DNA of 64,000 nt from Firmicutes bacterium HGW-Firmicutes-7 (GTDB lineage: Bacteria; Bacillota; Clostridia; Lachnospirales; Vallitaleaceae). Location of the stretch: positions 1 to 64,000 of the forward strand of contig PGZO01000014.1 in assembly GCA_002841375.1 (NCBI GenBank), written 5' to 3'. Below, one piece after another: positions 1-64,000 of this stretch (position 1 is the first letter of the stretch; every line of letters begins with the position of its first letter). The position numbers were made by a program, and so were the translations under genes. Below the pieces are notes generated by a model. It was not told the DNA's origin, searched no databases, and saw nothing but the letters and a program-made list of their open reading frames with translations.

Positions 1-96
1 CAACAACCAAGACAGCAAACAACACAACAACCAAGACAGCAAACAACGCAACAACCAAGACAGCAAACAACACAACAACCAAGACAGCAAACAACG
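1..96 (+). repeat. 24-bp tandem repeat coding QQPRQQTT in IF-2
   Basis: Four copies of a 24-base unit lie head to tail; copies differ only in the last base, which alternates a/g, giving a 48-base higher-order period. Each unit encodes the octapeptide QQPRQQTT. The array runs off the left edge of the window, so the true copy number is unknown. It lies in the non-conserved N-terminal extension of IF-2. Confidence 0.95.
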
Positions 97-1977
97 CAAC
101 AACAAACACAAACTAAGCAACAAGTAACACAAGCAACACAGCAAACGAAACAAGTAAAACAAACCCAATCAAAGTCAAAAACTAATACAAAGACTCAATA
201 TACTAAAATTGAAGAAGAAGGAGATCTATCCATTATAAAAATAACAGACACAATTACAGTTAAAGACTTATCACTTAAAATAGATATGCAAGCTTCAGAA
301 ATAATTAAAATTTTGATGCTTAAAGGAATTATGGCTACGGCAAATCAAGAAATTAACTTTGAAACTGCACAATCCATTGCAGAAGAATTAGGTTTTCTTG
401 TTGAACAAGTGGAGGAAGTAGATCTTACAGAAGAATTTTTTAAAGAAGAAGATGACGCTGCAGAAGATTTAGAAAACAGATCTCCAGTTGTTGTAGTTAT
501 GGGTCATGTTGACCATGGTAAAACTTCTTTACTAGATGCAATAAGAGAAAGTAAAGTAACAGAAGGTGAGCAAGGTGGTATTACTCAGCATATTGGTGCA
601 TCAGTAGTATCAATTAATGGTCAAAAAATCACATTTTTAGATACACCAGGTCATGAAGCTTTTACAGCAATGAGACTTCGAGGTGCTATGGCAACGGACA
701 TTGCTATCTTAGTAGTAGCAGCTGATGATGGTGTTATGCCTCAAACAATAGAAGCAATTAACCATGCTAAAGCAGCTGGCGTTAAAATTATTGTAGCGGT
801 TAATAAAATTGATAAGCCAGGTGCAAACCCAGATCGCGTTAAGCAGGAATTAGTTGAATATCAATTGGTTGCTGAAGAATGGGGTGGTGATACGATTTGT
901 GTTGATGTATCCGCTCTAGAAAAGACAAATTTAGAACAATTATTAGAAATGGTATTACTTGTATCTGAGGTTGAAGAATTAAAAGCTAATCCTCATAAAC
1001 ATGCAAGAGGAACCATTATAGAAGCTCAGCTTGATAAAGGCAGAGGTCCAGTTGCGACAGTACTTGTTCAAAATGGTACACTTAAAGTTGGAGATTCTAT
1101 AGTAGCAGGAACTTCTTACGGACGTATTAGAGCAATGGTAGATGATAATGGAAGACGTGTTAAACAAGCAGGACCTTCAACACCAGTAGAAGTACTTGGT
1201 TTATCAGAGGTACCAATTGCTGGTGATGCTTTCTATACAGCAAAGAATGAGCGTGAAGCAAGACATGTGTCTGAAAAAGTGACAGAAAGAAATAGAGAAA
1301 AATTACTTACTCATACGCCACATAAAGTAACCTTAGATGATTTATTTACACAAATTCAAGCTGGAGAGACAAAGGAGCTAAAAGTTATTGTAAAGGCAGA
1401 CGTTCAAGGATCTGTTGAAGCAGTAAAACAAAGCTTAGTCAAGCTGTCAAATGAAAAAGTAATGATAAACATTATTCATGGTGGTGTAGGAGCAATTAAT
1501 GAATCAGATGTAATGTTGGCATCTGCTTCTAATGCAATAATAATAGGCTTTAATGTAAGACCTGAAGCGGCTGCAAAGATTACAGCAGATAATGAAGAAA
1601 TTGATCTTAGATTATATCGTGTAATTTATAATGCGATTGAAGATATTGAAGCTGCAATGAAAGGGATGTTAGATCCAGAGTTTAAAGAGAAAATTATTGG
1701 GCATGCTGAAATTAGGCAAACCTTTAAAGTTTCTGGTGTTGGTACGATTGCAGGAGCCTATGTACTTGATGGTAAGCTAGCTAGAAAATCAAGTGTTAGA
1801 TTGTTAAGAGATAACATTGTTATTTATGAAGGCGAGCTTGATTCATTAAAACGATTTAAAGATGATGCAAAAGAAGTTAATACAGGATATGAATGTGGTT
1901 TCACATTGACGAAGTATAACGACATGAAAGAAGGCGACATCGTAGAAGCCTTTATAATGGAAGAAATCCCAAGATAA
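1..1977 (+). CDS. infB: Translation initiation factor IF-2 (5' end outside window)
   Basis: IF-2 is the GTPase that places initiator tRNA on the 30S subunit and promotes subunit joining. The reading frame is open from base 1, so the gene begins upstream; the ATG at 286 is internal, because in-frame Gln/Thr-rich repeats (bases 1-96) and an IF2_N-like segment (from about base 226) precede it. Of 658 visible residues, G1 GHVDHGKT is at 168-175, G3 DTPGH from 214 and G4 NKID from 268, followed by the usual beta-barrel, IF2 domain 3 and C-terminal fMet-tRNA-binding domains up to the stop at 1975-1977. It is the first gene of an infB-rbfA-nrnA-truB-ribF run. The repeat-rich N-terminus is typical of the variable IF-2 extension. 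Identification is secure. Confidence 0.97.
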
Positions 1978-1986
1978 TATAACCTA

Positions 1987-2013
1987 CATTCCTAGCATTC
2001 CTAGCATTCCTAG
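1987..2013 (+). repeat. 9-bp tandem repeat between infB and rbfA
   Basis: Three perfect copies of cattcctag, followed by a degenerate fourth (tatttatag), fill most of the spacer after the infB stop. Each copy puts a TAG in the same frame as infB, so it acts as a stack of back-up stops if the infB stop is read through. No hairpin is apparent. Confidence 0.85.
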
Positions 2014-2037
2014 TATTTATAGTATGAAAGGTAAAAC

Positions 2038-2406
2038 ATGAAAAAAGCAAATAATAGAATTACAAGAATTAACGAAGAAATTAAACATGAACTGAGCAAT
2101 ATTATTAGAACTGGAATTAAAGACCCTAGAGTAACGCCTTTAGCTAGCGTTCTTAGGGTTGAAACAACACCAGACTTAAAACACTGTAAGATTTTTATTA
2201 GTGTTTTGGGAGATGAAGAAGTTCGTAAAAGCACTGAAGATGGTTTGAAAAGTTCATCGGGGTATATTAAAGGAGAATTAGCAAGAAAAGTTAATCTCAG
2301 AATTACACCAGAACTTCATTTTGTCATGGATCAATCCATTGAATATGGTATTAATATGTCAAAGCTAATTGATGACGTTATTAATAATGAAGGACAGGAG
2401 AAATAA
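2038..2406 (+). CDS. rbfA: Ribosome-binding factor A
   Basis: RbfA is a small KH-type protein that binds the 30S subunit and helps late 16S rRNA 5'-end maturation, notably in the cold. The 122-residue product has the family's N-terminal helix (RITRINEEIKHELSNIIR), the KDPRV segment, and the C-terminal strand pattern RITPELHFVMDQSIE near residues 85-100. The ATG is preceded by GAAAGG at a workable distance. It sits 60 bases after infB and 3 bases before nrnA, consistent with one transcription unit. Position after infB is the standard Firmicute order. Confidence 0.95.
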   Translation: MKKANNRITRINEEIKHELSNIIRTGIKDPRVTPLASVLRVETTPDLKHCKIFISVLGDEEVRKSTEDGLKSSSGYIKGELARKVNLRITPELHFVMDQSIEYGINMSKLIDDVINNEGQEK

Positions 2407-2409
2407 AAT

Positions 2410-3366
2410 ATGCTTCTTAAGGATATTGAAGAACTTGCTAAAGCTTCAGACAATATTTATATTTTAGGGCATATGAATCCTGATGGAGATTGTATTGGTG
2501 CTACATTAGGGCTAGCTATGTTACTAAATAAAAAAGGGATTAAGGCAAATGTTTTATTAAAGGATGTACCAAGTACTTATAACTTTTTGCCTTTAGGAAA
2601 ATGGATAGCTGATAAAGAACCAAATAAAGTGGACTTACTAATTTCCCTTGATTGTGGAGATATTACTAGATTTGGCGAATATCAAAAATATGTAGATCAA
2701 GCAAAAACAATCATTAATATTGATCACCACATTAGTAATACTAATTTTGGTAATTATAATCATGTCGTAGGCGGTGCTAGTTCAACTTGTGAAATCATTT
2801 ATGATATGATAGAAGATAAGTTATTAATTGACGCTGACATAGCTAGCGCTTTATATACGGGTATTATTTATGACACAGGTGTATTCAAACATAGCTGTAC
2901 AACAGAAAATACCCATAATATTGCAGGGAGTCTTATTGCTTATGGATTTGACTTTACTGAAATTATTAATAAATTATTTTCATATAAAACATTAACTGGT
3001 TTAAGAGCTCAAAGTAAAGCAATTGAAAATCTACAAATGTTTTCATTAGATAAAATCGTTCTAACGTATTTAACTAGAAATGAGATACAATCGTTAAATG
3101 CTACAAAAAAACATACAGAAAGCATTGTTCAGATGCTGAACGAAATTGAAAATGTAGAATGTTCAGTTTTCATATACGAAACTGATTTACATGAACATAA
3201 AATAAGCTTGCGCTCAAAAGGTGCAGTAGATGTATGTAAAGTAGCACAATATTTTGGTGGAGGTGGGCACAAGAAAGCATCAGGATTTTCTCTTGAAGGC
3301 CACTTATCTACCGTTATACAAAAAATCGTATCAGTGATTAATGAACAATTGGTTATGTCATCCTGA
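2410..3366 (+). CDS. nrnA: Bifunctional oligoribonuclease / PAP phosphatase (DHH family)
   Basis: NrnA-type DHH/DHHA1 phosphoesterases degrade nano-RNAs (2-5 nt) and often dephosphorylate pAp. In the 318 residues one sees GHMNPDGDCIGA near residue 20 (motif I), LDCGD near 80 (motif II), the DHH signature at 105-107, GIIYDTGVFKHS (motif IV) and the C-terminal GGGGHKKASGF that binds substrate in DHHA1 domains. AGGAG lies 8-13 bases before the ATG, and the start is 3 bases after the rbfA stop. Its position between rbfA and truB is common in clostridia, where it takes part in RNA turnover next to rpsO-pnp. Confidence 0.93.
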   Translation: MLLKDIEELAKASDNIYILGHMNPDGDCIGATLGLAMLLNKKGIKANVLLKDVPSTYNFLPLGKWIADKEPNKVDLLISLDCGDITRFGEYQKYVDQAKTIINIDHHISNTNFGNYNHVVGGASSTCEIIYDMIEDKLLIDADIASALYTGIIYDTGVFKHSCTTENTHNIAGSLIAYGFDFTEIINKLFSYKTLTGLRAQSKAIENLQMFSLDKIVLTYLTRNEIQSLNATKKHTESIVQMLNEIENVECSVFIYETDLHEHKISLRSKGAVDVCKVAQYFGGGGHKKASGFSLEGHLSTVIQKIVSVINEQLVMSS

Positions 3367-3396
3367 CATAACCAACATTACTTAAGAGGACCTTTT

Positions 3397-4302
3397 ATGA
3401 AAGATGGCATTATAAATATTTATAAAGAGAAAGATTACACATCTTTTGATGTTGTAGCCATTCTAAGAAAAAAACTTCATATAAAAAAAATAGGGCACAC
3501 TGGGACACTTGATCCTCAAGCAGAAGGTGTACTTCCAATTTGTATTGGTAAAGCAACAAAAGCAGTTGATTATTTAATAGACAAGCAAAAAACCTACGTA
3601 GCAACGATGAAATTAGGTGAAGTAACAGATACACAAGACCACACAGGCACCATAATAGACGCTAAAGAGGTTCATAGTTCAAATGAAGAGATTATGAAAG
3701 CTATACAAAGCTTCATAGGTCCGTATAGTCAAATACCACCTATGTATTCAGCAATAAAAATCGGTGGAAAAAGGTTATATGAACTTGCAAGAGAAGGAAA
3801 AATTGTTGAACGAAAAGCTAGAGATATTGTTATTTATAATATTTCAGATGTCTCAATTAAAGAGGCCATCGTTTTTTTTAGAGTAACTTGTTCAAAAGGA
3901 TCATATATAAGAACCTTGTGTCATGACATTGGTTTGGCGCTCGGTTGTGGCGCACACATGACATCTTTAATAAGAGAAAAGTCAGGAGATTTTGATATAC
4001 AAAATAGCCTTAAAATAGATGAATTAGATCAGTTAATTTCTGACAACAAGTTAGAAGATAAAATTATGAATGTAGATAGTGTTTTTCAAAGCTATCCAAA
4101 GGTAATTGTAAGTGAAGCGAGTAATAAATATTTATATAATGGTAACAAACTTAAATCAGATAATTTGGCGGAGTGGGTATTGTTAACAGAAGGTATCCAA
4201 TATAGAATTTATGATGAATTAAATCAATTTATTGGAATATATAATTGCATTAAATCAGAAGATGATGAATTAATACTGAAGCCAAAGACGCTATTTATTT
4301 AA
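3397..4302 (+). CDS. truB: tRNA pseudouridine-55 synthase
   Basis: TruB converts U55 in the T-loop of tRNAs to pseudouridine. The 301-residue protein opens with GIINIYKEKDYTSFDVV and carries the catalytic motif GHTGTLDP, with nucleophile Asp39. Further family motifs are PPMYSAIKIGGKRLYELAREG near 110-130 and the SKGSYIRTLCHDIG segment near 175. The C-terminal part (about 230-301) is a small PUA-like tail. AGAGG precedes the ATG. It follows nrnA by 30 bases and precedes ribF by 12, fitting the conserved infB-truB-ribF operon. Confidence 0.96.
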   Translation: MKDGIINIYKEKDYTSFDVVAILRKKLHIKKIGHTGTLDPQAEGVLPICIGKATKAVDYLIDKQKTYVATMKLGEVTDTQDHTGTIIDAKEVHSSNEEIMKAIQSFIGPYSQIPPMYSAIKIGGKRLYELAREGKIVERKARDIVIYNISDVSIKEAIVFFRVTCSKGSYIRTLCHDIGLALGCGAHMTSLIREKSGDFDIQNSLKIDELDQLISDNKLEDKIMNVDSVFQSYPKVIVSEASNKYLYNGNKLKSDNLAEWVLLTEGIQYRIYDELNQFIGIYNCIKSEDDELILKPKTLFI

Positions 4303-4314
4303 GGAGCGATTAAA

Positions 4315-5241
4315 ATGGAAAAAATAACAATGAATGATTATATAAAACTACCTAAAACCGCTGTTGTATTAGGTAATTTTGATGGAATACATAAAGGGCA
4401 TACGCTTTTGATTAAAAAAGCAAAGGAAATAGCTAGAGAAGAAGGTGTTAAAACTGCGATTTTTACATTTAATCCCCACCCATCTTTTGTTCTAACAGGT
4501 AAGATGCCAGTTGACCTTATTTATACCGGGCAGGAAAAAGAAATGGTAATGGAGCAAGAAGGTATAGATTTTTATATCGAATTTCCTTTCACCAAGCAGT
4601 CAGCATCAATGTCGTATAAGCAATTTATCGAAGATATAATACTAACTAAGCTTAATGCTCAAGTGGTTATTATAGGTGCAGATTATCGATTTGGAAAGAA
4701 TAAATTAGGGGATTATAAAACACTTGTAAAGTATTCTCAGGAATACGATTTTGATGTTATCGTTGTTCATAAATTAAAGCACAAAGATACCGTAATTAGC
4801 AGCACATGGATTCGTGATGAAATTAAAAATGCTAATATTGAATTGGCTAATGAACTGACGGGAAGGCCCTTTATAATAAATGGACAAGTTATGAAGGGAA
4901 AAAATATAGGAACAGGCATTGGTATACCAACAGCTAACATTATACCTGATGAAAGTAAATTGTTGCCGCCTAAGGGTGTATATGTTTCCAAAGTACAGGT
5001 AAAGGGTAAAGACTATAATGGTGTAACCAATATTGGAAATAATCCAACAGTGGAGGGACAAGCCCTTATTATTGAAACCCATATTATTGATTTTAACGAA
5101 GACATTTATGGCGAAGAAATAAGTGTGAAGTTGTATCACTATGTAAGGCCAGAGAAGAAGTTCAATAACCTTACTGAGTTGAAAGAACAAATTGATTTGG
5201 ATATAGAAGAAATGAAGAATTACTTTAACCTAACGAAGTAA
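4315..5241 (+). CDS. ribF: Bifunctional riboflavin kinase / FAD synthetase
   Basis: RibF phosphorylates riboflavin to FMN and adenylates FMN to FAD. The N-terminal FAD synthetase domain has the nucleotidyltransferase motif GNFDGIHKGH (about 22-31), then GADYRFGKNKLGD and the STWIRDEI segment; the C-terminal riboflavin kinase domain (about 185-308) has GTGIGIPTANI and the NIGNNPTVEG segment. The length of 308 is normal. AAGGAG is 7 bases before the ATG. No FMN riboswitch is needed here because the gene is co-transcribed with truB. It ends convergently with the minus-strand EAL-HDOD gene. Confidence 0.96.
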   Translation: MEKITMNDYIKLPKTAVVLGNFDGIHKGHTLLIKKAKEIAREEGVKTAIFTFNPHPSFVLTGKMPVDLIYTGQEKEMVMEQEGIDFYIEFPFTKQSASMSYKQFIEDIILTKLNAQVVIIGADYRFGKNKLGDYKTLVKYSQEYDFDVIVVHKLKHKDTVISSTWIRDEIKNANIELANELTGRPFIINGQVMKGKNIGTGIGIPTANIIPDESKLLPPKGVYVSKVQVKGKDYNGVTNIGNNPTVEGQALIIETHIIDFNEDIYGEEISVKLYHYVRPEKKFNNLTELKEQIDLDIEEMKNYFNLTK

Positions 5242-5277
5242 GCCCCCCGCTGGAGGTAATTTACGACGTCGCTTACT
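5230..5277. repeat. Dispersed CCTAACGAA-type element between convergent genes
   Basis: The block starts with CCTAACGAAGTAAG, overlapping the ribF stop, and contains a run of Cs, GGAGGTAA and TTACGAC. A 7-bp inverted repeat AGTAAGC (5237-5243) / GCTTACT (5271-5277) encloses 27 bases. Similar blocks occur at 14050-14098, 33074-33096 and 50160-50200. It lies between two convergent genes but has no T-run, so terminator function is uncertain. Confidence 0.45.
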
Positions 5278-5289
5278 ATTGGAGATGGT

Positions 5290-6507
5290 TCACTGCATAT
5301 ACTCAAACAAATCCTCAGCCCATTTTACAGACTTACAATATATTTTAGGAAGTTTGTTAGAATCAAAATGAATTTGTTCACATATATTAGGTAGATTTTC
5401 AAAATCTCCAAGTTCATATGTTTTAAGTATTTTTAATACGATACCATACTGAGTATCTCCACCTAGAAGGGTATTCTTCACTTCTTCACTTAGAGGAAGG
5501 TTATGAAGAATATCCTTCATTGGTGCTTCTAGCAAAACATCAATAACAGAAAGAATACCTACAAAGGTAATTTCTTCTGAGCTATTCTTTAAAGAAGATT
5601 CACGAGCGATTTTCTCCATAAATTGGGACCTGATCATTGCAATTTTTACTATTTCAGGTGTTTTAAGTGTAGCAATATTTTGTAACATCGCTAGACTTAA
5701 CCATTTTTTAAATGCATTAATGCCTAACAGGGCGAGTCCGTGTTGAACTGACGAAATGTTGGTTACTAAAGAAAATCTCGAATTAATAAGTTTTAATAGT
5801 TTGTAAGTCAATGTAACGTCTGTTTCAATAATGCTTGCGATTTCTTTATAATTAGGTTCATCAGCATTCAATTTTTCGATAAGTCTAAAGTATTGATACG
5901 CTGAATCTTGAAGCATATTTTTTTTCTCTAATATAGGCTTGCTGAAATAAAACCCTTGAAAATAATCGAAGCCAACTTTTCTAGCCCAAAGGTATAGTTC
6001 ATAGGATTCTACCTTTTCTGCTAATAGAATTTTTCCTTGTTTTTTATACTTTAAGAATATTTGCATTATTTCATCGAGTGTATTATTTAAAAAATCTACC
6101 TTGATAATATCTGCTAGATTAATTAATTCATCATATGGATAATGAAAAGTAAAATCATCTAGTGCAATTCTAAAGCCTCTTTCCTTTAGGTAACATAATT
6201 TGTTCAGCAAATGATGATCAGGTTTAATATTTTCAAGCAGCTCAATAACCACATTTTTTTCATCTAACAATAGTGGTATATCATTTTCCACGAGGGCTTT
6301 ACTAAAGTTAATAAATGCCAGTTGATTGCTTATTAAGTAGTCAATGCCGAACGAATAATACGTATTCATAAGTAGAATTGAAGTAGCTACATTAGAAGAG
6401 ACACTATTGTCGAAGAAATTATTTTCATTTGTACGATATAATAGTTCATATCCATAAACACGATTGCTTCTATCAAATATAGGCTGACGTGCGACAAATA
6501 CATCCAT
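5290..6507 (-). CDS. EAL-HDOD domain protein (YuxH-like)
   Basis: The 405-residue product has an N-terminal EAL-type cyclic-di-GMP phosphodiesterase domain (about 1-200) and a C-terminal HDOD domain (about 205-390), the YuxH architecture. In the EAL part, YELLYR replaces the EALxR signature, ALDDF is kept but the DFGTGYSS loop is degenerate (DDFTFHYP), and IKVDF and AEKVE match the later acidic motifs. Some catalytic residues persist, so either weak hydrolysis or c-di-GMP sensing is possible; I cannot decide. AAGGAGC precedes the ATG on the minus strand. It is monocistronic and opposite to its neighbours, sitting inside what is usually a ribF-rpsO operon. Confidence 0.88.
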   Translation of the reverse strand: MDVFVARQPIFDRSNRVYGYELLYRTNENNFFDNSVSSNVATSILLMNTYYSFGIDYLISNQLAFINFSKALVENDIPLLLDEKNVVIELLENIKPDHHLLNKLCYLKERGFRIALDDFTFHYPYDELINLADIIKVDFLNNTLDEIMQIFLKYKKQGKILLAEKVESYELYLWARKVGFDYFQGFYFSKPILEKKNMLQDSAYQYFRLIEKLNADEPNYKEIASIIETDVTLTYKLLKLINSRFSLVTNISSVQHGLALLGINAFKKWLSLAMLQNIATLKTPEIVKIAMIRSQFMEKIARESSLKNSSEEITFVGILSVIDVLLEAPMKDILHNLPLSEEVKNTLLGGDTQYGIVLKILKTYELGDFENLPNICEQIHFDSNKLPKIYCKSVKWAEDLFEYMQ

Positions 6508-6637
6508 ATAATATGCTCCTTATAATTTATATGAAAAAAGGAAGTAATTATATTATACATTATTTGCACAAAAAGAGCTATATATTATGGAAGTTTGTTG
6601 TTAAATGTAACAGACAATGTGGCGTACGATTAGAGGC

Positions 6638-6772
6638 TTAGATCACACCTATAATAGGTTTCGACCTAACGAACGCGGAGATTTTATACCCGTATTTTGG
6701 GCTTTGTGGTATATTATTAAAATAATAAGCACAAAATAATGTTAAAGCGATACTATGAAATGATTTTGGCAT
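6638..6772 (-). CDS. Putative 44-residue small protein
   Basis: On the minus strand a 45-codon frame (ATG at 6772, TAA at 6638) is preceded by AGGAGGT with a 7-base spacer, one of the best ribosome binding sites in the window. The product begins MPKSFHSIALTLFCAYYFNN, a mildly hydrophobic N-terminus, and ends FVRSKPIIGVI. I recognise no family. The 3' third overlaps a stretch containing the dispersed CCTAACGAA motif (6665-6673), so the end of the frame may be recent. It is divergent from rpsO and 130 bases upstream of the EAL-HDOD gene on the same strand. It may be a real small protein, or a chance frame after a strong Shine-Dalgarno-like sequence. Confidence 0.4.
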   Translation of the reverse strand: MPKSFHSIALTLFCAYYFNNIPQSPKYGYKISAFVRSKPIIGVI

Positions 6773-6824
6773 GATAGATACCTCCTAAATAGTGATTTTT
6801 ATTCGATTTAAAACTAAATAACGG

Positions 6825-6853
6825 TTTACAAAATTTATGACATATGGTAAGAT
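6825..6853 (+). promoter_or_regulatory. Sigma-A promoter of rpsO
   Basis: TTTACA (6825-6830) and TAAGAT (6848-6853) are separated by exactly 17 bases, predicting a start near 6860 and a leader of about 83 bases before rpsO. Confidence 0.7.
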
Positions 6854-6857
6854 ATTT

Positions 6858-6937
6858 TGTGGAAGTTGCCGTTCCTCAGTTGTTGGAGACTCCGCCCACA
6901 TCTTAGAAATAGGCATAATATAAAAAAATAGGAGGTA
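6858..6937 (+). promoter_or_regulatory. Possible structured rpsO leader
   Basis: The predicted 5' UTR contains TGTGG (6858-6862) pairing with CCACA (6896-6900), enclosing smaller self-complementary segments (GGA/TCC at 6885-6893). S15 represses its own mRNA through leader structures in several bacteria; whether this one is such a site is a guess. The leader ends in AGGAGGT, which serves rpsO. Confidence 0.25.
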
Positions 6938-6942
6938 GCCCC

Positions 6943-7212
6943 ATGGTAATGGACAAAGCTACAAAGCAAGAAATTGTTACAAAGTTTGGGAGAAATGACA
7001 AAGACACTGGTTCTCCTGAGGTACAAATTGCATTATTAACGTTTAGAATTAACCATCTTACTGAGCATCTAAAAATGCACAAAAAGGATCATCACTCAAG
7101 AAGAGGTTTGTTAATGATGGTTGGTCAAAGAAGAGGTTTATTACAATATCTTAAAAACAATGATATTGAATCTTATCGTAACTTAATTGCAGAATTATCT
7201 TTAAGAAGATAA
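6943..7212 (+). CDS. rpsO: 30S ribosomal protein S15
   Basis: S15 is a primary 16S rRNA-binding protein of the 30S platform and also bridges to the 50S subunit. The 89-residue product matches the family length exactly and contains [29 protein letters not shown] and the basic tail. Two ATGs are possible (6943 and 6949); the first gives the standard length and lies 5 bases from AGGAGGT. The gene has its own sigma-A-like promoter and is followed by an intrinsic terminator, with pnp further downstream, the widely conserved rpsO-pnp order. Confidence 0.97.
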
Positions 7213-7216
7213 TAAT

Positions 7217-7250
7217 AATATAGAGCGGGAGATTTCCGCTCTATTATTTT
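7217..7250 (+). terminator. Intrinsic terminator after rpsO
   Basis: TAGAGCGG (7221-7228) pairs perfectly with CCGCTCTA (7236-7243) across a 7-base loop, extended by flanking A/T pairs, followed by TTATTTT. It separates rpsO from pnp. Confidence 0.85.
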
Positions 7251-7306
7251 AGCGTAAGAAAGTTTGTCTTTCTAATTAAAAGCCAGGCTTAATGTATATT
7301 ATAAGC

Positions 7307-7346
7307 TACAAAGAACACTACAATTGTACAAAGAACGCTACAAATG
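7307..7346 (+). repeat. 20-bp tandem duplication in rpsO-pnp spacer
   Basis: Two adjacent 20-base copies, TACAAAGAACACTACAATTG and TACAAAGAACGCTACAAATG, match at 18 of 20 positions. They lie upstream of the large pnp leader hairpin. No coding potential was seen. Confidence 0.8.
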
Positions 7347-7360
7347 TAGAAAAACAAAAT

Positions 7361-7446
7361 TGCCTAGTCCTAAGCCCTTTAGTCATTAGTTTTTGTAATT
7401 CAATAGCATTGAATGATAAAGACTAACGACTAAGGAATACTAGGCA
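7361..7446 (+). promoter_or_regulatory. Long imperfect hairpin in pnp leader
   Basis: The arms TGCCTAGT (7361-7368) / ACTAGGCA (7439-7446), then CCTTTAGTC / GACTAAGG and TTAGT / ACTAA, form a stem of about 25 interrupted pairs. The apex holds a perfect hairpin ATTCAAT (7398-7404), AGC, ATTGAAT (7408-7414). No T-run follows, so it is not an intrinsic terminator. The ribosome binding site of pnp lies just after it. In E. coli the pnp leader hairpin is cut by RNase III and mediates PNPase autocontrol; this position is equivalent, which is inference. Confidence 0.6.
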
Positions 7447-7467
7447 TAAAGTCTAAAGGAGATCATT

Positions 7468-9564
7468 ATGTCAAGAGTTTATTCAATGGAATTGGCCGGT
7501 AGAACTTTAAGTGTTGAAATCGGCAAAGTAGCAGAACAAGCAAGCGGTGCTGCACTAGTAAGATATGGGGATACGGTTGTGCTATCAACGGCAACGGCAT
7601 CAGAGAAGCCAAGACAAGGTATTGATTTTTTCCCATTAAGTGTAGATTATGATGAAAGAATGTATGCAGTCGGAAAGATTCCAGGAGGTTTTATAAAAAG
7701 GGAAGGTAGGCCTTCAGAAAATTCTGTGTTAACATCACGAGTTATTGATAGACCTATTCGTCCACTTTTTCCTGACGATTATAGAAATGATTGTGCTATT
7801 GTAAATACAGTACTATGTGTAGACAATGATTGTCAGCCAGAGATTGCAGCAATGATTGGATCATCTGTTGCGTTATCTATTTCAGATATTCCTTTTCAAG
7901 GACCAATATCTACAGTTATTATGGGACTTGTTAACGGAGAAATTATTGTGAATCCTAATCAGGACCAAAGAGAGATAACAGAAGCATCTGTTATTGTTTC
8001 ATCAACTAAGAACAAGGTAGTTATGATTGAAGCTTCTGCAAATGAAGTTTCTGAAGACATCATTATTAAATCAATTGCAAAAGCACATGAAGTAAATCAA
8101 AAGATTGTACAATGGATCGAAGGCATTGTTGAAAAAGAAGGTAAAGCAAAACACGAATATGAAAAATCAGATGTACCGAAAGATATGTTTGCTGCAGTAA
8201 AAGAAATCATTAGTAGTGATAGAATGGAAGAAGCAGTTTTTACAGATGTAAAACAAGTACGTGAAGAACGCATCTCTGTAATTAAAAAAGAACTTGAAGA
8301 AAAGCTTCTTGAAATAAATGAAGAGTGGCTACCTTATCTTGGCGAGGCAATGTACAAGTATGAAAAGGCTACTGTTAGAAAGATGATCTTAAAGGACAAT
8401 AAAAGACCTGATGGTCGTGCATTAGATGAAATTAGAACGCTTACTGCTGAAGTAGACTTTTTACCTAAATCTCATGGTACTGGTTTATTTAGCCGTGGTC
8501 AAACCCAAGTATTAACAATTACGACCTTGGGACCACTTTCAGAAGCACAACATTTAGATGGATTAGATGAATTAGTAACATCAAAAAGATACATTCATCA
8601 TTATAATTTTCCGTCCTTCTCAGTTGGTGAATCAAGACCAAATAGAGGACCAGGAAGAAGAGAAATTGGTCATGGTGCATTAGCAGAAAAAGCTTTAATA
8701 CCAGTACTACCATCAGAAGCAGAATTTCCTTATGCAATACGATTGGTTTCAGAAGTATTAAGCTCTAATGGCTCAACTTCACAAGGCAGTATTTGTGCGA
8801 GTACATTATCCTTAATGGCTGCAGGTGTACCAATTAAAGCACCAGTTGCAGGTATCTCATGTGGTTTAGTAACTGGAGATAATGATGATGACTATGTACT
8901 TTTAACAGATATTCAAGGACTTGAAGACTTCTTTGGAGATATGGACTTTAAAGTCGCAGGGACACACAAAGGAATTACTGCAATTCAAGTTGATATGAAA
9001 GTTAAAGGTATTAGTCAAGAAATTATTGAGAAAGCGATTCATCAAACTAGAAAAGCTAGACTGTATATATTAGATGAAGTAATGTTAAAAGCAATAGATA
9101 AACCTAGAGAAGAATTATCTGAGCATGCACCAAAGATCCTTCAAATGACTATAAATCCTGAGAAAATTAGTGAGGTTATTGGTGCTAGAGGAAAAGTTAT
9201 CAATAAAATCATAGAAGATACAGGCGTTAAAATTGACATCGAAGATGATGGTCGTGTATTTATTTGTAGTAGCAATACGGCAAAAGCTAACGAAGCAATA
9301 AAAATTATTGAAACAATCGTAAATGGCGTTGAAGTAGGAAGCATTTATACAGGTAAAGTGGTTCGAGTGACTGCATTTGGTGCTTTTGTTGAATTAGTGC
9401 CTGGTAAAGATGGCTTAGTTCATATATCAAAGCTTGCTAAAGAAAGAGTAAATAAGGTTGAAGATGTAGTTAATGTTGGCGATGAAATTATGGTTAAGGT
9501 AATGGAAATTGATCAACAAGGAAGAATTAATCTGTCTAGAAAAGCAATTCTAGAAGAAGAATAA
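7468..9564 (+). CDS. pnp: Polyribonucleotide nucleotidyltransferase (PNPase)
   Basis: PNPase is a trimeric 3'-5' phosphorolytic exoribonuclease in mRNA turnover. The 698 residues show two RNase PH-like core domains (about 1-215 and 310-545) separated by an all-helical linker, with FFPLSVDYDERMYAVGKIPGGFIKREGRPSE split across motifs GGFIKREGRPS and, in the second core, RGQTQVLT and SNGSTSQGSICA. A KH domain (EVIGARGKVINKI, about 570) and an S1 domain (GAFVELVPGKDGLVHIS, about 635) end the protein. AAAGGAG lies 6 bases before the ATG. Its leader contains a long hairpin (7361-7446), and a second strong hairpin follows the stop. Confidence 0.97.
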   Translation: MSRVYSMELAGRTLSVEIGKVAEQASGAALVRYGDTVVLSTATASEKPRQGIDFFPLSVDYDERMYAVGKIPGGFIKREGRPSENSVLTSRVIDRPIRPLFPDDYRNDCAIVNTVLCVDNDCQPEIAAMIGSSVALSISDIPFQGPISTVIMGLVNGEIIVNPNQDQREITEASVIVSSTKNKVVMIEASANEVSEDIIIKSIAKAHEVNQKIVQWIEGIVEKEGKAKHEYEKSDVPKDMFAAVKEIISSDRMEEAVFTDVKQVREERISVIKKELEEKLLEINEEWLPYLGEAMYKYEKATVRKMILKDNKRPDGRALDEIRTLTAEVDFLPKSHGTGLFSRGQTQVLTITTLGPLSEAQHLDGLDELVTSKRYIHHYNFPSFSVGESRPNRGPGRREIGHGALAEKALIPVLPSEAEFPYAIRLVSEVLSSNGSTSQGSICASTLSLMAAGVPIKAPVAGISCGLVTGDNDDDYVLLTDIQGLEDFFGDMDFKVAGTHKGITAIQVDMKVKGISQEIIEKAIHQTRKARLYILDEVMLKAIDKPREELSEHAPKILQMTINPEKISEVIGARGKVINKIIEDTGVKIDIEDDGRVFICSSNTAKANEAIKIIETIVNGVEVGSIYTGKVVRVTAFGAFVELVPGKDGLVHISKLAKERVNKVEDVVNVGDEIMVKVMEIDQQGRINLSRKAILEEE

Positions 9565-9593
9565 TAATAAAGTTTGCACTTCAAGATTAGATC

Positions 9594-9632
9594 GTAATGA
9601 TGCAAATGTCTTCGTGACAATTGCATCATTAC
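9594..9632 (+). other. 12-bp perfect hairpin after pnp
   Basis: GTAATGATGCAA (9594-9605) is the perfect complement of TTGCATCATTAC (9621-9632); inside, TGTC/GACA pair after one A-A mismatch around a TTCGT loop. The sequence after it is only weakly T-rich (ttatatataag), so it may be a terminator of low efficiency or an RNA stability/processing element between pnp and the M16 peptidase gene. Confidence 0.65.
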
Positions 9633-9665
9633 TTATATATAAGCGTATAAACAGGAGGTATTTTA

Positions 9666-10940
9666 ATGGTTAAAACGGCTAGATTAAAAAATGGTATATG
9701 TGTTATTGGAGAAGAAAATAATTTTGTTCGTACTCTATCCGTTGGGATATGGATACGTAACGGTTCAATAGATGAAGATGAATCTACTAATGGTATTTCA
9801 CATTTTATAGAGCACATGCTTTTTAAGGGTACTAAAAAAAGAACAGCTAGAGATATTGCGGATGAGATGTCTGAGGTAGGAGGACGAATCAATGCTTTTA
9901 CTTCAAAAGAATATATGTGTTATTATGCCCATGTTTTGGACAATCACTTTGATGTAGCATTAGATGTACTATCTGATATGATTTGTAATTCAACCTTTAA
10001 TGAAGAAGAGATTGAAAAAGAGAAGGGGGTAATACTTGAGGAAATTAAAATGTGTGAAGATTCACCAGAAGATTTGGTCATGGATGCGTTAGAACATAAT
10101 GTATGGCAGGGACATTCTTTAAGCTATAATATATTAGGAACTCAAGATAACATTAAAAAATTTTCAAGGAGTGATATATTATCATACCTAGAAAAGCATT
10201 ATATTGCTGAAAATATGGTTATATCAGTAGTAGGGAAAATGGATTTTGATAATGTTTTAGTTCAATTAGAAGAGAGCTTTGCAACGATTAAAACAAATAA
10301 ATCAATTGAAAGAATTGATAATGCAACCTATAAAAGGATTTTTACTGCCAAAAACAAAGATATTGAACAAGCACATATTTGTATGTCATTTCCAAGCATA
10401 TCTTATGAATCTGAAAAAGTTTATATGCTGTCGATTTTGAATACAATTATTGGTGGAGGTATCAATTCAAGGCTCTTTCAAAGCATTAGAGAAGAAAAAG
10501 GGCTAGCATATGTAGTATATTCTTATCCTGAATCCTACAAGTATGGTGGTTTATTTAATATATATGCTGCTTCAAGTCCAGTACAAATTGAGGAAGTGCT
10601 TACTGCTATAATAGATGAACTTGACAAGCTTATTAAAAAAGGGTTTAATAAAAAAGAGCTAAATATGACGAAAGAACAAATAAAAAGCAATTTGATTATT
10701 GGTCTTGAGAGCATGAATGCTAGAATGTCGAATTATGGCAAGTCAAAATTAATATTAGACACCATTAAATCGCAAGATGAAATTATTGAAAAAATTAACG
10801 AAGTAACATTGGAATCCTTAATTGAATTTTCTAAGGAAATATTAGATCCGTTAAAAATGAGTGTATCTATTATCGGGAATCTAGATGAAATTAATGTTGA
10901 AAGGATTGAAGAAATATGCAAAAGATCAAAGTTTTCATAG
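9666..10940 (+). CDS. M16-family zinc peptidase (YmxG/MlpA-like)
   Basis: The 424-residue protein belongs to the insulinase/processing-peptidase M16B family. The inverted zinc motif HFIEH lies at 46-50 (His46, Glu49, His50) with the third ligand glutamate around 126 in [10 protein letters not shown]. The C-terminal half carries the [20 protein letters not shown] segment typical of M16 partner domains. ACAGGAGGT precedes the ATG. Position directly after pnp matches Bacillus pnpA-ylxY-mlpA, where MlpA is a putative processing protease. The physiological substrate is unknown. The C-terminus overlaps dut by 25 bases. Confidence 0.92.
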
Positions 10941-11365
10941 AACAAACCGTTGAAGGAACAGATTTACCTATCCCTCAATATATGAGTGAACAAGCGGCAG
11001 GGATGGATTTGTATGCTTGTGTGGAGGAAGATGAAATACTGCACAAGGGTGAGATTAAACTTATTGGGACAGGCATAAAAATAGCTTTGCCAGAAGGGTA
11101 CGAGGCACAAATTAGACCTAGAAGTGGGCTTGCGTTAAAATATGGAATTACATTAGTAAACGCTCCGGGAACAATTGATGCGGATTACCGTGGAGAAATT
11201 AAAATAATTATGTTAAATGTAGGAAAAGAGGATTTCATCATTAAAAGAGGTGAGCGAATCGCTCAAATGGTTATAAATAAGATCGAACAAATCCATTGGG
11301 AAGTTGTTGAAACACTTGAAGAGAGTATTAGAGGTGCTGGTGGCTTTGGGCATACAGGTCAATAA
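10916..11365 (+). CDS. dut: Deoxyuridine 5'-triphosphate nucleotidohydrolase
   Basis: dUTPase hydrolyses dUTP to dUMP and pyrophosphate, keeping uracil out of DNA. All five motifs of the trimeric family appear in 149 residues: [35 protein letters not shown] and the C-terminal GAGGFGHTG that closes over the active site. The start lies inside the M16 peptidase gene (25-base overlap), with only a weak AAGGA upstream, suggesting translational coupling. Confidence 0.95.
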
Positions 11366-11389
11366 TTCATAGTTAAGGAGCGGCTAGAG

Positions 11390-13972
11390 ATGATTAAACT
11401 TATTATGGATGCGGCGCTAATATCCGTATTTTGGTTTATTGCATTATATACATTAAAATTAGAACGTATTGAGCAGATAATTATAACGAAACCTAGAGTA
11501 ATATTTGGAAGAAAAATCATACTACTTTGTAAAGCGATTATTTTATTTTGGATGATTATAGAAGCAGGAATACTTATCGGTGGTAACATGAACTTTTTCA
11601 GCTTCATCAGAAATATTATCAGTGCACCTGTAATCTCTCATGGATTGTATATTGTAAACCTTTTTATACTGTTTACATCAACAAGACATTTAACTGGAAA
11701 GGCACTTGAGTCAGAAAAGTATCTCTTAAAATCACATAGAAAAGCGGTAACTTTTGCAAATGGCTTAGTGGTACTAAGTATATCAATAATGGTTTTTTAT
11801 TTCCAAGGTATATATTGGGGTGAATTTAACTATATCTACAGTAGTCAAGGCGAAATTAGCCTTCAAATTGAAGCTATTATTGATGGACTATTAATATTAC
11901 TTCCAGGAATAATGATATTAGTAAATGCTATAAGATATTTAAAACAAGCTAAAATTAGAAAGCTTGCATTTAGAGTATCGATACCAATGGTCTTATTAAT
12001 GGGATTCACTCAATCGATAATGACAAAGCTTGTCGTTTTCTATGATTTTTACATTTTTATTCATAAGCTTTTTTTAGAGCAATTTGGCGTTAGAATTAAA
12101 AATGATCCGGATGATAAGTTGTTAATTGCATCTTCTCTTTCTTTTGGAACAATAAATGCAAAGATTAACGTATATTTTTTAACTGCATATTTTTCTACAA
12201 TATTTATTTTATGGACATCTCAAGCAAGTCCATTACCAATTTATTATAGTGTATATGCAAATGGGTTAGCGGTTTCATTGCTATTTTCAATAGCAATAAT
12301 CTTCTTCTGGGTTTTAGAATCAGCTGCTCGTTCAATTGAGAAACTAAGTAAGTACTTTAGAATAATGTTTATCCCTTCGTTATTGATATTAACAATAATG
12401 CCATTTTATACGAGCTTTGCTAATGTTAATACATTTATTAGAAATTCAGAGGTAATATCAGTATATCACAAGATGGCTTTAGCGCTTGGAAGTGATAAAA
12501 TCTTATTTTTTCTTTGCCTTATGTTTATGCAAGCAGCTGTTGCGTATATACTTCATATTGTAACGGGAGAGGCACATAATGATAGACATTATTATTCTAT
12601 ATTACCAATTATTGGGATCGTACAAGTTATGGTGCTATCAATAATGTATCCGATTTTTTTGCTTATTCCTCCATATACCATATATGAAAATAGAAGTGCA
12701 TTTGGAATTTTTATTATTTTATTATGCATTGCGATAACCTTAATCATGGGGCAAACTTCGTATGAACTGTTTACTTCGAGTAGGAGTGAGTGGTCGTCAT
12801 ATGTAAATGATTATTGGAAAGATAGGATAAGGGTTATATTAATAGTCGGCATTATTACAGGATTATCTTTTATACCACTTGGTACGATTATAAGCAATCC
12901 AATACATAATATTAATATAAAATTTGCTTGGGAACAAAACTATAATGCATCAGGAGAATTGTTTTTTGTGAATTCCATGATGCAATCTACAGATATAAGT
13001 TACACAAATATTTTAATGAATGACAATAAGAGTCGTTCAAAAATAATAACAATATCAACGGCTGATGGGCATGTATTATGGGAAAAAAATTATACAGATC
13101 ATTATGTTGGTAACAAAGTATGGAGAAATAATACGGCAGTACTTACTAAAGTCAAAAATACCGGGTTTTCCATTATTGATCTGAAGACAGGTGTTATCGT
13201 TTATGATTATAGTGTAAATGATTTAGAGGCTCAAAATTTAAACATTGAGATTAACGATAGGACTGTGTTATATACTTCGGATACTGAACAATTCGTATTT
13301 GATATGGAATATGGTTTAATGAAGCTGGATACACTTGGCAATAATTACTATAAATTAATAGATGGAGATCAATGCGCACTAACTAAAAATGATGATGTAT
13401 ATTTATATAATTATGAACGATGGGAAAAAATGAGTGGCGTATATAATATTGTCGATGCTGAACTAGTTTATTATGATAGAAATGGTCTTATTGTTTTTAA
13501 TAAAGAAAATATTGTTAAATATAATTATTATTTAACTGAGCAAATTAGTACTACTTATAATAAAAGCTTCGAACATATCATGACAAACAACAATGATTAT
13601 TATAATAGAATAAAAAATCAAGTCGCCTTTTACCTGTATAATAAGGACGAAGTGTTTGCGTATATATTCGATACGAAGAATTTTACTTACAAGATCATTT
13701 CTTTAGAGCAAAGAATAAAAGAGTTTAAGGATTATCAAAAATTAAAATTTGTTGATCATGAGGGAAGTTATTTTCTATATGATAACTTTCAATTTACCCT
13801 ATATGAAAATGAAAATATCATAGCTAGACAATGGTTTCAATTACCATTAACTGAATTAGAACATCCAAAAAGTAATTATGGCATAGTCGGTACACCAATT
13901 AAAGTTAATGGCAAAATTATTTGGATAGAAAAAGAAGGTGTGGCCCACGCAGTTTCTATTCTCGTTCAATAA
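11390..13972 (+). CDS. Large multi-pass membrane protein with extracytoplasmic propeller-like tail
   Basis: I do not recognise this 860-residue protein. About twelve or thirteen hydrophobic segments cover residues 1-505 (for example around 5-22, 44-63, 122-140, 260-275, 325-345, 370-390, 440-455, 485-505). The remaining 350 residues are hydrophilic and probably outside the membrane. That part has repeated strand-rich patterns such as IITISTADGHVLWEKNY and FSIIDLKTGVIVYDYS, which resemble PQQ/WD-type beta-propeller blades; this is inference. GGAGCGG precedes the ATG. It lies 24 bases after dut and ends at a strong terminator, so it is the last gene of the pnp-M16-dut unit. Lying next to dpaA may hint at an envelope or spore role, but nothing proves it. 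Confidence 0.8.
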   Translation: MIKLIMDAALISVFWFIALYTLKLERIEQIIITKPRVIFGRKIILLCKAIILFWMIIEAGILIGGNMNFFSFIRNIISAPVISHGLYIVNLFILFTSTRHLTGKALESEKYLLKSHRKAVTFANGLVVLSISIMVFYFQGIYWGEFNYIYSSQGEISLQIEAIIDGLLILLPGIMILVNAIRYLKQAKIRKLAFRVSIPMVLLMGFTQSIMTKLVVFYDFYIFIHKLFLEQFGVRIKNDPDDKLLIASSLSFGTINAKINVYFLTAYFSTIFILWTSQASPLPIYYSVYANGLAVSLLFSIAIIFFWVLESAARSIEKLSKYFRIMFIPSLLILTIMPFYTSFANVNTFIRNSEVISVYHKMALALGSDKILFFLCLMFMQAAVAYILHIVTGEAHNDRHYYSILPIIGIVQVMVLSIMYPIFLLIPPYTIYENRSAFGIFIILLCIAITLIMGQTSYELFTSSRSEWSSYVNDYWKDRIRVILIVGIITGLSFIPLGTIISNPIHNINIKFAWEQNYNASGELFFVNSMMQSTDISYTNILMNDNKSRSKIITISTADGHVLWEKNYTDHYVGNKVWRNNTAVLTKVKNTGFSIIDLKTGVIVYDYSVNDLEAQNLNIEINDRTVLYTSDTEQFVFDMEYGLMKLDTLGNNYYKLIDGDQCALTKNDDVYLYNYERWEKMSGVYNIVDAELVYYDRNGLIVFNKENIVKYNYYLTEQISTTYNKSFEHIMTNNNDYYNRIKNQVAFYLYNKDEVFAYIFDTKNFTYKIISLEQRIKEFKDYQKLKFVDHEGSYFLYDNFQFTLYENENIIARQWFQLPLTELEHPKSNYGIVGTPIKVNGKIIWIEKEGVAHAVSILVQ

Positions 13973-14011
13973 GTGAAGTGATAACTGACGACATAAAATA
14001 TACATAATATA

Positions 14012-14049
14012 ATACACCAATAATTTGATTGTTATTGGTGTATTTTTTT
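14012..14049 (+). terminator. Intrinsic terminator after the 860-residue membrane protein
   Basis: ATACACCAATAA (14012-14023) pairs perfectly with TTATTGGTGTAT (14032-14043) across an 8-base loop and is followed by seven Ts (14043-14049). Confidence 0.92.
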
Positions 14050-14098
14050 ACCTAACGAAAGAAGTCACCCATTTCTTTAAGTGGGGGTAACTTACTTC
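14050..14098. repeat. Dispersed CCTAACGAA-type element
   Basis: This copy reads ACCTAACGAAAGAAGTCACCC followed after a short T-rich gap by GTGGGGGTAACTTACTTCG. The ends GAAGT and ACTTACTTC, and CACCC and GTGGG, are complementary, giving a potential hairpin. Shared pieces occur at 5230, 16618, 33074 and 50160. Confidence 0.5.
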
Positions 14099-14126
14099 GA
14101 AAATCAGGCATTTAAGTGTTCTATCT

Positions 14127-14156
14127 GCACATAAAGAGAGGTAAAAACATAAATTA
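14127..14156 (+). promoter_or_regulatory. Candidate sigma-K promoter of dpaA-dpaB
   Basis: GCAC (14127-14130) and CATAAATTA (14148-14156) are 17 bases apart. The second box fits the sigma-K -10 consensus CATAnnnTA and the first its -35 AC core. In Bacillus subtilis spoVF is sigma-K-dependent. A start near 14163 would leave almost no leader for the TTG at 14169 and favours the GTG at 14190. Confidence 0.5.
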
Positions 14157-14189
14157 ATATTAAGAACATTGAATCTGCGTGGTGTTTAC

Positions 14190-15020
14190 GTGAAAAAAGC
14201 AATTGGAATTATTGGAGGAGATTTAAGACAACGTTATTTGGCGGATGTACTTCTAAAGCCTGTTGTCTTTTTTGCCAATGAAAGTATTAATGAAAGAGAA
14301 ACAGTGATAAAAGTTTGCAATCTTTCAGATATTTTTTTAGAAAGTGATATTATTATAGCCCCGATTCCCTTTAGTAGAGATAAAAAACATGTCTACTCTA
14401 AATATTTTGTAGAGGTAGTTTCAATAGAATCCTTTATTTCAAAGATCACGAAAGATAACATCATTATTGGTGGACCTTTTACAGATGAAGTATTAGCAGA
14501 CTTTAAAAACATTGGTTGTTCGGTAATTGATATAACAGACATAGAGACTTTTAAATTAAAAAACGCCATTCCAACCGCTGAAGGTGTTATTGCAGAAATA
14601 ATTCATAAATTAGATTGTACAATTCATGGAAGTAAAGGGCTAATATTGGGCTACGGTTATTGTGGTAAACGGATGGCAAAAAATCTTAAAGACTTAGGTG
14701 CATCAGTGGAGGTTTATACGTTAAACTCAATAGAAGAACGAGCTGTGCCAAACAACGGTTTGAATTTATTATGTGAGTTACCTCCAAATAAAAAATATAA
14801 TTATATTATTAATACAATACCTAAAGTTGTTTTGGAGGCCGAGAGAATTCTAGCGTGTACGACACTTTTTATTGATATTACGGAAGCTTATCAAATGGAT
14901 CATGATTGCTTTGTTAAGATGAGAGGAATTCCTGGTAGATTTTCTCCAAGGACTGCAGGAACAATTATTGGCGAAATATTAAATGAATTAATCAAGAGTG
15001 TGACAGGAGAGAATGATTAA
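14190..15020 (+). CDS. dpaA: Dipicolinate synthase subunit A (SpoVFA)
   Basis: With DpaB this NAD(P)-binding subunit makes dipicolinic acid from dihydrodipicolinate in the mother cell during sporulation. The protein starts VKKAIGIIGGDLRQRYLA, has the middle segment NAIPTAEGVIAEIIHKLDCTIHGSK split by the family, a Rossmann motif GYGYCGKRMA (about 158-167), NTIPKVV, and the terminal GRFSPRTAGTIIGEIL. I chose the GTG at 14190 (276 residues), which aligns with the family N-terminus and suits the candidate sigma-K promoter; a TTG at 14169 would add seven residues. No good Shine-Dalgarno precedes either. It overlaps dpaB by one base. Confidence 0.93.
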   Translation: MKKAIGIIGGDLRQRYLADVLLKPVVFFANESINERETVIKVCNLSDIFLESDIIIAPIPFSRDKKHVYSKYFVEVVSIESFISKITKDNIIIGGPFTDEVLADFKNIGCSVIDITDIETFKLKNAIPTAEGVIAEIIHKLDCTIHGSKGLILGYGYCGKRMAKNLKDLGASVEVYTLNSIEERAVPNNGLNLLCELPPNKKYNYIINTIPKVVLEAERILACTTLFIDITEAYQMDHDCFVKMRGIPGRFSPRTAGTIIGEILNELIKSVTGEND

Positions 15021-15616
15021 TGGAACGATTAAAAAATATTAAAATTGGATACGCGATATCTGGGTCGTTTTGTACTTTTAAAAACATTATAGAACCCATT
15101 AAAAAGCTAATTGATGAAGGTGCAGAAGTATTTCCAATAATGTCAGCAAATGCAAGTACAATTAATACCCGCTTTGGTGAAGCGAAAGTATTTGTTGCAC
15201 TGATTGAGAAGATAACTGGTCATTTAGTACAAACAAAAATTGAAGAAACTGAACTTATTGGACCTCATAATCCGTATGATGCGTTAATAGTAGCACCATG
15301 CACTGGAAATACGTTCGCAAAGCTTGCAAATGCCATTACCGATACGTCTGTACTCATGGCTATAAAGGCAACACTTAGAAATGGTAAGCCAGTCGTCCTT
15401 GGCATAGCGTCTAATGATGCATTAGGACTTAATATGAAAAATCTGGGGGTTTTAATGAACACACCCAACTTGTATTTTGTCCCCTTTGGACAGGATGATT
15501 ATACGCGTAAGAAAAACTCCTTAGTTGCCAAGATGGATTTGATTTTTGAAACGTTAATGAGTGCATTAAGTGGAAAGCAAATTCAACCAATTCTTATAAC
15601 CTATAAAAAGGAATAA
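15020..15616 (+). CDS. dpaB: Dipicolinate synthase subunit B (SpoVFB)
   Basis: DpaB is the flavoprotein-like partner of DpaA, required for dipicolinate accumulation in the spore core. The 198-residue product has the flavoprotein fold signature IGYAISGSFCTFKN at its N-terminus, then NPYDALIVAPCTGNTFAKLA (about 87-106) and GKPVVLGIASNDALG. Its ATG overlaps the dpaA stop (TAATG), showing translational coupling; GGAGAG lies upstream inside dpaA. Presence of dpaAB is good evidence for an endospore former. Confidence 0.94.
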   Translation: MERLKNIKIGYAISGSFCTFKNIIEPIKKLIDEGAEVFPIMSANASTINTRFGEAKVFVALIEKITGHLVQTKIEETELIGPHNPYDALIVAPCTGNTFAKLANAITDTSVLMAIKATLRNGKPVVLGIASNDALGLNMKNLGVLMNTPNLYFVPFGQDDYTRKKNSLVAKMDLIFETLMSALSGKQIQPILITYKKE

Positions 15617-15735
15617 AAAAAGTTTTCTTAACGCATAATATGATAAGTAATCTTTAGATATAAATACCTTACTATTGGAAAATCCCACCTTTATTGGAAA
15701 AGAAAATATAAAATACTGCACAGGAGGTGGTTTGT

Positions 15736-16506
15736 GTGGATCAAGATACAAAGGAAAAAATGTCTACTACTTCTGATTCTGATGAATCTTCAGGAGAAAG
15801 CTCAAAAGAAGGAGAAAATGAAAACTCAAATGATCATGTTAAGGAATACGGACAAACTGTTATTGAGAATAAAGACTTAAATAAACGTATTCATTGTTTA
15901 ACTATTATAGGACAGGTTGAAGGGCATGTATGCTTGCCTCAACAAAACAAAACAACAAAATATGAGCATGTTTTACCACAGTTGGCTAATATTGAAGAAG
16001 ATGATAATATTGATGGTATTCTTATACTCATAAATACAGTTGGAGGTGATGTTGAAGCCGGACTAGCTATAGCTGAAATGGTTGCATCGTTAAGTAAACC
16101 TACAGTTTCCTTAGTACTAGGAGGAGGACATTCTATTGGCGTACCTTTAGCAGTAGCTTCGAATTATTCTTATATTGTACCAAGTGCAACGATGACGATA
16201 CACCCTATAAGAATGAATGGAACTGTAATAGGGGTTGCTCAAACCTTTGAATACTTAGATAAGATGCAGGATCGAATTATTGATTTTGTAACCTCAAACT
16301 CAAAAATATCACAGGACCGTCTTAGAGAGCTCATGTTAAATCGCAATCAATTATCTAAAGACGTTGGGAGTATAATTGTTGGTAAGGAGGCTGTAGACTT
16401 AGGTATCATTGATGAACTAGGTGGTATTAAAGATGCACTTAAAAAGATTTACTCATTTATAGAAGAAAAAAAAGATGAAAAAAATAATGTAGATAATGAT
16501 AAATAA
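15736..16506 (+). CDS. tepA: ClpP-class serine protease TepA (YmfB-like)
   Basis: TepA-like ClpP-fold proteases have been linked to secretion and to degradation of SASP-type spore proteins in Bacillus. The 256-residue protein has an acidic, Ser/Glu-rich N-terminal stretch, then a ClpP-like core with NTVGGDVEAGLAIAEMV, the nucleophile motif GGGHSIGVPLAVAS (Ser in GHSIG), MTIHPIRMNG with the catalytic His, and C-terminal GKEAVDLGIIDELGG. A longer frame could start at GTG 15727, but AGGAGG (15722-15727) overlaps that codon; GTG 15736, 8 bases downstream, is the credible start. It sits between dpaB and spoIIIE, as in Bacillus. Confidence 0.92.
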   Translation: MDQDTKEKMSTTSDSDESSGESSKEGENENSNDHVKEYGQTVIENKDLNKRIHCLTIIGQVEGHVCLPQQNKTTKYEHVLPQLANIEEDDNIDGILILINTVGGDVEAGLAIAEMVASLSKPTVSLVLGGGHSIGVPLAVASNYSYIVPSATMTIHPIRMNGTVIGVAQTFEYLDKMQDRIIDFVTSNSKISQDRLRELMLNRNQLSKDVGSIIVGKEAVDLGIIDELGGIKDALKKIYSFIEEKKDEKNNVDNDK

Positions 16507-16513
16507 GTAGTTT

Positions 16514-16551
16514 AAAGGATATAGCAATAAAAATATTGTTATATCCTTTTT
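16514..16551 (+). terminator. Intrinsic terminator after tepA
   Basis: AAAGGATATAGCAATA (16514-16529) pairs with TATTGTTATATCCTTT (16534-16549), 16 pairs with one wobble/mismatch, loop AAAA, ending in TTTTT. Confidence 0.9.
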
Positions 16552-16585
16552 AACTTACTAGGAAACCTTTTATGAAATATATTCA

Positions 16586-16657
16586 CGAGGATTTTAATTC
16601 GGCGTAGCCGATTTTCATCCCCCCCTAAAAACAGTATTGGGGTGTAACTTGCTTGGT
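16586..16657. repeat. Composite intergenic repeat between tepA and spoIIIE
   Basis: The left half, CGAGGATTTTAATTCGGCG followed by TAGCCGATTTTCAT, contains a TCGGC-GTA-GCCGA hairpin (16599-16611) and resembles elements at 29234-29268 and 27064-27088. The right half (CCCCCCC, spacer, TTGGGGTGTAACTTGCTT) resembles the second half of the 14050 element. No coding frame is evident in the 240-base spacer. Confidence 0.45.
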
Positions 16658-16746
16658 TTAAATATTAACTTGAAATAATTGGTGAAAACAGTTAGAATAT
16701 TAAATAGAGTTTTTAATGGTCACCATAATAATGAAAGGGGATCGTA

Positions 16747-19293
16747 ATGACCCAAAACAATACAAGTAAAAGAAGTACAAATAAAGGTCGGAAAGCAATT
16801 CAAACAAAAGGAAAGAGGCCTTACGTGAAACAAGCTTCGAAAATTCAAGAAGAGAAGCACGAGATATTAAAATATGAAATAGTAGTGATGACCTTTGTAG
16901 CAGTGGGGTTATTTCTAATATTATGTATTTACTTCAATATTGGTGGAATTGTTGGAAAAGGCGTTAGAAATATTGCTTTTGGAACTTTTGGAGTTGGTGC
17001 ATACTTGATTCCAATATTTATACTTGGCTCATCAATATTTAAAATATTTAATAAAAAAAATCAAAGACTAAATAATAAGCTTATGTTACTAATCTTATTG
17101 ATTCCTGCATTCACATCCTTTATACATATTATTTATATTAAAGAATCACAAATCAATATTTACTTAATGGGGAAAAGTGCTTTTTTCCCAGCTCTCGTAA
17201 ATTATTTTTCCGTCTCATCTAAATTGCATGTTGGCGGTGGTTTTATTGGTGGGTTTATTGGAGATTTCTTTGCCATGCTACTCGGCAAGAGTGGAAGTAT
17301 ACTCGTAATATTATTAATCAATTTATCATTGATTATTTTATTAACAGAGAAGTCCTTATTTAAACTAATTAAATTTATAGGAAGCAAATTAAAGGTGGTA
17401 GGTTTGTCAGCTTATTCAAAAATAAAAGATGTAATTTTTGAGAGTGGAGAAGAAAATCAAAGTAGTAAGTCGACTTATAGCGAAGAGGGCACATTGCAAT
17501 TAATGAATAGTGACCAACAGCAAAATGTAAATAGAATCAGAGAAAATATGCTTCTTAAATCTACAATTTACGATGACACTGATTTGATTCAAGATACTAA
17601 AAATGATTCTATGAAAGAAGTTCAACAATCAACAACGATAGAAAACAGCAACGAACCAATAATCGAGAAACCAAAGGAAAGTGTACAAATTTCTTTTTTC
17701 AAAGATTCTACGACAAAGCCTAATCAAGAAAAAATAGATATTAAAGATGTTGAATCAATAAAAGAGGAAATAAAAGCACCAATTAATAAAACGTTATATG
17801 AATATCCTCCGTTACAATTATTAAAGGACAACCCTTTCTCGGGCGTTAGAAGTTCTAAAGAGATGCTTCAAAAAAATGCTGAAAAGTTAGAACAAACGTT
17901 AGAAAGCTTTGGTGTACTAGCTAAGGTAGTTAATATAAGCTATGGACCAACGGTTACGCGATACGAGTTACAGCCAGATCAAGGAGTTAAAGTAAGTAAA
18001 ATTGTTAATTTATCTGATGACATAGCATTAAATCTTGCAGCATCAGGTATTAGAATGGAAGCACCTATACCTGGAAAGGCATTAATTGGCATTGAAGTTC
18101 CTAATAAAGAAGTCAGTATGGTGCATATAAAAGAAGTAATTGACACAATTGAATTTATGAAATTTCCTTCTAAAATTGCATTTGCACTGGGGAAAGATAT
18201 TAGTGGGGAAACCATTATTGCAGATATTGCAAGGATGCCTCATATGTTAATTTCAGGTGCCACAGGTTCGGGAAAGAGCGTTTGCATTAATACATTAATT
18301 ACGAGTATATTATATAAAGCGAATCCAAATGAAGTGAAATTATTAATGATAGATCCTAAGGTTGTTGAATTAAAGGTGTATAATGGTATTCCTCATTTGT
18401 TAATTCCTGTTGTAACAGATCCAAAGAAAGCAGCTGGAGCTTTATATTGGGCTGTTCAAGAAATGTCAGAAAGATATCAGTTGTTTGCAAATGCTAATGT
18501 GAGAGATTTAGTGGGGTACAATAAATATGCTGATAAGGATGAAGAACTCTCCAAATTACCTCAAATTGTTATTATTGTTGATGAGTTAGCAGATTTGATG
18601 CAGGTTGCAGCTAAAGATGTTGAAGATGCAATATGTAGACTAGCTCAAATGGCTAGGGCAGCAGGTATACATCTTATTTTAGCGACTCAAAGACCTTCAG
18701 TTGATGTAATTACAGGTATTATTAAGGCAAATATACCTTCAAGGATTGCTTTTGCAGTTTCGTCAGGTGTGGATTCAAGAACAATTATAGACATGAATGG
18801 GGCTGAAAAATTAGTAGGAAAAGGAGATATGTTGTATTATCCAGTTGGTATGCCGAAGCCAATACGTGTACAAGGAGCTTTTATATCAGATAAGGAAGTT
18901 GAAAGAATTGTTGAATTTTTAAAAGCAAGTCAAAAAGCAAATTATAACAAAAGTATCATGGAGCAAATTTCAAAAGATCCTAAGGCAAAAGATGATAAAG
19001 ATTCTGCACAAGAAAGTGATTATGATGGTTATTTTGAAGAAGCTCTTGAACTTGTTGTAGAAAGAGAAAAAGCTTCTGCTTCGATGATTCAAAGAAAATT
19101 TAGAGTTGGTTATAATAGAGCCGCAAGAATAATTGACCAACTGTATGAGGCAGGATATATTGGACCAGAAGAAGGTAGCAAACCTAGAAAAGTAAATCTT
19201 ACAATGGAAGATTACTATAAATTAAAGCATGAGGCACAAGAAGTTGAAGCATCAAATGAGGCAGTAGTTGCCGGTGAGAAAGATGATGAGTGA
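16747..19293 (+). CDS. spoIIIE: FtsK/SpoIIIE-family DNA translocase
   Basis: This hexameric DNA pump moves chromosomal DNA through the division or sporulation septum. The 848-residue protein has a basic N-terminus, about four membrane segments between residues 45 and 205, a variable acidic linker (about 220-360), then the alpha/beta motor with Walker A GATGSGKS near 503-511 and Walker [11 protein letters not shown] near 610, and a C-terminal winged-helix gamma domain (about 755-825, [20 protein letters not shown]) that reads orienting sequences. AAGGGGAT precedes the ATG. Gene position after tepA matches Bacillus spoIIIE; whether it acts in sporulation, vegetative division or both cannot be told. 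Confidence 0.95.
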
Positions 19294-19325
19294 TATAATT
19301 AGTATAATTATTGGAGGAAATTTAA

Positions 19326-20996
19326 GTGAAAACAGATATTCAAATAGCGAATGAAGCAAGTATAGAACCAATTGTTAAGATTGCAAGTAGCATTAATATT
19401 GCTGAAGAGGACTTAGAATTATTTGGTAGGTATAAAGCAAAGTTATCTGATAGCTTATGGGACAAGGTAAAACATAAAAATAACGGAAAATTAGTTTTAG
19501 TGACGGCTATCAATCCTACACCTGCTGGTGAAGGCAAGACGACTATTACGGTTGGCCTTGGACAAGCAATGGGTAAATTAGGAATTAACGCTATGATCGC
19601 ATTAAGAGAACCTTCCTTAGGGCCATGTATGGGAATTAAAGGGGGTGCAGCAGGTGGAGGATATGCTCAGGTAATACCTATGGAAGATATAAATCTTCAT
19701 TTTACTGGAGATATACATGCTGTTAGTATAGCCCACAATTTATTATCGGCACTTCTTGATAATCATTTACAACAAGGAAATGATCTTAATATAGATACTA
19801 GACAAATTGTCTGGAAGCGTGTAATGGATATGAATGATCGAGCATTGAGAAACACTATAGTTGGACTAGGTGGAAGATTGCAAGGGGTACCAAGAGAAGA
19901 TGGTTTCATGATTTCAGTTGCATCAGAAGTTATGGCAATTTTATGTTTAGCCAACGATTTAGAAGATTTAAAAAGAAGGTTAGGAGAAATTATAGTTGCA
20001 TATAACTTTGAAGGAGCACCAGTAACTGCACATGATTTAAAGGCAGAAGGTGCTATGGCAGCACTGCTAAAAGATGCAATTAAACCAAACATTGTTCAAA
20101 CGCTAGAGAATACACCCGTTATTATTCATGGCGGGCCATTCGCAAATATTGCGCATGGATGTAATAGTATTCGTGCAACAAAGTATGCATTAAAATTGGC
20201 CGACTTAGTTATTACAGAAGCTGGTTTTGGTGCTGATCTTGGTGCTGAAAAGTTTCTAGATATCAAATGTACGAAAGCAGGTTTTAAGCCAGATGCAATT
20301 GTACTTGTAGCCACTATTAGAGCACTAAAATATAATGGTGGTGTCCAAAAATCTGATTTATCACAAGAAAATGTTGAAGCGGTAAGGAAAGGTTTTGTAA
20401 ATCTTGAAAAGCATATTGAGAACTTGAATAAATATAAGGTGCCAGTCGTTGTTACATTAAATTCATTTGTTACGGATTCAGATAAAGAAATTGCATATGT
20501 AAAAGATGCTTGTGAGAAAATGGGTTGTGAATTTGCTTTAGCACAAGTATGGCAAAAAGGTGGAATCGGTGGTGTTGACTTAGCGAAAAAAGTACTTCAT
20601 ACTTTAGAAAATAAGGTAAGTCATTTCCAGCCGCTTTATGACATCAATGACACGATCAAAAATAAGATTAAAAAAATAGCAACAGAGATTTATGGTGCAC
20701 AGGATGTGAAATATACAGCCAAGGCTTCTAAGTCCATTAAAAAAATTGAAGAGCTTGGTTTAAGCAATCTTCCAGTATGTATTGCTAAAACTCAATATTC
20801 TCTGTCAGATAATCCGAAATTATTAGGAAGGCCTTCAAACTTTGATATTACGGTTAGTGAAATTAGTATATCCGCAGGGGCAGAGTTTATTGTTGTTTTA
20901 ACTGGTGACGTCATGACAATGCCGGGATTACCTAAAAAGCCTTCAGCAGAGAGCATTGATATTAATAAAGATGGGGTTATTACAGGGTTATTTTAA
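19326..20996 (+). CDS. fhs: Formate-tetrahydrofolate ligase
   Basis: Fhs makes 10-formyl-THF from formate, THF and ATP, feeding purine synthesis and, in acetogens, the Wood-Ljungdahl methyl branch. The 556-residue product has the P-loop [14 protein letters not shown] at about 62-75 and the conserved stretches [22 protein letters not shown] (in two parts) and FTGDIHAV. Start is GTG with TTGGAGG 7 bases upstream. Directly downstream is folD, the partner activity, so the pair forms a one-carbon module. Length is typical. Confidence 0.97.
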
Positions 20997-21048
20997 GCAT
21001 AATGAAATAAGCTACCTAGAATTAACTATAAGCTTCCGGAGGATAAAA

Positions 21049-21891
21049 ATGAGCACAATAATAATGAATGGAAAAAAAACAGCTCAAGATATTAAAGATG
21101 AACTGAAGGCAGAGGTTGCTTTGCTCAAAGAAAAGAGTATAGAACCTACCCTTGCTGTCGTGTTAGTAGGTGAAAACCAAGCATCACAAGTATATGTTAA
21201 AAATAAAAAGCGTGCTTGCGAATATATCGGAATTAGATCATTATCTTACGAATTAGATTGTACAACTTCAGAAGAAGAGCTATTAAAATTAATTCATGAC
21301 CTTAATAGTAGAAGTGATGTTCATGGTATTTTAGTCCAATTACCTTTACCTAAACAAATTAATGAAGGAAACATTTTATTGGCTATTGATCCTAGTAAGG
21401 ACGTAGATGGCTTTCACCCTATTAATGTTGGTAATTTAAGCGTAGGACGTGAGGGTTTTGTATCTTGTACGCCAGCAGGAATTATTGAGCTAATGAAAAG
21501 ATATAGTATCCCTATGGAAGGAAAAAAATGCGTTGTAATCGGAAGAAGTAACATTGTTGGTAAGCCCATTTCTATGCTTTTATTAAGAGAAAATGCTACA
21601 GTTACAATATGTCATTCAAGAACAAAAGATTTGGCCTTAGAATGCCAAGGAGCAGATATATTAATTGCCGCAATTGGAAAAGCAAACTTTGTCTCAAAGG
21701 ATTTTGTTAAGAAGGGTGCTGTAATAGTAGATGTTGGTATTAATCGATTAGAAAATGGAAAACTATGTGGTGATGTTGCTTATGATGAATGCTTTGATTT
21801 AGCGAGTGCAATAACACCTGTTCCAGGTGGTGTTGGTCCAATGACAATTGCAATGCTAATGAAAAATTGTGTATTGGCAGCAACAAAATAA
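21049..21891 (+). CDS. folD: Methylene-THF dehydrogenase / methenyl-THF cyclohydrolase
   Basis: FolD interconverts 5,10-methylene-THF and 10-formyl-THF, joining with Fhs upstream. The 280-residue protein shows VVLVGENQASQVYVKNKKRAC, with the catalytic Tyr and Lys in YVKNK, HGILVQLPLPKQI, DPSKDVDGFHP, and the NAD(P) loop GRSNIVGKPISMLL followed by VTICHSRT. The true start is ATG 21049 with CGGAGGA 5 bases away; an open frame further upstream overlaps fhs and lacks a binding site. Confidence 0.96.
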   Translation: MSTIIMNGKKTAQDIKDELKAEVALLKEKSIEPTLAVVLVGENQASQVYVKNKKRACEYIGIRSLSYELDCTTSEEELLKLIHDLNSRSDVHGILVQLPLPKQINEGNILLAIDPSKDVDGFHPINVGNLSVGREGFVSCTPAGIIELMKRYSIPMEGKKCVVIGRSNIVGKPISMLLLRENATVTICHSRTKDLALECQGADILIAAIGKANFVSKDFVKKGAVIVDVGINRLENGKLCGDVAYDECFDLASAITPVPGGVGPMTIAMLMKNCVLAATK

Positions 21892-21920
21892 TTAAGGAAT
21901 AAACACTGGAGGCAAATTAA

Positions 21921-23264
21921 TTGAGTATTAAAATATATTATGTATCACTAGGTTGCGACAAAAACTTAGTGGATAGTGAAGTTATGCTAGGGATGATGAA
22001 TGAAGAAGGATATGTCATAACAAGTGACGAACAAGCAGCAGATATTATTATTGTGAACACATGTAGTTTCATACATGATGCAAAAGAAGAAAGCATTGAA
22101 ACCATATTGGAAATGGCACAGTATAAAGAAACAGCCAATTGTAAAGGACTCATCGTGGTAGGATGTTTAACTGAGAGATATAAAGAAGAACTAATGGCTG
22201 AAATGCCTGAGGTAGACGGAATACTTGGAACATCCAATTATGATGAAATTATTACAACGATAAAAAAGGTGTTAGAAAAAGAAAAAGTAATTTCCTTTAA
22301 AGATATTAATTATTCCCCCACTGCGTATATGAATAGAATGTCAGATACAACGACAGGATATGCCTACTTGAAAATTGCAGAAGGGTGTAACAATAACTGT
22401 ACGTATTGTATTATACCTCAATTGAGAGGGAATATTAGAAGTAGGAGTATGGAAAGTCTAATTGAAGAAGCTAAATACTTAGTAAAACAAGGCAAAAAAG
22501 AATTGATTTTAGTAGCACAAGATACTACAAAATATGGCATTGATTTATACAAAGAAAAAAAATTACCTGAACTAATTAAAGCGTTATGTAAAATAGAAGA
22601 CTTAGAATGGATTAGATTACTTTATTGCTATCCAGAAGATATTACTGACGAATTAATCGAAGTTATTCGAACACAAAGAAAGGTAATGAACTACATTGAT
22701 ATACCAATACAGCACATTAATGATGATATCCTTTCAAGCATGGCTAGAAGAAGCAATAAAAAAACAATAATAGGCGTCTTGTCAAGGCTTAGACAGCAAA
22801 TACCCAATATATGTATTAGAAGCACATTAATTGTTGGCTTTCCGGGAGAAACGAAGGAGCAGTTTGAAGAGTTAAGAGAATTCGTACAAGAATATAAGAT
22901 TGATCGTCTTGGTGTTTTTACTTATTCTTTGGAAGAAGGTACAATAGCAGCAACGATGGAAGGCCAAATTAAGGAATCTGTAAAGAAAGCACGTAAAGAA
23001 GAATTAATGGTTATTCAACAAAATATTTCACATGAAAAAAATAAAAGTCTGTTAGGTGAAACGCTCGATGTTATGATAGAGGGGTACTTGCCAGAGGAGA
23101 AGGTATATTGTGGAAGGTCGTATATGGATGCACCAAATGTTGATGGAGTTGTTTTTGTTGGTTGCGAATTTGAATTGTTAACGGGTCAAATTGTAAAAGT
23201 TCAAGTGGAAGAAGCAAGTGAATATGATTTAATAGGAGTGATAAAAGATGAACATAGCAAATAA
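21921..23264 (+). CDS. rimO: Ribosomal protein S12 methylthiotransferase
   Basis: RimO is a radical-SAM enzyme that methylthiolates an aspartate of ribosomal protein S12. In 447 residues one sees the N-terminal UPF0004 domain with YVSLGCDKNLVDSEVMLG, NTCSFIHDAKEES and VVGCLTERY supplying the three cysteines of the auxiliary cluster, the radical-SAM triad CNNNCTYCIIP (about 155), and a C-terminal TRAM domain. LGCDKNLVDSE is the RimO version of a motif that in MiaB reads LGCQMNVHDSE (MiaB is also present, at 41572). Start is TTG with TGGAGG 8 bases before. Overlaps pgsA by 17 bases. Confidence 0.95.
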   Translation: MSIKIYYVSLGCDKNLVDSEVMLGMMNEEGYVITSDEQAADIIIVNTCSFIHDAKEESIETILEMAQYKETANCKGLIVVGCLTERYKEELMAEMPEVDGILGTSNYDEIITTIKKVLEKEKVISFKDINYSPTAYMNRMSDTTTGYAYLKIAEGCNNNCTYCIIPQLRGNIRSRSMESLIEEAKYLVKQGKKELILVAQDTTKYGIDLYKEKKLPELIKALCKIEDLEWIRLLYCYPEDITDELIEVIRTQRKVMNYIDIPIQHINDDILSSMARRSNKKTIIGVLSRLRQQIPNICIRSTLIVGFPGETKEQFEELREFVQEYKIDRLGVFTYSLEEGTIAATMEGQIKESVKKARKEELMVIQQNISHEKNKSLLGETLDVMIEGYLPEEKVYCGRSYMDAPNVDGVVFVGCEFELLTGQIVKVQVEEASEYDLIGVIKDEHSK

Positions 23265-23781
23265 GTTTACGATGTTAAGAGTAATTTTAATACCTTTTTT
23301 CTTACTTGTTTTATATCTATTCCCAGAAAATTACGCAAACTATGTGGCTGTAGTTATTTTTATGATAGCAAGTGCTACAGATTGGCTTGATGGGTATTTA
23401 GCGCGATCTAGAAATCTTGTTACGAATTTTGGGAAATTTATGGATCCTTTAGCCGATAAGTTATTGGTATCTGCTGCATTAATTTACCTTGTTGAACAAG
23501 GTGATATTGCAGCTTGGATTGTAATTATTATAATCAGTAGAGAGTTTGTAATTAGTGGTGTAAGACTGGTTGCAGCTACGTCAGGCAAAGTAATTGCTGC
23601 AAGTTGGTGGGGGAAGGTTAAAACCTTTACGACGATGATTATGATTATAGTTGTGTTATTTCAATTTCAAATTCGTTATATTGAATATATTGAACTTATA
23701 CTTATTTATGCATCAACTATATTAACAGTTATATCAGCACTTGATTATATCGTTAAGAACGCTGGAGTATTTAAAGAATAG
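23248..23781 (+). CDS. pgsA: CDP-diacylglycerol-glycerol-3-phosphate 3-phosphatidyltransferase
   Basis: PgsA makes phosphatidylglycerol phosphate, the first committed step of phosphatidylglycerol synthesis, in the membrane. The 177-residue protein has the CDP-alcohol phosphotransferase signature DGYLARSRNLVTNFGKFMD read as D-G-x2-A-R-x8-G-x3-D-x3-D and about four hydrophobic segments. AGGAGTG lies inside the rimO end. The rimO-pgsA-cinA order is standard in Firmicutes. Confidence 0.95.
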   Translation: MNIANKFTMLRVILIPFFLLVLYLFPENYANYVAVVIFMIASATDWLDGYLARSRNLVTNFGKFMDPLADKLLVSAALIYLVEQGDIAAWIVIIIISREFVISGVRLVAATSGKVIAASWWGKVKTFTTMIMIIVVLFQFQIRYIEYIELILIYASTILTVISALDYIVKNAGVFKE

Positions 23782-23817
23782 TAAAGATTTTATTAATTGT
23801 TATGATGGAGGTCTCTT

Positions 23818-25062
23818 GTGATTGCAGAAATTATATGTGTTGGAACAGAGCTGCTTTTAGGCGATATTTTAAATACGAATGCACAATATTTAAGTGCTAG
23901 ACTCGCAGACTTAGGTGTGTCATTGTATTATCAAACGGTTGTTGGTGACAATGAAGATAGATTAATTCAAACCATCAATAATGCAAAAGAAAGAAGTGAC
24001 TTGATTATTCTTTCAGGGGGGCTGGGTCCTACCAGCGATGATATTACTAAAGAAACGGTAGCGAAGGCTTTAAATCTACCGCTTTCGTTGAATGATGACC
24101 AAGCTAAGAAGCTTGAACAGTTTTTTTTATACAGGAATATCCCCATGGCTAACAATAATTTAAAACAAGCGTTCATGCCAGATGGTGCGATTATACTAGA
24201 TAATAATAATGGCACGGCAGCGGGCATATTAATAGAAAGCAGTAGGAAGATATTTATTATTTTACCTGGACCACCAAATGAACTAGTACCAATGTTTGAG
24301 GAAAGTGTAGTACCATATTTAAGAAGAAATTCTAATGATTGCATCGTCTCAAGAACATTAAAACTTATTGGGATTGGAGAAAGTTCTGCTGCGGAGCTTG
24401 TTCAAAGTATTATAGACAAGCAAACGAATCCATCCATCGCCCCATATGCAAAGCTTTCAGAAGTTCATTTTAGAATTACAGCACGATCTACTAGTATTGA
24501 ACAAGCCCAACACCTTATTACTGCTACCGAGGTAGAAATGAGAAAGCAACTAGATAAATATATTTATACTACTGAGGAAAAGGAACTAGAAGAAATAATT
24601 GTAGAAATCCTTAGTAAGAACAATAACACAATTGCCATCGCTGAGTCTTGTACTGGAGGGCTATTATCGAGCACATTAATCAACTGTTCAGGTGTATCGG
24701 AAGTATTTAAGGAAGGTCTAATTACTTATTCTAATGAATCCAAGGTAAGGGAATTAGGTGTTGATAAAAATGTTATTGATCTTTATGGAGCAGTTAGTAA
24801 ACAAGTAGTTGAGCAGATGGCTATAGGTATTAAGAACCGGGCAAAGACAGATATAGGCATTGCAATTTCTGGAATTGCTGGACCAACCGGTGGTACAGAG
24901 GAAAAGCCAGTTGGATTAGTTTACATTGCAATCACCTATAAGAATGAAACCTTTATTAAGAAGTTGCAATTAAGTGGTAATCGTATGAAAATTCGTACGA
25001 GTGCTGCAAAGCAAGGACTTGTTTTTTTATATCAAGTGCTTAAAGAATCAGATGATTTGTAA
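23818..25062 (+). CDS. cinA: CinA-like competence/damage-inducible protein
   Basis: CinA proteins combine a MoCF-like N-terminal domain (about 1-170; GTELLLGDILNTNAQYLS, LSGGLGPTSDD) with a C-terminal nicotinamide-nucleotide amidohydrolase domain (about 255-410; AIAESCTGGLLSSTLINCSG split at the catalytic Ser, and GIAGPTGGTEEKPVGLVY). They recycle NMN and ADP-ribose-type compounds. The 414-residue length is normal. Start is GTG with GGAGGT 5 bases upstream. In many Firmicutes recA follows cinA; here a lipoprotein protease does. Confidence 0.94.
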   Translation: MIAEIICVGTELLLGDILNTNAQYLSARLADLGVSLYYQTVVGDNEDRLIQTINNAKERSDLIILSGGLGPTSDDITKETVAKALNLPLSLNDDQAKKLEQFFLYRNIPMANNNLKQAFMPDGAIILDNNNGTAAGILIESSRKIFIILPGPPNELVPMFEESVVPYLRRNSNDCIVSRTLKLIGIGESSAAELVQSIIDKQTNPSIAPYAKLSEVHFRITARSTSIEQAQHLITATEVEMRKQLDKYIYTTEEKELEEIIVEILSKNNNTIAIAESCTGGLLSSTLINCSGVSEVFKEGLITYSNESKVRELGVDKNVIDLYGAVSKQVVEQMAIGIKNRAKTDIGIAISGIAGPTGGTEEKPVGLVYIAITYKNETFIKKLQLSGNRMKIRTSAAKQGLVFLYQVLKESDDL

Positions 25063-25105
25063 GGTTTTAATGGGTAAAAACAAGTTAATCGGGAGGGTAT
25101 TAGAA

Positions 25106-26575
25106 ATGTTTAAAGCATTTATTAACAAGATAATTATTCTTTCTGTAATGGTATTGTTATTAATATCATTTTCAGGTTGTAAATCCTTTATTGAATCCAA
25201 GGATAGAGAATCCGCTAGCAGTGATGAAGAAGAGGCTGTCAAAGTTTCATCTGATAAATTAAACAACGAATCTTTTGAGAATTTTCGCGATGTCAACACC
25301 TTTGATGATGCACCTGCTAAAAATGTTACAGATGAAGCAATAGAAGTAATTGAATTTACTAAGAAATTTTATACAGACTGGTTTAAGATGTCAAATGTGT
25401 ATGAAGAAAATGATAAATTACTGTATATGGATTATAAAATGATGGATCCAGATTATGGTGATTATACTTGGGACTATGCAGCTTTTTTTGAAAAGTATGC
25501 TTCATCAGATGAAAAAGAAAATCCGGAATTTTATTCAATAGATTTAGTTCAATCATATGTTCCAAGTGATATTTATAGCATACCTAAAAAATGGGATAGT
25601 ATAAAAATTCTATCTGGTGGAGAGGGTTTTTATAAGATTGGTGTCGTGTTCACATTTGAAGGCTATACTTTCATGGACGGTTATGCTTATGATAAACTAT
25701 ATCAGAATAAGTATTATGGTACTGTAACGGTTATTAAAGAGCGAGATGGCTGGAAAGTTGATAGATGGACAACTTATGCACCTTGGGATACTTATACAGA
25801 TGAAAGAAAATCTGATGAATTTTTGAAAAACTTTGACGAGAAACTTAAAGGTAAAGCACAAGAAGTTGATAAGATAACAGACGCAGATATAACAGGTAAT
25901 TCTAATGGGATTGTCGTAGAAGGCTCTATTAATATGGAAGAGGGTGATGGAACTGCATCTTCGTCATCAACCGGTTTAGATCTTAAGAGCATTATCAAAG
26001 AGAATGATTCAAAGACGGTAGCAATTTTAGGAGATACTTCTCAGGGTTCAGGGTTTTTCCTGTGTGAAGGTATCGTTGTTACAAATGTTCATGTAATTAA
26101 TGGTCAAGAAATTTTATCTGCAAGATTAGTTGATGGTACGGAGGTAGAAGTTGATGGTGTTGTCGCATTAAATACATCAATTGATATTGCAATACTTAAG
26201 CTAAAAGATAATGTCGGTAAGCCCGTTAGGCTAGGCAATCCAGATGCAATGTCTAAAGCAGATGAAGTGATTGCAATAGGAAGCCCAATGGCTTTATACA
26301 ATACAGTTACAATTGGCTTGTTTCAAAATACAATTATTGATGGAGACGCAAGGATTCTACAATCTAGCCTACCATTGGCTCCGGGAAATAGTGGTGGACC
26401 ATTATTCAATAGTAGTGGAGAACTGATCGGCGTTAATACAGCAATTGTAGAAGGATATGCGGATATTTCCTTTGCTATGTCAGCGTATCATTTGGTAGAC
26501 TTGAAAAAAACATTAGATAATACAGACTTTAAAAAGATAAAAGCAACGAAGCTATCAAAAATCAATTGGAAATAA
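25106..26575 (+). CDS. Trypsin-like serine protease lipoprotein
   Basis: The 489-residue product starts with a lipoprotein signal peptide (LLLISFSGC, Cys near residue 24), then an acidic linker and a 140-residue domain of unknown type (about 70-230) before a S1C/DegP-like protease domain (about 300-470). The triad is visible: His in TNVHVI, Asp in DIAILKL and Ser in PGNSGGPLF. There is no PDZ domain. GGGAGGG lies 8 bases before ATG 25106; upstream in-frame codons overlap cinA. It is probably anchored on the outside of the membrane and works in quality control or a stress response, though no substrate is apparent. Confidence 0.88.
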   Translation: MFKAFINKIIILSVMVLLLISFSGCKSFIESKDRESASSDEEEAVKVSSDKLNNESFENFRDVNTFDDAPAKNVTDEAIEVIEFTKKFYTDWFKMSNVYEENDKLLYMDYKMMDPDYGDYTWDYAAFFEKYASSDEKENPEFYSIDLVQSYVPSDIYSIPKKWDSIKILSGGEGFYKIGVVFTFEGYTFMDGYAYDKLYQNKYYGTVTVIKERDGWKVDRWTTYAPWDTYTDERKSDEFLKNFDEKLKGKAQEVDKITDADITGNSNGIVVEGSINMEEGDGTASSSSTGLDLKSIIKENDSKTVAILGDTSQGSGFFLCEGIVVTNVHVINGQEILSARLVDGTEVEVDGVVALNTSIDIAILKLKDNVGKPVRLGNPDAMSKADEVIAIGSPMALYNTVTIGLFQNTIIDGDARILQSSLPLAPGNSGGPLFNSSGELIGVNTAIVEGYADISFAMSAYHLVDLKKTLDNTDFKKIKATKLSKINWK

Positions 26576-26594
26576 ATCAATGTCTATTTTATAA

Positions 26595-26638
26595 AAACAT
26601 CCTGAAGCGACATTTTCATAAATTCACTCAGGATGTTT
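26595..26638. terminator. Bidirectional terminator between convergent genes
   Basis: AAACATCCTGA (26595-26605) and TCAGGATGTTT (26628-26638) form a perfect 11-bp stem with a 22-base loop. T-rich tracts follow on both strands, serving the protease gene (+) and the Dabb gene (-). Confidence 0.8.
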
Positions 26639-26657
26639 AAGTTTTTAGATGGAGATG

Positions 26658-26951
26658 CTATTGTTCATAATCAACTACTACACGATCTTTTACTACGCTT
26701 CGAACATATTCGCCCGCTTTTTTATGCGCAGGATGTATAACATAAGCATTTAAATCTGCCTTAGTTAGGAACTCAGAGTATAATACTACATCATGTGCTT
26801 GAGGCGAACTATTATAATTTGATCCAACCTCAATTACTTGAATAAAGTCAATTTCACCTTTTAAGCCTTCAAGCTTTTCCTTTAAAGTTTTTAATACAAT
26901 TTCCTTGTTCTCATTTTCTTTTATGTTCCACATGACAATGTGTTTAATCAT
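26658..26951 (-). CDS. Dabb-domain (stress-responsive A/B barrel) protein
   Basis: The 97-residue product fits the Dabb family of small dimeric ferredoxin-like barrels: MIKHIVMWNIKEN at the start, then HDVVLYSEFLTKADLNAY and HPAHKKAGEYVRS. The family is widely distributed and biochemically poorly defined. On the minus strand AGGTAGCC lies upstream of the ATG. It is a single-gene unit facing the protease gene. Confidence 0.88.
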   Translation of the reverse strand: MIKHIVMWNIKENENKEIVLKTLKEKLEGLKGEIDFIQVIEVGSNYNSSPQAHDVVLYSEFLTKADLNAYVIHPAHKKAGEYVRSVVKDRVVVDYEQ

Positions 26952-27042
26952 TCGGCTACCTCCAAATTACAATATAATATTTTCAACTATTATATCATAT
27001 TAGTGATAGAAGGTAAAAGTCAATGATACAAAAATTAAGGCT

Positions 27043-27093
27043 TAGTCAAGCACCCTAATTAATTATGATCGGTCCAGCCGATTTTCTTGACTA
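27043..27093. repeat. Palindromic intergenic element upstream of yicC
   Basis: An 8-bp inverted repeat TAGTCAAG (27043-27050) / CTTGACTA (27086-27093) encloses an inner hairpin ATCGG-TCCAG-CCGAT (27068-27082). The CCGATTTTCTT segment is shared with the elements at 16607 and 29257. Its right arm overlaps the -35 box of the yicC promoter. Confidence 0.5.
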
Positions 27094-27115
27094 TAGACAA
27101 CTACTAGGTTATAAT
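27087..27115 (+). promoter_or_regulatory. Sigma-A promoter of the yicC-remA-gmk-rpoZ operon
   Basis: TTGACT (27087-27092) and TATAAT (27110-27115) are 17 bases apart. The -35 hexamer lies within the right arm of the palindromic element at 27043-27093. Confidence 0.75.
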
Positions 27116-27159
27116 ATAGTATCTGTGCAATATATTATTAGATGAAATGAGTTGATAAA

Positions 27160-28038
27160 GTGATAAAAAGTATGACAGGCTTTGGAAGAGGCGAGTTTGA
27201 AAAAGATAAGAGGAAAATTACTGTTGAAATGAAATCTGTCAATCATAGGTATTGTGAAGTGAATGTAAGAATGCCTAGAAAATTAGGTTTTTTAGAAAAT
27301 GAAGTTAGGAGTTATGTCAAACAAAAATTATCAAGAGGTAAAATTGATATTTTTATCTCCTACGAAGACAACTCAGAAAAACTAGAAAATATTAAATTTA
27401 ATGCTGAACTAGCAAAAGAATATCTTAAATATTTTGAACTAATTAGTGAGCAATTTGGCCTTGATAATGATATTAAGGTATCTCACATGACAAGATATCC
27501 AGACGTATTAGTTGTTGAAGAGCAAGATGATGATCAAGAAGAACTTTGGAGTATACTAAAGGGAGCTTTAAGTAGTAGTATTGATCAATTAATTGAAACT
27601 AGGACAATTGAAGGTGAACATCTAAAAGAAGATATGTTAAAGAAGTTGGATGTTATGGTTGATGCCCTAGGTGAAATCAAGGAAAAGACTCCATTTATTG
27701 TAGTGGCTTACAAAGAAAAGCTTGAATCTCGAATAAAAGATTTACTAGAAAATACATCAATTGATGAGGCAAGATTAGCAGTTGAAGTTGCGATTTTTGC
27801 TGACAAAGCTTGTATTGACGAAGAGATTGTAAGACTAATCAGCCATATCGAGCACATGAAAAGCACCTTTAACACTGAATTACCAGTAGGTAGAAAGTTG
27901 GATTTCTTGACGCAAGAAATGAATAGAGAAGCGAATACAATATTATCCAAAGCAAATGCTATCGATATATCAAATCAAGCCTTGGATTTAAAAACAGAAA
28001 TTGAAAAAGTAAGAGAACAAATTCAAAACATAGAGTGA
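27160..28038 (+). CDS. yicC: YicC-family endoribonuclease
   Basis: YicC/YloC proteins are a family of endoribonucleases conserved beside gmk. The 292-residue protein begins with the family hallmark IKSMTGFGRG and includes the segment VNHRYCEVNVRMPRKL, an extended coiled middle, and the C-terminal stretch RKLDFLTQEMNREANTILSKA (read in two parts), highly conserved. GTG 27160 gives the usual MIKSMTGFGR start; ATG 27172 is an alternative. The binding site is weak. It overlaps or abuts remA and is the first gene of a yicC-remA-gmk-rpoZ operon. Confidence 0.93.
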   Translation: MIKSMTGFGRGEFEKDKRKITVEMKSVNHRYCEVNVRMPRKLGFLENEVRSYVKQKLSRGKIDIFISYEDNSEKLENIKFNAELAKEYLKYFELISEQFGLDNDIKVSHMTRYPDVLVVEEQDDDQEELWSILKGALSSSIDQLIETRTIEGEHLKEDMLKKLDVMVDALGEIKEKTPFIVVAYKEKLESRIKDLLENTSIDEARLAVEVAIFADKACIDEEIVRLISHIEHMKSTFNTELPVGRKLDFLTQEMNREANTILSKANAIDISNQALDLKTEIEKVREQIQNIE

Positions 28039-28043
28039 TGAAA

Positions 28044-28298
28044 ATGAATAAACAATTTATTAATATTGGATTTGGAAGCGTTGTTATGGTAGATAAAGTG
28101 ATATCAATAGTAAATCCAGAATCCGCGCCAATAAAAAGAATGATACAAAGTGCTAGAGAGCAAGAGAAGCTTATAGATGCTACCTTTGGTAGAAAAACTA
28201 GAGCTGTTATTATTATGACTACAGGTCATATAATGTTAGCAGGTATACAAGTGGAGACAATAGTAAGTAGATTGGAAAATAATGAAGAAAAAAGATAG
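28044..28298 (+). CDS. remA: RemA-family regulator (DUF370)
   Basis: RemA is a small DNA-binding regulator that in Bacillus activates matrix genes and osmoprotection. The sequence FINIGFGSVVMVDKVISI followed by PESAPIKRMIQSARE and DATFGRKTRAVIIM is diagnostic. I chose ATG 28044 (84 residues, MNKQFINIGFG) because it matches family N-termini and has GAG 8 bases away; GTG 28035 and ATG 28038 would overlap the yicC stop. Conserved position between yicC and gmk. Its targets here are unknown. Confidence 0.92.
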   Translation: MNKQFINIGFGSVVMVDKVISIVNPESAPIKRMIQSAREQEKLIDATFGRKTRAVIIMTTGHIMLAGIQVETIVSRLENNEEKR

Positions 28299-28307
28299 GA
28301 TAATCAT

Positions 28308-28940
28308 ATGAAGAGAAAAGGTATACTTATTATTATTTCAGGTTTTTCAGGGGCTGGAAAAGGTACAATAGTTAGGAAATTGATTGAAAGCAACTTGTTT
28401 TCATTGTCTGTTTCTGCAACTACTCGCAAAGCAAGAGTAGGTGAGAAGGAGGCAGAACATTATTATTTCCTTGAACGAGAAGAGTTTGAAAGAATGATTG
28501 AGAATGATGAGCTTATAGAATGGGCTAATTATTGTGACAATTATTATGGAACGCCTAAAAAGTATGTAAATGAAAAATTAAAAAATGGAAATGATGTTAT
28601 ACTGGAAATCGAAATGCATGGAGCATTACAAGTAAGAGAGAAATTTCCTGATAGTCTACTTGTTTTTGTTACTGCACCTACAGCGAATGAAATTAAACAT
28701 CGCCTTATTCATCGCGGTACTGAAACAATCGAAGTTATTAAAAAACGTTTGGAAAAATCATATCAAGAAATTGATGCTATAGATGATTATGATTATATAG
28801 TTGTTAATGATGGTTTAGAGGATAGTGTTGCTCATATTCATGCAATTATCATTGCTGAGCATGAAAGAGTTGCTAGAAATAAAGATCTAAAAAAGAAATT
28901 AAAAAGAGAATTTGAAGAACTCTTGAAAGGAGATTATTAG
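28308..28940 (+). CDS. gmk: Guanylate kinase
   Basis: Gmk phosphorylates GMP to GDP. The 210-residue protein has the P-loop SGFSGAGKGTIVRKL (about 11-25), the GMP-binding stretch SVSATTRKARVGEKEAEHYYF split across the family motif S-x-T-T-R, and the lid region HRGTETIEVIKKRL. RBS GATAATCAT is poor but the gene starts only 9 bases after remA. rpoZ follows without a gap. Length is typical. Confidence 0.96.
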   Translation: MKRKGILIIISGFSGAGKGTIVRKLIESNLFSLSVSATTRKARVGEKEAEHYYFLEREEFERMIENDELIEWANYCDNYYGTPKKYVNEKLKNGNDVILEIEMHGALQVREKFPDSLLVFVTAPTANEIKHRLIHRGTETIEVIKKRLEKSYQEIDAIDDYDYIVVNDGLEDSVAHIHAIIIAEHERVARNKDLKKKLKREFEELLKGDY

Positions 28941-29156
28941 ATGTTACATCCATCCTATACAGATTTAATGAGTACTATTAATGAAAGAAATTTAACAAAA
29001 GATCAGTTAGTAAGCAGATATTCAATCGTTATTGCAACAGCTAAAAGAGCTAGACAAATTGTAGATGGTGATGAGCCATTAATAAGCAAGAAATCACCTA
29101 GACCATTGTCTAATGCTGTTTGGGAACTTTATGAAGGTTTAATTGACGTAGTTTAA
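28941..29156 (+). CDS. rpoZ: RNA polymerase omega subunit
   Basis: Omega is the small subunit that helps fold beta-prime in RNA polymerase. The 71-residue product shows the clostridial pattern MLHPSYTDLM and SRYSIVIATAKRARQI, followed by SNAVWELYEGLIDVV. The ATG directly follows the gmk stop; AAAGGAG lies 8 bases upstream. It ends the operon with a terminator at 29192. Confidence 0.95.
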   Translation: MLHPSYTDLMSTINERNLTKDQLVSRYSIVIATAKRARQIVDGDEPLISKKSPRPLSNAVWELYEGLIDVV

Positions 29157-29191
29157 CCTTACTTTTCTATTATACGTAAAAATATCAGTTT

Positions 29192-29223
29192 AGTCCTTAC
29201 ATAATTGTAGGGACTTTATTTTT
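29192..29223 (+). terminator. Intrinsic terminator after rpoZ
   Basis: AGTCCTTACA (29192-29201) pairs with TGTAGGGACT (29206-29215), one G-U pair, loop TAAT, then TTATTTTT. Confidence 0.88.
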
Positions 29224-29230
29224 ACTTGTG

Positions 29231-29268
29231 TAACCAGGATTTTAGCTTGTCGCTTCCGATTTTCTTAT
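29231..29268. repeat. Dispersed CCGATTTTC element between rpoZ and priA
   Basis: ACCAGGATTTTAGCTTGTCG and the following CTTCCGATTTTCTT align with the 16585-16618 element at roughly three quarters of positions (AC-AGGATTTTA and CCGATTTTC are the shared blocks). No open frame was seen in the 229-base spacer. Confidence 0.4.
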
Positions 29269-29305
29269 AGATTATGAAAGTTCTCTTAAGTAGTAGCATT
29301 CAACA

Positions 29306-29334
29306 TTGTTTGCTAAATATCATTATGGTATAAT
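29306..29334 (+). promoter_or_regulatory. Sigma-A promoter of the priA operon
   Basis: TTGTTT (29306-29311) and TATAAT (29329-29334), spacing 17. It is the only clear promoter before the priA-def-fmt-rsmB-rlmN-prpC-prkC series. Confidence 0.65.
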
Positions 29335-29385
29335 ATATCATTAAGATAATTTAATATTAATCTTTAAAAGAATGGATGAATACAA

Positions 29386-31626
29386 ATGAAAAAATATGCT
29401 AATATTATTTTAGAAATATCCACAAAAAGCTTAGATAGACCATTCACATATCTTATACCTGAATCACTTCAAAGTTCTGTGGATATCGGCAGTATCGTAA
29501 CAATTCCATTTGGTCCATCTAATCGGGAAGTAAAAGGTTATGTAGTATCTCTAACAGATCAAATACAATTTGATGAAACAAAACTTAAAAGTATTTTCAA
29601 TGTCAATCCAAGTATTAATGTTGAGAGTGATTTAATAAAGCTTGCTTATTGGATACAAAGACGATATACATCAAGTATGCAGGCAGCATTGAAAAGTATG
29701 ATTCCATCTAGTACAGAAATAAATAAAAAATTTAGTAAAAAAATAAGAAGAAATATTTCCATAGAAGCTTTAGATAGGCTAATAGAGGAAAATAGTGCAA
29801 ACAGTAAATGGATTACGAAGCTTGCAGTATTTAGATTGCTTAGGTCTAATGATGAATTATATGAAAAAAATGTAATAAATGAAACAGGAGTTTCTAAAAG
29901 TGTCTTAAAAACACTAGAGAAAAAAGGGTTAATAATCATTGAGGATCATGAAACATATCGGAATCCATTTAATGCGCAAAAAATGAATAAAACTGAAAAG
30001 ATAATGCCAAATTACAATCAACAAAAAGCAATCTATAAAATTGAAACTGCTGTAAGAGAAGGTAATAATGAAGTGTTTCTACTACATGGTGTAACAGGTA
30101 GTGGAAAAACAGAAGTATATATGCAAGTAATCGACCAAGTAATCAACGAGGGGAAACAAGCGATAGTTTTAATTCCGGAAATTGGGTTAACCCCTCAAAC
30201 TGTAAGTAGATTTATTGGGAGGTTCGGAGATATTGTAGGCGTTCTTCATAGCAAACTTTCTCAAGGTGAGAAGTATGATCAATGGAGAAAAGCGAAAGAG
30301 GGAAAGATATCAATAATGATCGGGCCGAGATCAGCAATATTTTCACCATTTGAAAGATTAGGTGCCATCATCATTGATGAAGAACATGAAATGACCTATA
30401 AATCTGAAATGCCACCGAAGTATCACGCAAGGGAAGTTGCAATTAAAAGAGGGAGCATGTCAAATTGTCCCATTGTATTAGGTTCTGCAACCCCATTAAT
30501 AGAAAGCTACTACAAAGCGTTAGAAGGAAAATATACTTTACTCGAACTTACAGATAAGGCAGTGCAGGATGCATCCTTAACAGTAGATATCGTAGATATG
30601 CGAGAAGAACTAATAGAAGGCAACAAGACAATTTTAAGTCATTTACTAAAAGCAAATATAGAAGCTGCTTTAAATAGAAAAGAACAGGTCATATTATTTA
30701 TTAATCGAAGGGGTCATTCAAGCTTTATATCTTGTAGAAAATGCGGATACGTGGTAAAATGTCCAAGTTGTGATATTGCATATACGTATCACTCTAACAA
30801 AGAAAAAATGGTTTGTCATTATTGTGGAAACACAATTAACAAGATTACAACATGTCCAAATTGTTCATCTAAATATATAAAAGAATTTGGTATTGGTACG
30901 CAAAAAGTTGAAAACTATATTAAAAGTGAATTTAAAGATGCTAAAGTACTTAGAATGGATTTTGATACGACTTCTCGAAAAAATGATTATGAGAAAATAC
31001 TTGGGAAGTTTGAAAACGGTGAAGCAGATATATTAATAGGTACACAGATGGTTGCAAAAGGACATCACTTTGAAAATGTTACTGTAGTTGGCGTGATTGC
31101 AGCAGACCTATCTTTATATATAAACGACTTCAGAGCTTGCGAAAGAACTTTTCAACTTGTGACTCAAGTTACTGGAAGAACGGGTAGAGGCGCAAAAAAA
31201 GGCAAGGCTATCATTCAAACGTATTCACCTGATCATTATAGCCTGCAGTGTGCAAAGGAACAAGACTATAAGAAGTTTTATAAAAATGAAATACTATTTA
31301 GAGATATGATGGGGTATCCGCCCTTTTCCAATATAGCTACAATTTTATTGAGTTCCAAGGATGAAGGCGCATTGATTGAAGATGTATTTCAATTAAAGGC
31401 ATTAATTATTAAATTAATTGGTCAAAAAAGCATGACGGTACTTGGCCCTACGCCTGCAAACGTATCAAAATTAAAAAATGCCTATAGATGGCGTATTATT
31501 ATTAAATCAATAGAATTTAAAACTTTAAATCAATTACTGTATGAATTAAATTTTGCAGTTCGTTCTGATAACTTATGGCAACATATGACAATCAATCATG
31601 ACATTAATTCAATGATGTCGAACTAA
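29386..31626 (+). CDS. priA: Primosomal protein N' (PriA helicase)
   Basis: PriA restarts stalled forks by loading DnaB and unwinding with 3'-5' polarity. The 746-residue protein has the N-terminal 3'-DNA-binding domain, a helicase core with Walker A HGVTGSGKTEVY (about 232-243) and DEEH box IIDEEHE, and a zinc region with eight cysteines in CRKCGYVVKCPSC and CHYCGNTINKITTCPNC (about 448-490). TQMVAKGHHF and GRTGRGAKKG are later motifs. Its Shine-Dalgarno is weak (aatggatg). In Bacillus coaBC lies between rpoZ and priA; it is absent here. Confidence 0.96.
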   Translation: MKKYANIILEISTKSLDRPFTYLIPESLQSSVDIGSIVTIPFGPSNREVKGYVVSLTDQIQFDETKLKSIFNVNPSINVESDLIKLAYWIQRRYTSSMQAALKSMIPSSTEINKKFSKKIRRNISIEALDRLIEENSANSKWITKLAVFRLLRSNDELYEKNVINETGVSKSVLKTLEKKGLIIIEDHETYRNPFNAQKMNKTEKIMPNYNQQKAIYKIETAVREGNNEVFLLHGVTGSGKTEVYMQVIDQVINEGKQAIVLIPEIGLTPQTVSRFIGRFGDIVGVLHSKLSQGEKYDQWRKAKEGKISIMIGPRSAIFSPFERLGAIIIDEEHEMTYKSEMPPKYHAREVAIKRGSMSNCPIVLGSATPLIESYYKALEGKYTLLELTDKAVQDASLTVDIVDMREELIEGNKTILSHLLKANIEAALNRKEQVILFINRRGHSSFISCRKCGYVVKCPSCDIAYTYHSNKEKMVCHYCGNTINKITTCPNCSSKYIKEFGIGTQKVENYIKSEFKDAKVLRMDFDTTSRKNDYEKILGKFENGEADILIGTQMVAKGHHFENVTVVGVIAADLSLYINDFRACERTFQLVTQVTGRTGRGAKKGKAIIQTYSPDHYSLQCAKEQDYKKFYKNEILFRDMMGYPPFSNIATILLSSKDEGALIEDVFQLKALIIKLIGQKSMTVLGPTPANVSKLKNAYRWRIIIKSIEFKTLNQLLYELNFAVRSDNLWQHMTINHDINSMMSN

Positions 31627-31650
31627 TATAAAACTTCTAGGAGGTTCAAG

Positions 31651-32103
31651 ATGGCACTAAGAAAAATACGTACAGATAACGATCCAATTTTAAGGAAAAT
31701 ATCTAAGCCAGTAAATGAAATAACAAAGAATGTAAAAACCCTAGCTGGAGATATGCTTGATACAATGTATGAAGCTGAAGGGATTGGCTTAGCCGCACCT
31801 CAAGTTGGGTTATTAAAAAGACTCATTGTTATTGATGTTGGTGATGGACCAATTGTAATGATTAATCCAGAGATTATCCAACAAGACGGAGAGCAAGTGA
31901 ATCAAGAGGGATGTTTAAGTCTTCCGGGGAAAACTGGAGAAGTCGTTAGACCATTTTTTGTTAAAGCTCAAGCACTTAACTTAGATGAAGAAATATTTAC
32001 AATTGAAGGTGAAGGTTTACTAGCGAGAGCGATTTGTCATGAAATTGACCATTTAAATGGAATATTATTTACTGATTTAGTAAAAAACATTATAAAAGAG
32101 TAG
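31651..32103 (+). CDS. def: Peptide deformylase
   Basis: Def removes the formyl group from nascent N-terminal methionine. In 150 residues the three motifs are complete: GIGLAAPQVG (about 46), EGCLSLPG with the metal-binding Cys (about 89), and HEIDHLNG (about 130) with the two His ligands and catalytic Glu. AGGAGG lies 9 bases before the ATG. It precedes fmt, the enzyme that adds the formyl group. Confidence 0.97.
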   Translation: MALRKIRTDNDPILRKISKPVNEITKNVKTLAGDMLDTMYEAEGIGLAAPQVGLLKRLIVIDVGDGPIVMINPEIIQQDGEQVNQEGCLSLPGKTGEVVRPFFVKAQALNLDEEIFTIEGEGLLARAICHEIDHLNGILFTDLVKNIIKE

Positions 32104-32112
32104 GGTGATGAA

Positions 32113-33048
32113 ATGAAAATACTATTTATGGGAACACCTGATTTTTCAGTACCCACACTTAAAGCGATAATTGATTCTGAACATGAAGTTATTGCAGTCG
32201 TAACGCAGCAAGACAAGCCTAAAGGACGAGGCAATAAAATGACCGTAACACCGGTTAAAGAAGTTGCGTTGGCGTACAACATACCAGTTTATCAACCTCA
32301 TAAGGTTCGAAATGCTGAATTTATTAATCTATTAAAGGATTTACAACCTGATGCAATTGTTGTTATTGCTTTTGGGCAAATACTACCTAAAGCATTGTTA
32401 GAAATACCTAAATACGGTTGTATTAACGTTCATGCGTCTTTGCTTCCTAAGTATCGAGGTGCTGGACCAATTCAATGGGCAGTTATTAATGGTGAGAAGG
32501 AAACAGGTTTAACGACTATGTTTATGGATGTAGGTCTAGATACAGGAGATATGCTCTTAAAAGAAACAGTTATACTTACTGGTGAAGAAACGGGCGGTAG
32601 TCTTCATGATATATTAAGTGTTATAGGTGGACCTTTATTGCTTCATACTTTAAAGCAAATTGAAGAAGGCTCACTTAAAAGAGTGCCTCAAGATGATCAA
32701 GAGGCTACTACTGCGCCGATGTTGACGAAAGAATTAGGAAAAATAAATTGGAATAGCAGTGCGATAGAAATTGAGCGGTTTATTCGCGGATTAAATCCTT
32801 GGCCAAGTGCGTACACATTTTATGAAAATAAAATTCTTAAAATATGGAAATCAGAGATAATAGCGTTCAATGATGATACGATTAAACCAGGTACAATAAT
32901 TGATATCATAAAAAACAAAGGGTTTATCGTTAAGTGTAGGGAAGATAGTTTGTTAATTAAAGAGTTACAACTACAGGGAAAGAATAAAATGGATGCAGCT
33001 TCATTTTTAAGAGGTGTACCATTAAAGGTTGGTAAGGTTTTTGATTAG
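32113..33048 (+). CDS. fmt: Methionyl-tRNA formyltransferase
   Basis: Fmt transfers formyl from 10-formyl-THF (made by the fhs-folD pair in this window) to Met-tRNAi. The 311-residue protein begins with MKILFMGTPDFSVPTL, carries the active-site stretch INVHASLLPKYRGAGPIQWA in the N-terminal half (Asn, His conserved), DVGLDTGDML, and a C-terminal OB-fold domain. GGTGATG precedes the ATG. The def-fmt-rsmB order is conserved. Confidence 0.97.
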   Translation: MKILFMGTPDFSVPTLKAIIDSEHEVIAVVTQQDKPKGRGNKMTVTPVKEVALAYNIPVYQPHKVRNAEFINLLKDLQPDAIVVIAFGQILPKALLEIPKYGCINVHASLLPKYRGAGPIQWAVINGEKETGLTTMFMDVGLDTGDMLLKETVILTGEETGGSLHDILSVIGGPLLLHTLKQIEEGSLKRVPQDDQEATTAPMLTKELGKINWNSSAIEIERFIRGLNPWPSAYTFYENKILKIWKSEIIAFNDDTIKPGTIIDIIKNKGFIVKCREDSLLIKELQLQGKNKMDAASFLRGVPLKVGKVFD

Positions 33049-33073
33049 ATAAACCAATTAATATATTGAATTT

Positions 33074-33096
33074 AACCTAACGAAGGAAGTATCCTT
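33074..33096. repeat. Dispersed CCTAACGAA-type element upstream of rsmB
   Basis: ACCTAACGAAGGAAGTATCC matches the first half of the 14050 element at 14 of the first 16 bases. Its GGAAG appears to serve as the rsmB ribosome binding site. Confidence 0.4.
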
Positions 33097-34466
33097 TGAC
33101 TAATCGATGTTTGGAGATGATTCCCATTAATTTAAGAAATGTCTGTTTGAAAATTTTAGAAGAATTAGAAACAAATAAGCTGTTTATTAATGATGCTTTA
33201 GAAGGGTATTTTAATATGCTAACACTAGCACAACAAGAAAAAGCATTTATTAATAGAGTAGTTTATGGTACAGTAGAGTACGAAATGAAAATAGATTATA
33301 TTATTAATCAATACTCAAAAGTAAAGGCCAGTAAATTAAAAAAACCCATTCTACTAATTCTCAGAATGTCTATATATCAGATGCTCTATATGGAGCATAT
33401 CCCTCATAGCGCTACTATTGACGAAGCAGTTAAGTTGGTTAAAAAGCGAAAGATGATAAATTTAGCTGGATTTGTTAATGGCGTACTACGAAATATCTCA
33501 AGAAACATAGCATCAATAAGTTATCCAAATGAAGATTTAAACAAATCAGAATATTTGTCTATTATGTATTCATTTCCTAAATGGCTGGTAGATTATTTGT
33601 TGGTGCAATATGATTACATGACTGTAAAGGAAATGTTTGAAGATAGTTTAAAAACGCCGAAGTTATGTATTCGACATAATGCTTTAAAGGGTTCAAGAGA
33701 GGAACTACTTCGTAATTTGAAAGAAGATCAACTTGATGTATTAGAAGGTCATTTTTTACCATATGCATATTATTTAGAAAATGCGGGTGCATTAAGAGGT
33801 TTAAAAGCTTTTCAGAAAGGGTTATTTCAAGTGCAAGATGAAAGTTCAATGCTAGTGGGTGAAGTTGCCAATCCTAAGGAGCAGGACCTTGTATTGGATG
33901 TATGTTCTGCACCGGGTGGTAAAACTACACATATGGCTCAAATAATGAATAATAAGGGCTTAATTTATGCTAGAGATGTGTCTGAACGTAAGCTTGAAAT
34001 GATTAAAGAAAACTGTTCAAGACTCGGAATATCTAATGTAGACATTTCTAAACAAGATGCTACAGTTTTTAATGAAAGTTTTGAAAATAAAATTGATATC
34101 GTTGTAACAGATGTGCCTTGTTCAGGACTTGGAATTATAAAGAAAAAACCAGATATTAAATATAATGTGTCTTTAGAGGGCATTTCTAGCTTAATACAAG
34201 TTCAAAAGGAAATATTAAGTACAGCAAGTAAGTACGTTAAAATTGGTGGCTTTTTGATTTACAGCACTTGTACAATCAATAAATGGGAAAATGATAAAAA
34301 TATTGAGTGGTTTTTAGAAAACAATACAAATTTTGATCTAATACCTATTGATAATGATGCAATAAATAAGTTTAATACTGCAAAAGATAAAGAATTTTTA
34401 CAATTACTCCCGACAAATAAAGGTTCAGATGGATTTTTTATTGCAAAAATGAAAAGGATGGCATAA
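33096..34466 (+). CDS. rsmB: 16S rRNA m5C967 methyltransferase
   Basis: RsmB methylates C967 of 16S rRNA. The 456-residue protein has an N-terminal NusB-like RNA-binding domain (about 8-140) and a Rossmann methyltransferase domain with SAM motif DVCSAPGGKTTHMA, and the two cysteine motifs TDVPCSGLGI and YSTCTINKWEND. TTG 33096, with AAGGAAG 7 bases upstream, is the assumed start; ATG 33117 also leaves a complete NusB domain but its only GGAG abuts it. The Shine-Dalgarno sequence lies within a copy of the CCTAACGAAGGAAGT element. Confidence 0.93.
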   Translation: MTNRCLEMIPINLRNVCLKILEELETNKLFINDALEGYFNMLTLAQQEKAFINRVVYGTVEYEMKIDYIINQYSKVKASKLKKPILLILRMSIYQMLYMEHIPHSATIDEAVKLVKKRKMINLAGFVNGVLRNISRNIASISYPNEDLNKSEYLSIMYSFPKWLVDYLLVQYDYMTVKEMFEDSLKTPKLCIRHNALKGSREELLRNLKEDQLDVLEGHFLPYAYYLENAGALRGLKAFQKGLFQVQDESSMLVGEVANPKEQDLVLDVCSAPGGKTTHMAQIMNNKGLIYARDVSERKLEMIKENCSRLGISNVDISKQDATVFNESFENKIDIVVTDVPCSGLGIIKKKPDIKYNVSLEGISSLIQVQKEILSTASKYVKIGGFLIYSTCTINKWENDKNIEWFLENNTNFDLIPIDNDAINKFNTAKDKEFLQLLPTNKGSDGFFIAKMKRMA

Positions 34467-34469
34467 AAT

Positions 34470-35531
34470 ATGAGTAGATTAATAGATATTAAGTCGTTGG
34501 ATCTAGATGAACTGAATGAATTCATCTTATCAATGAATGAAAAAAAATTCAGAAGTAGTCAAATTTATACTTGGCTTCATCAAAAAGGCGTTCATTCATT
34601 TCTTGAAATGACCAACTTATCAAAAGAATTAATAAATAAACTTTCAGAGACTTGTTCTATCGTTAAGGTAGAGCAATTAGATTGTTTAAGTTCAAAGGAA
34701 GATGGAACAAAGAAGTTTCTTTTTGAACTTGAAGATGATCAAGTTGTTGAAAGTGTTTTAATGTCATATAAATATGGAAATTCTGTTTGTATTTCCTCTC
34801 AAGTAGGCTGTAAAATGGGGTGCAAATTTTGTGCATCAACCATTGGTGGATTAGTTAGAAATCTAAAACCATCAGAAATGCTAGAACAAATATATGCCAT
34901 TGAAAAGTTTTCAGGAGAAAAAATATCAAATATTGTTGTTATGGGAACGGGTGAGCCTTTCGATAATTACGACAATTTAATGAAGTTCATTAAAATAATC
35001 AATTCAAAGGAAGGAAGAAACATAGGTCAACGAAATATTACTGTTTCAACTTGTGGCATTGTTCCTAGAATTTATGATTTTGCTGATGCGAATACTGACG
35101 TTAATTTGGCAATATCTCTTCATGCCGCAGGGGATGATGTCAGAGAGAAGCTTATGTCTATTGTTCACCAATTCACTTATGAAGAGTTAATGGCGAGCTG
35201 TAAGTATTATACGAAAACTACGAACAGACGAATAACCTTTGAATATAGTTTGGTTAAAGGAATTAACGATTCAAAAGATGATGCATATCTTTTAACGAGA
35301 AAACTTAAAGGGTTGTTATGTCATGTAAATCTTATCCCAATGAATAATGTAGAAGGTAGACCTTTTGAAAAAAGTGATGAGGAAACAATTAAAAATTTTA
35401 AAAGGATACTTGAGAGTAAAAAAATCACAACAACAATTAGGCGAGCTTTAGGCCAAGAAGTAGACGCAGCATGTGGACAGCTTAGAAGATCATATACTAA
35501 TAAAAGTAATAATGAGTCGAAAAGAACCTGA
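34470..35531 (+). CDS. rlmN: 23S rRNA / tRNA adenine-C2 methyltransferase
   Basis: RlmN is a radical-SAM enzyme methylating A2503 of 23S rRNA and A37 of some tRNAs. The 353-residue product has the cluster motif CKMGCKFCAS (about 111-120), MGTGEPFDNYDN, VSTCGIVPRI and the catalytic Cys of the C-terminal AACGQLR. ATG is 3 bases after the rsmB stop, probably coupled. Normal length. Confidence 0.96.
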   Translation: MSRLIDIKSLDLDELNEFILSMNEKKFRSSQIYTWLHQKGVHSFLEMTNLSKELINKLSETCSIVKVEQLDCLSSKEDGTKKFLFELEDDQVVESVLMSYKYGNSVCISSQVGCKMGCKFCASTIGGLVRNLKPSEMLEQIYAIEKFSGEKISNIVVMGTGEPFDNYDNLMKFIKIINSKEGRNIGQRNITVSTCGIVPRIYDFADANTDVNLAISLHAAGDDVREKLMSIVHQFTYEELMASCKYYTKTTNRRITFEYSLVKGINDSKDDAYLLTRKLKGLLCHVNLIPMNNVEGRPFEKSDEETIKNFKRILESKKITTTIRRALGQEVDAACGQLRRSYTNKSNNESKRT

Positions 35532-35563
35532 TTTAGATGAAGGTTTGTATTGTAGGAGGGAAT

Positions 35564-36292
35564 ATGAAAACGTTTGGAATAACTCATATTGGTCTTGTTC
35601 GAGAAATTAATGAAGACAATTATTTTATGTCAAAAGAGCCTATTGGCAAGCTACCAAACCTCTTTATTATCGCTGATGGAATGGGTGGACACAATGCAGG
35701 CGAAGTGGCTTCAAAGCTTGCGGTAGAAGGGTTTGTTAACTATGTAAAAAACGATTCTAGTACAGAAACAATAGAAGGAATATTTATAAAAGCAACTCAA
35801 TATGCCAACAATGTTATATATGAGAAAGCAATACATACGAGTGAGATGAATGGTATGGGTACCACTATGGTAGCGTGCTCATTAATTGATGATATCCTAT
35901 ATGTGATTAATATTGGAGACAGTAGATTATATGTAATAGACCAGGCACTTAAACAAGTTACGATTGATCATTCCTATGTTGAAGAACTAATTAGGGTTGG
36001 TGAAATAACAAGGGATGAAAGTATTCATCATCCTGCTAAAAATAAAATCACTAGAGCACTTGGTATAGTGCATCATGCTGATCCAGATATCTATAAACTT
36101 AGAGCCAATGAACTTACAAAAATCTTTCTTTGCTCCGATGGCCTTACTACTATGGTAAGAGATGAAAGGATATTTGAAGCACTTAGCTCAAATATAGAAA
36201 TTAGGGAACAAGGGAATATGTTAGTTGACGAAGCTATTAATAATGGCGGTACAGACAATATTACATTACTAATTATAGATATTAAAAACTAG
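35564..36292 (+). CDS. prpC: PP2C-type Ser/Thr protein phosphatase
   Basis: PrpC (Stp) dephosphorylates targets of the partner kinase PrkC encoded directly downstream. The 242-residue protein contains all metal-binding PP2C motifs: REINEDNYF, IADGMGGHNAGE, NIGDSRLY, CSDGLTTM and GGTDNITLL. A longer frame starts at 35537, but GGAGGG (35555-35560) points to ATG 35564 and the resulting N-terminus MKTFGITHIGLVRE fits the family. Confidence 0.95.
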   Translation: MKTFGITHIGLVREINEDNYFMSKEPIGKLPNLFIIADGMGGHNAGEVASKLAVEGFVNYVKNDSSTETIEGIFIKATQYANNVIYEKAIHTSEMNGMGTTMVACSLIDDILYVINIGDSRLYVIDQALKQVTIDHSYVEELIRVGEITRDESIHHPAKNKITRALGIVHHADPDIYKLRANELTKIFLCSDGLTTMVRDERIFEALSSNIEIREQGNMLVDEAINNGGTDNITLLIIDIKN

Positions 36293-36307
36293 AAATGAGG
36301 TGAAATA

Positions 36308-38233
36308 ATGATTAAAACAGGAATGTTGATTAACGATAGATATCAAATCATAGAAAAAGTCGGAACTGGCGGAATGTCTGAAGTATATAAGGCTAAATGT
36401 ACAAAACTTCAAAGATTTGTCGCTATAAAAATACTCAGAGATGAGTATTGTTTAGACGATGCTTTTGTAAAAAGGTTTAAAGCAGAAGCCCAGTCAGCAG
36501 CAAGTCTTTCACATAGTAATATTGTTAATATATATGATGTTGGAAATGAAAATAAGGTGCATTTCATTGTAATGGAATTTTTAGAAGGTAAAACATTGAA
36601 AGAGCATATTAAAGAAAAAGGCAAGTTAGATGATGTTGAAACGATGAAAATTTCAGCATGTATTGCGTCAGCATTAGAACATGCTCACGCAAATCATATT
36701 ATTCATAGAGATATTAAACCCCAAAATATTATTATAACGAATGATGGAAAGGTTAAGGTTGCTGATTTTGGTATAGCTAGAATTGCTTCGGAATCTACAA
36801 TTATTGTAAATGATGTTACAACTGGTTCAGTGCATTATATCGCTCCAGAGCAAGCTAGAGGTGGTTTTTGTAATCAAAAGAGTGATATTTATTCTCTTGG
36901 TATAACGATGTTTGAAATGGTAACAGGTGAGATGCCATATGTTGCTGATTCACCAGTATCCGTTGCACTTAAGCACATTCATGATCGACTACCACAACCA
37001 AGAGATAAAAATCCAAATATTAGCAAAGCCTTAGAACAAATAATCATTAAGGCTACTCAAAAAAAACCCGAAATGCGTTATGCATCAGCTGAAAAAATGT
37101 TAGAGGATTTAAAAACTGCACAAGATTTTCCAAGTGAAGAATTTGTAAGTATTAATAAATTTGAAGATGATTCACCTACATTAGAAATGTCCACTGCTGA
37201 TTTTGAGCATATTAGACAAGCAAGTGAGATCGAAGCAGTGCCAAAACGAGAAAAAATGAATAAATTTATTGTTTTTTCCGGAATTTTAAGCGCAGTTATT
37301 TTAGTAGGAATTATGTTTTTTGTATCATATGGCATTTGGAGTAAAAATCATAAGCCAGTATCATCAAATGAAATCGTTATTCCGGTTGTTGAAGGATTAA
37401 CAATAGAAAATGCAAAAGAGCTTTTAGATGAAAAAGGTATATCATATAATAAAGAAACCTATGAATTTTCAGAAGAACAACCGGAGAACTATGTGGTAAG
37501 CCAATCAAAAAAAGGTACAGTTACCATTGAAAAAGGAAAAAAAATAATACTTGATTTAGTAGTAAGTAGAGGTCAAGACGCAACAACCGTCCCAAATGTT
37601 TCAAATTTACCGTTTGATCAAGCAGAAAAGATTCTTAGGGATAGTGGTTTTACAGTATCGAGACAAATGGAAAATCATGATGTAGTACCTTTAGGAGAAG
37701 TAATAAGGCAAGAACCGGAAGGTTTAAAAATAGCAGAGCTTAAATCGGTTATAACAATTTATGTAAGTCTAGGTAAAGAAAAGATTTTAGTTAAAATGCC
37801 AGACATTATGTTAAATTCTGAAGCAAACGGAATTAAAGTTTTAGAACAATATGGGTTAAAGGTAGGAGCAATTACTTATACAACAAATGATGTCGTGAAA
37901 AAAGGTGACATTATTACAACAAGCGTTAATGTTGGTGATGAAGTTGAACAAGGTTATGTTGTCAATTTAGTTGTAAGTACTGGTAAATCTACTGCATCTA
38001 AACGAATAACTATAACTGATTTATTGCCAGATGGTGTTTCGAGTGGGTTATTAGAAGTATATTTAATTTTAAGTAACGGAGATAACAATTTGGTGTATAC
38101 GAACACAGTTACGAGTGGAGATTTCCCAGTAGTAGTAAATGTACAAGGATCAGGTAAAGCAACTGTGGAAGTTTATTTAGATAATGTAAAGGAATATACA
38201 AATACGCTTAATTTTGATGAGGTGGCTGATTGA
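36308..38233 (+). CDS. prkC: PASTA-domain Ser/Thr kinase
   Basis: PrkC is a membrane kinase sensing muropeptides/lipid II and, in Bacillus, triggering germination. The 641-residue protein has an N-terminal kinase domain (glycine loop GTGGMSEVYKAK, AIKIL lysine, HRDIKPQNI, DFGIAR, APEQARG), one membrane segment (about 320-342), and three external PASTA repeats starting near residues 358, 424 and 495, followed by a 75-residue C-terminal domain. GAGGTG precedes the ATG. It overlaps rsgA by one base. Confidence 0.96.
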   Translation: MIKTGMLINDRYQIIEKVGTGGMSEVYKAKCTKLQRFVAIKILRDEYCLDDAFVKRFKAEAQSAASLSHSNIVNIYDVGNENKVHFIVMEFLEGKTLKEHIKEKGKLDDVETMKISACIASALEHAHANHIIHRDIKPQNIIITNDGKVKVADFGIARIASESTIIVNDVTTGSVHYIAPEQARGGFCNQKSDIYSLGITMFEMVTGEMPYVADSPVSVALKHIHDRLPQPRDKNPNISKALEQIIIKATQKKPEMRYASAEKMLEDLKTAQDFPSEEFVSINKFEDDSPTLEMSTADFEHIRQASEIEAVPKREKMNKFIVFSGILSAVILVGIMFFVSYGIWSKNHKPVSSNEIVIPVVEGLTIENAKELLDEKGISYNKETYEFSEEQPENYVVSQSKKGTVTIEKGKKIILDLVVSRGQDATTVPNVSNLPFDQAEKILRDSGFTVSRQMENHDVVPLGEVIRQEPEGLKIAELKSVITIYVSLGKEKILVKMPDIMLNSEANGIKVLEQYGLKVGAITYTTNDVVKKGDIITTSVNVGDEVEQGYVVNLVVSTGKSTASKRITITDLLPDGVSSGLLEVYLILSNGDNNLVYTNTVTSGDFPVVVNVQGSGKATVEVYLDNVKEYTNTLNFDEVAD

Positions 38234-39111
38234 TGGAAGGTAAAATCATCAAAGGCATAGCGGGGTTTTACTATGTTCATGTTCCCCAAATAGGACTATT
38301 TGAATGTAAAGCAAGAGGTGTTTTCAGAAATCAAAACATTAAGCCACTAATCGGTGACAATGTTTTGATAGAGGAATTAATGAATGAAGAAAAAAAGGGC
38401 AATATTTTAGAAGTGAAAAAAAGAGAGAACCAACTAATTAGACCTTCAGTAGCAAATATTGGACAAGTAATGATTGTTTTTTCCGTTAATCAACCAAAAC
38501 CAAATTTGAATTTACTAGATCGTTTTTTAATCATGGTTGAAAAAGAAAATATCCCAGCAGTTATATGCTTTAACAAAATAGATACGCTTAGCAAAGAAGA
38601 TACAGCTATGATACAAGAAGCATATGAGCGTATTGGTTACCCTGTTTTTACTACAAGTGCGACTAAAGGTGAAGGTATTGAGGATTTAGATAAATTTTTA
38701 TATAATACCACGACTGTATTTGCTGGACCTTCAGGTGTTGGGAAATCTTCTCTTCTGAATCTAATTCAAAAAGAAGTACACCTTGAAATAGGTGAAATAA
38801 GCCAAAAAGCACAAAGAGGAAAGCATACTACAAGACATGCTGAGTTAATATGTTTTCGAGAAAATAGTTATGTAGTTGACACACCGGGATTTAGCTCCTT
38901 ATCTTTAGATCAGATGAGTTCTGATGAGCTAAAAAATTATTTTGTCGAATTTACTGAATATATTGATAATTGTAGATTTCAAGGTTGTAATCATATAAAT
39001 GAGCCTAATTGTGCTGTTAAAAATGCTTTACAAGAAGGCAAGATTTCTAAGTCAAGGTATGATAACTATGTAATGATTTATGAAGAATTAAAAGATATAA
39101 GGAGATGGTAA
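38233..39111 (+). CDS. rsgA: Ribosome small-subunit GTPase A
   Basis: RsgA is a circularly permuted GTPase that checks 30S maturation. The 292-residue protein has an OB-fold N-terminus, then motifs in permuted order: NKID (G4), GPSGVGKSSLLN (G1, about 157-168) and DTPGFSS (G3), and a C-terminal zinc knuckle CRFQGCNHINEPNCAV. ATG 38233 overlaps the prkC stop (TGATG) with GAGGTGG 8 bases upstream; a TTG one codon earlier is less likely. Confidence 0.95.
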   Translation: MEGKIIKGIAGFYYVHVPQIGLFECKARGVFRNQNIKPLIGDNVLIEELMNEEKKGNILEVKKRENQLIRPSVANIGQVMIVFSVNQPKPNLNLLDRFLIMVEKENIPAVICFNKIDTLSKEDTAMIQEAYERIGYPVFTTSATKGEGIEDLDKFLYNTTTVFAGPSGVGKSSLLNLIQKEVHLEIGEISQKAQRGKHTTRHAELICFRENSYVVDTPGFSSLSLDQMSSDELKNYFVEFTEYIDNCRFQGCNHINEPNCAVKNALQEGKISKSRYDNYVMIYEELKDIRRW

Positions 39112-39112
39112 A

Positions 39113-39760
39113 ATGATAAAATTAGCACCTTCAATTCTATCTGCAAATTTTGGCAGGTTAGAAGAAGAAATAAGGAAAATTTCAGAGGCAGGGTGTGATT
39201 ATATACACATAGATGTTATGGATGGCGCCTTTGTACCAAATATTACGATAGGACCAATAGTTATTAAAGCTATTAGAAAGTGTACAGATAAAATATTTGA
39301 TGTGCATTTAATGATAGCGGATCCTATCAGGTATATTGATGATTTTATTAATAGTGGAGCAGACCTATTAACGGTTCATTATGAAGGTGAAAAACATTTG
39401 CATAGATTAGTAACAAGCATTAAAGAAAAAGGTGTAAAAGTTGGTGTTGCAATTAATCCTGGTACACCTTGCAATGCCATTGAACCAATTTTGCCAATAT
39501 TAGACCTTGTTTTAATCATGTCAGTAAACCCAGGGTTTGGTGGGCAGAGCTTTATTGAGGCTTCGTTAGATAGAATAAAAGAAATGAAAGATCTGATAGA
39601 GAAAACAGAGTCAAATTGTGTTATTCAAGTAGATGGAGGTATCACTTTAGACAATGTTGAACAAGTAGTTGAAGCAGGAGCAGATGTCATTGTAGCTGGT
39701 TCTTCTATATTTGGTTCTCCAGATGTTCGTGATTCCATTCAAGCTTTTAAAAAGTATTAG
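39113..39760 (+). CDS. rpe: Ribulose-phosphate 3-epimerase
   Basis: Rpe interconverts ribulose-5-P and xylulose-5-P in the pentose phosphate pathway. The 215-residue TIM barrel shows LAPSILSANFG, HIDVMDGAFVPNIT (metal-binding His and Asp), DVHLMIADP, MSVNPGFGGQSFIE and QVDGGI. AAGGAGATG precedes the ATG. It is one base after rsgA and 9 bases before thiN. Confidence 0.96.
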   Translation: MIKLAPSILSANFGRLEEEIRKISEAGCDYIHIDVMDGAFVPNITIGPIVIKAIRKCTDKIFDVHLMIADPIRYIDDFINSGADLLTVHYEGEKHLHRLVTSIKEKGVKVGVAINPGTPCNAIEPILPILDLVLIMSVNPGFGGQSFIEASLDRIKEMKDLIEKTESNCVIQVDGGITLDNVEQVVEAGADVIVAGSSIFGSPDVRDSIQAFKKY

Positions 39761-39769
39761 GTTGATTAT

Positions 39770-40411
39770 ATGAAAGCAATTATTGTTACTGGAGGATATC
39801 TTCCTGGGGATTTTTTAAAAGATCAAATACAAAAAAGGCATGTTGACCTTATTATATGTGCGGATAGTGGCGCTGATGCATTATATAATGCTGGTATCTT
39901 ACCTAATGTACTATTAGGTGATTTTGATTCTGTTGATGAGAACGTGTTTAATTCTTTTGTCGACCAAGGAATTAAAACCGTGAGATTTTCATCTGAAAAA
40001 GATTTAACGGATACGCAAATTGCAATTAAATATGCAATTAAACAAGGTTCTCAAAAAATTATTATATTTGGCGCTACTGGATTACGTTTAGATCATACGT
40101 TAGCAAACATATATATGCTAGAAAAGTTCATTTATCATGCGCATCTAAAAATAGTTGATATGAATAATTCACTAGAACTAATATGTGATGAAGGTATTCA
40201 CATCTATCATAAAAAAGAATATAAATATATCTCGTTAATACCGATATCAAAAAAAGTTTTTGGAGTAACTACTGAGGGCCTAAAATACAAGCTTCAAGGT
40301 GCAACACTTTCGAGAAATAGTTCTTTTGGTGTTAGCAATGAGATAATAAATGAGCAAGGTTCGATTGCTATTAAAAAAGGTCTGTTAGCAATAATTCAAT
40401 CAAATGATTGA
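39770..40411 (+). CDS. thiN: Thiamine pyrophosphokinase
   Basis: ThiN transfers pyrophosphate from ATP to thiamine. In 213 residues: CADSGADALYNAGILPN, LGDFDSVDE (acidic metal site), DLTDTQIAIKYAI and GATGLRLDHTLANI. It is the last gene of the canonical rsgA-rpe-thiN series. No thiamine riboswitch precedes it, as expected for an internal operon gene. Confidence 0.94.
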   Translation: MKAIIVTGGYLPGDFLKDQIQKRHVDLIICADSGADALYNAGILPNVLLGDFDSVDENVFNSFVDQGIKTVRFSSEKDLTDTQIAIKYAIKQGSQKIIIFGATGLRLDHTLANIYMLEKFIYHAHLKIVDMNNSLELICDEGIHIYHKKEYKYISLIPISKKVFGVTTEGLKYKLQGATLSRNSSFGVSNEIINEQGSIAIKKGLLAIIQSND

Positions 40412-40437
40412 ACATATTCATTTTTGGAGATTAGATC

Positions 40438-41436
40438 ATGAGTAATTGGATAGAGCGTTATATTTACGCTGTAGGTGAAAAACTACCTAAAAAGCATAGA
40501 GAAGGTATCGAATCAGAACTGCGTGTTATTATTGGAACTGAAATTAATAACAAGTTAAAGAAAAAGGTAAACGCAAGTGAAATTACGGATGAAGAACTAT
40601 TTGAACTTTTAGTAAAATTAGGTTCGCCAGCAGAAGTATCTGAAAGATATTATCCAAATCATAAATATTTAGTTGGACCAGAACTATTTGAATTATATCG
40701 ATTGCTTTTAGTAATTGGTATTATAAGTGTATGTACTGTACTTACAATAAGTTCATTTGTATCTGTAATCTGTTCACAAGGTGTTTATAATGTAATTTTG
40801 ATAAAACTACCTATTCAATTAATCGCTGCAAGCCTCATTACAATGGGTTCAATTACATTAGTTTTTGCCCTTATTCAGTATTTTAGTAATGAACATGGAT
40901 TAAATATCAATGCAATTAAAAGAAAATGGCACCCAAAGGATTTAAAAGAAATACCTGGTTTTAAAAGACGTCTGAGAAGACGAGAGACAATTATTGCGCT
41001 TTGTTTTACAACACTGGCAATAATTATTTTCAACTTATTTCCTGGACGAATAGCTATTTATGCTTTTGCTGAAAATAAATCGGCAACGATTGTTCCCATA
41101 TTTAATCTAACATTACTAAAAGAATATATGGTGTATTTTAATGTTTTTTGGTTTATTCAAATACTAATTTATGGGGTTCATCTTAAAACTAAACAATGGA
41201 CTACTTTTTCAAGATTCGTTACGATTATTATAAGTTTAGGAACGGTAGGAATAATACTAAAGATGGTAAGTAATCCAGCAATATTAAATGTTGGTCTAGA
41301 TCATGTATATTTACCTTCAAGCATATTACCTATAACCAACTTTGTTTCAATGTTCATCAAAGGATTTCTAGCAATAATAATGGTTTCAACTACCTATGGG
41401 GTAGTACGTCATTTTTATTATATGTTGAAAAAGTGA
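40438..41436 (+). CDS. HAAS-like multi-pass membrane protein
   Basis: The first 85 residues (WIERYIYAVGEKLPKKHREG, ITDEELFELLVKLGSPAEVSERYY) resemble the HAAS/DUF1700 helical domain, and the rest holds about six hydrophobic segments (about 90-110, 125-145, 180-200, 220-245, 255-275, 300-325). HAAS proteins often sit beside PadR-type regulators; none is here. GGAGAT precedes the ATG. Function unknown; possibly a membrane partner of signalling or transport. Confidence 0.75.
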   Translation: MSNWIERYIYAVGEKLPKKHREGIESELRVIIGTEINNKLKKKVNASEITDEELFELLVKLGSPAEVSERYYPNHKYLVGPELFELYRLLLVIGIISVCTVLTISSFVSVICSQGVYNVILIKLPIQLIAASLITMGSITLVFALIQYFSNEHGLNINAIKRKWHPKDLKEIPGFKRRLRRRETIIALCFTTLAIIIFNLFPGRIAIYAFAENKSATIVPIFNLTLLKEYMVYFNVFWFIQILIYGVHLKTKQWTTFSRFVTIIISLGTVGIILKMVSNPAILNVGLDHVYLPSSILPITNFVSMFIKGFLAIIMVSTTYGVVRHFYYMLKK

Positions 41437-41571
41437 TGTTAAATAATTAAGAATACTTAATAAAAAGTTCATATTTTAGTGTTGAAAAGTAGTTGATTAT
41501 CCAGTAAAATTATAAGGATATTACTGATTCCTTGGAATTACACTAGATACATATTAGAAAGGAACACTTAA

Positions 41572-42975
41572 ATGAGAGAACAAGTAACAATTAGTCATGA
41601 AGAAGCAAACAGACAAAAGACCATTATTCATAGATTAAGTAAAAAAATAAAAGATAGTGGTTTAACATATTTTATTACGACACTTGGATGTCAAATGAAC
41701 GTTCATGATTCTGAAAAGTTAAAAGGAATTTTAGAAGAGATCGGATATATTCCGTCAGATAAAGAAGAAAGTGCAGATTTTGTTATATATAATACTTGTT
41801 GTGTAAGAGAGAATGCAGAATTAAAAGTATATGGCAGATTAGGTTATCTGAAAAATATCAAAAAAGAAAGACCAGGTATGCTAATTGCTTTATGTGGTTG
41901 TATGATGCAACAAGATACGGTAGTACAAAAGCTAAAAAAATCCTTTAAGCATATTGATTTAGTTTTTGGTACACATAATCTTTATAAGATTGCAGAATTA
42001 ATTGAAACCAGATTAGAAACAGGTGAAACGATTTTTGATATTTGGACGGAACATGGTGATATCGTAGAAGATTTGCCAAGCATCCGAAAGCACTCATTTA
42101 AAGCAAGTATTAACATTATGTATGGGTGCAACAATTTCTGTTCTTACTGTATTGTTCCGTATGTTAGAGGGCGTGAGCGGAGTCGAACGCCTGATGATAT
42201 TATTAATGAGATTAAGGTATTAGCTACTGAGGGTGTTGTTGAAATAATGCTTTTAGGGCAAAATGTTAATTCCTATGGTTCTAACCTAGACGATAAAATA
42301 ACCTTTGCAACGCTTCTTGCGCAAATAGAAAAGATAAAAGGCATTGAACGTATTCGTTTTATGACTTCTCATCCAAAGGATTTGTCTGATGAGTTAATAG
42401 CGGTTATTGCACAATCTACAAAAATATGTGATCAATTACACTTGCCCTTTCAATCTGGTAGCTCAACGGTCTTAGATCAGATGAATAGAAAATACACGAA
42501 AGAGCATTATTTGCAACTCGTTGATAAAGTAAAAAAGGCTTGCCCTAATATTGCTTTAAGTACTGACATAATAGTTGGATTTCCAGGTGAGTCTGAGGAA
42601 GACTTTGAAGATACATTAAAAGTAGTAGAAGAAGTAGGCTATGATTTTGCATATACTTTTATTTATTCAAAAAGGACAGGTACGCCAGCTGCAATTATGG
42701 CGGATCAAATACCCGAAGATATTTCTAAGGAAAGATTTAATAAGTTGTTAAAATTGGTTAATGCAATTGCCTATGAAAAAAGCATAGCGCATATTGGAAA
42801 AGTAGTTGATGTCCTTATTGAAGAAGTCAATCAACAAAATCCATTACTTGTATCTGGAAGACTATCAAATAACCATTTAGTACACTTAACGGGTGGGCAG
42901 GAGTTAATTGGTAAAATTCTTCCTGTCAAAATTATAAACGCTAAATCCTTCTATTTAATGGGAGAATTAGTGTAA
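41572..42975 (+). CDS. miaB: tRNA-2-methylthio-N6-dimethylallyladenosine synthase
   Basis: MiaB methylthiolates i6A37 of tRNAs, the product of MiaA (47475 in this window). The 467-residue radical-SAM protein has TLGCQMNVHDSEKLKG, NTCCVRENAE, GCMMQQ (auxiliary cluster cysteines), the triad CNNFCSYCIVPYVRGRERSR (about 185-204) and a C-terminal TRAM domain. AAAGGAAC precedes the ATG. The order miaB-mutS-mutL-miaA-hfq matches Bacillus and Clostridium. Confidence 0.96.
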   Translation: MREQVTISHEEANRQKTIIHRLSKKIKDSGLTYFITTLGCQMNVHDSEKLKGILEEIGYIPSDKEESADFVIYNTCCVRENAELKVYGRLGYLKNIKKERPGMLIALCGCMMQQDTVVQKLKKSFKHIDLVFGTHNLYKIAELIETRLETGETIFDIWTEHGDIVEDLPSIRKHSFKASINIMYGCNNFCSYCIVPYVRGRERSRTPDDIINEIKVLATEGVVEIMLLGQNVNSYGSNLDDKITFATLLAQIEKIKGIERIRFMTSHPKDLSDELIAVIAQSTKICDQLHLPFQSGSSTVLDQMNRKYTKEHYLQLVDKVKKACPNIALSTDIIVGFPGESEEDFEDTLKVVEEVGYDFAYTFIYSKRTGTPAAIMADQIPEDISKERFNKLLKLVNAIAYEKSIAHIGKVVDVLIEEVNQQNPLLVSGRLSNNHLVHLTGGQELIGKILPVKIINAKSFYLMGELV

Positions 42976-42991
42976 ACAAGAGGTAAATATA

Positions 42992-45607
42992 ATGGCAAAA
43001 GCATTTACACCTATGATGCAACAATACTTTGATTTAAAAGATCAATATAAAGATTGTATCTTGTTTTTTAGACTCGGTGACTTTTATGAAATGTTTTTCG
43101 AGGATGCTAAACTTGCATCAAAAGCTTTAGAAATTACATTAACAGGTAGAGATTGTGGACAAGAGGAACGTGCGCCTATGTGCGGAGTTCCGCATCATGC
43201 TGCAGAAAATTATATCAATAAACTAATATTGAAAGGTTTTAAGGTAGCAATTTGTGAGCAGGTTGAAAACCCAAAAGATGTAAAAGGCATCGTCAAAAGA
43301 GATGTCGTTAGAATTGTAACCCCTGGCACAAATTTAAATATGCAATCATTAGATGCTTCAAAAAACAATTATTTAATGTGCATATTTAATAATGTAGTCC
43401 ATTTTGGTGTTGCATATGTAGATATTACAACCGGAGACTTTTATACGACAAGTATTACAGGAGAACAAAAGTTAATAGATGAAGTTTCAAAAGTTAGCCC
43501 AACTGAAATCATTATAGATAAGTCCCTTGAAACGCATCTGCAACTTCTTGAAATGTTTAGTAGACGGTTTAATGCATACGTTGGAATTAGAGAAGATTGG
43601 TCTTTTGATAAGAAACGGTGTACTGATACACTTCAAAATCACTTTCAAATGGGTGCGATTGAAGGCCTTGGACTATCCGGGCATACGGAGTCATTAATTG
43701 CGTCAGGGGCATTATTAGACTATTTATTTGAAACCCAAAAAGGTAGTGTTAAACACATCACTAAAATACATTATTATGATGCTGATGATTATATGGTCCT
43801 TGATTTATCAACTAGAAGGAATCTTGAAATTGTTGAAACATTAAGAGAAAAAGAGCGAAGAGGTTCCTTGTTATGGGTTTTAGATAAAACAAAAACAGCT
43901 ATGGGAGCTAGAATGCTCAGAAGCTTTTTAGAGCAACCCTTAAAACAAATAGGACCCATTCAAAAAAGGCTAGACGCTGTTGAAGAATTACTTAATCAGC
44001 CAATTGTGAGAGAAGAGATTAAAGAGTCATTATCACCAGTATATGATTTAGAGCGATTAATGAGTAAAATCAGTTGTCAAACAGCAAATAGCAGAGATCT
44101 AATCGCTTTTAAGCAATCGTTAGGAATGCTACCGTATATAAAAGCGATTATTAATAAGTGTACCTCACCGTTATTACAAGAAATTAGTGGTAGTTTTGAT
44201 ACTCTTGAGGATTTATTTTTTTTAATCGACCAAGCAATAGAAGAGGAACCACCAATTTCTATTAAAGAAGGGCATATCATCAAAACAGGTTATCATGATG
44301 AGGTCGATCGATTAAGAGCTGCTGGAACAGATGGAAAAGAGTGGCTTGCAGCGCTAGAAATGCAAGAAAGAGAAGCAACTGGGATTAAAAGTTTAAAGAT
44401 TAATTATAACAAGGTATTTGGTTACTATATTGAAATAACCAAGTCCTATTTACATATGGTTCCAGAAAATCGCTATACAAGAAAGCAAACCTTAGCCAAT
44501 GCAGAACGTTATATAACGCCAGAATTAAAAGAAATGGAAAATACCATTCTAGGAGCCGAAGAAAAAGTCGTTGCACTTGAATATGAATTATTTCTTATAA
44601 TTAGGAACCAGCTTGCAGAAGCGGTAGAACGTATTAAGACTACGTCTGTTCAAGTATCACTTGTTGATGTATTACAGTCTTTAAGTGAAGTGGCAAGTAA
44701 GCAGAATTTTACTCGTCCAAAAGTTGATGAGGGACATATTATTTCAATTAAGGATGGCAGGCATCCTGTAGTAGAAAAAATGATGAACAATGACCTCTTT
44801 ATTACAAATAATACATTTTTAGATAGTCTAGAACATCGATTTTCAATCATCACTGGTCCGAATATGGCAGGTAAGTCAACTTATATGAGACAAGTCGCAT
44901 TAATTGTGCTAATGGCTCAAATGGGTAGTTTTGTACCTGCGTCAGAGGCAACAATTGGTGTTGTAGATAGAATATTTACAAGAGTAGGTGCCTCGGATGA
45001 TTTAGCATCTGGACAAAGTACCTTTATGGTAGAAATGACTGAGGTAGCGAATATACTCCGAAATGCCACGAAACATAGCTTGATCATTTTGGATGAGATT
45101 GGAAGAGGAACAAGTACCTTCGATGGACTAAGCATTGCTTGGGCAGTAGTAGAATACTTAGTAGGCAACAATATAATTGGCGCAAAATCCCTTTTTGCAA
45201 CACATTATCATGAGCTTACAGAACTCGAAGGAACGATTGATGGTGTAGTGAATTATTGCATATCCGTTAAAGAAAAGGGCGATGATATTATCTTTTTAAG
45301 AAAGATCATTCCAGGTGGTGCGGATAAAAGTTATGGAATACAAGTTGCTAAGCTTGCAGGTGTTCCAGAAGATGTTATTGTAAGGGCGAAGGAAATATTA
45401 CAAGATTTAACTGATGCGGATATCGCAACACATACAAGCAGTAATAAGATCATTGAACCAAAAAAGGAACAGTCTGTTCAGCTGAATTTATTTAATTCAA
45501 CAGAAAGTGAAGTAGTAAATATGCTGAAGAACATTCAACTTAACCATATCACACCAATAGAAGCCTTAACCTTATTAAGTGAACTTCAAAATAAGGTTAT
45601 AAAGTAG
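42992..45607 (+). CDS. mutS: DNA mismatch repair protein MutS
   Basis: MutS recognises mispairs and ATP-dependently recruits MutL. The 871-residue product has the mismatch-binding Phe-x-Glu motif in GDFYEMFFEDA near the N-terminus, the clamp and lever domains, Walker A GPNMAGKSTYMRQ (about 620), DDLASGQSTFMVEM, Walker B ILDEIGRGTSTFDG and ATHYHEL. A putative beta-clamp-binding motif QLNLF (about 833) is in the C-terminal tail. Full length. Confidence 0.97.
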   Translation: MAKAFTPMMQQYFDLKDQYKDCILFFRLGDFYEMFFEDAKLASKALEITLTGRDCGQEERAPMCGVPHHAAENYINKLILKGFKVAICEQVENPKDVKGIVKRDVVRIVTPGTNLNMQSLDASKNNYLMCIFNNVVHFGVAYVDITTGDFYTTSITGEQKLIDEVSKVSPTEIIIDKSLETHLQLLEMFSRRFNAYVGIREDWSFDKKRCTDTLQNHFQMGAIEGLGLSGHTESLIASGALLDYLFETQKGSVKHITKIHYYDADDYMVLDLSTRRNLEIVETLREKERRGSLLWVLDKTKTAMGARMLRSFLEQPLKQIGPIQKRLDAVEELLNQPIVREEIKESLSPVYDLERLMSKISCQTANSRDLIAFKQSLGMLPYIKAIINKCTSPLLQEISGSFDTLEDLFFLIDQAIEEEPPISIKEGHIIKTGYHDEVDRLRAAGTDGKEWLAALEMQEREATGIKSLKINYNKVFGYYIEITKSYLHMVPENRYTRKQTLANAERYITPELKEMENTILGAEEKVVALEYELFLIIRNQLAEAVERIKTTSVQVSLVDVLQSLSEVASKQNFTRPKVDEGHIISIKDGRHPVVEKMMNNDLFITNNTFLDSLEHRFSIITGPNMAGKSTYMRQVALIVLMAQMGSFVPASEATIGVVDRIFTRVGASDDLASGQSTFMVEMTEVANILRNATKHSLIILDEIGRGTSTFDGLSIAWAVVEYLVGNNIIGAKSLFATHYHELTELEGTIDGVVNYCISVKEKGDDIIFLRKIIPGGADKSYGIQVAKLAGVPEDVIVRAKEILQDLTDADIATHTSSNKIIEPKKEQSVQLNLFNSTESEVVNMLKNIQLNHITPIEALTLLSELQNKVIK

Positions 45608-45616
45608 AGGATTATT

Positions 45617-47464
45617 ATGTCTATAATACAATTGCTTGATCAAAATACCATTAATAAAATTGCTGCAGGTGAGGTTGTTGAACGCCCTGCTTCAATTGTA
45701 AAGGAATTAGTCGAAAACTCCATAGATGCTAGAGCTACGGCAATTACTGTTGAAATTAAAGAGGGTGGTCTTTCAACGATAAGAATAACTGACAATGGGA
45801 TAGGTATCGATGCTTCAGATATTGGGAACGCTTTCTTAAGACATTCGACGAGTAAGATCAAAAATATTGATGATTTGCTAACGGTATCATCACTTGGCTT
45901 TAGAGGTGAGGCACTTGCAAGTATTGCATCAGTTTCTCAAGTAGAAATGATCACTAAAACTTTAGACAATTTAACTGGTATAAGATATATTATTGAAGGC
46001 GGCTTTGAAAAAAGTGTTGAAGAAATTGGTTGTCCAGAAGGTACTACTTTTATAATCAATAATATGTTCTATAATACACCTGTAAGAAGAAAGTTTTTAA
46101 AAGCACCCATAACAGAAGCTGCATATGTATCTGACTTAATGAATAAGTTAGCGCTTGGAAACCCTCAAGTTTCTTTCAAATTCATTAATAATAATCAAAT
46201 TAAGTTGCATACCTCTGGAAACAACCAATTGCAAGATTGTATCTTTACTGTTTTTGGAAAGGATATTGCGAAGAATTTAATCCAACTTAATGAATTCAAT
46301 GGAGATTTTCACGTTCAGGGATATATCGGTAAGCCTGTCATTAGCCGTGCTAATCGTAGCTATGAAAATTACTATATAAATGGACGATACATAAAAAGTA
46401 AGGTGATTCAAAAGGCGATTGAAGATGCCTATAAATCGAAACTTACCATTCATCAATACCCATTTACAGTATTTAACATCGAAATATTATCAGAATATAT
46501 AGATGTGAATGTTCATCCGACTAAAATGGATATACGTTTTAATAATGAACAACAAGTTTATGATATTGTATATAGTTCTATTATAAAGGCGTTGGCTACG
46601 ACTGAGTTAATCCCAGAAGTTACATTTGATAAGCAAAAGGAACCGATCAAATCTATCCTTCATTCCGTTCCAGAACCCTTTGAAGTAAAAAGGTTGCAGT
46701 CACAAACTTCAAATGCTATAAGCCATTCAACAAATATTCAAGATACACCTTTGTTAAAGGAAGACGTAAAGAAATATTCAGATTTAAAGGAAGGCCTATC
46801 AAATACACAAGGTGACGCAAATGATGAAACCTTAAAAGGAATCCAAATCGATTATAAAAAAGAGTTGTTTACAGATGTTACAACTGCAAAAGAGCATAAA
46901 ATTGTCGGTCAGATGTTTAGTACGTATTGGATTATTGAATTTAAGGATAAATACTATATTATAGATCAACATGCTGCACATGAGCGTGTTTTATATGAAA
47001 AGATACTAAATGGATTAAAGGACAAAATATCCTATTCCCAAAAGCTACTTCAACCATTAATTGTTCATTTAACAATGAAAGAAAAAATAAGATTGGATAT
47101 ACATAAACATTTGTTTAAGGAACTTGGTTTTGAAATAGAAGATTTTGGTGGGGACGCTGTTGCAATTCGCGCTGTACCGTATATCTTTGACAAGCCAATA
47201 CACCCTAATGATTTTGTTGTTATTTTAGATAAGTTAGACAATGAATATAAAGAAGAAAAATATGGTATACTTATAGATGAAATTGCTTCTATGGCTTGTA
47301 AAGCTGCGGTTAAAGCTCACGATAATATGACTTCATTAGAATATCAGCGCCTAATAGATCAACTATTACTCCTTGAAAACCCTTTTAATTGTCCTCACGG
47401 TAGGCCAACAATCATTTCTATGACAAAATATGAATTAGAGAAGAAGTTCAAAAGAATACAATAG
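45617..47464 (+). CDS. mutL: DNA mismatch repair protein MutL (endonuclease type)
   Basis: MutL couples MutS to excision. The 615-residue protein has the GHKL ATPase N-terminus: NKIAAGEVVERPASIVKEL, ENSIDA, TDNGIGI, RHSTSKI and GFRGEALASI. A linker (about 340-420) leads to a C-terminal endonuclease domain with DQHAAHERVLYE (about 450) and CPHGRP near the end, so it is the nicking type of MutL found in bacteria without MutH. It is 9 bases after mutS and 10 before miaA. Confidence 0.96.
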   Translation: MSIIQLLDQNTINKIAAGEVVERPASIVKELVENSIDARATAITVEIKEGGLSTIRITDNGIGIDASDIGNAFLRHSTSKIKNIDDLLTVSSLGFRGEALASIASVSQVEMITKTLDNLTGIRYIIEGGFEKSVEEIGCPEGTTFIINNMFYNTPVRRKFLKAPITEAAYVSDLMNKLALGNPQVSFKFINNNQIKLHTSGNNQLQDCIFTVFGKDIAKNLIQLNEFNGDFHVQGYIGKPVISRANRSYENYYINGRYIKSKVIQKAIEDAYKSKLTIHQYPFTVFNIEILSEYIDVNVHPTKMDIRFNNEQQVYDIVYSSIIKALATTELIPEVTFDKQKEPIKSILHSVPEPFEVKRLQSQTSNAISHSTNIQDTPLLKEDVKKYSDLKEGLSNTQGDANDETLKGIQIDYKKELFTDVTTAKEHKIVGQMFSTYWIIEFKDKYYIIDQHAAHERVLYEKILNGLKDKISYSQKLLQPLIVHLTMKEKIRLDIHKHLFKELGFEIEDFGGDAVAIRAVPYIFDKPIHPNDFVVILDKLDNEYKEEKYGILIDEIASMACKAAVKAHDNMTSLEYQRLIDQLLLLENPFNCPHGRPTIISMTKYELEKKFKRIQ

Positions 47465-47474
47465 GAGTGAAAAA

Positions 47475-48419
47475 ATGAAAAAGCCACTAATAATTATTGC
47501 CGGCCCTACAGCGTCAGGAAAAACCAACTTATCCGTTGAGCTTGCAAAAAGAATCAATGGGGAGATTATTTCAGCTGATTCAATGCAAGTATATCGTCAT
47601 ATGAATATTGGGACAGCCAAAGTTACCAAAAGAGAAGAACAAGGAATTAAACATTATTTAATTGATGTTATTGATCCAAGAGACCCTTTTAATATTCATA
47701 TTTTCCAGCAAATGGCTAAGGTAGCTATTGAAGAAATTTTAGCGAAAGGAAAAGTTCCGATACTAGTGGGTGGTACAGGATTTTATATTCAAGCAATTTT
47801 ATATGACATCTCTTTTGATGAAACACAAGTTGACAATTCTTACAGAAATTCACTGGAGTTATTAGCAGCCGAAAACGGTAATCAATACCTACACAACTTG
47901 CTAAAAGAAGTAGATGAAGAATCTTTTAATAAAATTCATGCCAATAATGTTAAACGTGTAATTAGAGCTTTAGAGTACTATAAGCAAACAGGGTCTCCAA
48001 TATCTAAACATAATGAAGAAGAGAAAAAGAAGTGTTCACCTTACAATTATTTATTCTATATGTTAAATATGGATCGACAGCTTCTTTATAACCGTATTGA
48101 TCAAAGAGTAGATGATATGTTTGCAAAGGGCTTAATTGAAGAAGTTTCAGAACTGAAAAATAGAGGGTATACAAAGGAACTAGTATCTATGCAAGGATTA
48201 GGCTATAAAGAAACTTTTGCGTACTTAGAAAACGAATGTAACTTAGAAGAAGCTAAATATATAATTAAGCGAGATACACGGCACTTTGCCAAAAGACAGT
48301 TGACTTGGTTTAGAAGAGAAAAGAACATTCGGTGGCTTAATTTAGAGGAATTTGAATTCAATGTTGAAAATATTTTGGACAAAATAATAAAAGATATTGA
48401 AGAAATTGAATTTTTGTAA
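47475..48419 (+). CDS. miaA: tRNA dimethylallyltransferase
   Basis: MiaA adds a dimethylallyl group to A37 of tRNAs reading UNN codons; MiaB then thiomethylates it. The 314-residue product has the P-loop IAGPTASGKTNLSVEL, DSMQVYRHMNIGTAK, VGGTGFYIQA and the C-terminal RDTRHFAKRQLTWFRRE. AGGAGTG precedes the ATG. Confidence 0.96.
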   Translation: MKKPLIIIAGPTASGKTNLSVELAKRINGEIISADSMQVYRHMNIGTAKVTKREEQGIKHYLIDVIDPRDPFNIHIFQQMAKVAIEEILAKGKVPILVGGTGFYIQAILYDISFDETQVDNSYRNSLELLAAENGNQYLHNLLKEVDEESFNKIHANNVKRVIRALEYYKQTGSPISKHNEEEKKKCSPYNYLFYMLNMDRQLLYNRIDQRVDDMFAKGLIEEVSELKNRGYTKELVSMQGLGYKETFAYLENECNLEEAKYIIKRDTRHFAKRQLTWFRREKNIRWLNLEEFEFNVENILDKIIKDIEEIEFL

Positions 48420-48444
48420 TAAAATAGAACTAAGCATTCATTTT

Positions 48445-48473
48445 ACCATGTGTAAGCTATGCTTGCACTTGGT
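48445..48473 (+). other. Hairpin in miaA-hfq spacer
   Basis: ACCA (48445-48448) pairs with TGGT (48470-48473), and after one T-T mismatch GTGTAAGC (48450-48457) pairs with GCTTGCAC (48461-48468), one wobble, loop TAT. There is no T-run, so it may be a leader structure of hfq or a processing site. The rest of the 135-base spacer shows nothing clear. Confidence 0.5.
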
Positions 48474-48554
48474 TACGAGACTCAGATTAAAGTATAAGTC
48501 TAGTACCTTTGAGAAAGTAAATGTAAAATACGAAATAATAAGGGGGACATCATC

Positions 48555-48797
48555 ATGAGTAAGGCCATAAATTTACAAGATGTGTTTTTAAATCAAGTTA
48601 GAAAAGATAAAACTTCTATTTTGATTTATTTAACAAATGGTTTTCAATTAAAGGGTATTGTTAGAGGTTTTGATAATTTTATTGTTATTTTAGAAACTGA
48701 AGGCAAGCAACAGATGATTTATAAGCATGCAATATCAACAATTATCCCTTCTAAGGAAGTTCAATTAATGGTTGAAGAACGCGAAGGAATGTACTAG
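48555..48797 (+). CDS. hfq: RNA chaperone Hfq
   Basis: Hfq is a hexameric Sm-like RNA chaperone. The 80-residue protein has the Sm1 region ([35 protein letters not shown]) and the Sm2 motif YKHAISTI near residue 58. AAGGGGG lies 9 bases before the ATG. As in Bacillus it follows miaA. Its stop adjoins the start of the next gene. Confidence 0.95.
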
Positions 48798-50075
48798 ATG
48801 ATACAATCCATGTATTCAAAGTTAAACATCTCAAAAGAGGTGTTTGATTTTTGTAATGGTATTTCGGAAGAACTTTCGCAGCGTTTCACTGAAATTGATT
48901 TGGTTGCAGAATATAATCAGCTCAAAGTGATTTATAGTATGCAGCAAAATAAAGTTAGTGATACGCATTTTGCAGCAACTACTGGATATGGGTACAATGA
49001 TTTGGGTCGTGATACGTTAGAAGAAGTATATGCTTCGGTGTTTAATGCTGAGGCAGCTTTGGTGCGTCCACAAATAATATCTGGCACCCACGCACTCACG
49101 GTTGCTCTTTTTGGCAATTTAAGGCCAGGAGATGAGCTGCTCTCTCCTATAGGCAAACCATACGACACACTTGAAGGTGTAATAGGTATAAGGCCTACTA
49201 AGGGCTCTCTTATGGAATATGGCATTTCTTATAATCAAGTTGAACTTCTTCCAAACGGAGAAATAGATTATGATCATATTAAGAAAGCAATTTCTCCGAA
49301 GACTAAACTTGTTACAATTCAAAGATCGAAAGGTTATGCAATAAGACTAACTTTATCTGTTGAACAAATTGGAGAATTAATAACTTTCATTAAAAAAATA
49401 AATCATCGCACCATTTGTATGGTTGACAATTGTTATGGTGAGTTTGTTCAAAAGATTGAGCCTTCGGATGTAGGAGCAGATTTAGTTGTAGGTTCGTTAA
49501 TTAAGAATATTGGTGGCGGATTAGCACCTATAGGTGGTTACATAGTTGGGAAAAACGATTATGTTGAAAATGCAGCGAATAGACTTACTGCACCTGGTCT
49601 TGGCAAGGAAGTAGGTGCCACACTTGGGTTGAATCAGGTTTTCTTTCAGGGTTTATTTTTAGCGCCACAAGTAGTAGCAAGTGCATTAAAAGGTGCTATA
49701 TTTACTGCAAGTGTATTTGAAAGATTAGGATATAAGGCTTTTCCTAACGCTACAGAGGATAGATATGATATTGTTCAAGCCGTTAACATGGAAAGTCCAG
49801 AGGGCGTGATTGCTTTCTGTCAGGGAATTCAAGAAGCAGCTCCAGTAGATAGCTTTGTTAAACCTATACCTTGGGACATGCCTGGTTATGATGCACCTGT
49901 TATAATGGCAGCAGGGGCTTTTATCCAAGGTTCTTCAATAGAATTAAGTGCCGATGCACCAATGAAACCACCTTATACAGTGTTTTGTCAAGGTGGGTTG
50001 ACGTGGCATCATGCTAAGTTAGGCACGATGAAAGCACTTCAGCAATTGGTTAATCAAAAAATTATTCAACTATAA
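48798..50075 (+). CDS. PLP-dependent enzyme, YnbB/aluminium-resistance family
   Basis: This 425-residue protein belongs to the methionine gamma-lyase-like family often annotated 'aluminum resistance protein' and found beside hfq in Firmicutes (Bacillus ynbB). It is a fold-type I PLP enzyme: ALVRPQIISGTHALTVALFG, MVDNCYGEF (Asp-Asn pocket) and the PLP-lysine segment GSLIKNIGGGLAPIGGYIVG. The start is immediately after the hfq stop with GAAGGA upstream. The true reaction is not established. Confidence 0.88.
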   Translation: MIQSMYSKLNISKEVFDFCNGISEELSQRFTEIDLVAEYNQLKVIYSMQQNKVSDTHFAATTGYGYNDLGRDTLEEVYASVFNAEAALVRPQIISGTHALTVALFGNLRPGDELLSPIGKPYDTLEGVIGIRPTKGSLMEYGISYNQVELLPNGEIDYDHIKKAISPKTKLVTIQRSKGYAIRLTLSVEQIGELITFIKKINHRTICMVDNCYGEFVQKIEPSDVGADLVVGSLIKNIGGGLAPIGGYIVGKNDYVENAANRLTAPGLGKEVGATLGLNQVFFQGLFLAPQVVASALKGAIFTASVFERLGYKAFPNATEDRYDIVQAVNMESPEGVIAFCQGIQEAAPVDSFVKPIPWDMPGYDAPVIMAAGAFIQGSSIELSADAPMKPPYTVFCQGGLTWHHAKLGTMKALQQLVNQKIIQL

Positions 50076-50104
50076 GCTATGAAATAATATAAAAAACCAT
50101 TAAG

Positions 50105-50156
50105 AAAAAGGGATGTCTAAATTAGATTTCATATCTATGCTAGACAGCCCTTTTTT
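50105..50156 (+). terminator. Intrinsic terminator after the ynbB-like gene
   Basis: AAAAAGGG plus GTCTA (50105-50119) pairs with TAGAC and CCCTTTTT (50141-50155), with small internal bulges and a 21-base loop, ending in six Ts. Confidence 0.8.
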
Positions 50157-50159
50157 AGC

Positions 50160-50202
50160 TTCATGAAGGAAGTACCCAACTTCTTTTTAAATGTCATTCG
50201 AA
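50160..50202. repeat. Dispersed element with sigma-I-like boxes upstream of sigI
   Basis: TTCATGAAGGAAGTACCCAA followed by CTTCTTTTTAAATGTCATTCGAA resembles the 14050 element (GAA-GAAGT-ACCCA-TTCTTT). ACCCAA (50174-50179) and CGAA (50199-50202) resemble the boxes reported for SigI promoters, at 19-base spacing, but the same motif is part of the repeat family, so this may be coincidence. Confidence 0.3.
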
Positions 50203-50249
50203 ATAGCTTGTATACAAACTATCCCATTATATATATATTGAGCTATCTT

Positions 50250-50279
50250 TTGACATTGTGTATAATAAATTAATAATAT
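50250..50279 (+). promoter_or_regulatory. Sigma-A promoter of sigI-rsgI
   Basis: TTGACA (50250-50255) and TATAAT-like TAATAT (50274-50279), spacing 18 bases. Confidence 0.6.
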
Positions 50280-50356
50280 TCGACAAAAAGGGCCCTTAAT
50301 ATAAAATGTACTACGTATTCTATAGTAAGAGTATGATAAATACTTGGAGGTACAAT

Positions 50357-51013
50357 ATGACGAAGTTTGACAACAAGAATGAATTTATTTCTTCACATTT
50401 CCCTTTCATCATAAAGACAGTGGCGGATTATACGAAAAAATATGTAGAAGTAGAAAATAGCGAAGAATTAAGTATTGCAATTGAGGCTTTTAATCACGCT
50501 ATTGATCATTATGAAGAAGGAAAAGGCAACTTTTTCTCATTTGCTAAAACAGTAATTGTTAATCGATTAATTGATGATACAAGAAAAAAATCAAAGATAA
50601 TTAAAATTGCTTTTGAAGATTCAAATGTAAGTGGATATCAAAATTTTGAAGAGGACACACTACAAAAGCACGAACTTCAGGTCTATGAGCAAAATCTTTC
50701 TTCTTTTAATATTACTTGGGATGATTTGGTTAGAACTGCACCATGTCATAAATTAACTAGAAGCCGAATTTTTGTGCTATCTATAAATATTAGTCAGAAT
50801 AAGGAAATTACTAGAAAAATATTTGAGAAGAAAAGATTGCCTATAACCGAGATATCAAATCTTTTTAGTGTTTCAAAAAAGTTTGTTAAGTTACATAAAG
50901 AGTTGATTATTGCAATTGTTGTTGCATATGAAGAAAAAGTGAACTCAATTATTCAATGGATTGAGAACGTTCTAGGAGGGAACATTTATGATGAAAACAG
51001 GTACGATAGTTAA
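50357..51013 (+). CDS. sigI: RNA polymerase sigma factor SigI
   Basis: SigI is an alternative sigma factor controlled by membrane anti-sigma RsgI: heat shock in Bacillus, polysaccharide sensing in cellulolytic clostridia. The 218-residue product has FPFIIKTVADYTKKY, EELSIAIEAFNHAIDHY (region 2) and VNRLIDDTRKKSK, and a C-terminal ITEISNLFSVSKKFVKLHKE helix-turn-helix. A longer frame begins at 50306; TGGAGGT (50345-50350) favours ATG 50357. It overlaps rsgI by 26 bases. Confidence 0.92.
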   Translation: MTKFDNKNEFISSHFPFIIKTVADYTKKYVEVENSEELSIAIEAFNHAIDHYEEGKGNFFSFAKTVIVNRLIDDTRKKSKIIKIAFEDSNVSGYQNFEEDTLQKHELQVYEQNLSSFNITWDDLVRTAPCHKLTRSRIFVLSINISQNKEITRKIFEKKRLPITEISNLFSVSKKFVKLHKELIIAIVVAYEEKVNSIIQWIENVLGGNIYDENRYDS

Positions 51014-52376
51014 AATTGATTCAAGCTATGCTGTTGTTTTATCAGATGAAGGAAAGCCGGAAAAGGTTCATTATAAGTCAGATATGTCAGTTGGCCAAAA
51101 AATATATTACTTTAGAGGAGACATATATACGATGAAAAGTAAAATGATAAAAATAAGTGCACTTGTGGCTTCATTGTTAGTTGTTGTGTTGGTTGCTTCA
51201 TTGCTAAATTTTGGTGGAAATGTGGATAAAGCGTATGCAAATACATATGCCATTGTAACAGTAGATATTAATCCAAGTGTGGAAATTCAATTAGATGAAG
51301 AAAGCAATGTTATTGAAGTAACAGATTTAAATAATGATGCAACAAACATCATTACAGATGATATGTTAGGTGTTAGTATTGAGGATGCAATAGAAATATT
51401 ACTTGGAAATGCGCAAGCAGAGGGTTATTTATTGGATCAAGGTTCTATTTTGATCTCATCTGTTGTTTTAGAAATTCCAGAAAACGATACAGCAGAAGAA
51501 GATGAAGATACAACAGAAGAAGAAGATACAGTAGAAGAAGATGAAGATACAACAGAAGAAGATGAAGATACAGTAGAAGAAGATGAAGATACAACAGAAG
51601 AAGAAGATACAACAGAAGAAGATGAAGATACAACAGAAGAAAATGAAGATTCATTAGAAGCACGATTACAAGTTTTTATGGAAAAGAAAACAGAACAATA
51701 TAACTTCTTATATGCTAAAGGCACTGAAGATGCATTTAGAGCAGCTAAATCTCAAGGTTTATCTTTAGGTAAATATGAGATGCTCAAATTTTTAGATGAG
51801 GACATTACCAAAGAACAAATTAAGGAAATGAAAGTTTCTGCAATTGCAGAAAGAAAAGAAATTAAGGCATTATCAAAGTTAGAGAAAAAGGCACTTAAAA
51901 TTATTAGTAAAGAAAACTTAAAAGAAACTGATGAAGATGAGTTAGAAGATGCTGAAAAAGTTACGTTTGATGATGATTCAGAAACTGAAGACGCTACAAC
52001 AACGCTGACAACAAATACTACTGATTTAAATAATAGTGTTAAAAAGAATAATCCAAGTTCAGAAAAAGAAATTAAAGAAAAAGAAAAAGAAGCTAAAGAA
52101 ATTAAAGAGAAAGTAGTTAAAGATCAAGTAGTTAATAATTCGAGTGCTAAAGATAAAGAAGTGTCAGCTGATAAAAACATCAAACCTATTGATGAAAAAG
52201 AAGATAAGACTGAAAAGAATAATGGAAAAAGCGACATTATTACTCCTATAATCGATAATTCTAGTGATAAAAATACTGAAAAAAATGATAGTAAAAGCGA
52301 AAGCAAGCGTGATACCGATACAAAAGAAAAAAGTAATAGTAATAGTACTAAAACAAATCCAAGCAAGAAAAAATAA
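50988..52376 (+). CDS. rsgI: Anti-sigma factor RsgI with acidic repeat tail
   Basis: RsgI holds SigI at the membrane. The 462-residue protein has the N-terminal RsgI_N sigma-binding domain (about 1-50), a membrane segment (about 54-74) and an extracytoplasmic RsgI region with TVDINPSVEI (93-97 DINPS). The Asn-Pro bond in that motif is the autoproteolysis site reported for RsgI in Clostridium thermocellum and Bacillus. After this come eight acidic repeat units (170-223, EEDEDTT type), a helical segment (about 224-320) and a Lys/Glu/Ser-rich disordered tail. No carbohydrate-binding module is visible. GGAGGG precedes the ATG; overlaps sigI. Confidence 0.9.
   Translation: MMKTGTIVKIDSSYAVVLSDEGKPEKVHYKSDMSVGQKIYYFRGDIYTMKSKMIKISALVASLLVVVLVASLLNFGGNVDKAYANTYAIVTVDINPSVEIQLDEESNVIEVTDLNNDATNIITDDMLGVSIEDAIEILLGNAQAEGYLLDQGSILISSVVLEIPENDTAEEDEDTTEEEDTVEEDEDTTEEDEDTVEEDEDTTEEEDTTEEDEDTTEENEDSLEARLQVFMEKKTEQYNFLYAKGTEDAFRAAKSQGLSLGKYEMLKFLDEDITKEQIKEMKVSAIAERKEIKALSKLEKKALKIISKENLKETDEDELEDAEKVTFDDDSETEDATTTLTTNTTDLNNSVKKNNPSSEKEIKEKEKEAKEIKEKVVKDQVVNNSSAKDKEVSADKNIKPIDEKEDKTEKNNGKSDIITPIIDNSSDKNTEKNDSKSESKRDTDTKEKSNSNSTKTNPSKKK
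51495..51656 (+). repeat. Acidic 18/21-bp coding repeat in rsgI
   Basis: Eight tandem units encode EEDEDTT (7 residues) or EEEDTV/T (6 residues) in the order 7-6-7-7-7-6-7-7, the last being EENEDSL. Units are nearly identical in DNA sequence, mostly gaagaagatgaagatacaac-type. Confidence 0.9.
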
Positions 52377-52403
52377 ATAATATTTGGCTATATGTACATA
52401 TAC

Positions 52404-52436
52404 AAAAAAACTACTCCAAAACGGAGTAGTTTTTTT
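52404..52436 (+). terminator. Intrinsic terminator after rsgI
   Basis: The arms A7CTACTCC (52404-52417) and GGAGTAGT7 (52423-52436) form a perfect 14-bp stem with loop AAAAC and a 7-base T-run. Confidence 0.93.
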
Positions 52437-52540
52437 GCGAAATATCAAAGTCAAGCAACGAAAACTTGAAGTTCTAAGAAGTTGTTTTTACGAAGTGCTC
52501 TTTGGAGGCTTCAAATAATTTCACTTAAGTATATAAATTA

Positions 52541-52569
52541 TTGACAAAAAGCCCTATCTTATTTATAAT
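52541..52569 (+). promoter_or_regulatory. Perfect-consensus sigma-A promoter of alaS
   Basis: TTGACA (52541-52546) and TATAAT (52564-52569) at 17-base spacing, the exact housekeeping consensus. Predicted start near 52576 gives a leader of about 74 bases before the alaS GTG, too short for a T-box. Nothing else was seen in the 52437-52649 spacer. Confidence 0.85.
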
Positions 52570-52649
52570 TTTAAATTAGATTGTAATGATAATAATCAGA
52601 TATTTAACGACGTTTATAATATGCGTGTTAATATACAGGAGGATTCGTT

Positions 52650-55286
52650 GTGAAAAGTTATGGACTTAATGAACTAAGAAAAATGTATCTTGATTTTTTT
52701 GAAAGTAAAGATCATTTGAAAATGGAAAGTTTTCCATTGGTACCGCTAAATGATAATAGCCTACTACTTATTAATGCTGGTATGGCACCTTTAAAGCCAT
52801 ATTTTACTGGTCAGGAGATACCCCCTAGCAATCGTGTTACCACTTGCCAAAAGTGTATACGTACTGGAGATATTGAAAATGTAGGAAAGACGGCGAGACA
52901 CGGAACCTTTTTTGAGATGCTAGGAAACTTTTCTTTTGGAGATTATTTTAAAGAAGATGCTATTATATGGGCTTGGGAATTTTTTACCGAAGTGCTAAAA
53001 GTAGAAAAAGATTTGTTATATGTTTCTGTATATATTGAAGATGATGATGCTGAAAAATTATGGCATGAAAAAGCGCATGTACCAATGGATCATATTGTTA
53101 GAATGGGAAAAGAAGATAATTTCTGGGAACACGGTACTGGTCCATGTGGACCATGTTCAGAAATATATTTTGACAGAGGAGATGCTTTTGGTTGTGGTTC
53201 GCCAGAATGTAAAGTGGGTTGTGAATGTGATCGTTTTGTTGAGGTGTGGAACTTAGTTTTTACACAATTTGATAAAACAGATGATGGAGAATACTTGCTT
53301 CTTCCAAATCCAAATATTGACACAGGAATGGGCCTTGAGCGTCTTGCAGTTATGATGCAAGGAGTTGACTCCATTTTTGATGTGGATACAGTTAAAGCTA
53401 TTAGAGACGCTGTATGTGAAGCTTCTTCCGTAACGTATAAAGCTGATGCAAAAACAGATGTTTCTATTAGATTAATTACTGATCACATTCGTTCTGTAAC
53501 CTTTATGACCTCGGATGGTATTTTACCTTCTAATGAAGGTAGAGGGTATGTGCTAAGAAGACTACTTAGAAGAGCGGCACGACATGGTAAGCTACTAGGT
53601 ATTAAAGGTAAATTTTTATCTAAGTTAGCCAAGGTAGTCATTGAAACTTCCAAGGACGCATATCCAGAACTTGGAGAAAAAGAAGTGTATATTTTGAAAA
53701 TAGTCAGTGTGGAAGAAGAACGTTTTGACGAAACAATTGATCAAGGACTTCACATATTAAAAGGCTATATGGAAGATTTGAAAGAATCTGGAGATAAAAT
53801 CTTATCTGGGAATCGTGCATTTAAACTTTATGATACGTATGGTTTTCCTCTTGACTTAACTTTAGAAATATTAGAAGAAAATGATATGACCGTTGATGAA
53901 GATGCTTTTAAAAATGAAATGAACGAACAAAGAACTCGAGCAAGGGCAGCTAGAGAAGAAACAAATTATATGGGTTCAAAAGAAACGGTATACAATCAAT
54001 TAGATACGAGTTTAGAAAATGAATTTGTGGGGTATGAAACTCTAGAAAATGTTTCAGAAATCATAGCTTTAACTACACAAGAAGCCGTTGTTGAAAGCGT
54101 AAAAGAAGGTCAAGAAGTGAGCGTTTTTGTGAAAACGACACCTTTCTATGCTACAAGTGGTGGGCAAGCTGCTGATATTGGCGTGATTTTTACAAATACT
54201 GCTGAAATTAAAATTACTGACGTACAAAAAGTAGTGGGCAATAAAATTGCTCATATAGGTACTGTAACAAAAGGTGCATTCAAATTAGGAGAATTGGTTA
54301 CTTTAAAAGTAAACACAAGACATCGTTATGCTATTGCAAAAAACCATAGTACAACCCATTTACTTCAAAAATCATTGCGTAATGTATTAGGTGATCATGT
54401 CGAACAAGCGGGTTCAAATGTAAATGCTGATAGATTGAGATTTGACTTTACACATTTTTCGGCATTAACTAGTGAAGAACTAGAAAGAGTAGAAAAAGAG
54501 GTCAATGAAAAAATATTAGAAGGTCTTAAAGTTGATATACAAGAAATGTCTATTGACGAAGCAAAAAAATCAGGTGCTATGGCTCTCTTTGGAGAAAAGT
54601 ATGGTGCTACTGTTAGAGTCGTTAAAATGGGGGATTATAGTACGGAATTATGCGGTGGTACACATCTTAACAATACTTCTGAAGTATCAACCTTTAAGAT
54701 TATTTCTGAGACAGGTGTGGCTGCAGGAGTAAGAAGAATTGAAGCTTTCACTTCAGAGGGTGCTATTGCATATTATAAAGGTCAAGAAAGCATTGTTAAA
54801 GAGCTTGCGGCTAAGGTGAAATCAGATCCAACAGCAATTGTTCAAAAAGTAGACAATCTTCTTTTAGAATTAAAAAAACTACAAGCTGAAAACGAGAAGC
54901 TCAAAGCGAAAGCCGCTCGTGGTGAAGTAGACAACTTGTTAGATTCGGTGGAGAAGGTTAAGGATGTAGAATTATTATGCGGCGTTGTTTTGGATATAGA
55001 TATGAATGGATTACGTGACATGGGTGATCAGTTTAAGCAAAAGATGAAAAATGGTGTTGTAGTCCTTGCCAGCAAGGCAAATGGACAAGTCAATTTAATT
55101 GTTATGGCCTCTGATGAAGCGGTAAAAATGGGCGCCCATGCAGGTAAAATGATTAGTGAAATTGCTAAAGTAGTTGGCGGCGGCGGTGGTGGTCGTCCAA
55201 ATATCGCCCAAGCAGGCGGCAAGAATCCTGAGAAAATTGATGAAGCACTTTTAAAAGCGAAAGAAATTCTACAAACACAATTATAA
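52650..55286 (+). CDS. alaS: Alanyl-tRNA synthetase
   Basis: AlaRS charges tRNA-Ala and edits mischarged Ser/Gly. The 878-residue class II enzyme has KSYGLNELRKMYLDFFESKDH (split N-terminal motif), RTGDIENVG, RHGTFFEMLGNFSFGDY, the editing-domain HSTTHLLQ and CGGTHL metal motifs, and a C-terminal DHHA1 domain with GGGGGGRPNIAQAGG. Start is GTG with AGGAGG 6 bases upstream. Full length; preceded by a perfect sigma-A promoter and followed by a terminator, so it is monocistronic. Confidence 0.97.
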   Translation: MKSYGLNELRKMYLDFFESKDHLKMESFPLVPLNDNSLLLINAGMAPLKPYFTGQEIPPSNRVTTCQKCIRTGDIENVGKTARHGTFFEMLGNFSFGDYFKEDAIIWAWEFFTEVLKVEKDLLYVSVYIEDDDAEKLWHEKAHVPMDHIVRMGKEDNFWEHGTGPCGPCSEIYFDRGDAFGCGSPECKVGCECDRFVEVWNLVFTQFDKTDDGEYLLLPNPNIDTGMGLERLAVMMQGVDSIFDVDTVKAIRDAVCEASSVTYKADAKTDVSIRLITDHIRSVTFMTSDGILPSNEGRGYVLRRLLRRAARHGKLLGIKGKFLSKLAKVVIETSKDAYPELGEKEVYILKIVSVEEERFDETIDQGLHILKGYMEDLKESGDKILSGNRAFKLYDTYGFPLDLTLEILEENDMTVDEDAFKNEMNEQRTRARAAREETNYMGSKETVYNQLDTSLENEFVGYETLENVSEIIALTTQEAVVESVKEGQEVSVFVKTTPFYATSGGQAADIGVIFTNTAEIKITDVQKVVGNKIAHIGTVTKGAFKLGELVTLKVNTRHRYAIAKNHSTTHLLQKSLRNVLGDHVEQAGSNVNADRLRFDFTHFSALTSEELERVEKEVNEKILEGLKVDIQEMSIDEAKKSGAMALFGEKYGATVRVVKMGDYSTELCGGTHLNNTSEVSTFKIISETGVAAGVRRIEAFTSEGAIAYYKGQESIVKELAAKVKSDPTAIVQKVDNLLLELKKLQAENEKLKAKAARGEVDNLLDSVEKVKDVELLCGVVLDIDMNGLRDMGDQFKQKMKNGVVVLASKANGQVNLIVMASDEAVKMGAHAGKMISEIAKVVGGGGGGRPNIAQAGGKNPEKIDEALLKAKEILQTQL

Positions 55287-55345
55287 GGATAAGCTACAAT
55301 AATAAAACGAAAGACTGCGTGCACATATAAGATAATTAAGATTTA

Positions 55346-55382
55346 GGGTAGTACTATTTAAATAAGTACTACCCTTATTATT
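55346..55382 (+). terminator. Intrinsic terminator after alaS
   Basis: GGGTAGTACT (55346-55355) pairs perfectly with AGTACTACCC (55365-55374), loop ATTTAAATA, followed by TTATTATT. Confidence 0.85.
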
Positions 55383-55512
55383 ATCAAATCTTATTGTAAT
55401 TACAAATAAAATATGATAATATATTATTTGTTTAGACGAGAGAATTAAGTAAGTTTAAGGATGTCTGGGTATGATACTGTGTTAATAAAAATATTTTATG
55501 AGAGGTATGCTT

Positions 55513-56802
55513 ATGACAAAAAGAATATTGATGTATCTAATGGTGCTAATAAGCATCGTTACACTATCAGCATGTACGAATCAATCGGTAGAGACCATAA
55601 GTGATGAGATTGTAAATGAAATAAACGAACAAGTGGAAGTGCCCATAATAGTACAGGAACCTATTATTCGATTGGCGACGCTTAAAACGGTAGGAGACAT
55701 TATGTTTCATCGTAATCAACTAACTAGATCTTATAATCGTGAAACAGGTTTATTTCAATTTGAGGATACTTTCGAGAAGGTAAAGCGTTATTTGATGGAT
55801 GCAGATTATACAATTGGCAATCTTGAAACGACCTTTGGGGGAGCCAACGGGGCGTATGATTTTAATGTAGAAGAACGATTTGAAGGGTATAGTGGTTATC
55901 CCTGTTTTTCTACACCTGATATTGCTGCTGAGAATTTAAGTGCGGCTGGATTTGATTTGCTAACGACTGCAAATAATCATTCCTTAGATAGTAAAGAAAT
56001 AGGGCTCATTAGAACCTTAGATATTCTAGATCAAAACAACCTTCAGCATGTTGGAACCTATAGAACGAAGGAGGAAGCTGATCAAGTTGAAATAATTGAT
56101 ATAGGTGGTATTAGGTTTGCTTTTGTGAGCTTTACATATGCAATGAACGGATTTACCCCTTCTGAAGGCAAAGAATATATTATAAATTCATTAGACATGT
56201 ACGAACCAGAAAAAGAAAAACAAATGTGTGCGTTAGTGAAAAAAGCCGCTGATTTAAATCCGGATTTTGTAGTGGTTATGCCTCATTTTGGTAATGAATA
56301 TATGGATCTACCAAATTCTTATCAAGAAAATCTTGTTGATGCTTTATTTGAATCAGGAGCCGACATTATTTATGGTAGCCATCCCCATGTTCTACAACCC
56401 ATTGATATTCGTGAGCTTATTAGAAGCGACGGAACAATAGATCAGGGCATTGTTATTTATTCCTTAGGTAATTTTATATCTTCACAAATGCATGAGCCAG
56501 GTGTTAATAAGGATCTTGGTGTAATTATGGGTTTGGATTTTAAGAAGATTGATAATGAAAAAGCAACAATAGAGGGATTGACCTTAGTTCCAACCTACAC
56601 TTATTGGAGCAAAGAAGTGATTGGGATTCTACCTGTTTTGGAAACACTAGAAAAAATAAACAATCATAATTTGACAATGCCAAATTATGACATACAAAGA
56701 CTAGAATTTGCTGAAAATTATACAATAACACATTTAATGACCTATCTGGAAGACTATAATTACAGCCTTGAGAACAATCAATATTATATTCCAATAAAAT
56801 AA
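55513..56802 (+). CDS. CapA-family (PGA_cap) metallophosphatase-like lipoprotein
   Basis: CapA-like proteins have a calcineurin-like fold and are linked to poly-gamma-glutamate capsule work, though many have no proven role. The 429-residue protein has a lipoprotein signal (LISIVTLSAC, Cys near residue 20), then VGDIMFHRNQL, GNLETTFGG, TANNHSLD, MPHFGNEY, GSHPHVLQPID and SLGNFISSQ, the usual CapA metal-site series. ATG 55513 has AGAGG at 7 bases; two further in-frame ATGs upstream (55498, 55507) lack a binding site. No capBC genes are near. Confidence 0.88.
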   Translation: MTKRILMYLMVLISIVTLSACTNQSVETISDEIVNEINEQVEVPIIVQEPIIRLATLKTVGDIMFHRNQLTRSYNRETGLFQFEDTFEKVKRYLMDADYTIGNLETTFGGANGAYDFNVEERFEGYSGYPCFSTPDIAAENLSAAGFDLLTTANNHSLDSKEIGLIRTLDILDQNNLQHVGTYRTKEEADQVEIIDIGGIRFAFVSFTYAMNGFTPSEGKEYIINSLDMYEPEKEKQMCALVKKAADLNPDFVVVMPHFGNEYMDLPNSYQENLVDALFESGADIIYGSHPHVLQPIDIRELIRSDGTIDQGIVIYSLGNFISSQMHEPGVNKDLGVIMGLDFKKIDNEKATIEGLTLVPTYTYWSKEVIGILPVLETLEKINNHNLTMPNYDIQRLEFAENYTITHLMTYLEDYNYSLENNQYYIPIK

Positions 56803-56826
56803 TATGCATTTAAAGTCAAAAATGTA

Positions 56827-56854
56827 TTGACGAATTCGAGAAATATGATATAAT
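56827..56854 (+). promoter_or_regulatory. Sigma-A promoter of rpsU-yqeY
   Basis: TTGACG (56827-56832) and TATAAT (56849-56854), spacing 16 bases; predicted start near 56861, i.e. at the first base of the leader helix. Confidence 0.8.
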
Positions 56855-56860
56855 TTATAA

Positions 56861-56920
56861 TAGTGCTAAAATTTATTCTCCGAAGTTGTAGGCCAGCACT
56901 AATTACAACTGGAGGGAGGT
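56861..56920 (+). promoter_or_regulatory. Candidate pseudoknot leader controlling rpsU translation
   Basis: TAGTGCT (56861-56867) is complementary to AGCACTA (56895-56901), and AGTTGTA (56884-56890) to TACAACT (56904-56910); the two 7-bp helices are interleaved, an H-type pseudoknot. CTCC (56878-56881) can extend the second helix by pairing with GGAG (56911-56914) across a two-base GA bulge, hiding the first half of the Shine-Dalgarno sequence. The predicted transcript starts at the first helix. The structure was found by eye; S21 as its ligand is inference. Confidence 0.55.
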
Positions 56921-56930
56921 TGAATTGGCT

Positions 56931-57104
56931 ATGTCAAATGTGGTTATAAGAGACAATGAAACCCTTGATAGTGCTCTTAGAAGATTTAAAAGAAATTGTG
57001 CTAAGGCGGGTATCATGCAGGAGATTCGTAAAAGAGAACATTACGAAAAACCAAGCGTAAAGCGTAAAAAGAAATCAGAAGCGGCAAGAAAACGTCGTTA
57101 CTAA
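56931..57104 (+). CDS. rpsU: 30S ribosomal protein S21
   Basis: S21 sits near the anti-Shine-Dalgarno end of 16S rRNA and affects initiation. The 57-residue product has the family sequence [40 protein letters not shown], all basic and full length. ATG 56931 gives the usual MSNV start; TTG 56925, 2 codons earlier, sits at a better distance from GGAGGGAGG and cannot be excluded. The next gene yqeY follows after 22 bases, as in Bacillus. Confidence 0.95.
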
Positions 57105-57126
57105 TTTTCGTGAGGATGATTAAGTT

Positions 57127-57570
57127 ATGTCATTAAAAGAACAGTTATTTGAAGAACTAAAAAATGCCATGAGAGAAAAAAACACCTTACGTAAAAATAC
57201 AGTTCAGTCTATACGCACCGCGGTACTTCAAGTGGAAAAAGATGACCATGTTGAGCTATCTGATGATGGAGTTATTCAAATAATAGCTTCACAACTAAAA
57301 AAGCGAAGGGCTGCATTGCCCGAGTATGAGAAAAGTGGAAGAGAAGATCTGATTTCTGAACTAAAACAAGAAATTGAGATGCTAATAGAATATCTACCAC
57401 GACAGTTATCAGAAGAAGAGATTACTGTAATCGTACAGCAAACAGTTGATGAATTAGGTATCACAACACAAAAAGACATGGGCAAAGTGATGTCTGCTGT
57501 CGTCGCCAAAGTAAGCGGAAAAGCTGATAACAAACTTGTAAGTCAAATTGTAAGAAGTATATTGGCATAG
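57127..57570 (+). CDS. yqeY: GatB/YqeY domain protein
   Basis: YqeY proteins share the tRNA-binding tail domain of GatB; their own role is not settled. The 147-residue product shows LKEQLFEELKNAMREKN, LRKNTVQSIRTAVLQ, YLPRQLSEEEI and DMGKVMSAVVAKVSGKAD. GAGGATG lies upstream of the ATG. It pairs with rpsU across most Firmicutes and is followed by a terminator. Confidence 0.94.
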   Translation: MSLKEQLFEELKNAMREKNTLRKNTVQSIRTAVLQVEKDDHVELSDDGVIQIIASQLKKRRAALPEYEKSGREDLISELKQEIEMLIEYLPRQLSEEEITVIVQQTVDELGITTQKDMGKVMSAVVAKVSGKADNKLVSQIVRSILA

Positions 57571-57575
57571 ATAAT

Positions 57576-57607
57576 AAAAGCTATCGATAATAATCGGTAG
57601 CTTTTAT
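57576..57607 (+). terminator. Intrinsic terminator after yqeY
   Basis: AAAAGCTATCG (57576-57586) pairs with CGGTAGCTTTT (57595-57605), one wobble, loop ATAATAAT, then TTTTATT. Confidence 0.85.
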
Positions 57608-57691
57608 TCGTGTGTCACAAAGTCCAAGGTCACTGCGTTAAATACTAGAAACGCCAAAGCGTAAACTAGAAAAATTCTGACTAGTATAAGA

Positions 57692-57720
57692 ACATATTTT
57701 ATTCCTCCAATTAATAAACT
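57692..57720 (+). promoter_or_regulatory. Candidate sigma-E promoter of yqfC-yqfD
   Basis: ACATATT (57692-57698) and AATAAACT (57713-57720), 14 bases apart, resemble the sigma-E boxes GHATATT and CATACAMT (6 of 8 in the second). yqfCD is sigma-E-controlled in Bacillus. The match is imperfect. Confidence 0.35.
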
Positions 57721-57748
57721 ATAACAGAACATATGAATGAGGCTTGGC

Positions 57749-58024
57749 ATGAAGAAAAAAGAAAAAAAGAAAAAAAAAATTAACTTTACCGAAATATTTG
57801 AAGTACCTAAAGATGTCATATTAGGAGAAGCAATAATCACGCTCACTGGCAAAAGAGAAGCCGTCATAGAAAACTACAAAGGGATCGTTGAATACACAAA
57901 TGAATACATCAGAATACTTACTAAAAATGGCGTTATTGAATTTAAAGGATCTAATTTTAATATTACATATCTTACAAATGAAGAAATGAAAGTGACAGGA
58001 TCCATTATTGAAATTAATTATTAA
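57749..58024 (+). CDS. yqfC: Sporulation protein YqfC
   Basis: YqfC is a small conserved protein of the mother-cell sporulation programme with unknown biochemistry. The 91-residue product has a very lysine-rich start and then FTEIFEVPKDVILGEAIITL and REAVIENYKGIVEY, which define the family. ATG 57749 has GAGG at 6 bases; an ATG 12 bases upstream (57737) lacks one. Its stop nearly abuts yqfD. Confidence 0.9.
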   Translation: MKKKEKKKKKINFTEIFEVPKDVILGEAIITLTGKREAVIENYKGIVEYTNEYIRILTKNGVIEFKGSNFNITYLTNEEMKVTGSIIEINY

Positions 58025-58041
58025 TGTTTAGGGAGGTAGTG

Positions 58042-59280
58042 ATGATCCTATCGTTATGGAAATATATGCAAGGATATGTAGTTATAAGAGTAAGGGGATA
58101 TTCACCTGAAAGATTTATCAACCTTTGTGCAAATAAAAATATTTACATCTGGAATGTGAGAAAGATTGCTGATGGTTATATATTTTGTATAAGTGGAAAG
58201 GCTTTTTTTATGTTATCACCTATAGCAAAAAAAACCAAATGTCGTGTAAAAATATTAAAAAAAATTGGTATGCCCTTTAAGTTTTTAAAAGTCAAAAGAA
58301 GGAAATACTTTTTATATGGGTTATTGATAAGTATAGCTGCTGTCATCATGTTGTCATTTTTTGTTTGGAGAATAGAAATAGAAGGGAATATGAAATATAC
58401 AACGGAAGAAATTACCGCTTATTTAACCAAAGAAAATGTTACAATAGGAAGTTTTAAACCTAAAATACAATGTTCAAAGTTGGATGATCAACTGTTATCT
58501 CATTTTAATCAGACAATGTGGGTTAGCAGTGAATTAATTGGTACGAAGCTTATTATTCATATTAGAGAAGGTGTTGAATCGGAAGTAATAATCGATGATA
58601 AAAAACCATGTGATATTGTAGCAACAAATGCGGGCACAATTGTTTCAATAATTACACGAAAAGGAACACCATTAGTGAAACAAGGAGACGTGGTTGAAAA
58701 GGATACCGTTTTAGTTAGCGGAACATTAGAAATTAAAGAATTAACACAATTAAAAGCAGTAGAATTTACTCATTCAGATGCTGATATTCTTTTGAAAACA
58801 AAGTACCCATATTCAGATACTATCTCCTATCAATATATAGAAAGAAACTATATTAAAGATCAACAAAAAACAGATAAAGCATTACAGTTTTTCAACCATA
58901 GAATTAACTTATTAAAACCTAAAATTAATTCTATGAACTATGATATTGTCGAAAAGCAGAAACAAATTGAACCTATTAAAAACTTTTATTTGCCAATTTA
59001 TTATATGACCACAACTTTCATGATTTATGAAGAGGTTGAAAAAACCTATACAGTTGAAGAAACGGAAGAAATATTAAAAAGTCGTCTTAACTTGCATATG
59101 GAAAAACTTGAAGAAAATAATATACAAATACTCTCGAATGATGTAATATTTAAAGAAGATAAAGAGGCATTTATTGCCACAGGTTCAATTTATGTAATTG
59201 AAAAGAATGGACAAGATAAATTTTTTGACGAATTAACACGGAGGCAGGGATATAATGAGTATTTCACAGAAGAGGATTGA
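58042..59280 (+). CDS. yqfD: Sporulation protein YqfD
   Basis: YqfD is required for proper late sporulation in Bacillus. The 412-residue protein has an N-terminal cytoplasmic part (ILSLWKYMQGYVVIRVRGYSPERF), one membrane segment (about 92-113), and a long external domain with a POTRA-like start (EGNMKYTTEEITAYL). ATG 58042 has GGGAGGT 4 bases upstream; an ATG at 58024 overlaps the yqfC stop but has no binding site. It overlaps phoH by 26 bases. Confidence 0.9.
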   Translation: MILSLWKYMQGYVVIRVRGYSPERFINLCANKNIYIWNVRKIADGYIFCISGKAFFMLSPIAKKTKCRVKILKKIGMPFKFLKVKRRKYFLYGLLISIAAVIMLSFFVWRIEIEGNMKYTTEEITAYLTKENVTIGSFKPKIQCSKLDDQLLSHFNQTMWVSSELIGTKLIIHIREGVESEVIIDDKKPCDIVATNAGTIVSIITRKGTPLVKQGDVVEKDTVLVSGTLEIKELTQLKAVEFTHSDADILLKTKYPYSDTISYQYIERNYIKDQQKTDKALQFFNHRINLLKPKINSMNYDIVEKQKQIEPIKNFYLPIYYMTTTFMIYEEVEKTYTVEETEEILKSRLNLHMEKLEENNIQILSNDVIFKEDKEAFIATGSIYVIEKNGQDKFFDELTRRQGYNEYFTEED

Positions 59281-60214
59281 GATACCTCACGACATTATAT
59301 TGCAGGTTTTTGGAAGCTTTGATGCGAATATAAAGCTTGTGGAAGATGCTTTAAATGTAACCATTGTAAACAGAGGTAACGAAATTAAGATTTCTGGTAA
59401 TGAAGATAAAGTAGAAATTGCAGAAAAAGCTTTAGTAGGCTTAATTGAAGTTGCAAAAAAAGGTATAGAGATAACACCTGCGAGTATTGAATACTATTTA
59501 GGGTTATCAAAAAATGAAAAAGAAAAAGCCGATCAAATTAGCGAAGGTTTTGTTTGTACAACAGCCAACGGAAAATTCATTCGCCCAAAAACTTTAGGAC
59601 AGAAAAAATATATTGATAATATAAAAGAAAAAATGATTGTATTAGGAGTAGGTCCGGCCGGTACCGGTAAAACTTATTTAGCAATGGCAATGGCTATAAC
59701 CGCATTTAAGCGAAATGAAGTAAATAGGATTATACTGACTCGACCAGCAATTGAAGCAGGTGAAAAACTAGGGTTTTTACCTGGTGATTTGCAAAGCAAG
59801 GTTGATCCATATTTACGTCCTTTGTACGATGCGCTCTATGAAATAATGGGTACAGAAGCCTTTCTTAAAAATATGGAAAAAGGATTAATTGAAGTTGCAC
59901 CCTTAGCTTATATGAGGGGGCGTACGCTAGATCATGCCTTTATTGTTCTTGACGAAGCACAAAATACTACGCCAGCACAAATGAAAATGTTTCTAACGAG
60001 AATTGGGTTTGGATCAAAAGCTGTAATTACTGGAGATTTAACCCAAAAAGACTTGCCTGTGGATAAATTATCAGGACTAGATGTAGCCATCAAGGTATTA
60101 AATCCAATTAGTGAAATTGGCATTGTTCACCTTACGAATAAAGATGTGGTGAGACATCCTTTGGTACAAAAGATTGTTGAAGCATATGATAAGTACGAGT
60201 CAAAGGATAAATAA
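59255..60214 (+). CDS. phoH: PhoH-family ATPase
   Basis: PhoH-like P-loop ATPases are linked to RNA handling and ribosome biogenesis, often beside ybeY. The 319-residue product has a KH-like N-terminus, Walker A GVGPAGTGKTYLAMA (about 132-146), LTRPAIEAGEKLGFLPGDL and Walker B FIVLDEAQNTTPAQMKMFL. GGAGGC lies 9 bases before the ATG inside yqfD. In Bacillus pgpH (yqfF) comes next; here there is a promoter and ybeY. Confidence 0.94.
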   Translation: MSISQKRIEIPHDIILQVFGSFDANIKLVEDALNVTIVNRGNEIKISGNEDKVEIAEKALVGLIEVAKKGIEITPASIEYYLGLSKNEKEKADQISEGFVCTTANGKFIRPKTLGQKKYIDNIKEKMIVLGVGPAGTGKTYLAMAMAITAFKRNEVNRIILTRPAIEAGEKLGFLPGDLQSKVDPYLRPLYDALYEIMGTEAFLKNMEKGLIEVAPLAYMRGRTLDHAFIVLDEAQNTTPAQMKMFLTRIGFGSKAVITGDLTQKDLPVDKLSGLDVAIKVLNPISEIGIVHLTNKDVVRHPLVQKIVEAYDKYESKDK

Positions 60215-60226
60215 ACATAACAAATC

Positions 60227-60254
60227 TTGACAGCAATTGCATTAAAAGTATAAA
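60227..60254 (+). promoter_or_regulatory. Sigma-A promoter of ybeY-dgkA
   Basis: TTGACA (60227-60232) and TATAAA (60249-60254) at 16-base spacing, in the short phoH-ybeY gap. Confidence 0.65.
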
Positions 60255-60334
60255 ATAATAGTGGCAATATATACGATAAGATTAGAACAGTCAATGTATT
60301 GTATATTAATACGTATAAGAATCGAGGGAAAGAT

Positions 60335-60835
60335 ATGTCAATAATAGTTACAAATGATACAAGTTTCGAAATGACAACAAAGCATACAGAGCTTATTAAT
60401 AAAACGATTGAGGAATGTATTTTGCATGAGAAGTGTCCTTTTGATGTTGAAATAAGTATTTTCTTAGTAAATAATAAAGAAATTAAAGAAATGAATAAAG
60501 AGCATAGAGATATTGACACACCAACTGATGTTCTATCTTTTCCATTGCTAGAATATGATGAGCCAGGTGACTTTAGCTTCGTTGACGAAGTAGATGATAG
60601 CGAATACTTTAATTTAGATACAAATGAATTAATGTTAGGTGATATTGTTATTTCAATAGAAAAAGCAATCGAGCAAGCAGAAACTTATGGACATTCCTTT
60701 GAAAGAGAACTTGGATTTTTAATCGTTCATAGTATGTTACATTTATTTGGGTACGATCATATTGATGAATATGAGACTGAGCAAATGTTTAAAATCCAAG
60801 AAGCCATTTTAGAAAAAGTAGGCCTTATGAGATGA
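60335..60835 (+). CDS. ybeY: Endoribonuclease YbeY
   Basis: YbeY is a metal-dependent RNase for 16S rRNA 3'-end maturation and ribosome quality control. The 166-residue product has NNKEIKEMNKEHRDIDTPTD (split), LSFPLLEYDE and the zinc motif HSMLHLFGYDH (H-x3-H-x5-H). CGAGGGAAAG precedes ATG 60335; a TTG 36 bases upstream is not needed. It overlaps dgkA by 4 bases. Confidence 0.95.
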   Translation: MSIIVTNDTSFEMTTKHTELINKTIEECILHEKCPFDVEISIFLVNNKEIKEMNKEHRDIDTPTDVLSFPLLEYDEPGDFSFVDEVDDSEYFNLDTNELMLGDIVISIEKAIEQAETYGHSFERELGFLIVHSMLHLFGYDHIDEYETEQMFKIQEAILEKVGLMR

Positions 60836-61197
60836 AAAATAGACTTTTAAAAGATAGCTTTCGAAATGCTTTTAGTGGTATTTTTCAAGCTTTTAAAACA
60901 GAACGAAATATAAAACTACATTGTGTTTCGGCCATACTTGCAATAGTATTTGCCTATATACTCAAATTTCAAGTAATAGAATGGATTTTGATTGTGTTTA
61001 TTATAACAGTCGTTTTTGTTACTGAATTATTAAATACTGCTGTTGAATATTCTATTGATATGGTTTGTGGAAATAAATATAATGAAATTGCTAAGTATGC
61101 TAAAGATATTGCTGCAGGGGCGACGCTAATAGCTGCAGTAGGAGCAATTTGTGTGTTTTTATTGTTATATTTACCAAAGATCATTCAGCTTATATAA
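60832..61197 (+). CDS. dgkA: Diacylglycerol/undecaprenol kinase
   Basis: DgkA-family kinases phosphorylate undecaprenol or diacylglycerol in Gram-positives. The 121-residue membrane protein has SFRNAFSGIFQAFKTERN, three hydrophobic segments, and the active-site sequences ELLNTAVE and AKDIAAGA. ATGA overlap with ybeY implies coupled translation. Confidence 0.94.
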   Translation: MKNRLLKDSFRNAFSGIFQAFKTERNIKLHCVSAILAIVFAYILKFQVIEWILIVFIITVVFVTELLNTAVEYSIDMVCGNKYNEIAKYAKDIAAGATLIAAVGAICVFLLLYLPKIIQLI

Positions 61198-61219
61198 AAA
61201 TACATCTAAGGAGAATAGC

Positions 61220-62290
61220 ATGATAAAAAAAATGTGGATTATACTGATGTTGTTTATAGTGGTTTTCAGCATTGCTTCTTGCAAAAAAGAAGAAATAACC
61301 CCAATTCCAGTTGAGGAAGAGAATGTAGAAGAAATTATTGAAGAAGAAGAAGAGGTTATTAATCATGATAATGATGCAATAAATCCTCTAACAGGATTGT
61401 ATATTAGTAAAGAAGCAGCGCTTCGAAGACCTATTGGTATTATGATTAACAACTTAAAAGCAGCAATGCCCCAAAGTGGAATAGGACAAGCTGATATTAT
61501 TTATGAAACTTTAGTAGAAGGATCTATCTGTAGATTGTATGCAGTATTTCAAGATTTTGATGCAGAGAAGATTGGACCAATTAGAAGCGCAAGACATTAT
61601 TTTTTAGATTTTGCTTTTGACTTCGATGCCCTTTATGTTCATTATGGACAAAGTCCTCAGGCAAAGGATGCTTTTAGACAATTAAACACACCAAATTTAA
61701 ATGGTCTTTCGGGGTTAGATTCAATAATGTGTTTTCAAGATCCTGCGAGGGTTAGACCTCACAGTACATATACTAGTTATGATGGACTTATGGCTGGATG
61801 GGATTATGCAGGTTATAGAAAAGAGCTAAATCCCGAACTTGAAAGTAAGTTCACATTTAGTGAGGAAGAATATACGCCTCAATCTTCTGTCAGTGCTAAA
61901 GTTGTTTTGATACCATTTTCTAATTATTCACAACCTTGGTTTGAATATGATGATGAAGACAACTTGTATTATAGATTTCAATATGATGTGAAGCAAATTG
62001 ATGTAGAAACAAAGGAGCAACTGAAATTTAAAAATATTATTATACAGTTTGCTGATATGTGGGTTATTTCAGGTGATTCAGAAGGAAGACTAGATATGTC
62101 TTTAATAACCTCAGGAAATGGTTACTACATAAGTAATGGAAAAGCTATTCCAATTACATGGAAAAAGACTTCTCATCTGTCTCCCACCCAATATTATAAT
62201 GAAGATGGATCAACGTTATTATTAAATAAAGGAAAAACATGGATAGCTGTTTATCCCTCTTATAGAGAAAATAAAATTACTTTTGAATAA
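61220..62290 (+). CDS. DUF3048 (YerB-like) lipoprotein
   Basis: The 356-residue product has a lipoprotein signal (VVFSIASC, Cys near 21), an acidic linker rich in Glu, and the DUF3048 fold: GLYISKEAALRRPIGIMINN, QADIIYETLVEGSICRLYAVFQD in parts, and IGPIRSARHYF. The family has no settled function. AAGGAGAA lies 5 bases before ATG 61220. It stands between dgkA and cdd, a position that in Bacillus is gene-free. Confidence 0.88.
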   Translation: MIKKMWIILMLFIVVFSIASCKKEEITPIPVEEENVEEIIEEEEEVINHDNDAINPLTGLYISKEAALRRPIGIMINNLKAAMPQSGIGQADIIYETLVEGSICRLYAVFQDFDAEKIGPIRSARHYFLDFAFDFDALYVHYGQSPQAKDAFRQLNTPNLNGLSGLDSIMCFQDPARVRPHSTYTSYDGLMAGWDYAGYRKELNPELESKFTFSEEEYTPQSSVSAKVVLIPFSNYSQPWFEYDDEDNLYYRFQYDVKQIDVETKEQLKFKNIIIQFADMWVISGDSEGRLDMSLITSGNGYYISNGKAIPITWKKTSHLSPTQYYNEDGSTLLLNKGKTWIAVYPSYRENKITFE

Positions 62291-62299
62291 GGAGAGAAA

Positions 62300-62680
62300 A
62301 TGACAAATCAAGAATTAATTGAAGAAGCTAAAATAGCAATGGAATACGCTTATGTTCCATACTCCAAATTTAAGGTTGGTGCTGCACTGTTAACAGATAG
62401 TGGAAAAGTATATCGAGGCTGTAATATTGAGAATGCTTCATTTGGTGCGACAAACTGTGCTGAAAGAACAGCAATATTTAAAGCTGTATCTGAAGGAGAA
62501 ACAGTGTTTGATAAAATTGCAGTCGTAAGCAGTTCTAATGAATTCACCTACCCATGCGGTATTTGTCGTCAAGTGTTAGGGGAATTTATGCCAAAGGGAG
62601 AAGTGGTTTTTGATGATGGGAAGGAATTATTGGTATTAAAAGTATCTGAGCTACTGCCATATAAATTTGATTTAATATAA
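62300..62680 (+). CDS. cdd: Cytidine deaminase
   Basis: Cdd converts cytidine and deoxycytidine to uridine forms. In 126 residues: YVPYSKFKVGAALLTDSG, NIENASFGATNCAERTAIF (zinc-binding CAE) and PCGICRQVLGEF (zinc-binding C-x2-C). AAGGAGA lies before the ATG. In Bacillus it is followed by era; here by a flippase-family gene. Confidence 0.96.
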   Translation: MTNQELIEEAKIAMEYAYVPYSKFKVGAALLTDSGKVYRGCNIENASFGATNCAERTAIFKAVSEGETVFDKIAVVSSSNEFTYPCGICRQVLGEFMPKGEVVFDDGKELLVLKVSELLPYKFDLI

Positions 62681-62702
62681 CTTATAATTGAGGTGCAAAG
62701 GT

Positions 62703-64000
62703 TTGGATGTTAATACGATGAAAAGAAGAAAAAATAGTCTTGTATTGCAAGGTTCAATATTAGCAGCAGCAGCAATAATTGTAAGAATTATTGGGTTTTT
62801 TTATAGGATACCCTTAAATAATATATTGACAGACGAAGGCAATAGTTATTATAGTACTGCCTTCATAATATATACTTTTTTTCTAATGATATCAACATAT
62901 GGATTTCCAATAGCACTTTCAAAGCTTATTTCTGAAAGAATGGTAGAAAAAAAAATAAAAGAAGTACAAGTTATTTTTAAGTCTGCTTTATCTTTAGCGT
63001 TAATATTAGGAATAATATTTTCAGTAATCTTATGGTTTGGTGCAGATGCATTAGCCATATATAGTGGAGGTTCAATAAAAGCTGCTCTCGCTATTAGAGC
63101 AACAGCACCTGCACTATTGATTTTTTCGGTACTATCAGTATATCGAGGTTATTTTCAAGGAATGAACACGATGGTGCCGACTGCACTTTCCCAAATTCTT
63201 GAACAAATATTTAATGCTGGGTTTAGCCTTTTATTAGCAATTATTTTAGTTAAGAAGGGCTATGAGTATGGTGCTGCGGGTGGAGAAATAGGAACAGGTA
63301 TTGGTGCCCTTGCTGCACTCATACTATTAATGTTTGTTTATAAAGTGACGAATCGAAAGATAATTAGTAAAAAAATTCTAAAAGATAAAAGCAATTTTGA
63401 AAAGAAAAGCTTGTTTTTTTACTGGAAATTGATTTTAATGGTTTCAATACCGATTGTAATCGGTACTGCTATTTTGAATTTTGCGTCTGTAGTGGATATG
63501 TTTATGTTTAAGAGAGCAGTTGTGTTCCATGGATTAGGAGAATTAGAAGCTGAAAAGCTATTTGGCTTGTATGCAACAAAAAATCAATTGTTAATTAACT
63601 TGCCAGTAACAATCGCAGCATCACTAGCCATGGCAAGTATACCAAGTATTTCTGCTGCTGTAGTAAATGGTAGCATTGAAAATATTAGAACTAAAATAGA
63701 TGCTGCAATTCGTGGTACTATATTGGTTGTATTGCCTGCTGCAGTAGGTGAATTTGTTTTAGCTGAACCTATTATCAATATGCTATTTACAGGAGAGAAT
63801 CTAGAGCTTGCAGCAAAGCTCCTTCAAATTAGCGCGATTTCCATCGTTTTTTTTGGTCTTTCAACGGTATCCGTTGGTATTTTGCAAGGGTTAGGCAAAC
63901 TAAAAATGCAAATATGGACATCTTCCATAGCCCTAATTATAAAAATCGTTTTTAATGTAATACTATTGTTTGTTTTTAACTTAAATATTTACGGTGCTGT
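62703..64000 (+). CDS. MurJ/SpoVB-family lipid flippase or polysaccharide exporter (3' end outside window)
   Basis: The frame runs without a stop to the last base of the window (432 codons). It begins VNTMKRRKNSLVLQGSILAAA and carries about ten hydrophobic segments with the MVF/polysaccharide-synthase pattern FYRIPLNNILTDEG, YRGYFQGMNTMVPTALSQI and a duplicated half later. SpoVB (sporulation), MurJ (lipid II) and polysaccharide exporters share this fold; I cannot separate them here. TTG 62703, with GAGGTG 7 bases upstream, is the likely start; ATG 62718 is an alternative. Confidence 0.85.
   Translation, partial: MDVNTMKRRKNSLVLQGSILAAAAIIVRIIGFFYRIPLNNILTDEGNSYYSTAFIIYTFFLMISTYGFPIALSKLISERMVEKKIKEVQVIFKSALSLALILGIIFSVILWFGADALAIYSGGSIKAALAIRATAPALLIFSVLSVYRGYFQGMNTMVPTALSQILEQIFNAGFSLLLAIILVKKGYEYGAAGGEIGTGIGALAALILLMFVYKVTNRKIISKKILKDKSNFEKKSLFFYWKLILMVSIPIVIGTAILNFASVVDMFMFKRAVVFHGLGELEAEKLFGLYATKNQLLINLPVTIAASLAMASIPSISAAVVNGSIENIRTKIDAAIRGTILVVLPAAVGEFVLAEPIINMLFTGENLELAAKLLQISAISIVFFGLSTVSVGILQGLGKLKMQIWTSSIALIIKIVFNVILLFVFNLNIYGA

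Follow-up and report, generated by a model that had tools for sequence, protein, structure and literature searches.

Ribosomal protein bS21 is a late-joining, exchangeable protein situated where the mRNA meets the tail of the 16S rRNA. How Bacillota set the level of this protein was not found in the literature searched. In the window, the whole stretch of 64,000 nucleotides of DNA that was analysed, the bS21 gene rpsU follows a short leader with two interleaved complementarities next to the Shine-Dalgarno (SD) sequence. The question raised by this locus is whether the leader forms a pseudoknot that hides the SD sequence, as the initial annotation had proposed, and whether such a structure could control rpsU. 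A short leader common to many Lachnospiraceae and occurring in two topologies would make control of the bS21 level directly testable.

The rpsU locus and its promoter

The features of the locus, with helices 1 and 2 designated P1 and P2, were as follows.

56827 to 56832, forward strand: -35 element TTGACG (not TTGACA) of the rpsU promoter, likewise in 121 of the 144 leaders scored
56849 to 56854, forward strand: -10 element TATAAT preceded by TG, from the promoter scan
56863 to 56867, forward strand: 5' strand of P1, conserved, core GTGCT; 56861-56862 extend P1 here and are not conserved
56877 to 56881, forward strand: anti-SD element TCTCC, usually ACCC in relatives; 131 of 145 leaders have CCC or CTCC
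56884 to 56890, forward strand: 5' strand of P2, AGTTGTA, core AGTTG, from complementarity and relatives
56895 to 56899, forward strand: 3' strand of P1, AGCAC, lying within the P2 loop and thus giving a pseudoknot, from complementarity and relatives
56904 to 56910, forward strand: 3' strand of P2, TACAACT, core CAACT, from complementarity and relatives
56911 to 56919, forward strand: double SD sequence GGAGGGAGG, paired in part with 56877-56881, from sequence and relatives
56931 to 57104, forward strand: rpsU, ribosomal protein bS21 (PF01165, E 1.7e-24; TIGR00030)
57127 to 57570, forward strand: yqeY (PF09424, E 1.3e-43)

The promoter, TTGACG-16-TATAAT, is of the sigma-A type with TG ahead of the -10 element, and its 3' end is at 56854. 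It ranked first among 15 promoter-like sites in 3 kb, for which shuffled sequences gave 15.3. That transcription starts near 56861 is better argued from its conservation in related genomes than from the scan. The rpsU mRNA has a 5' end, predicted from this promoter, that coincides with P1, and GTG[CT] was located 7 or 8 nt past the -10 element in 132 of 144 leaders. A transcription start downstream of 56884, which the initial annotation had regarded as fatal to the pseudoknot, is at odds with this position.

An in-frame TTG at 56925 is a possible alternative start of rpsU. Judging from their spacing, rpsU and yqeY are probably co-transcribed. The gene order between 52650 and 60835 is alanyl-tRNA synthetase, CapA-like protein, rpsU, yqeY, a YabP-family gene, yqfD, phoH and ybeY. 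An upstream reading frame from GTG 56863 was rejected as conserved coding sequence, since leader lengths vary freely among relatives. An attenuator was also rejected; the three terminator-like sites in 55500-58500 were all located outside the leader.

Complementarities in the leader

Both of the 7-bp complementarities described before were exact. TAGTGCT (56861-56867) is a perfect complement of AGCACTA (56895-56901), and AGTTGTA (56884-56890) of TACAACT (56904-56910). CTCC at 56878-56881, described as an extension of the second helix, was also present opposite GGAG at 56911-56914. When 56861-56919 was shuffled 20,000 times with dinucleotides preserved, interleaved complementarities of 7 and 7 bp arose in 5 shuffles. 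Within the window they occurred in 33 of the 63,941 stretches of 59 nt, a count that includes overlapping stretches of the site itself. The fold of the leader alone was unremarkable (z -1.20), as 31 of 200 shuffles folded equally well, and minimum free energy was dropped as evidence.

The conserved core consists of P1, GUGC(N)/(N)GCAC, of P2, (C)AGUUG/CAACU(G), and of CCC or CUCC opposite the SD sequence GGAGGGAGG. The proposal of an H-type pseudoknot with two 7-bp helices needs two qualifications. The interleaved helices are conserved in position and sequence, but the outer two pairs of P1 are not; in the alignment A1 described below, 67 of 76 leaders had the second of these unpaired and 26 had the first unpaired. 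With 7 bp in both helices the third loop would have 2 nt, while with the conserved core it would have about 6 nt, which should be easier to build.

Distribution among relatives

Related loci were collected by a match to the rpsU protein, and the 140 bases upstream were inspected. The protein was matched in 55 of 59 related genomes, 186 of 196 genomes of the class and 21 of 22 of the family. Many members of the window's order shared one layout, in which a TTGACG promoter is followed by GTGC at the predicted 5' end. An A-rich linker, then ACCC or CTCC, and then CAGTTG come next; beyond a short loop lie GCACAA, CAACTG and GGAGGGAGG. Of the 21 rpsU-bearing genomes in the family of the window, 18 had this pseudoknot layout, and the three genomes of genus g7 were without it. 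At the g7 loci (L118, L119 and L122) rpsU lacks the usual promoter, P1 and P2 of the family.

Among the named loci, for which the best 80 of 581 rpsU matches were used (L031-L110), 56 leaders were assigned by eye to the pseudoknot form and 16 to a nested form; three were cut off by contig ends (L053, L056, L076) and five belonged to neither form (L081, L095, L102, L106, L109). Most of these loci are titled Lachnospiraceae, among them Blautia hansenii, Robinsoniella peoriensis and Fusicatenibacter saccharivorans, and the titles point to Lachnospirales as the order. After duplicate leaders were removed, 145 distinct leaders were assigned to the pseudoknot form, again by eye, with the order P1-5', A-rich linker, CCC/CUCC, P2-5', P1-3', P2-3' and GGAGGG. 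Left out beforehand were L003 (cut off), L021, L113-L115, L117-L130 and L134-L160. The 145 retain L064, L078, L100 and L132, the nested-looking L204 and a few leaders with a poor P2.

The initial annotation had suggested a covariance-model search, and such a search gave matches within the order. Model R1 comprised P2 and the CCC/GGG closure, with P1 outside the model structure. It matched 108 of 392 genomes of the order at E <=0.001, with one match in each, and all 45 matches fetched abut rpsU, directly upstream. The genome of the window gave a single match, at rpsU, even at E 10. In 398 genomes of the phylum three matches were obtained, all from the same order; the large covariance-model searches were run with stricter filters, by which weak matches are lost.

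The double SD sequence GGAGGGAGG preceded rpsU in 118 of the 145 pseudoknot-form leaders. It also stood before rpsU in Clostridia that lack the pseudoknot, in 32 of 44 rows (L113-L160; 41 genomes, three of them twice), and it is therefore more widespread than the structure. Among leaders from other orders of Clostridia (L134-L157), inspected by eye, some, L137 and L141 included, had SD-facing hairpins of different sequences and are possibly unrelated or distant rpsU leaders.

Pairing and covariation

Alignment A1 was made with MAFFT from 78 distinct leaders. For the 14 pairs of the two full helices, 80.1% of the cells were paired, compared to at most 43.2% when the pairs were slid, and double changes occupied 46 cells, compared to 23.5 after shuffling (reached in 0 of 500 shuffles). 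Two of the five pair-count measures failed to exceed the shuffles, namely pairs with a double change (7 versus 5.2; 62 of 500) and further pair types (16 versus 18.1; 484 of 500). With the core structure and the same 78 leaders, 89.7% of the cells were paired in P1, 89.6% in the closure and 85.6% in P2. Double changes were found in 46 cells compared to 21.4 after shuffling (0 of 500), and further pair types again did not rise above the shuffles (407 of 500).

A second alignment contained 97 of the 145 leaders, aligned to R1 after near-duplicates were thinned. Because the fit was made to P2, the figures for that helix are biased in favour of the structure. In it, 87.1% of the cells were paired, compared to at most 45.4% when slid. 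Double changes affected 9 of 12 pairs, versus 4.8 after shuffling, and 68 cells, versus 31.1 (0 of 500 each), while further pair types were not above the shuffles (78 of 500). The excess of double changes over column shuffles was located mainly in P2. When P2 3' strands were swapped among 33 distinct cores, in a test that needs no alignment, p was 0.0041.

As column shuffling takes no account of the tree, a tree-aware test was also applied. It re-implements the idea of R-scape with Fitch substitution shuffling and is not R-scape itself, and its E-values are rough; 30 nulls were used for the 145 leaders (1,830 column pairs) and 100 for the nested form and for a block alignment of 143 leaders, without L011 and L204. 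Among the 145 leaders the first of the 1,830 column pairs was 65/110 (E 0.00), which neighbours the helix pair and is not itself a pair of the structure. The P2 pair 65/111 was second (E 0.07), with U-A in 122 and C-G in 19 sequences. In the block alignment the P2 pair was first of 1,891 (E 0.65), and no more than two changes on the tree are required for its switch. The fifth pair of P1 was not significant; among the seven commonest types were A-T in 55, T-A in 30 and T-G in 11 leaders, with 39 mismatches.

Lack of covariation had been named as grounds for abandoning the structure, which is not refuted on this point, since some covariation exists. Double changes exceeded the shuffled and slid controls, but the tree-aware values of 0.07 and 0.65 for the P2 pair are suggestive and not conclusive. 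Covariation is no test of P1, given how little its core varies; this helix is supported by conservation of its mostly invariant core. A few odd cases were also observed: a single P2 variant, CAGTCT/AGACTG, in L196, P1 as GTGT/ACAC in L235, and both helices kept despite extra hairpins inserted in the loops of L029, L111, L069 and L211. The pseudoknot is supported by conservation, position, these odd cases and the nested relatives; no one statistic is decisive.

A nested sister form

In other Lachnospiraceae the P1 hairpin closes before AAUAACCC, and is followed by CAGUC...GACUG-AA-GGGAGG and then by rpsU. This nested form was found at loci L027, L055, L057, L063, L073, L079, L085, L087-L089, L091, L094, L099, L103, L105, L107, L110 and L239-L268. 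Each pair of CCC/GGG was kept in all 42 of 42 distinct nested leaders. In an alignment of these 42 fitted to the model, double changes occurred in 6 of the 7 pairs of P1, and changes on both sides in 38 cells compared to 7.8 after shuffling (0 of 500). An unfitted alignment of 17 nested leaders gave a small excess, with 5 double-change cells versus 2.4 (24 of 500), and a slide of +2 gave 8. The tree-aware test ranked a pair of P1 second of 3,741 (E 0.63), below a column pair downstream of the SD sequence (E 0.40).

Model R2, built solely from 17 nested leaders, matched 66 of the 392 genomes of the order, of which 32 also had an R1 match; R1 and R2 together covered 142 of the 392. In all 32 shared genomes both models matched at the same place when compared by eye. 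A search of the window's own genome and family with R2 gave no match. One R2 match in another order (L269; 1 of 148 genomes of the class, E 0.044) was rejected, as the best match to rpsU at that locus was not rpsU. Leader L204 looked intermediate, with the nested P1 and the CAGTT/AACTG of the pseudoknot form. From the same-place matches and this leader, the two topologies look like versions of one element. Part of the cross-recognition by R1 and R2 is explained by the shared sequence around the SD.

Accessibility of the Shine-Dalgarno sequence

The register of the SD pairing differed between descriptions. The initial annotation had placed CUCC on GGAG at 56911-56914, the best nested fold of the window's leader paired UCUCC with GGAGG at 56915-56919, and CCC/GGG of the relatives lies in between. 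The mean cost of opening GGG[AT]GG in the 145 leaders was 4.02 kcal/mol, compared to 3.51 kcal/mol with shuffled upstream sequence; these are nested energies, with the pseudoknot outside the model. Of the 145 leaders, 92 had a cost above the mean of their shuffles, and 8 had a cost above every one of the 20 shuffles.

The claim that the SD sequence is hidden is therefore borne out to a modest degree only, and constitutive hiding by nested folding alone was rejected, the opening cost being just slightly above that of shuffled sequence. Given this small difference, closure of the leader is probably conditional, as would suit a protein-controlled switch without proving one. Part of the double SD sequence may stay free.

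Proposed function and alternatives

The comparison of leaders establishes a predicted 5'-terminal H-type pseudoknot, with P2 adjoining the CCC/CUCC:SD pairing, as conserved upstream of rpsU. Judged from this arrangement, translational control via the SD sequence is likely. On balance we favour the reading that the element is a cis-regulatory rpsU leader whose closed form is stabilised by bS21 and lowers initiation. As the ligand, bS21 is our best guess, at odds of about even to likely.

Excess bS21 would bind the leader and stabilise it when closed. The internal duplex of SD and anti-SD sequence in this form would resemble the mRNA-16S rRNA duplex next to bS21 on the 30S subunit. Closing of the leader would reduce initiation on rpsU, and perhaps also on yqeY. 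When bS21 is scarce, the weak P2 and anti-SD pairing would open and ribosomes could bind.

An analogy for recognition by bS21 is found in OLE RNA. The bS21 protein of Halalkalibacterium halodurans binds OLE RNA at P6, which is described as a mimic of an SD/anti-SD duplex; inversion of either conserved G-C pair of P6 cuts bS21 binding substantially, and inversion of both gives the poorest binding (passages of PMC12054373). OLE RNA (RF01071) is encoded in the genome of the window, outside the window itself (C17:13998-14613, L273, E 3.7e-134), and was present in 17 of the 21 genomes searched, this one included. The rpsU leader may link the control of rpsU to a large RNA encoded in the same genome. 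A more specific scheme is possible, though doubtful: the operator would be the internal SD/anti-SD duplex, presented in two topologies and recognised by bS21 as on the 30S subunit and on OLE RNA, and leader, OLE RNA and ribosomes would compete for bS21.

Clostridia generally use SD sequences. A rather unlikely alternative is a real cis-regulatory leader that does not respond to free bS21: 30S subunits lacking bS21 would initiate better on the double SD sequence, and the pseudoknot would set the threshold. In Bacteroidota, bS21 is reported to be autoregulated through bS21-free ribosomes and strong SD sequences (passages of PMC9976891), and the double SD sequence was frequent here both with the pseudoknot (118 of 145) and in the knotless Clostridia rows (32 of 44; 41 genomes, three twice). 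The Bacteroidota mechanism, however, needs occlusion of the 16S tail by bS21, bS18 and bS6 in ribosomes for which SD sequences play no part, and it leaves the constrained pseudoknot and the nested sister form unexplained.

It is less probable still that the 5'-terminal structure protects the mRNA from 5'-end-dependent decay and that the SD pairing is incidental. The position of P1 at the predicted first transcribed bases (132 of 144 leaders) would fit such a role, but a simple hairpin would suffice for it, and the conserved CCC/CUCC and the SD-adjoining P2 would be superfluous.

Leaders of ribosomal protein genes usually respond to one of the proteins encoded in the same operon, which counts against a different ligand. 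That YqeY, another ribosomal protein, or temperature or magnesium acting on a simple RNA switch takes the place of bS21 seems improbable, slightly more so than decay protection. Within the closed form, the nested part has marginal stability, yqeY is the next gene after rpsU, and unpublished evidence for binding of YqeY to OLE RNA is mentioned in PMC12054373; the same passages, however, report an affinity of bS21 for an SD/anti-SD-like duplex.

That nothing but promoter, leader and SD sequence is conserved, with complementarities due to shared ancestry and no RNA structure, is hardly credible: in its favour are a P1 core with almost no variation and a tree-aware result for the pseudoknot leaders that was not significant on the anchored alignment, but double changes in 9 of 12 pairs (4.8 when shuffled), the swap test (p 0.0041), a nested-form P1 that varies yet stays paired, and loop insertions that spare both helices all speak against it.

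Comparison with known systems

With Rfam 15 and the gathering thresholds of its families, the window had no match, and 56780-57000 gave just four matches, all far below threshold. At the leaders of relatives' loci (18 and 17) there was likewise none; the lone match elsewhere was a glycine riboswitch in L049 (341-416), about 1.6 kb upstream of rpsU. The words rpsU and S21 are absent from the main texts of PMC7247131, PMC11109978, PMC6429828 and PMC2864571. An rpsU leader of this kind was not found in the literature searched; PMC11109978 counts 30 ribosomal leader candidates. The statement of the initial annotation that no well-established S21 leader family is known for Firmicutes agrees with these searches. 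On comparative grounds, the rpsU leader is a genuine, conserved element, undescribed as far as the literature searches reach.

Known riboswitches for preQ1 are H-type pseudoknots that sequester the SD sequence. As in these, the last strand of the rpsU leader includes or adjoins the SD sequence, and the leader has the two interleaved conserved helices of an H-type pseudoknot. In contrast to them, the rpsU leader is without a metabolite gene, its examined matches were upstream of rpsU, and no Rfam match was obtained.

The duplex of OLE P6, GGG/CCC, imitates an SD/anti-SD pairing, and the rpsU leader pairs a real SD sequence with an anti-SD-like element. However, OLE is a separate RNA of about 600 nt and the leader a short 5' UTR element. 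In addition, P6 and the leader have opposite strand orders and carry the internal loop on opposite sides of the G-C pairs, as judged by eye from the consensus and three relatives' copies, and the leader was rejected as the same motif on these two points. The analogy would be a functional one only, without shown sequence homology.

Autoregulation of bS21 has been described for Flavobacteria in the review PMC10931766, in the passages on this group. The system of Flavobacterium and other Bacteroidota (PMC9976891) shares with the present locus rpsU and a strong SD sequence, here the double SD sequence. It differs in depending on bS21-lacking ribosomes and 16S tail occlusion, and the relevant passages of PMC9976891 describe no leader structure.

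The leaders of ribosomal protein genes collected by Eckert and Weinberg in 2020 (PMC7247131) are a known kind of element close in form, being conserved structured 5' UTRs positioned for control of expression. The rpsU leader occupies the same place, at a predicted 5' end and abutting rpsU in all 45 matches fetched. It differs from that collection, whose main text is without S21 or rpsU, in being a pseudoknot with a nested sister. Going by its conserved layout, the rpsU leader would add to this kind of element an example with two topologies.
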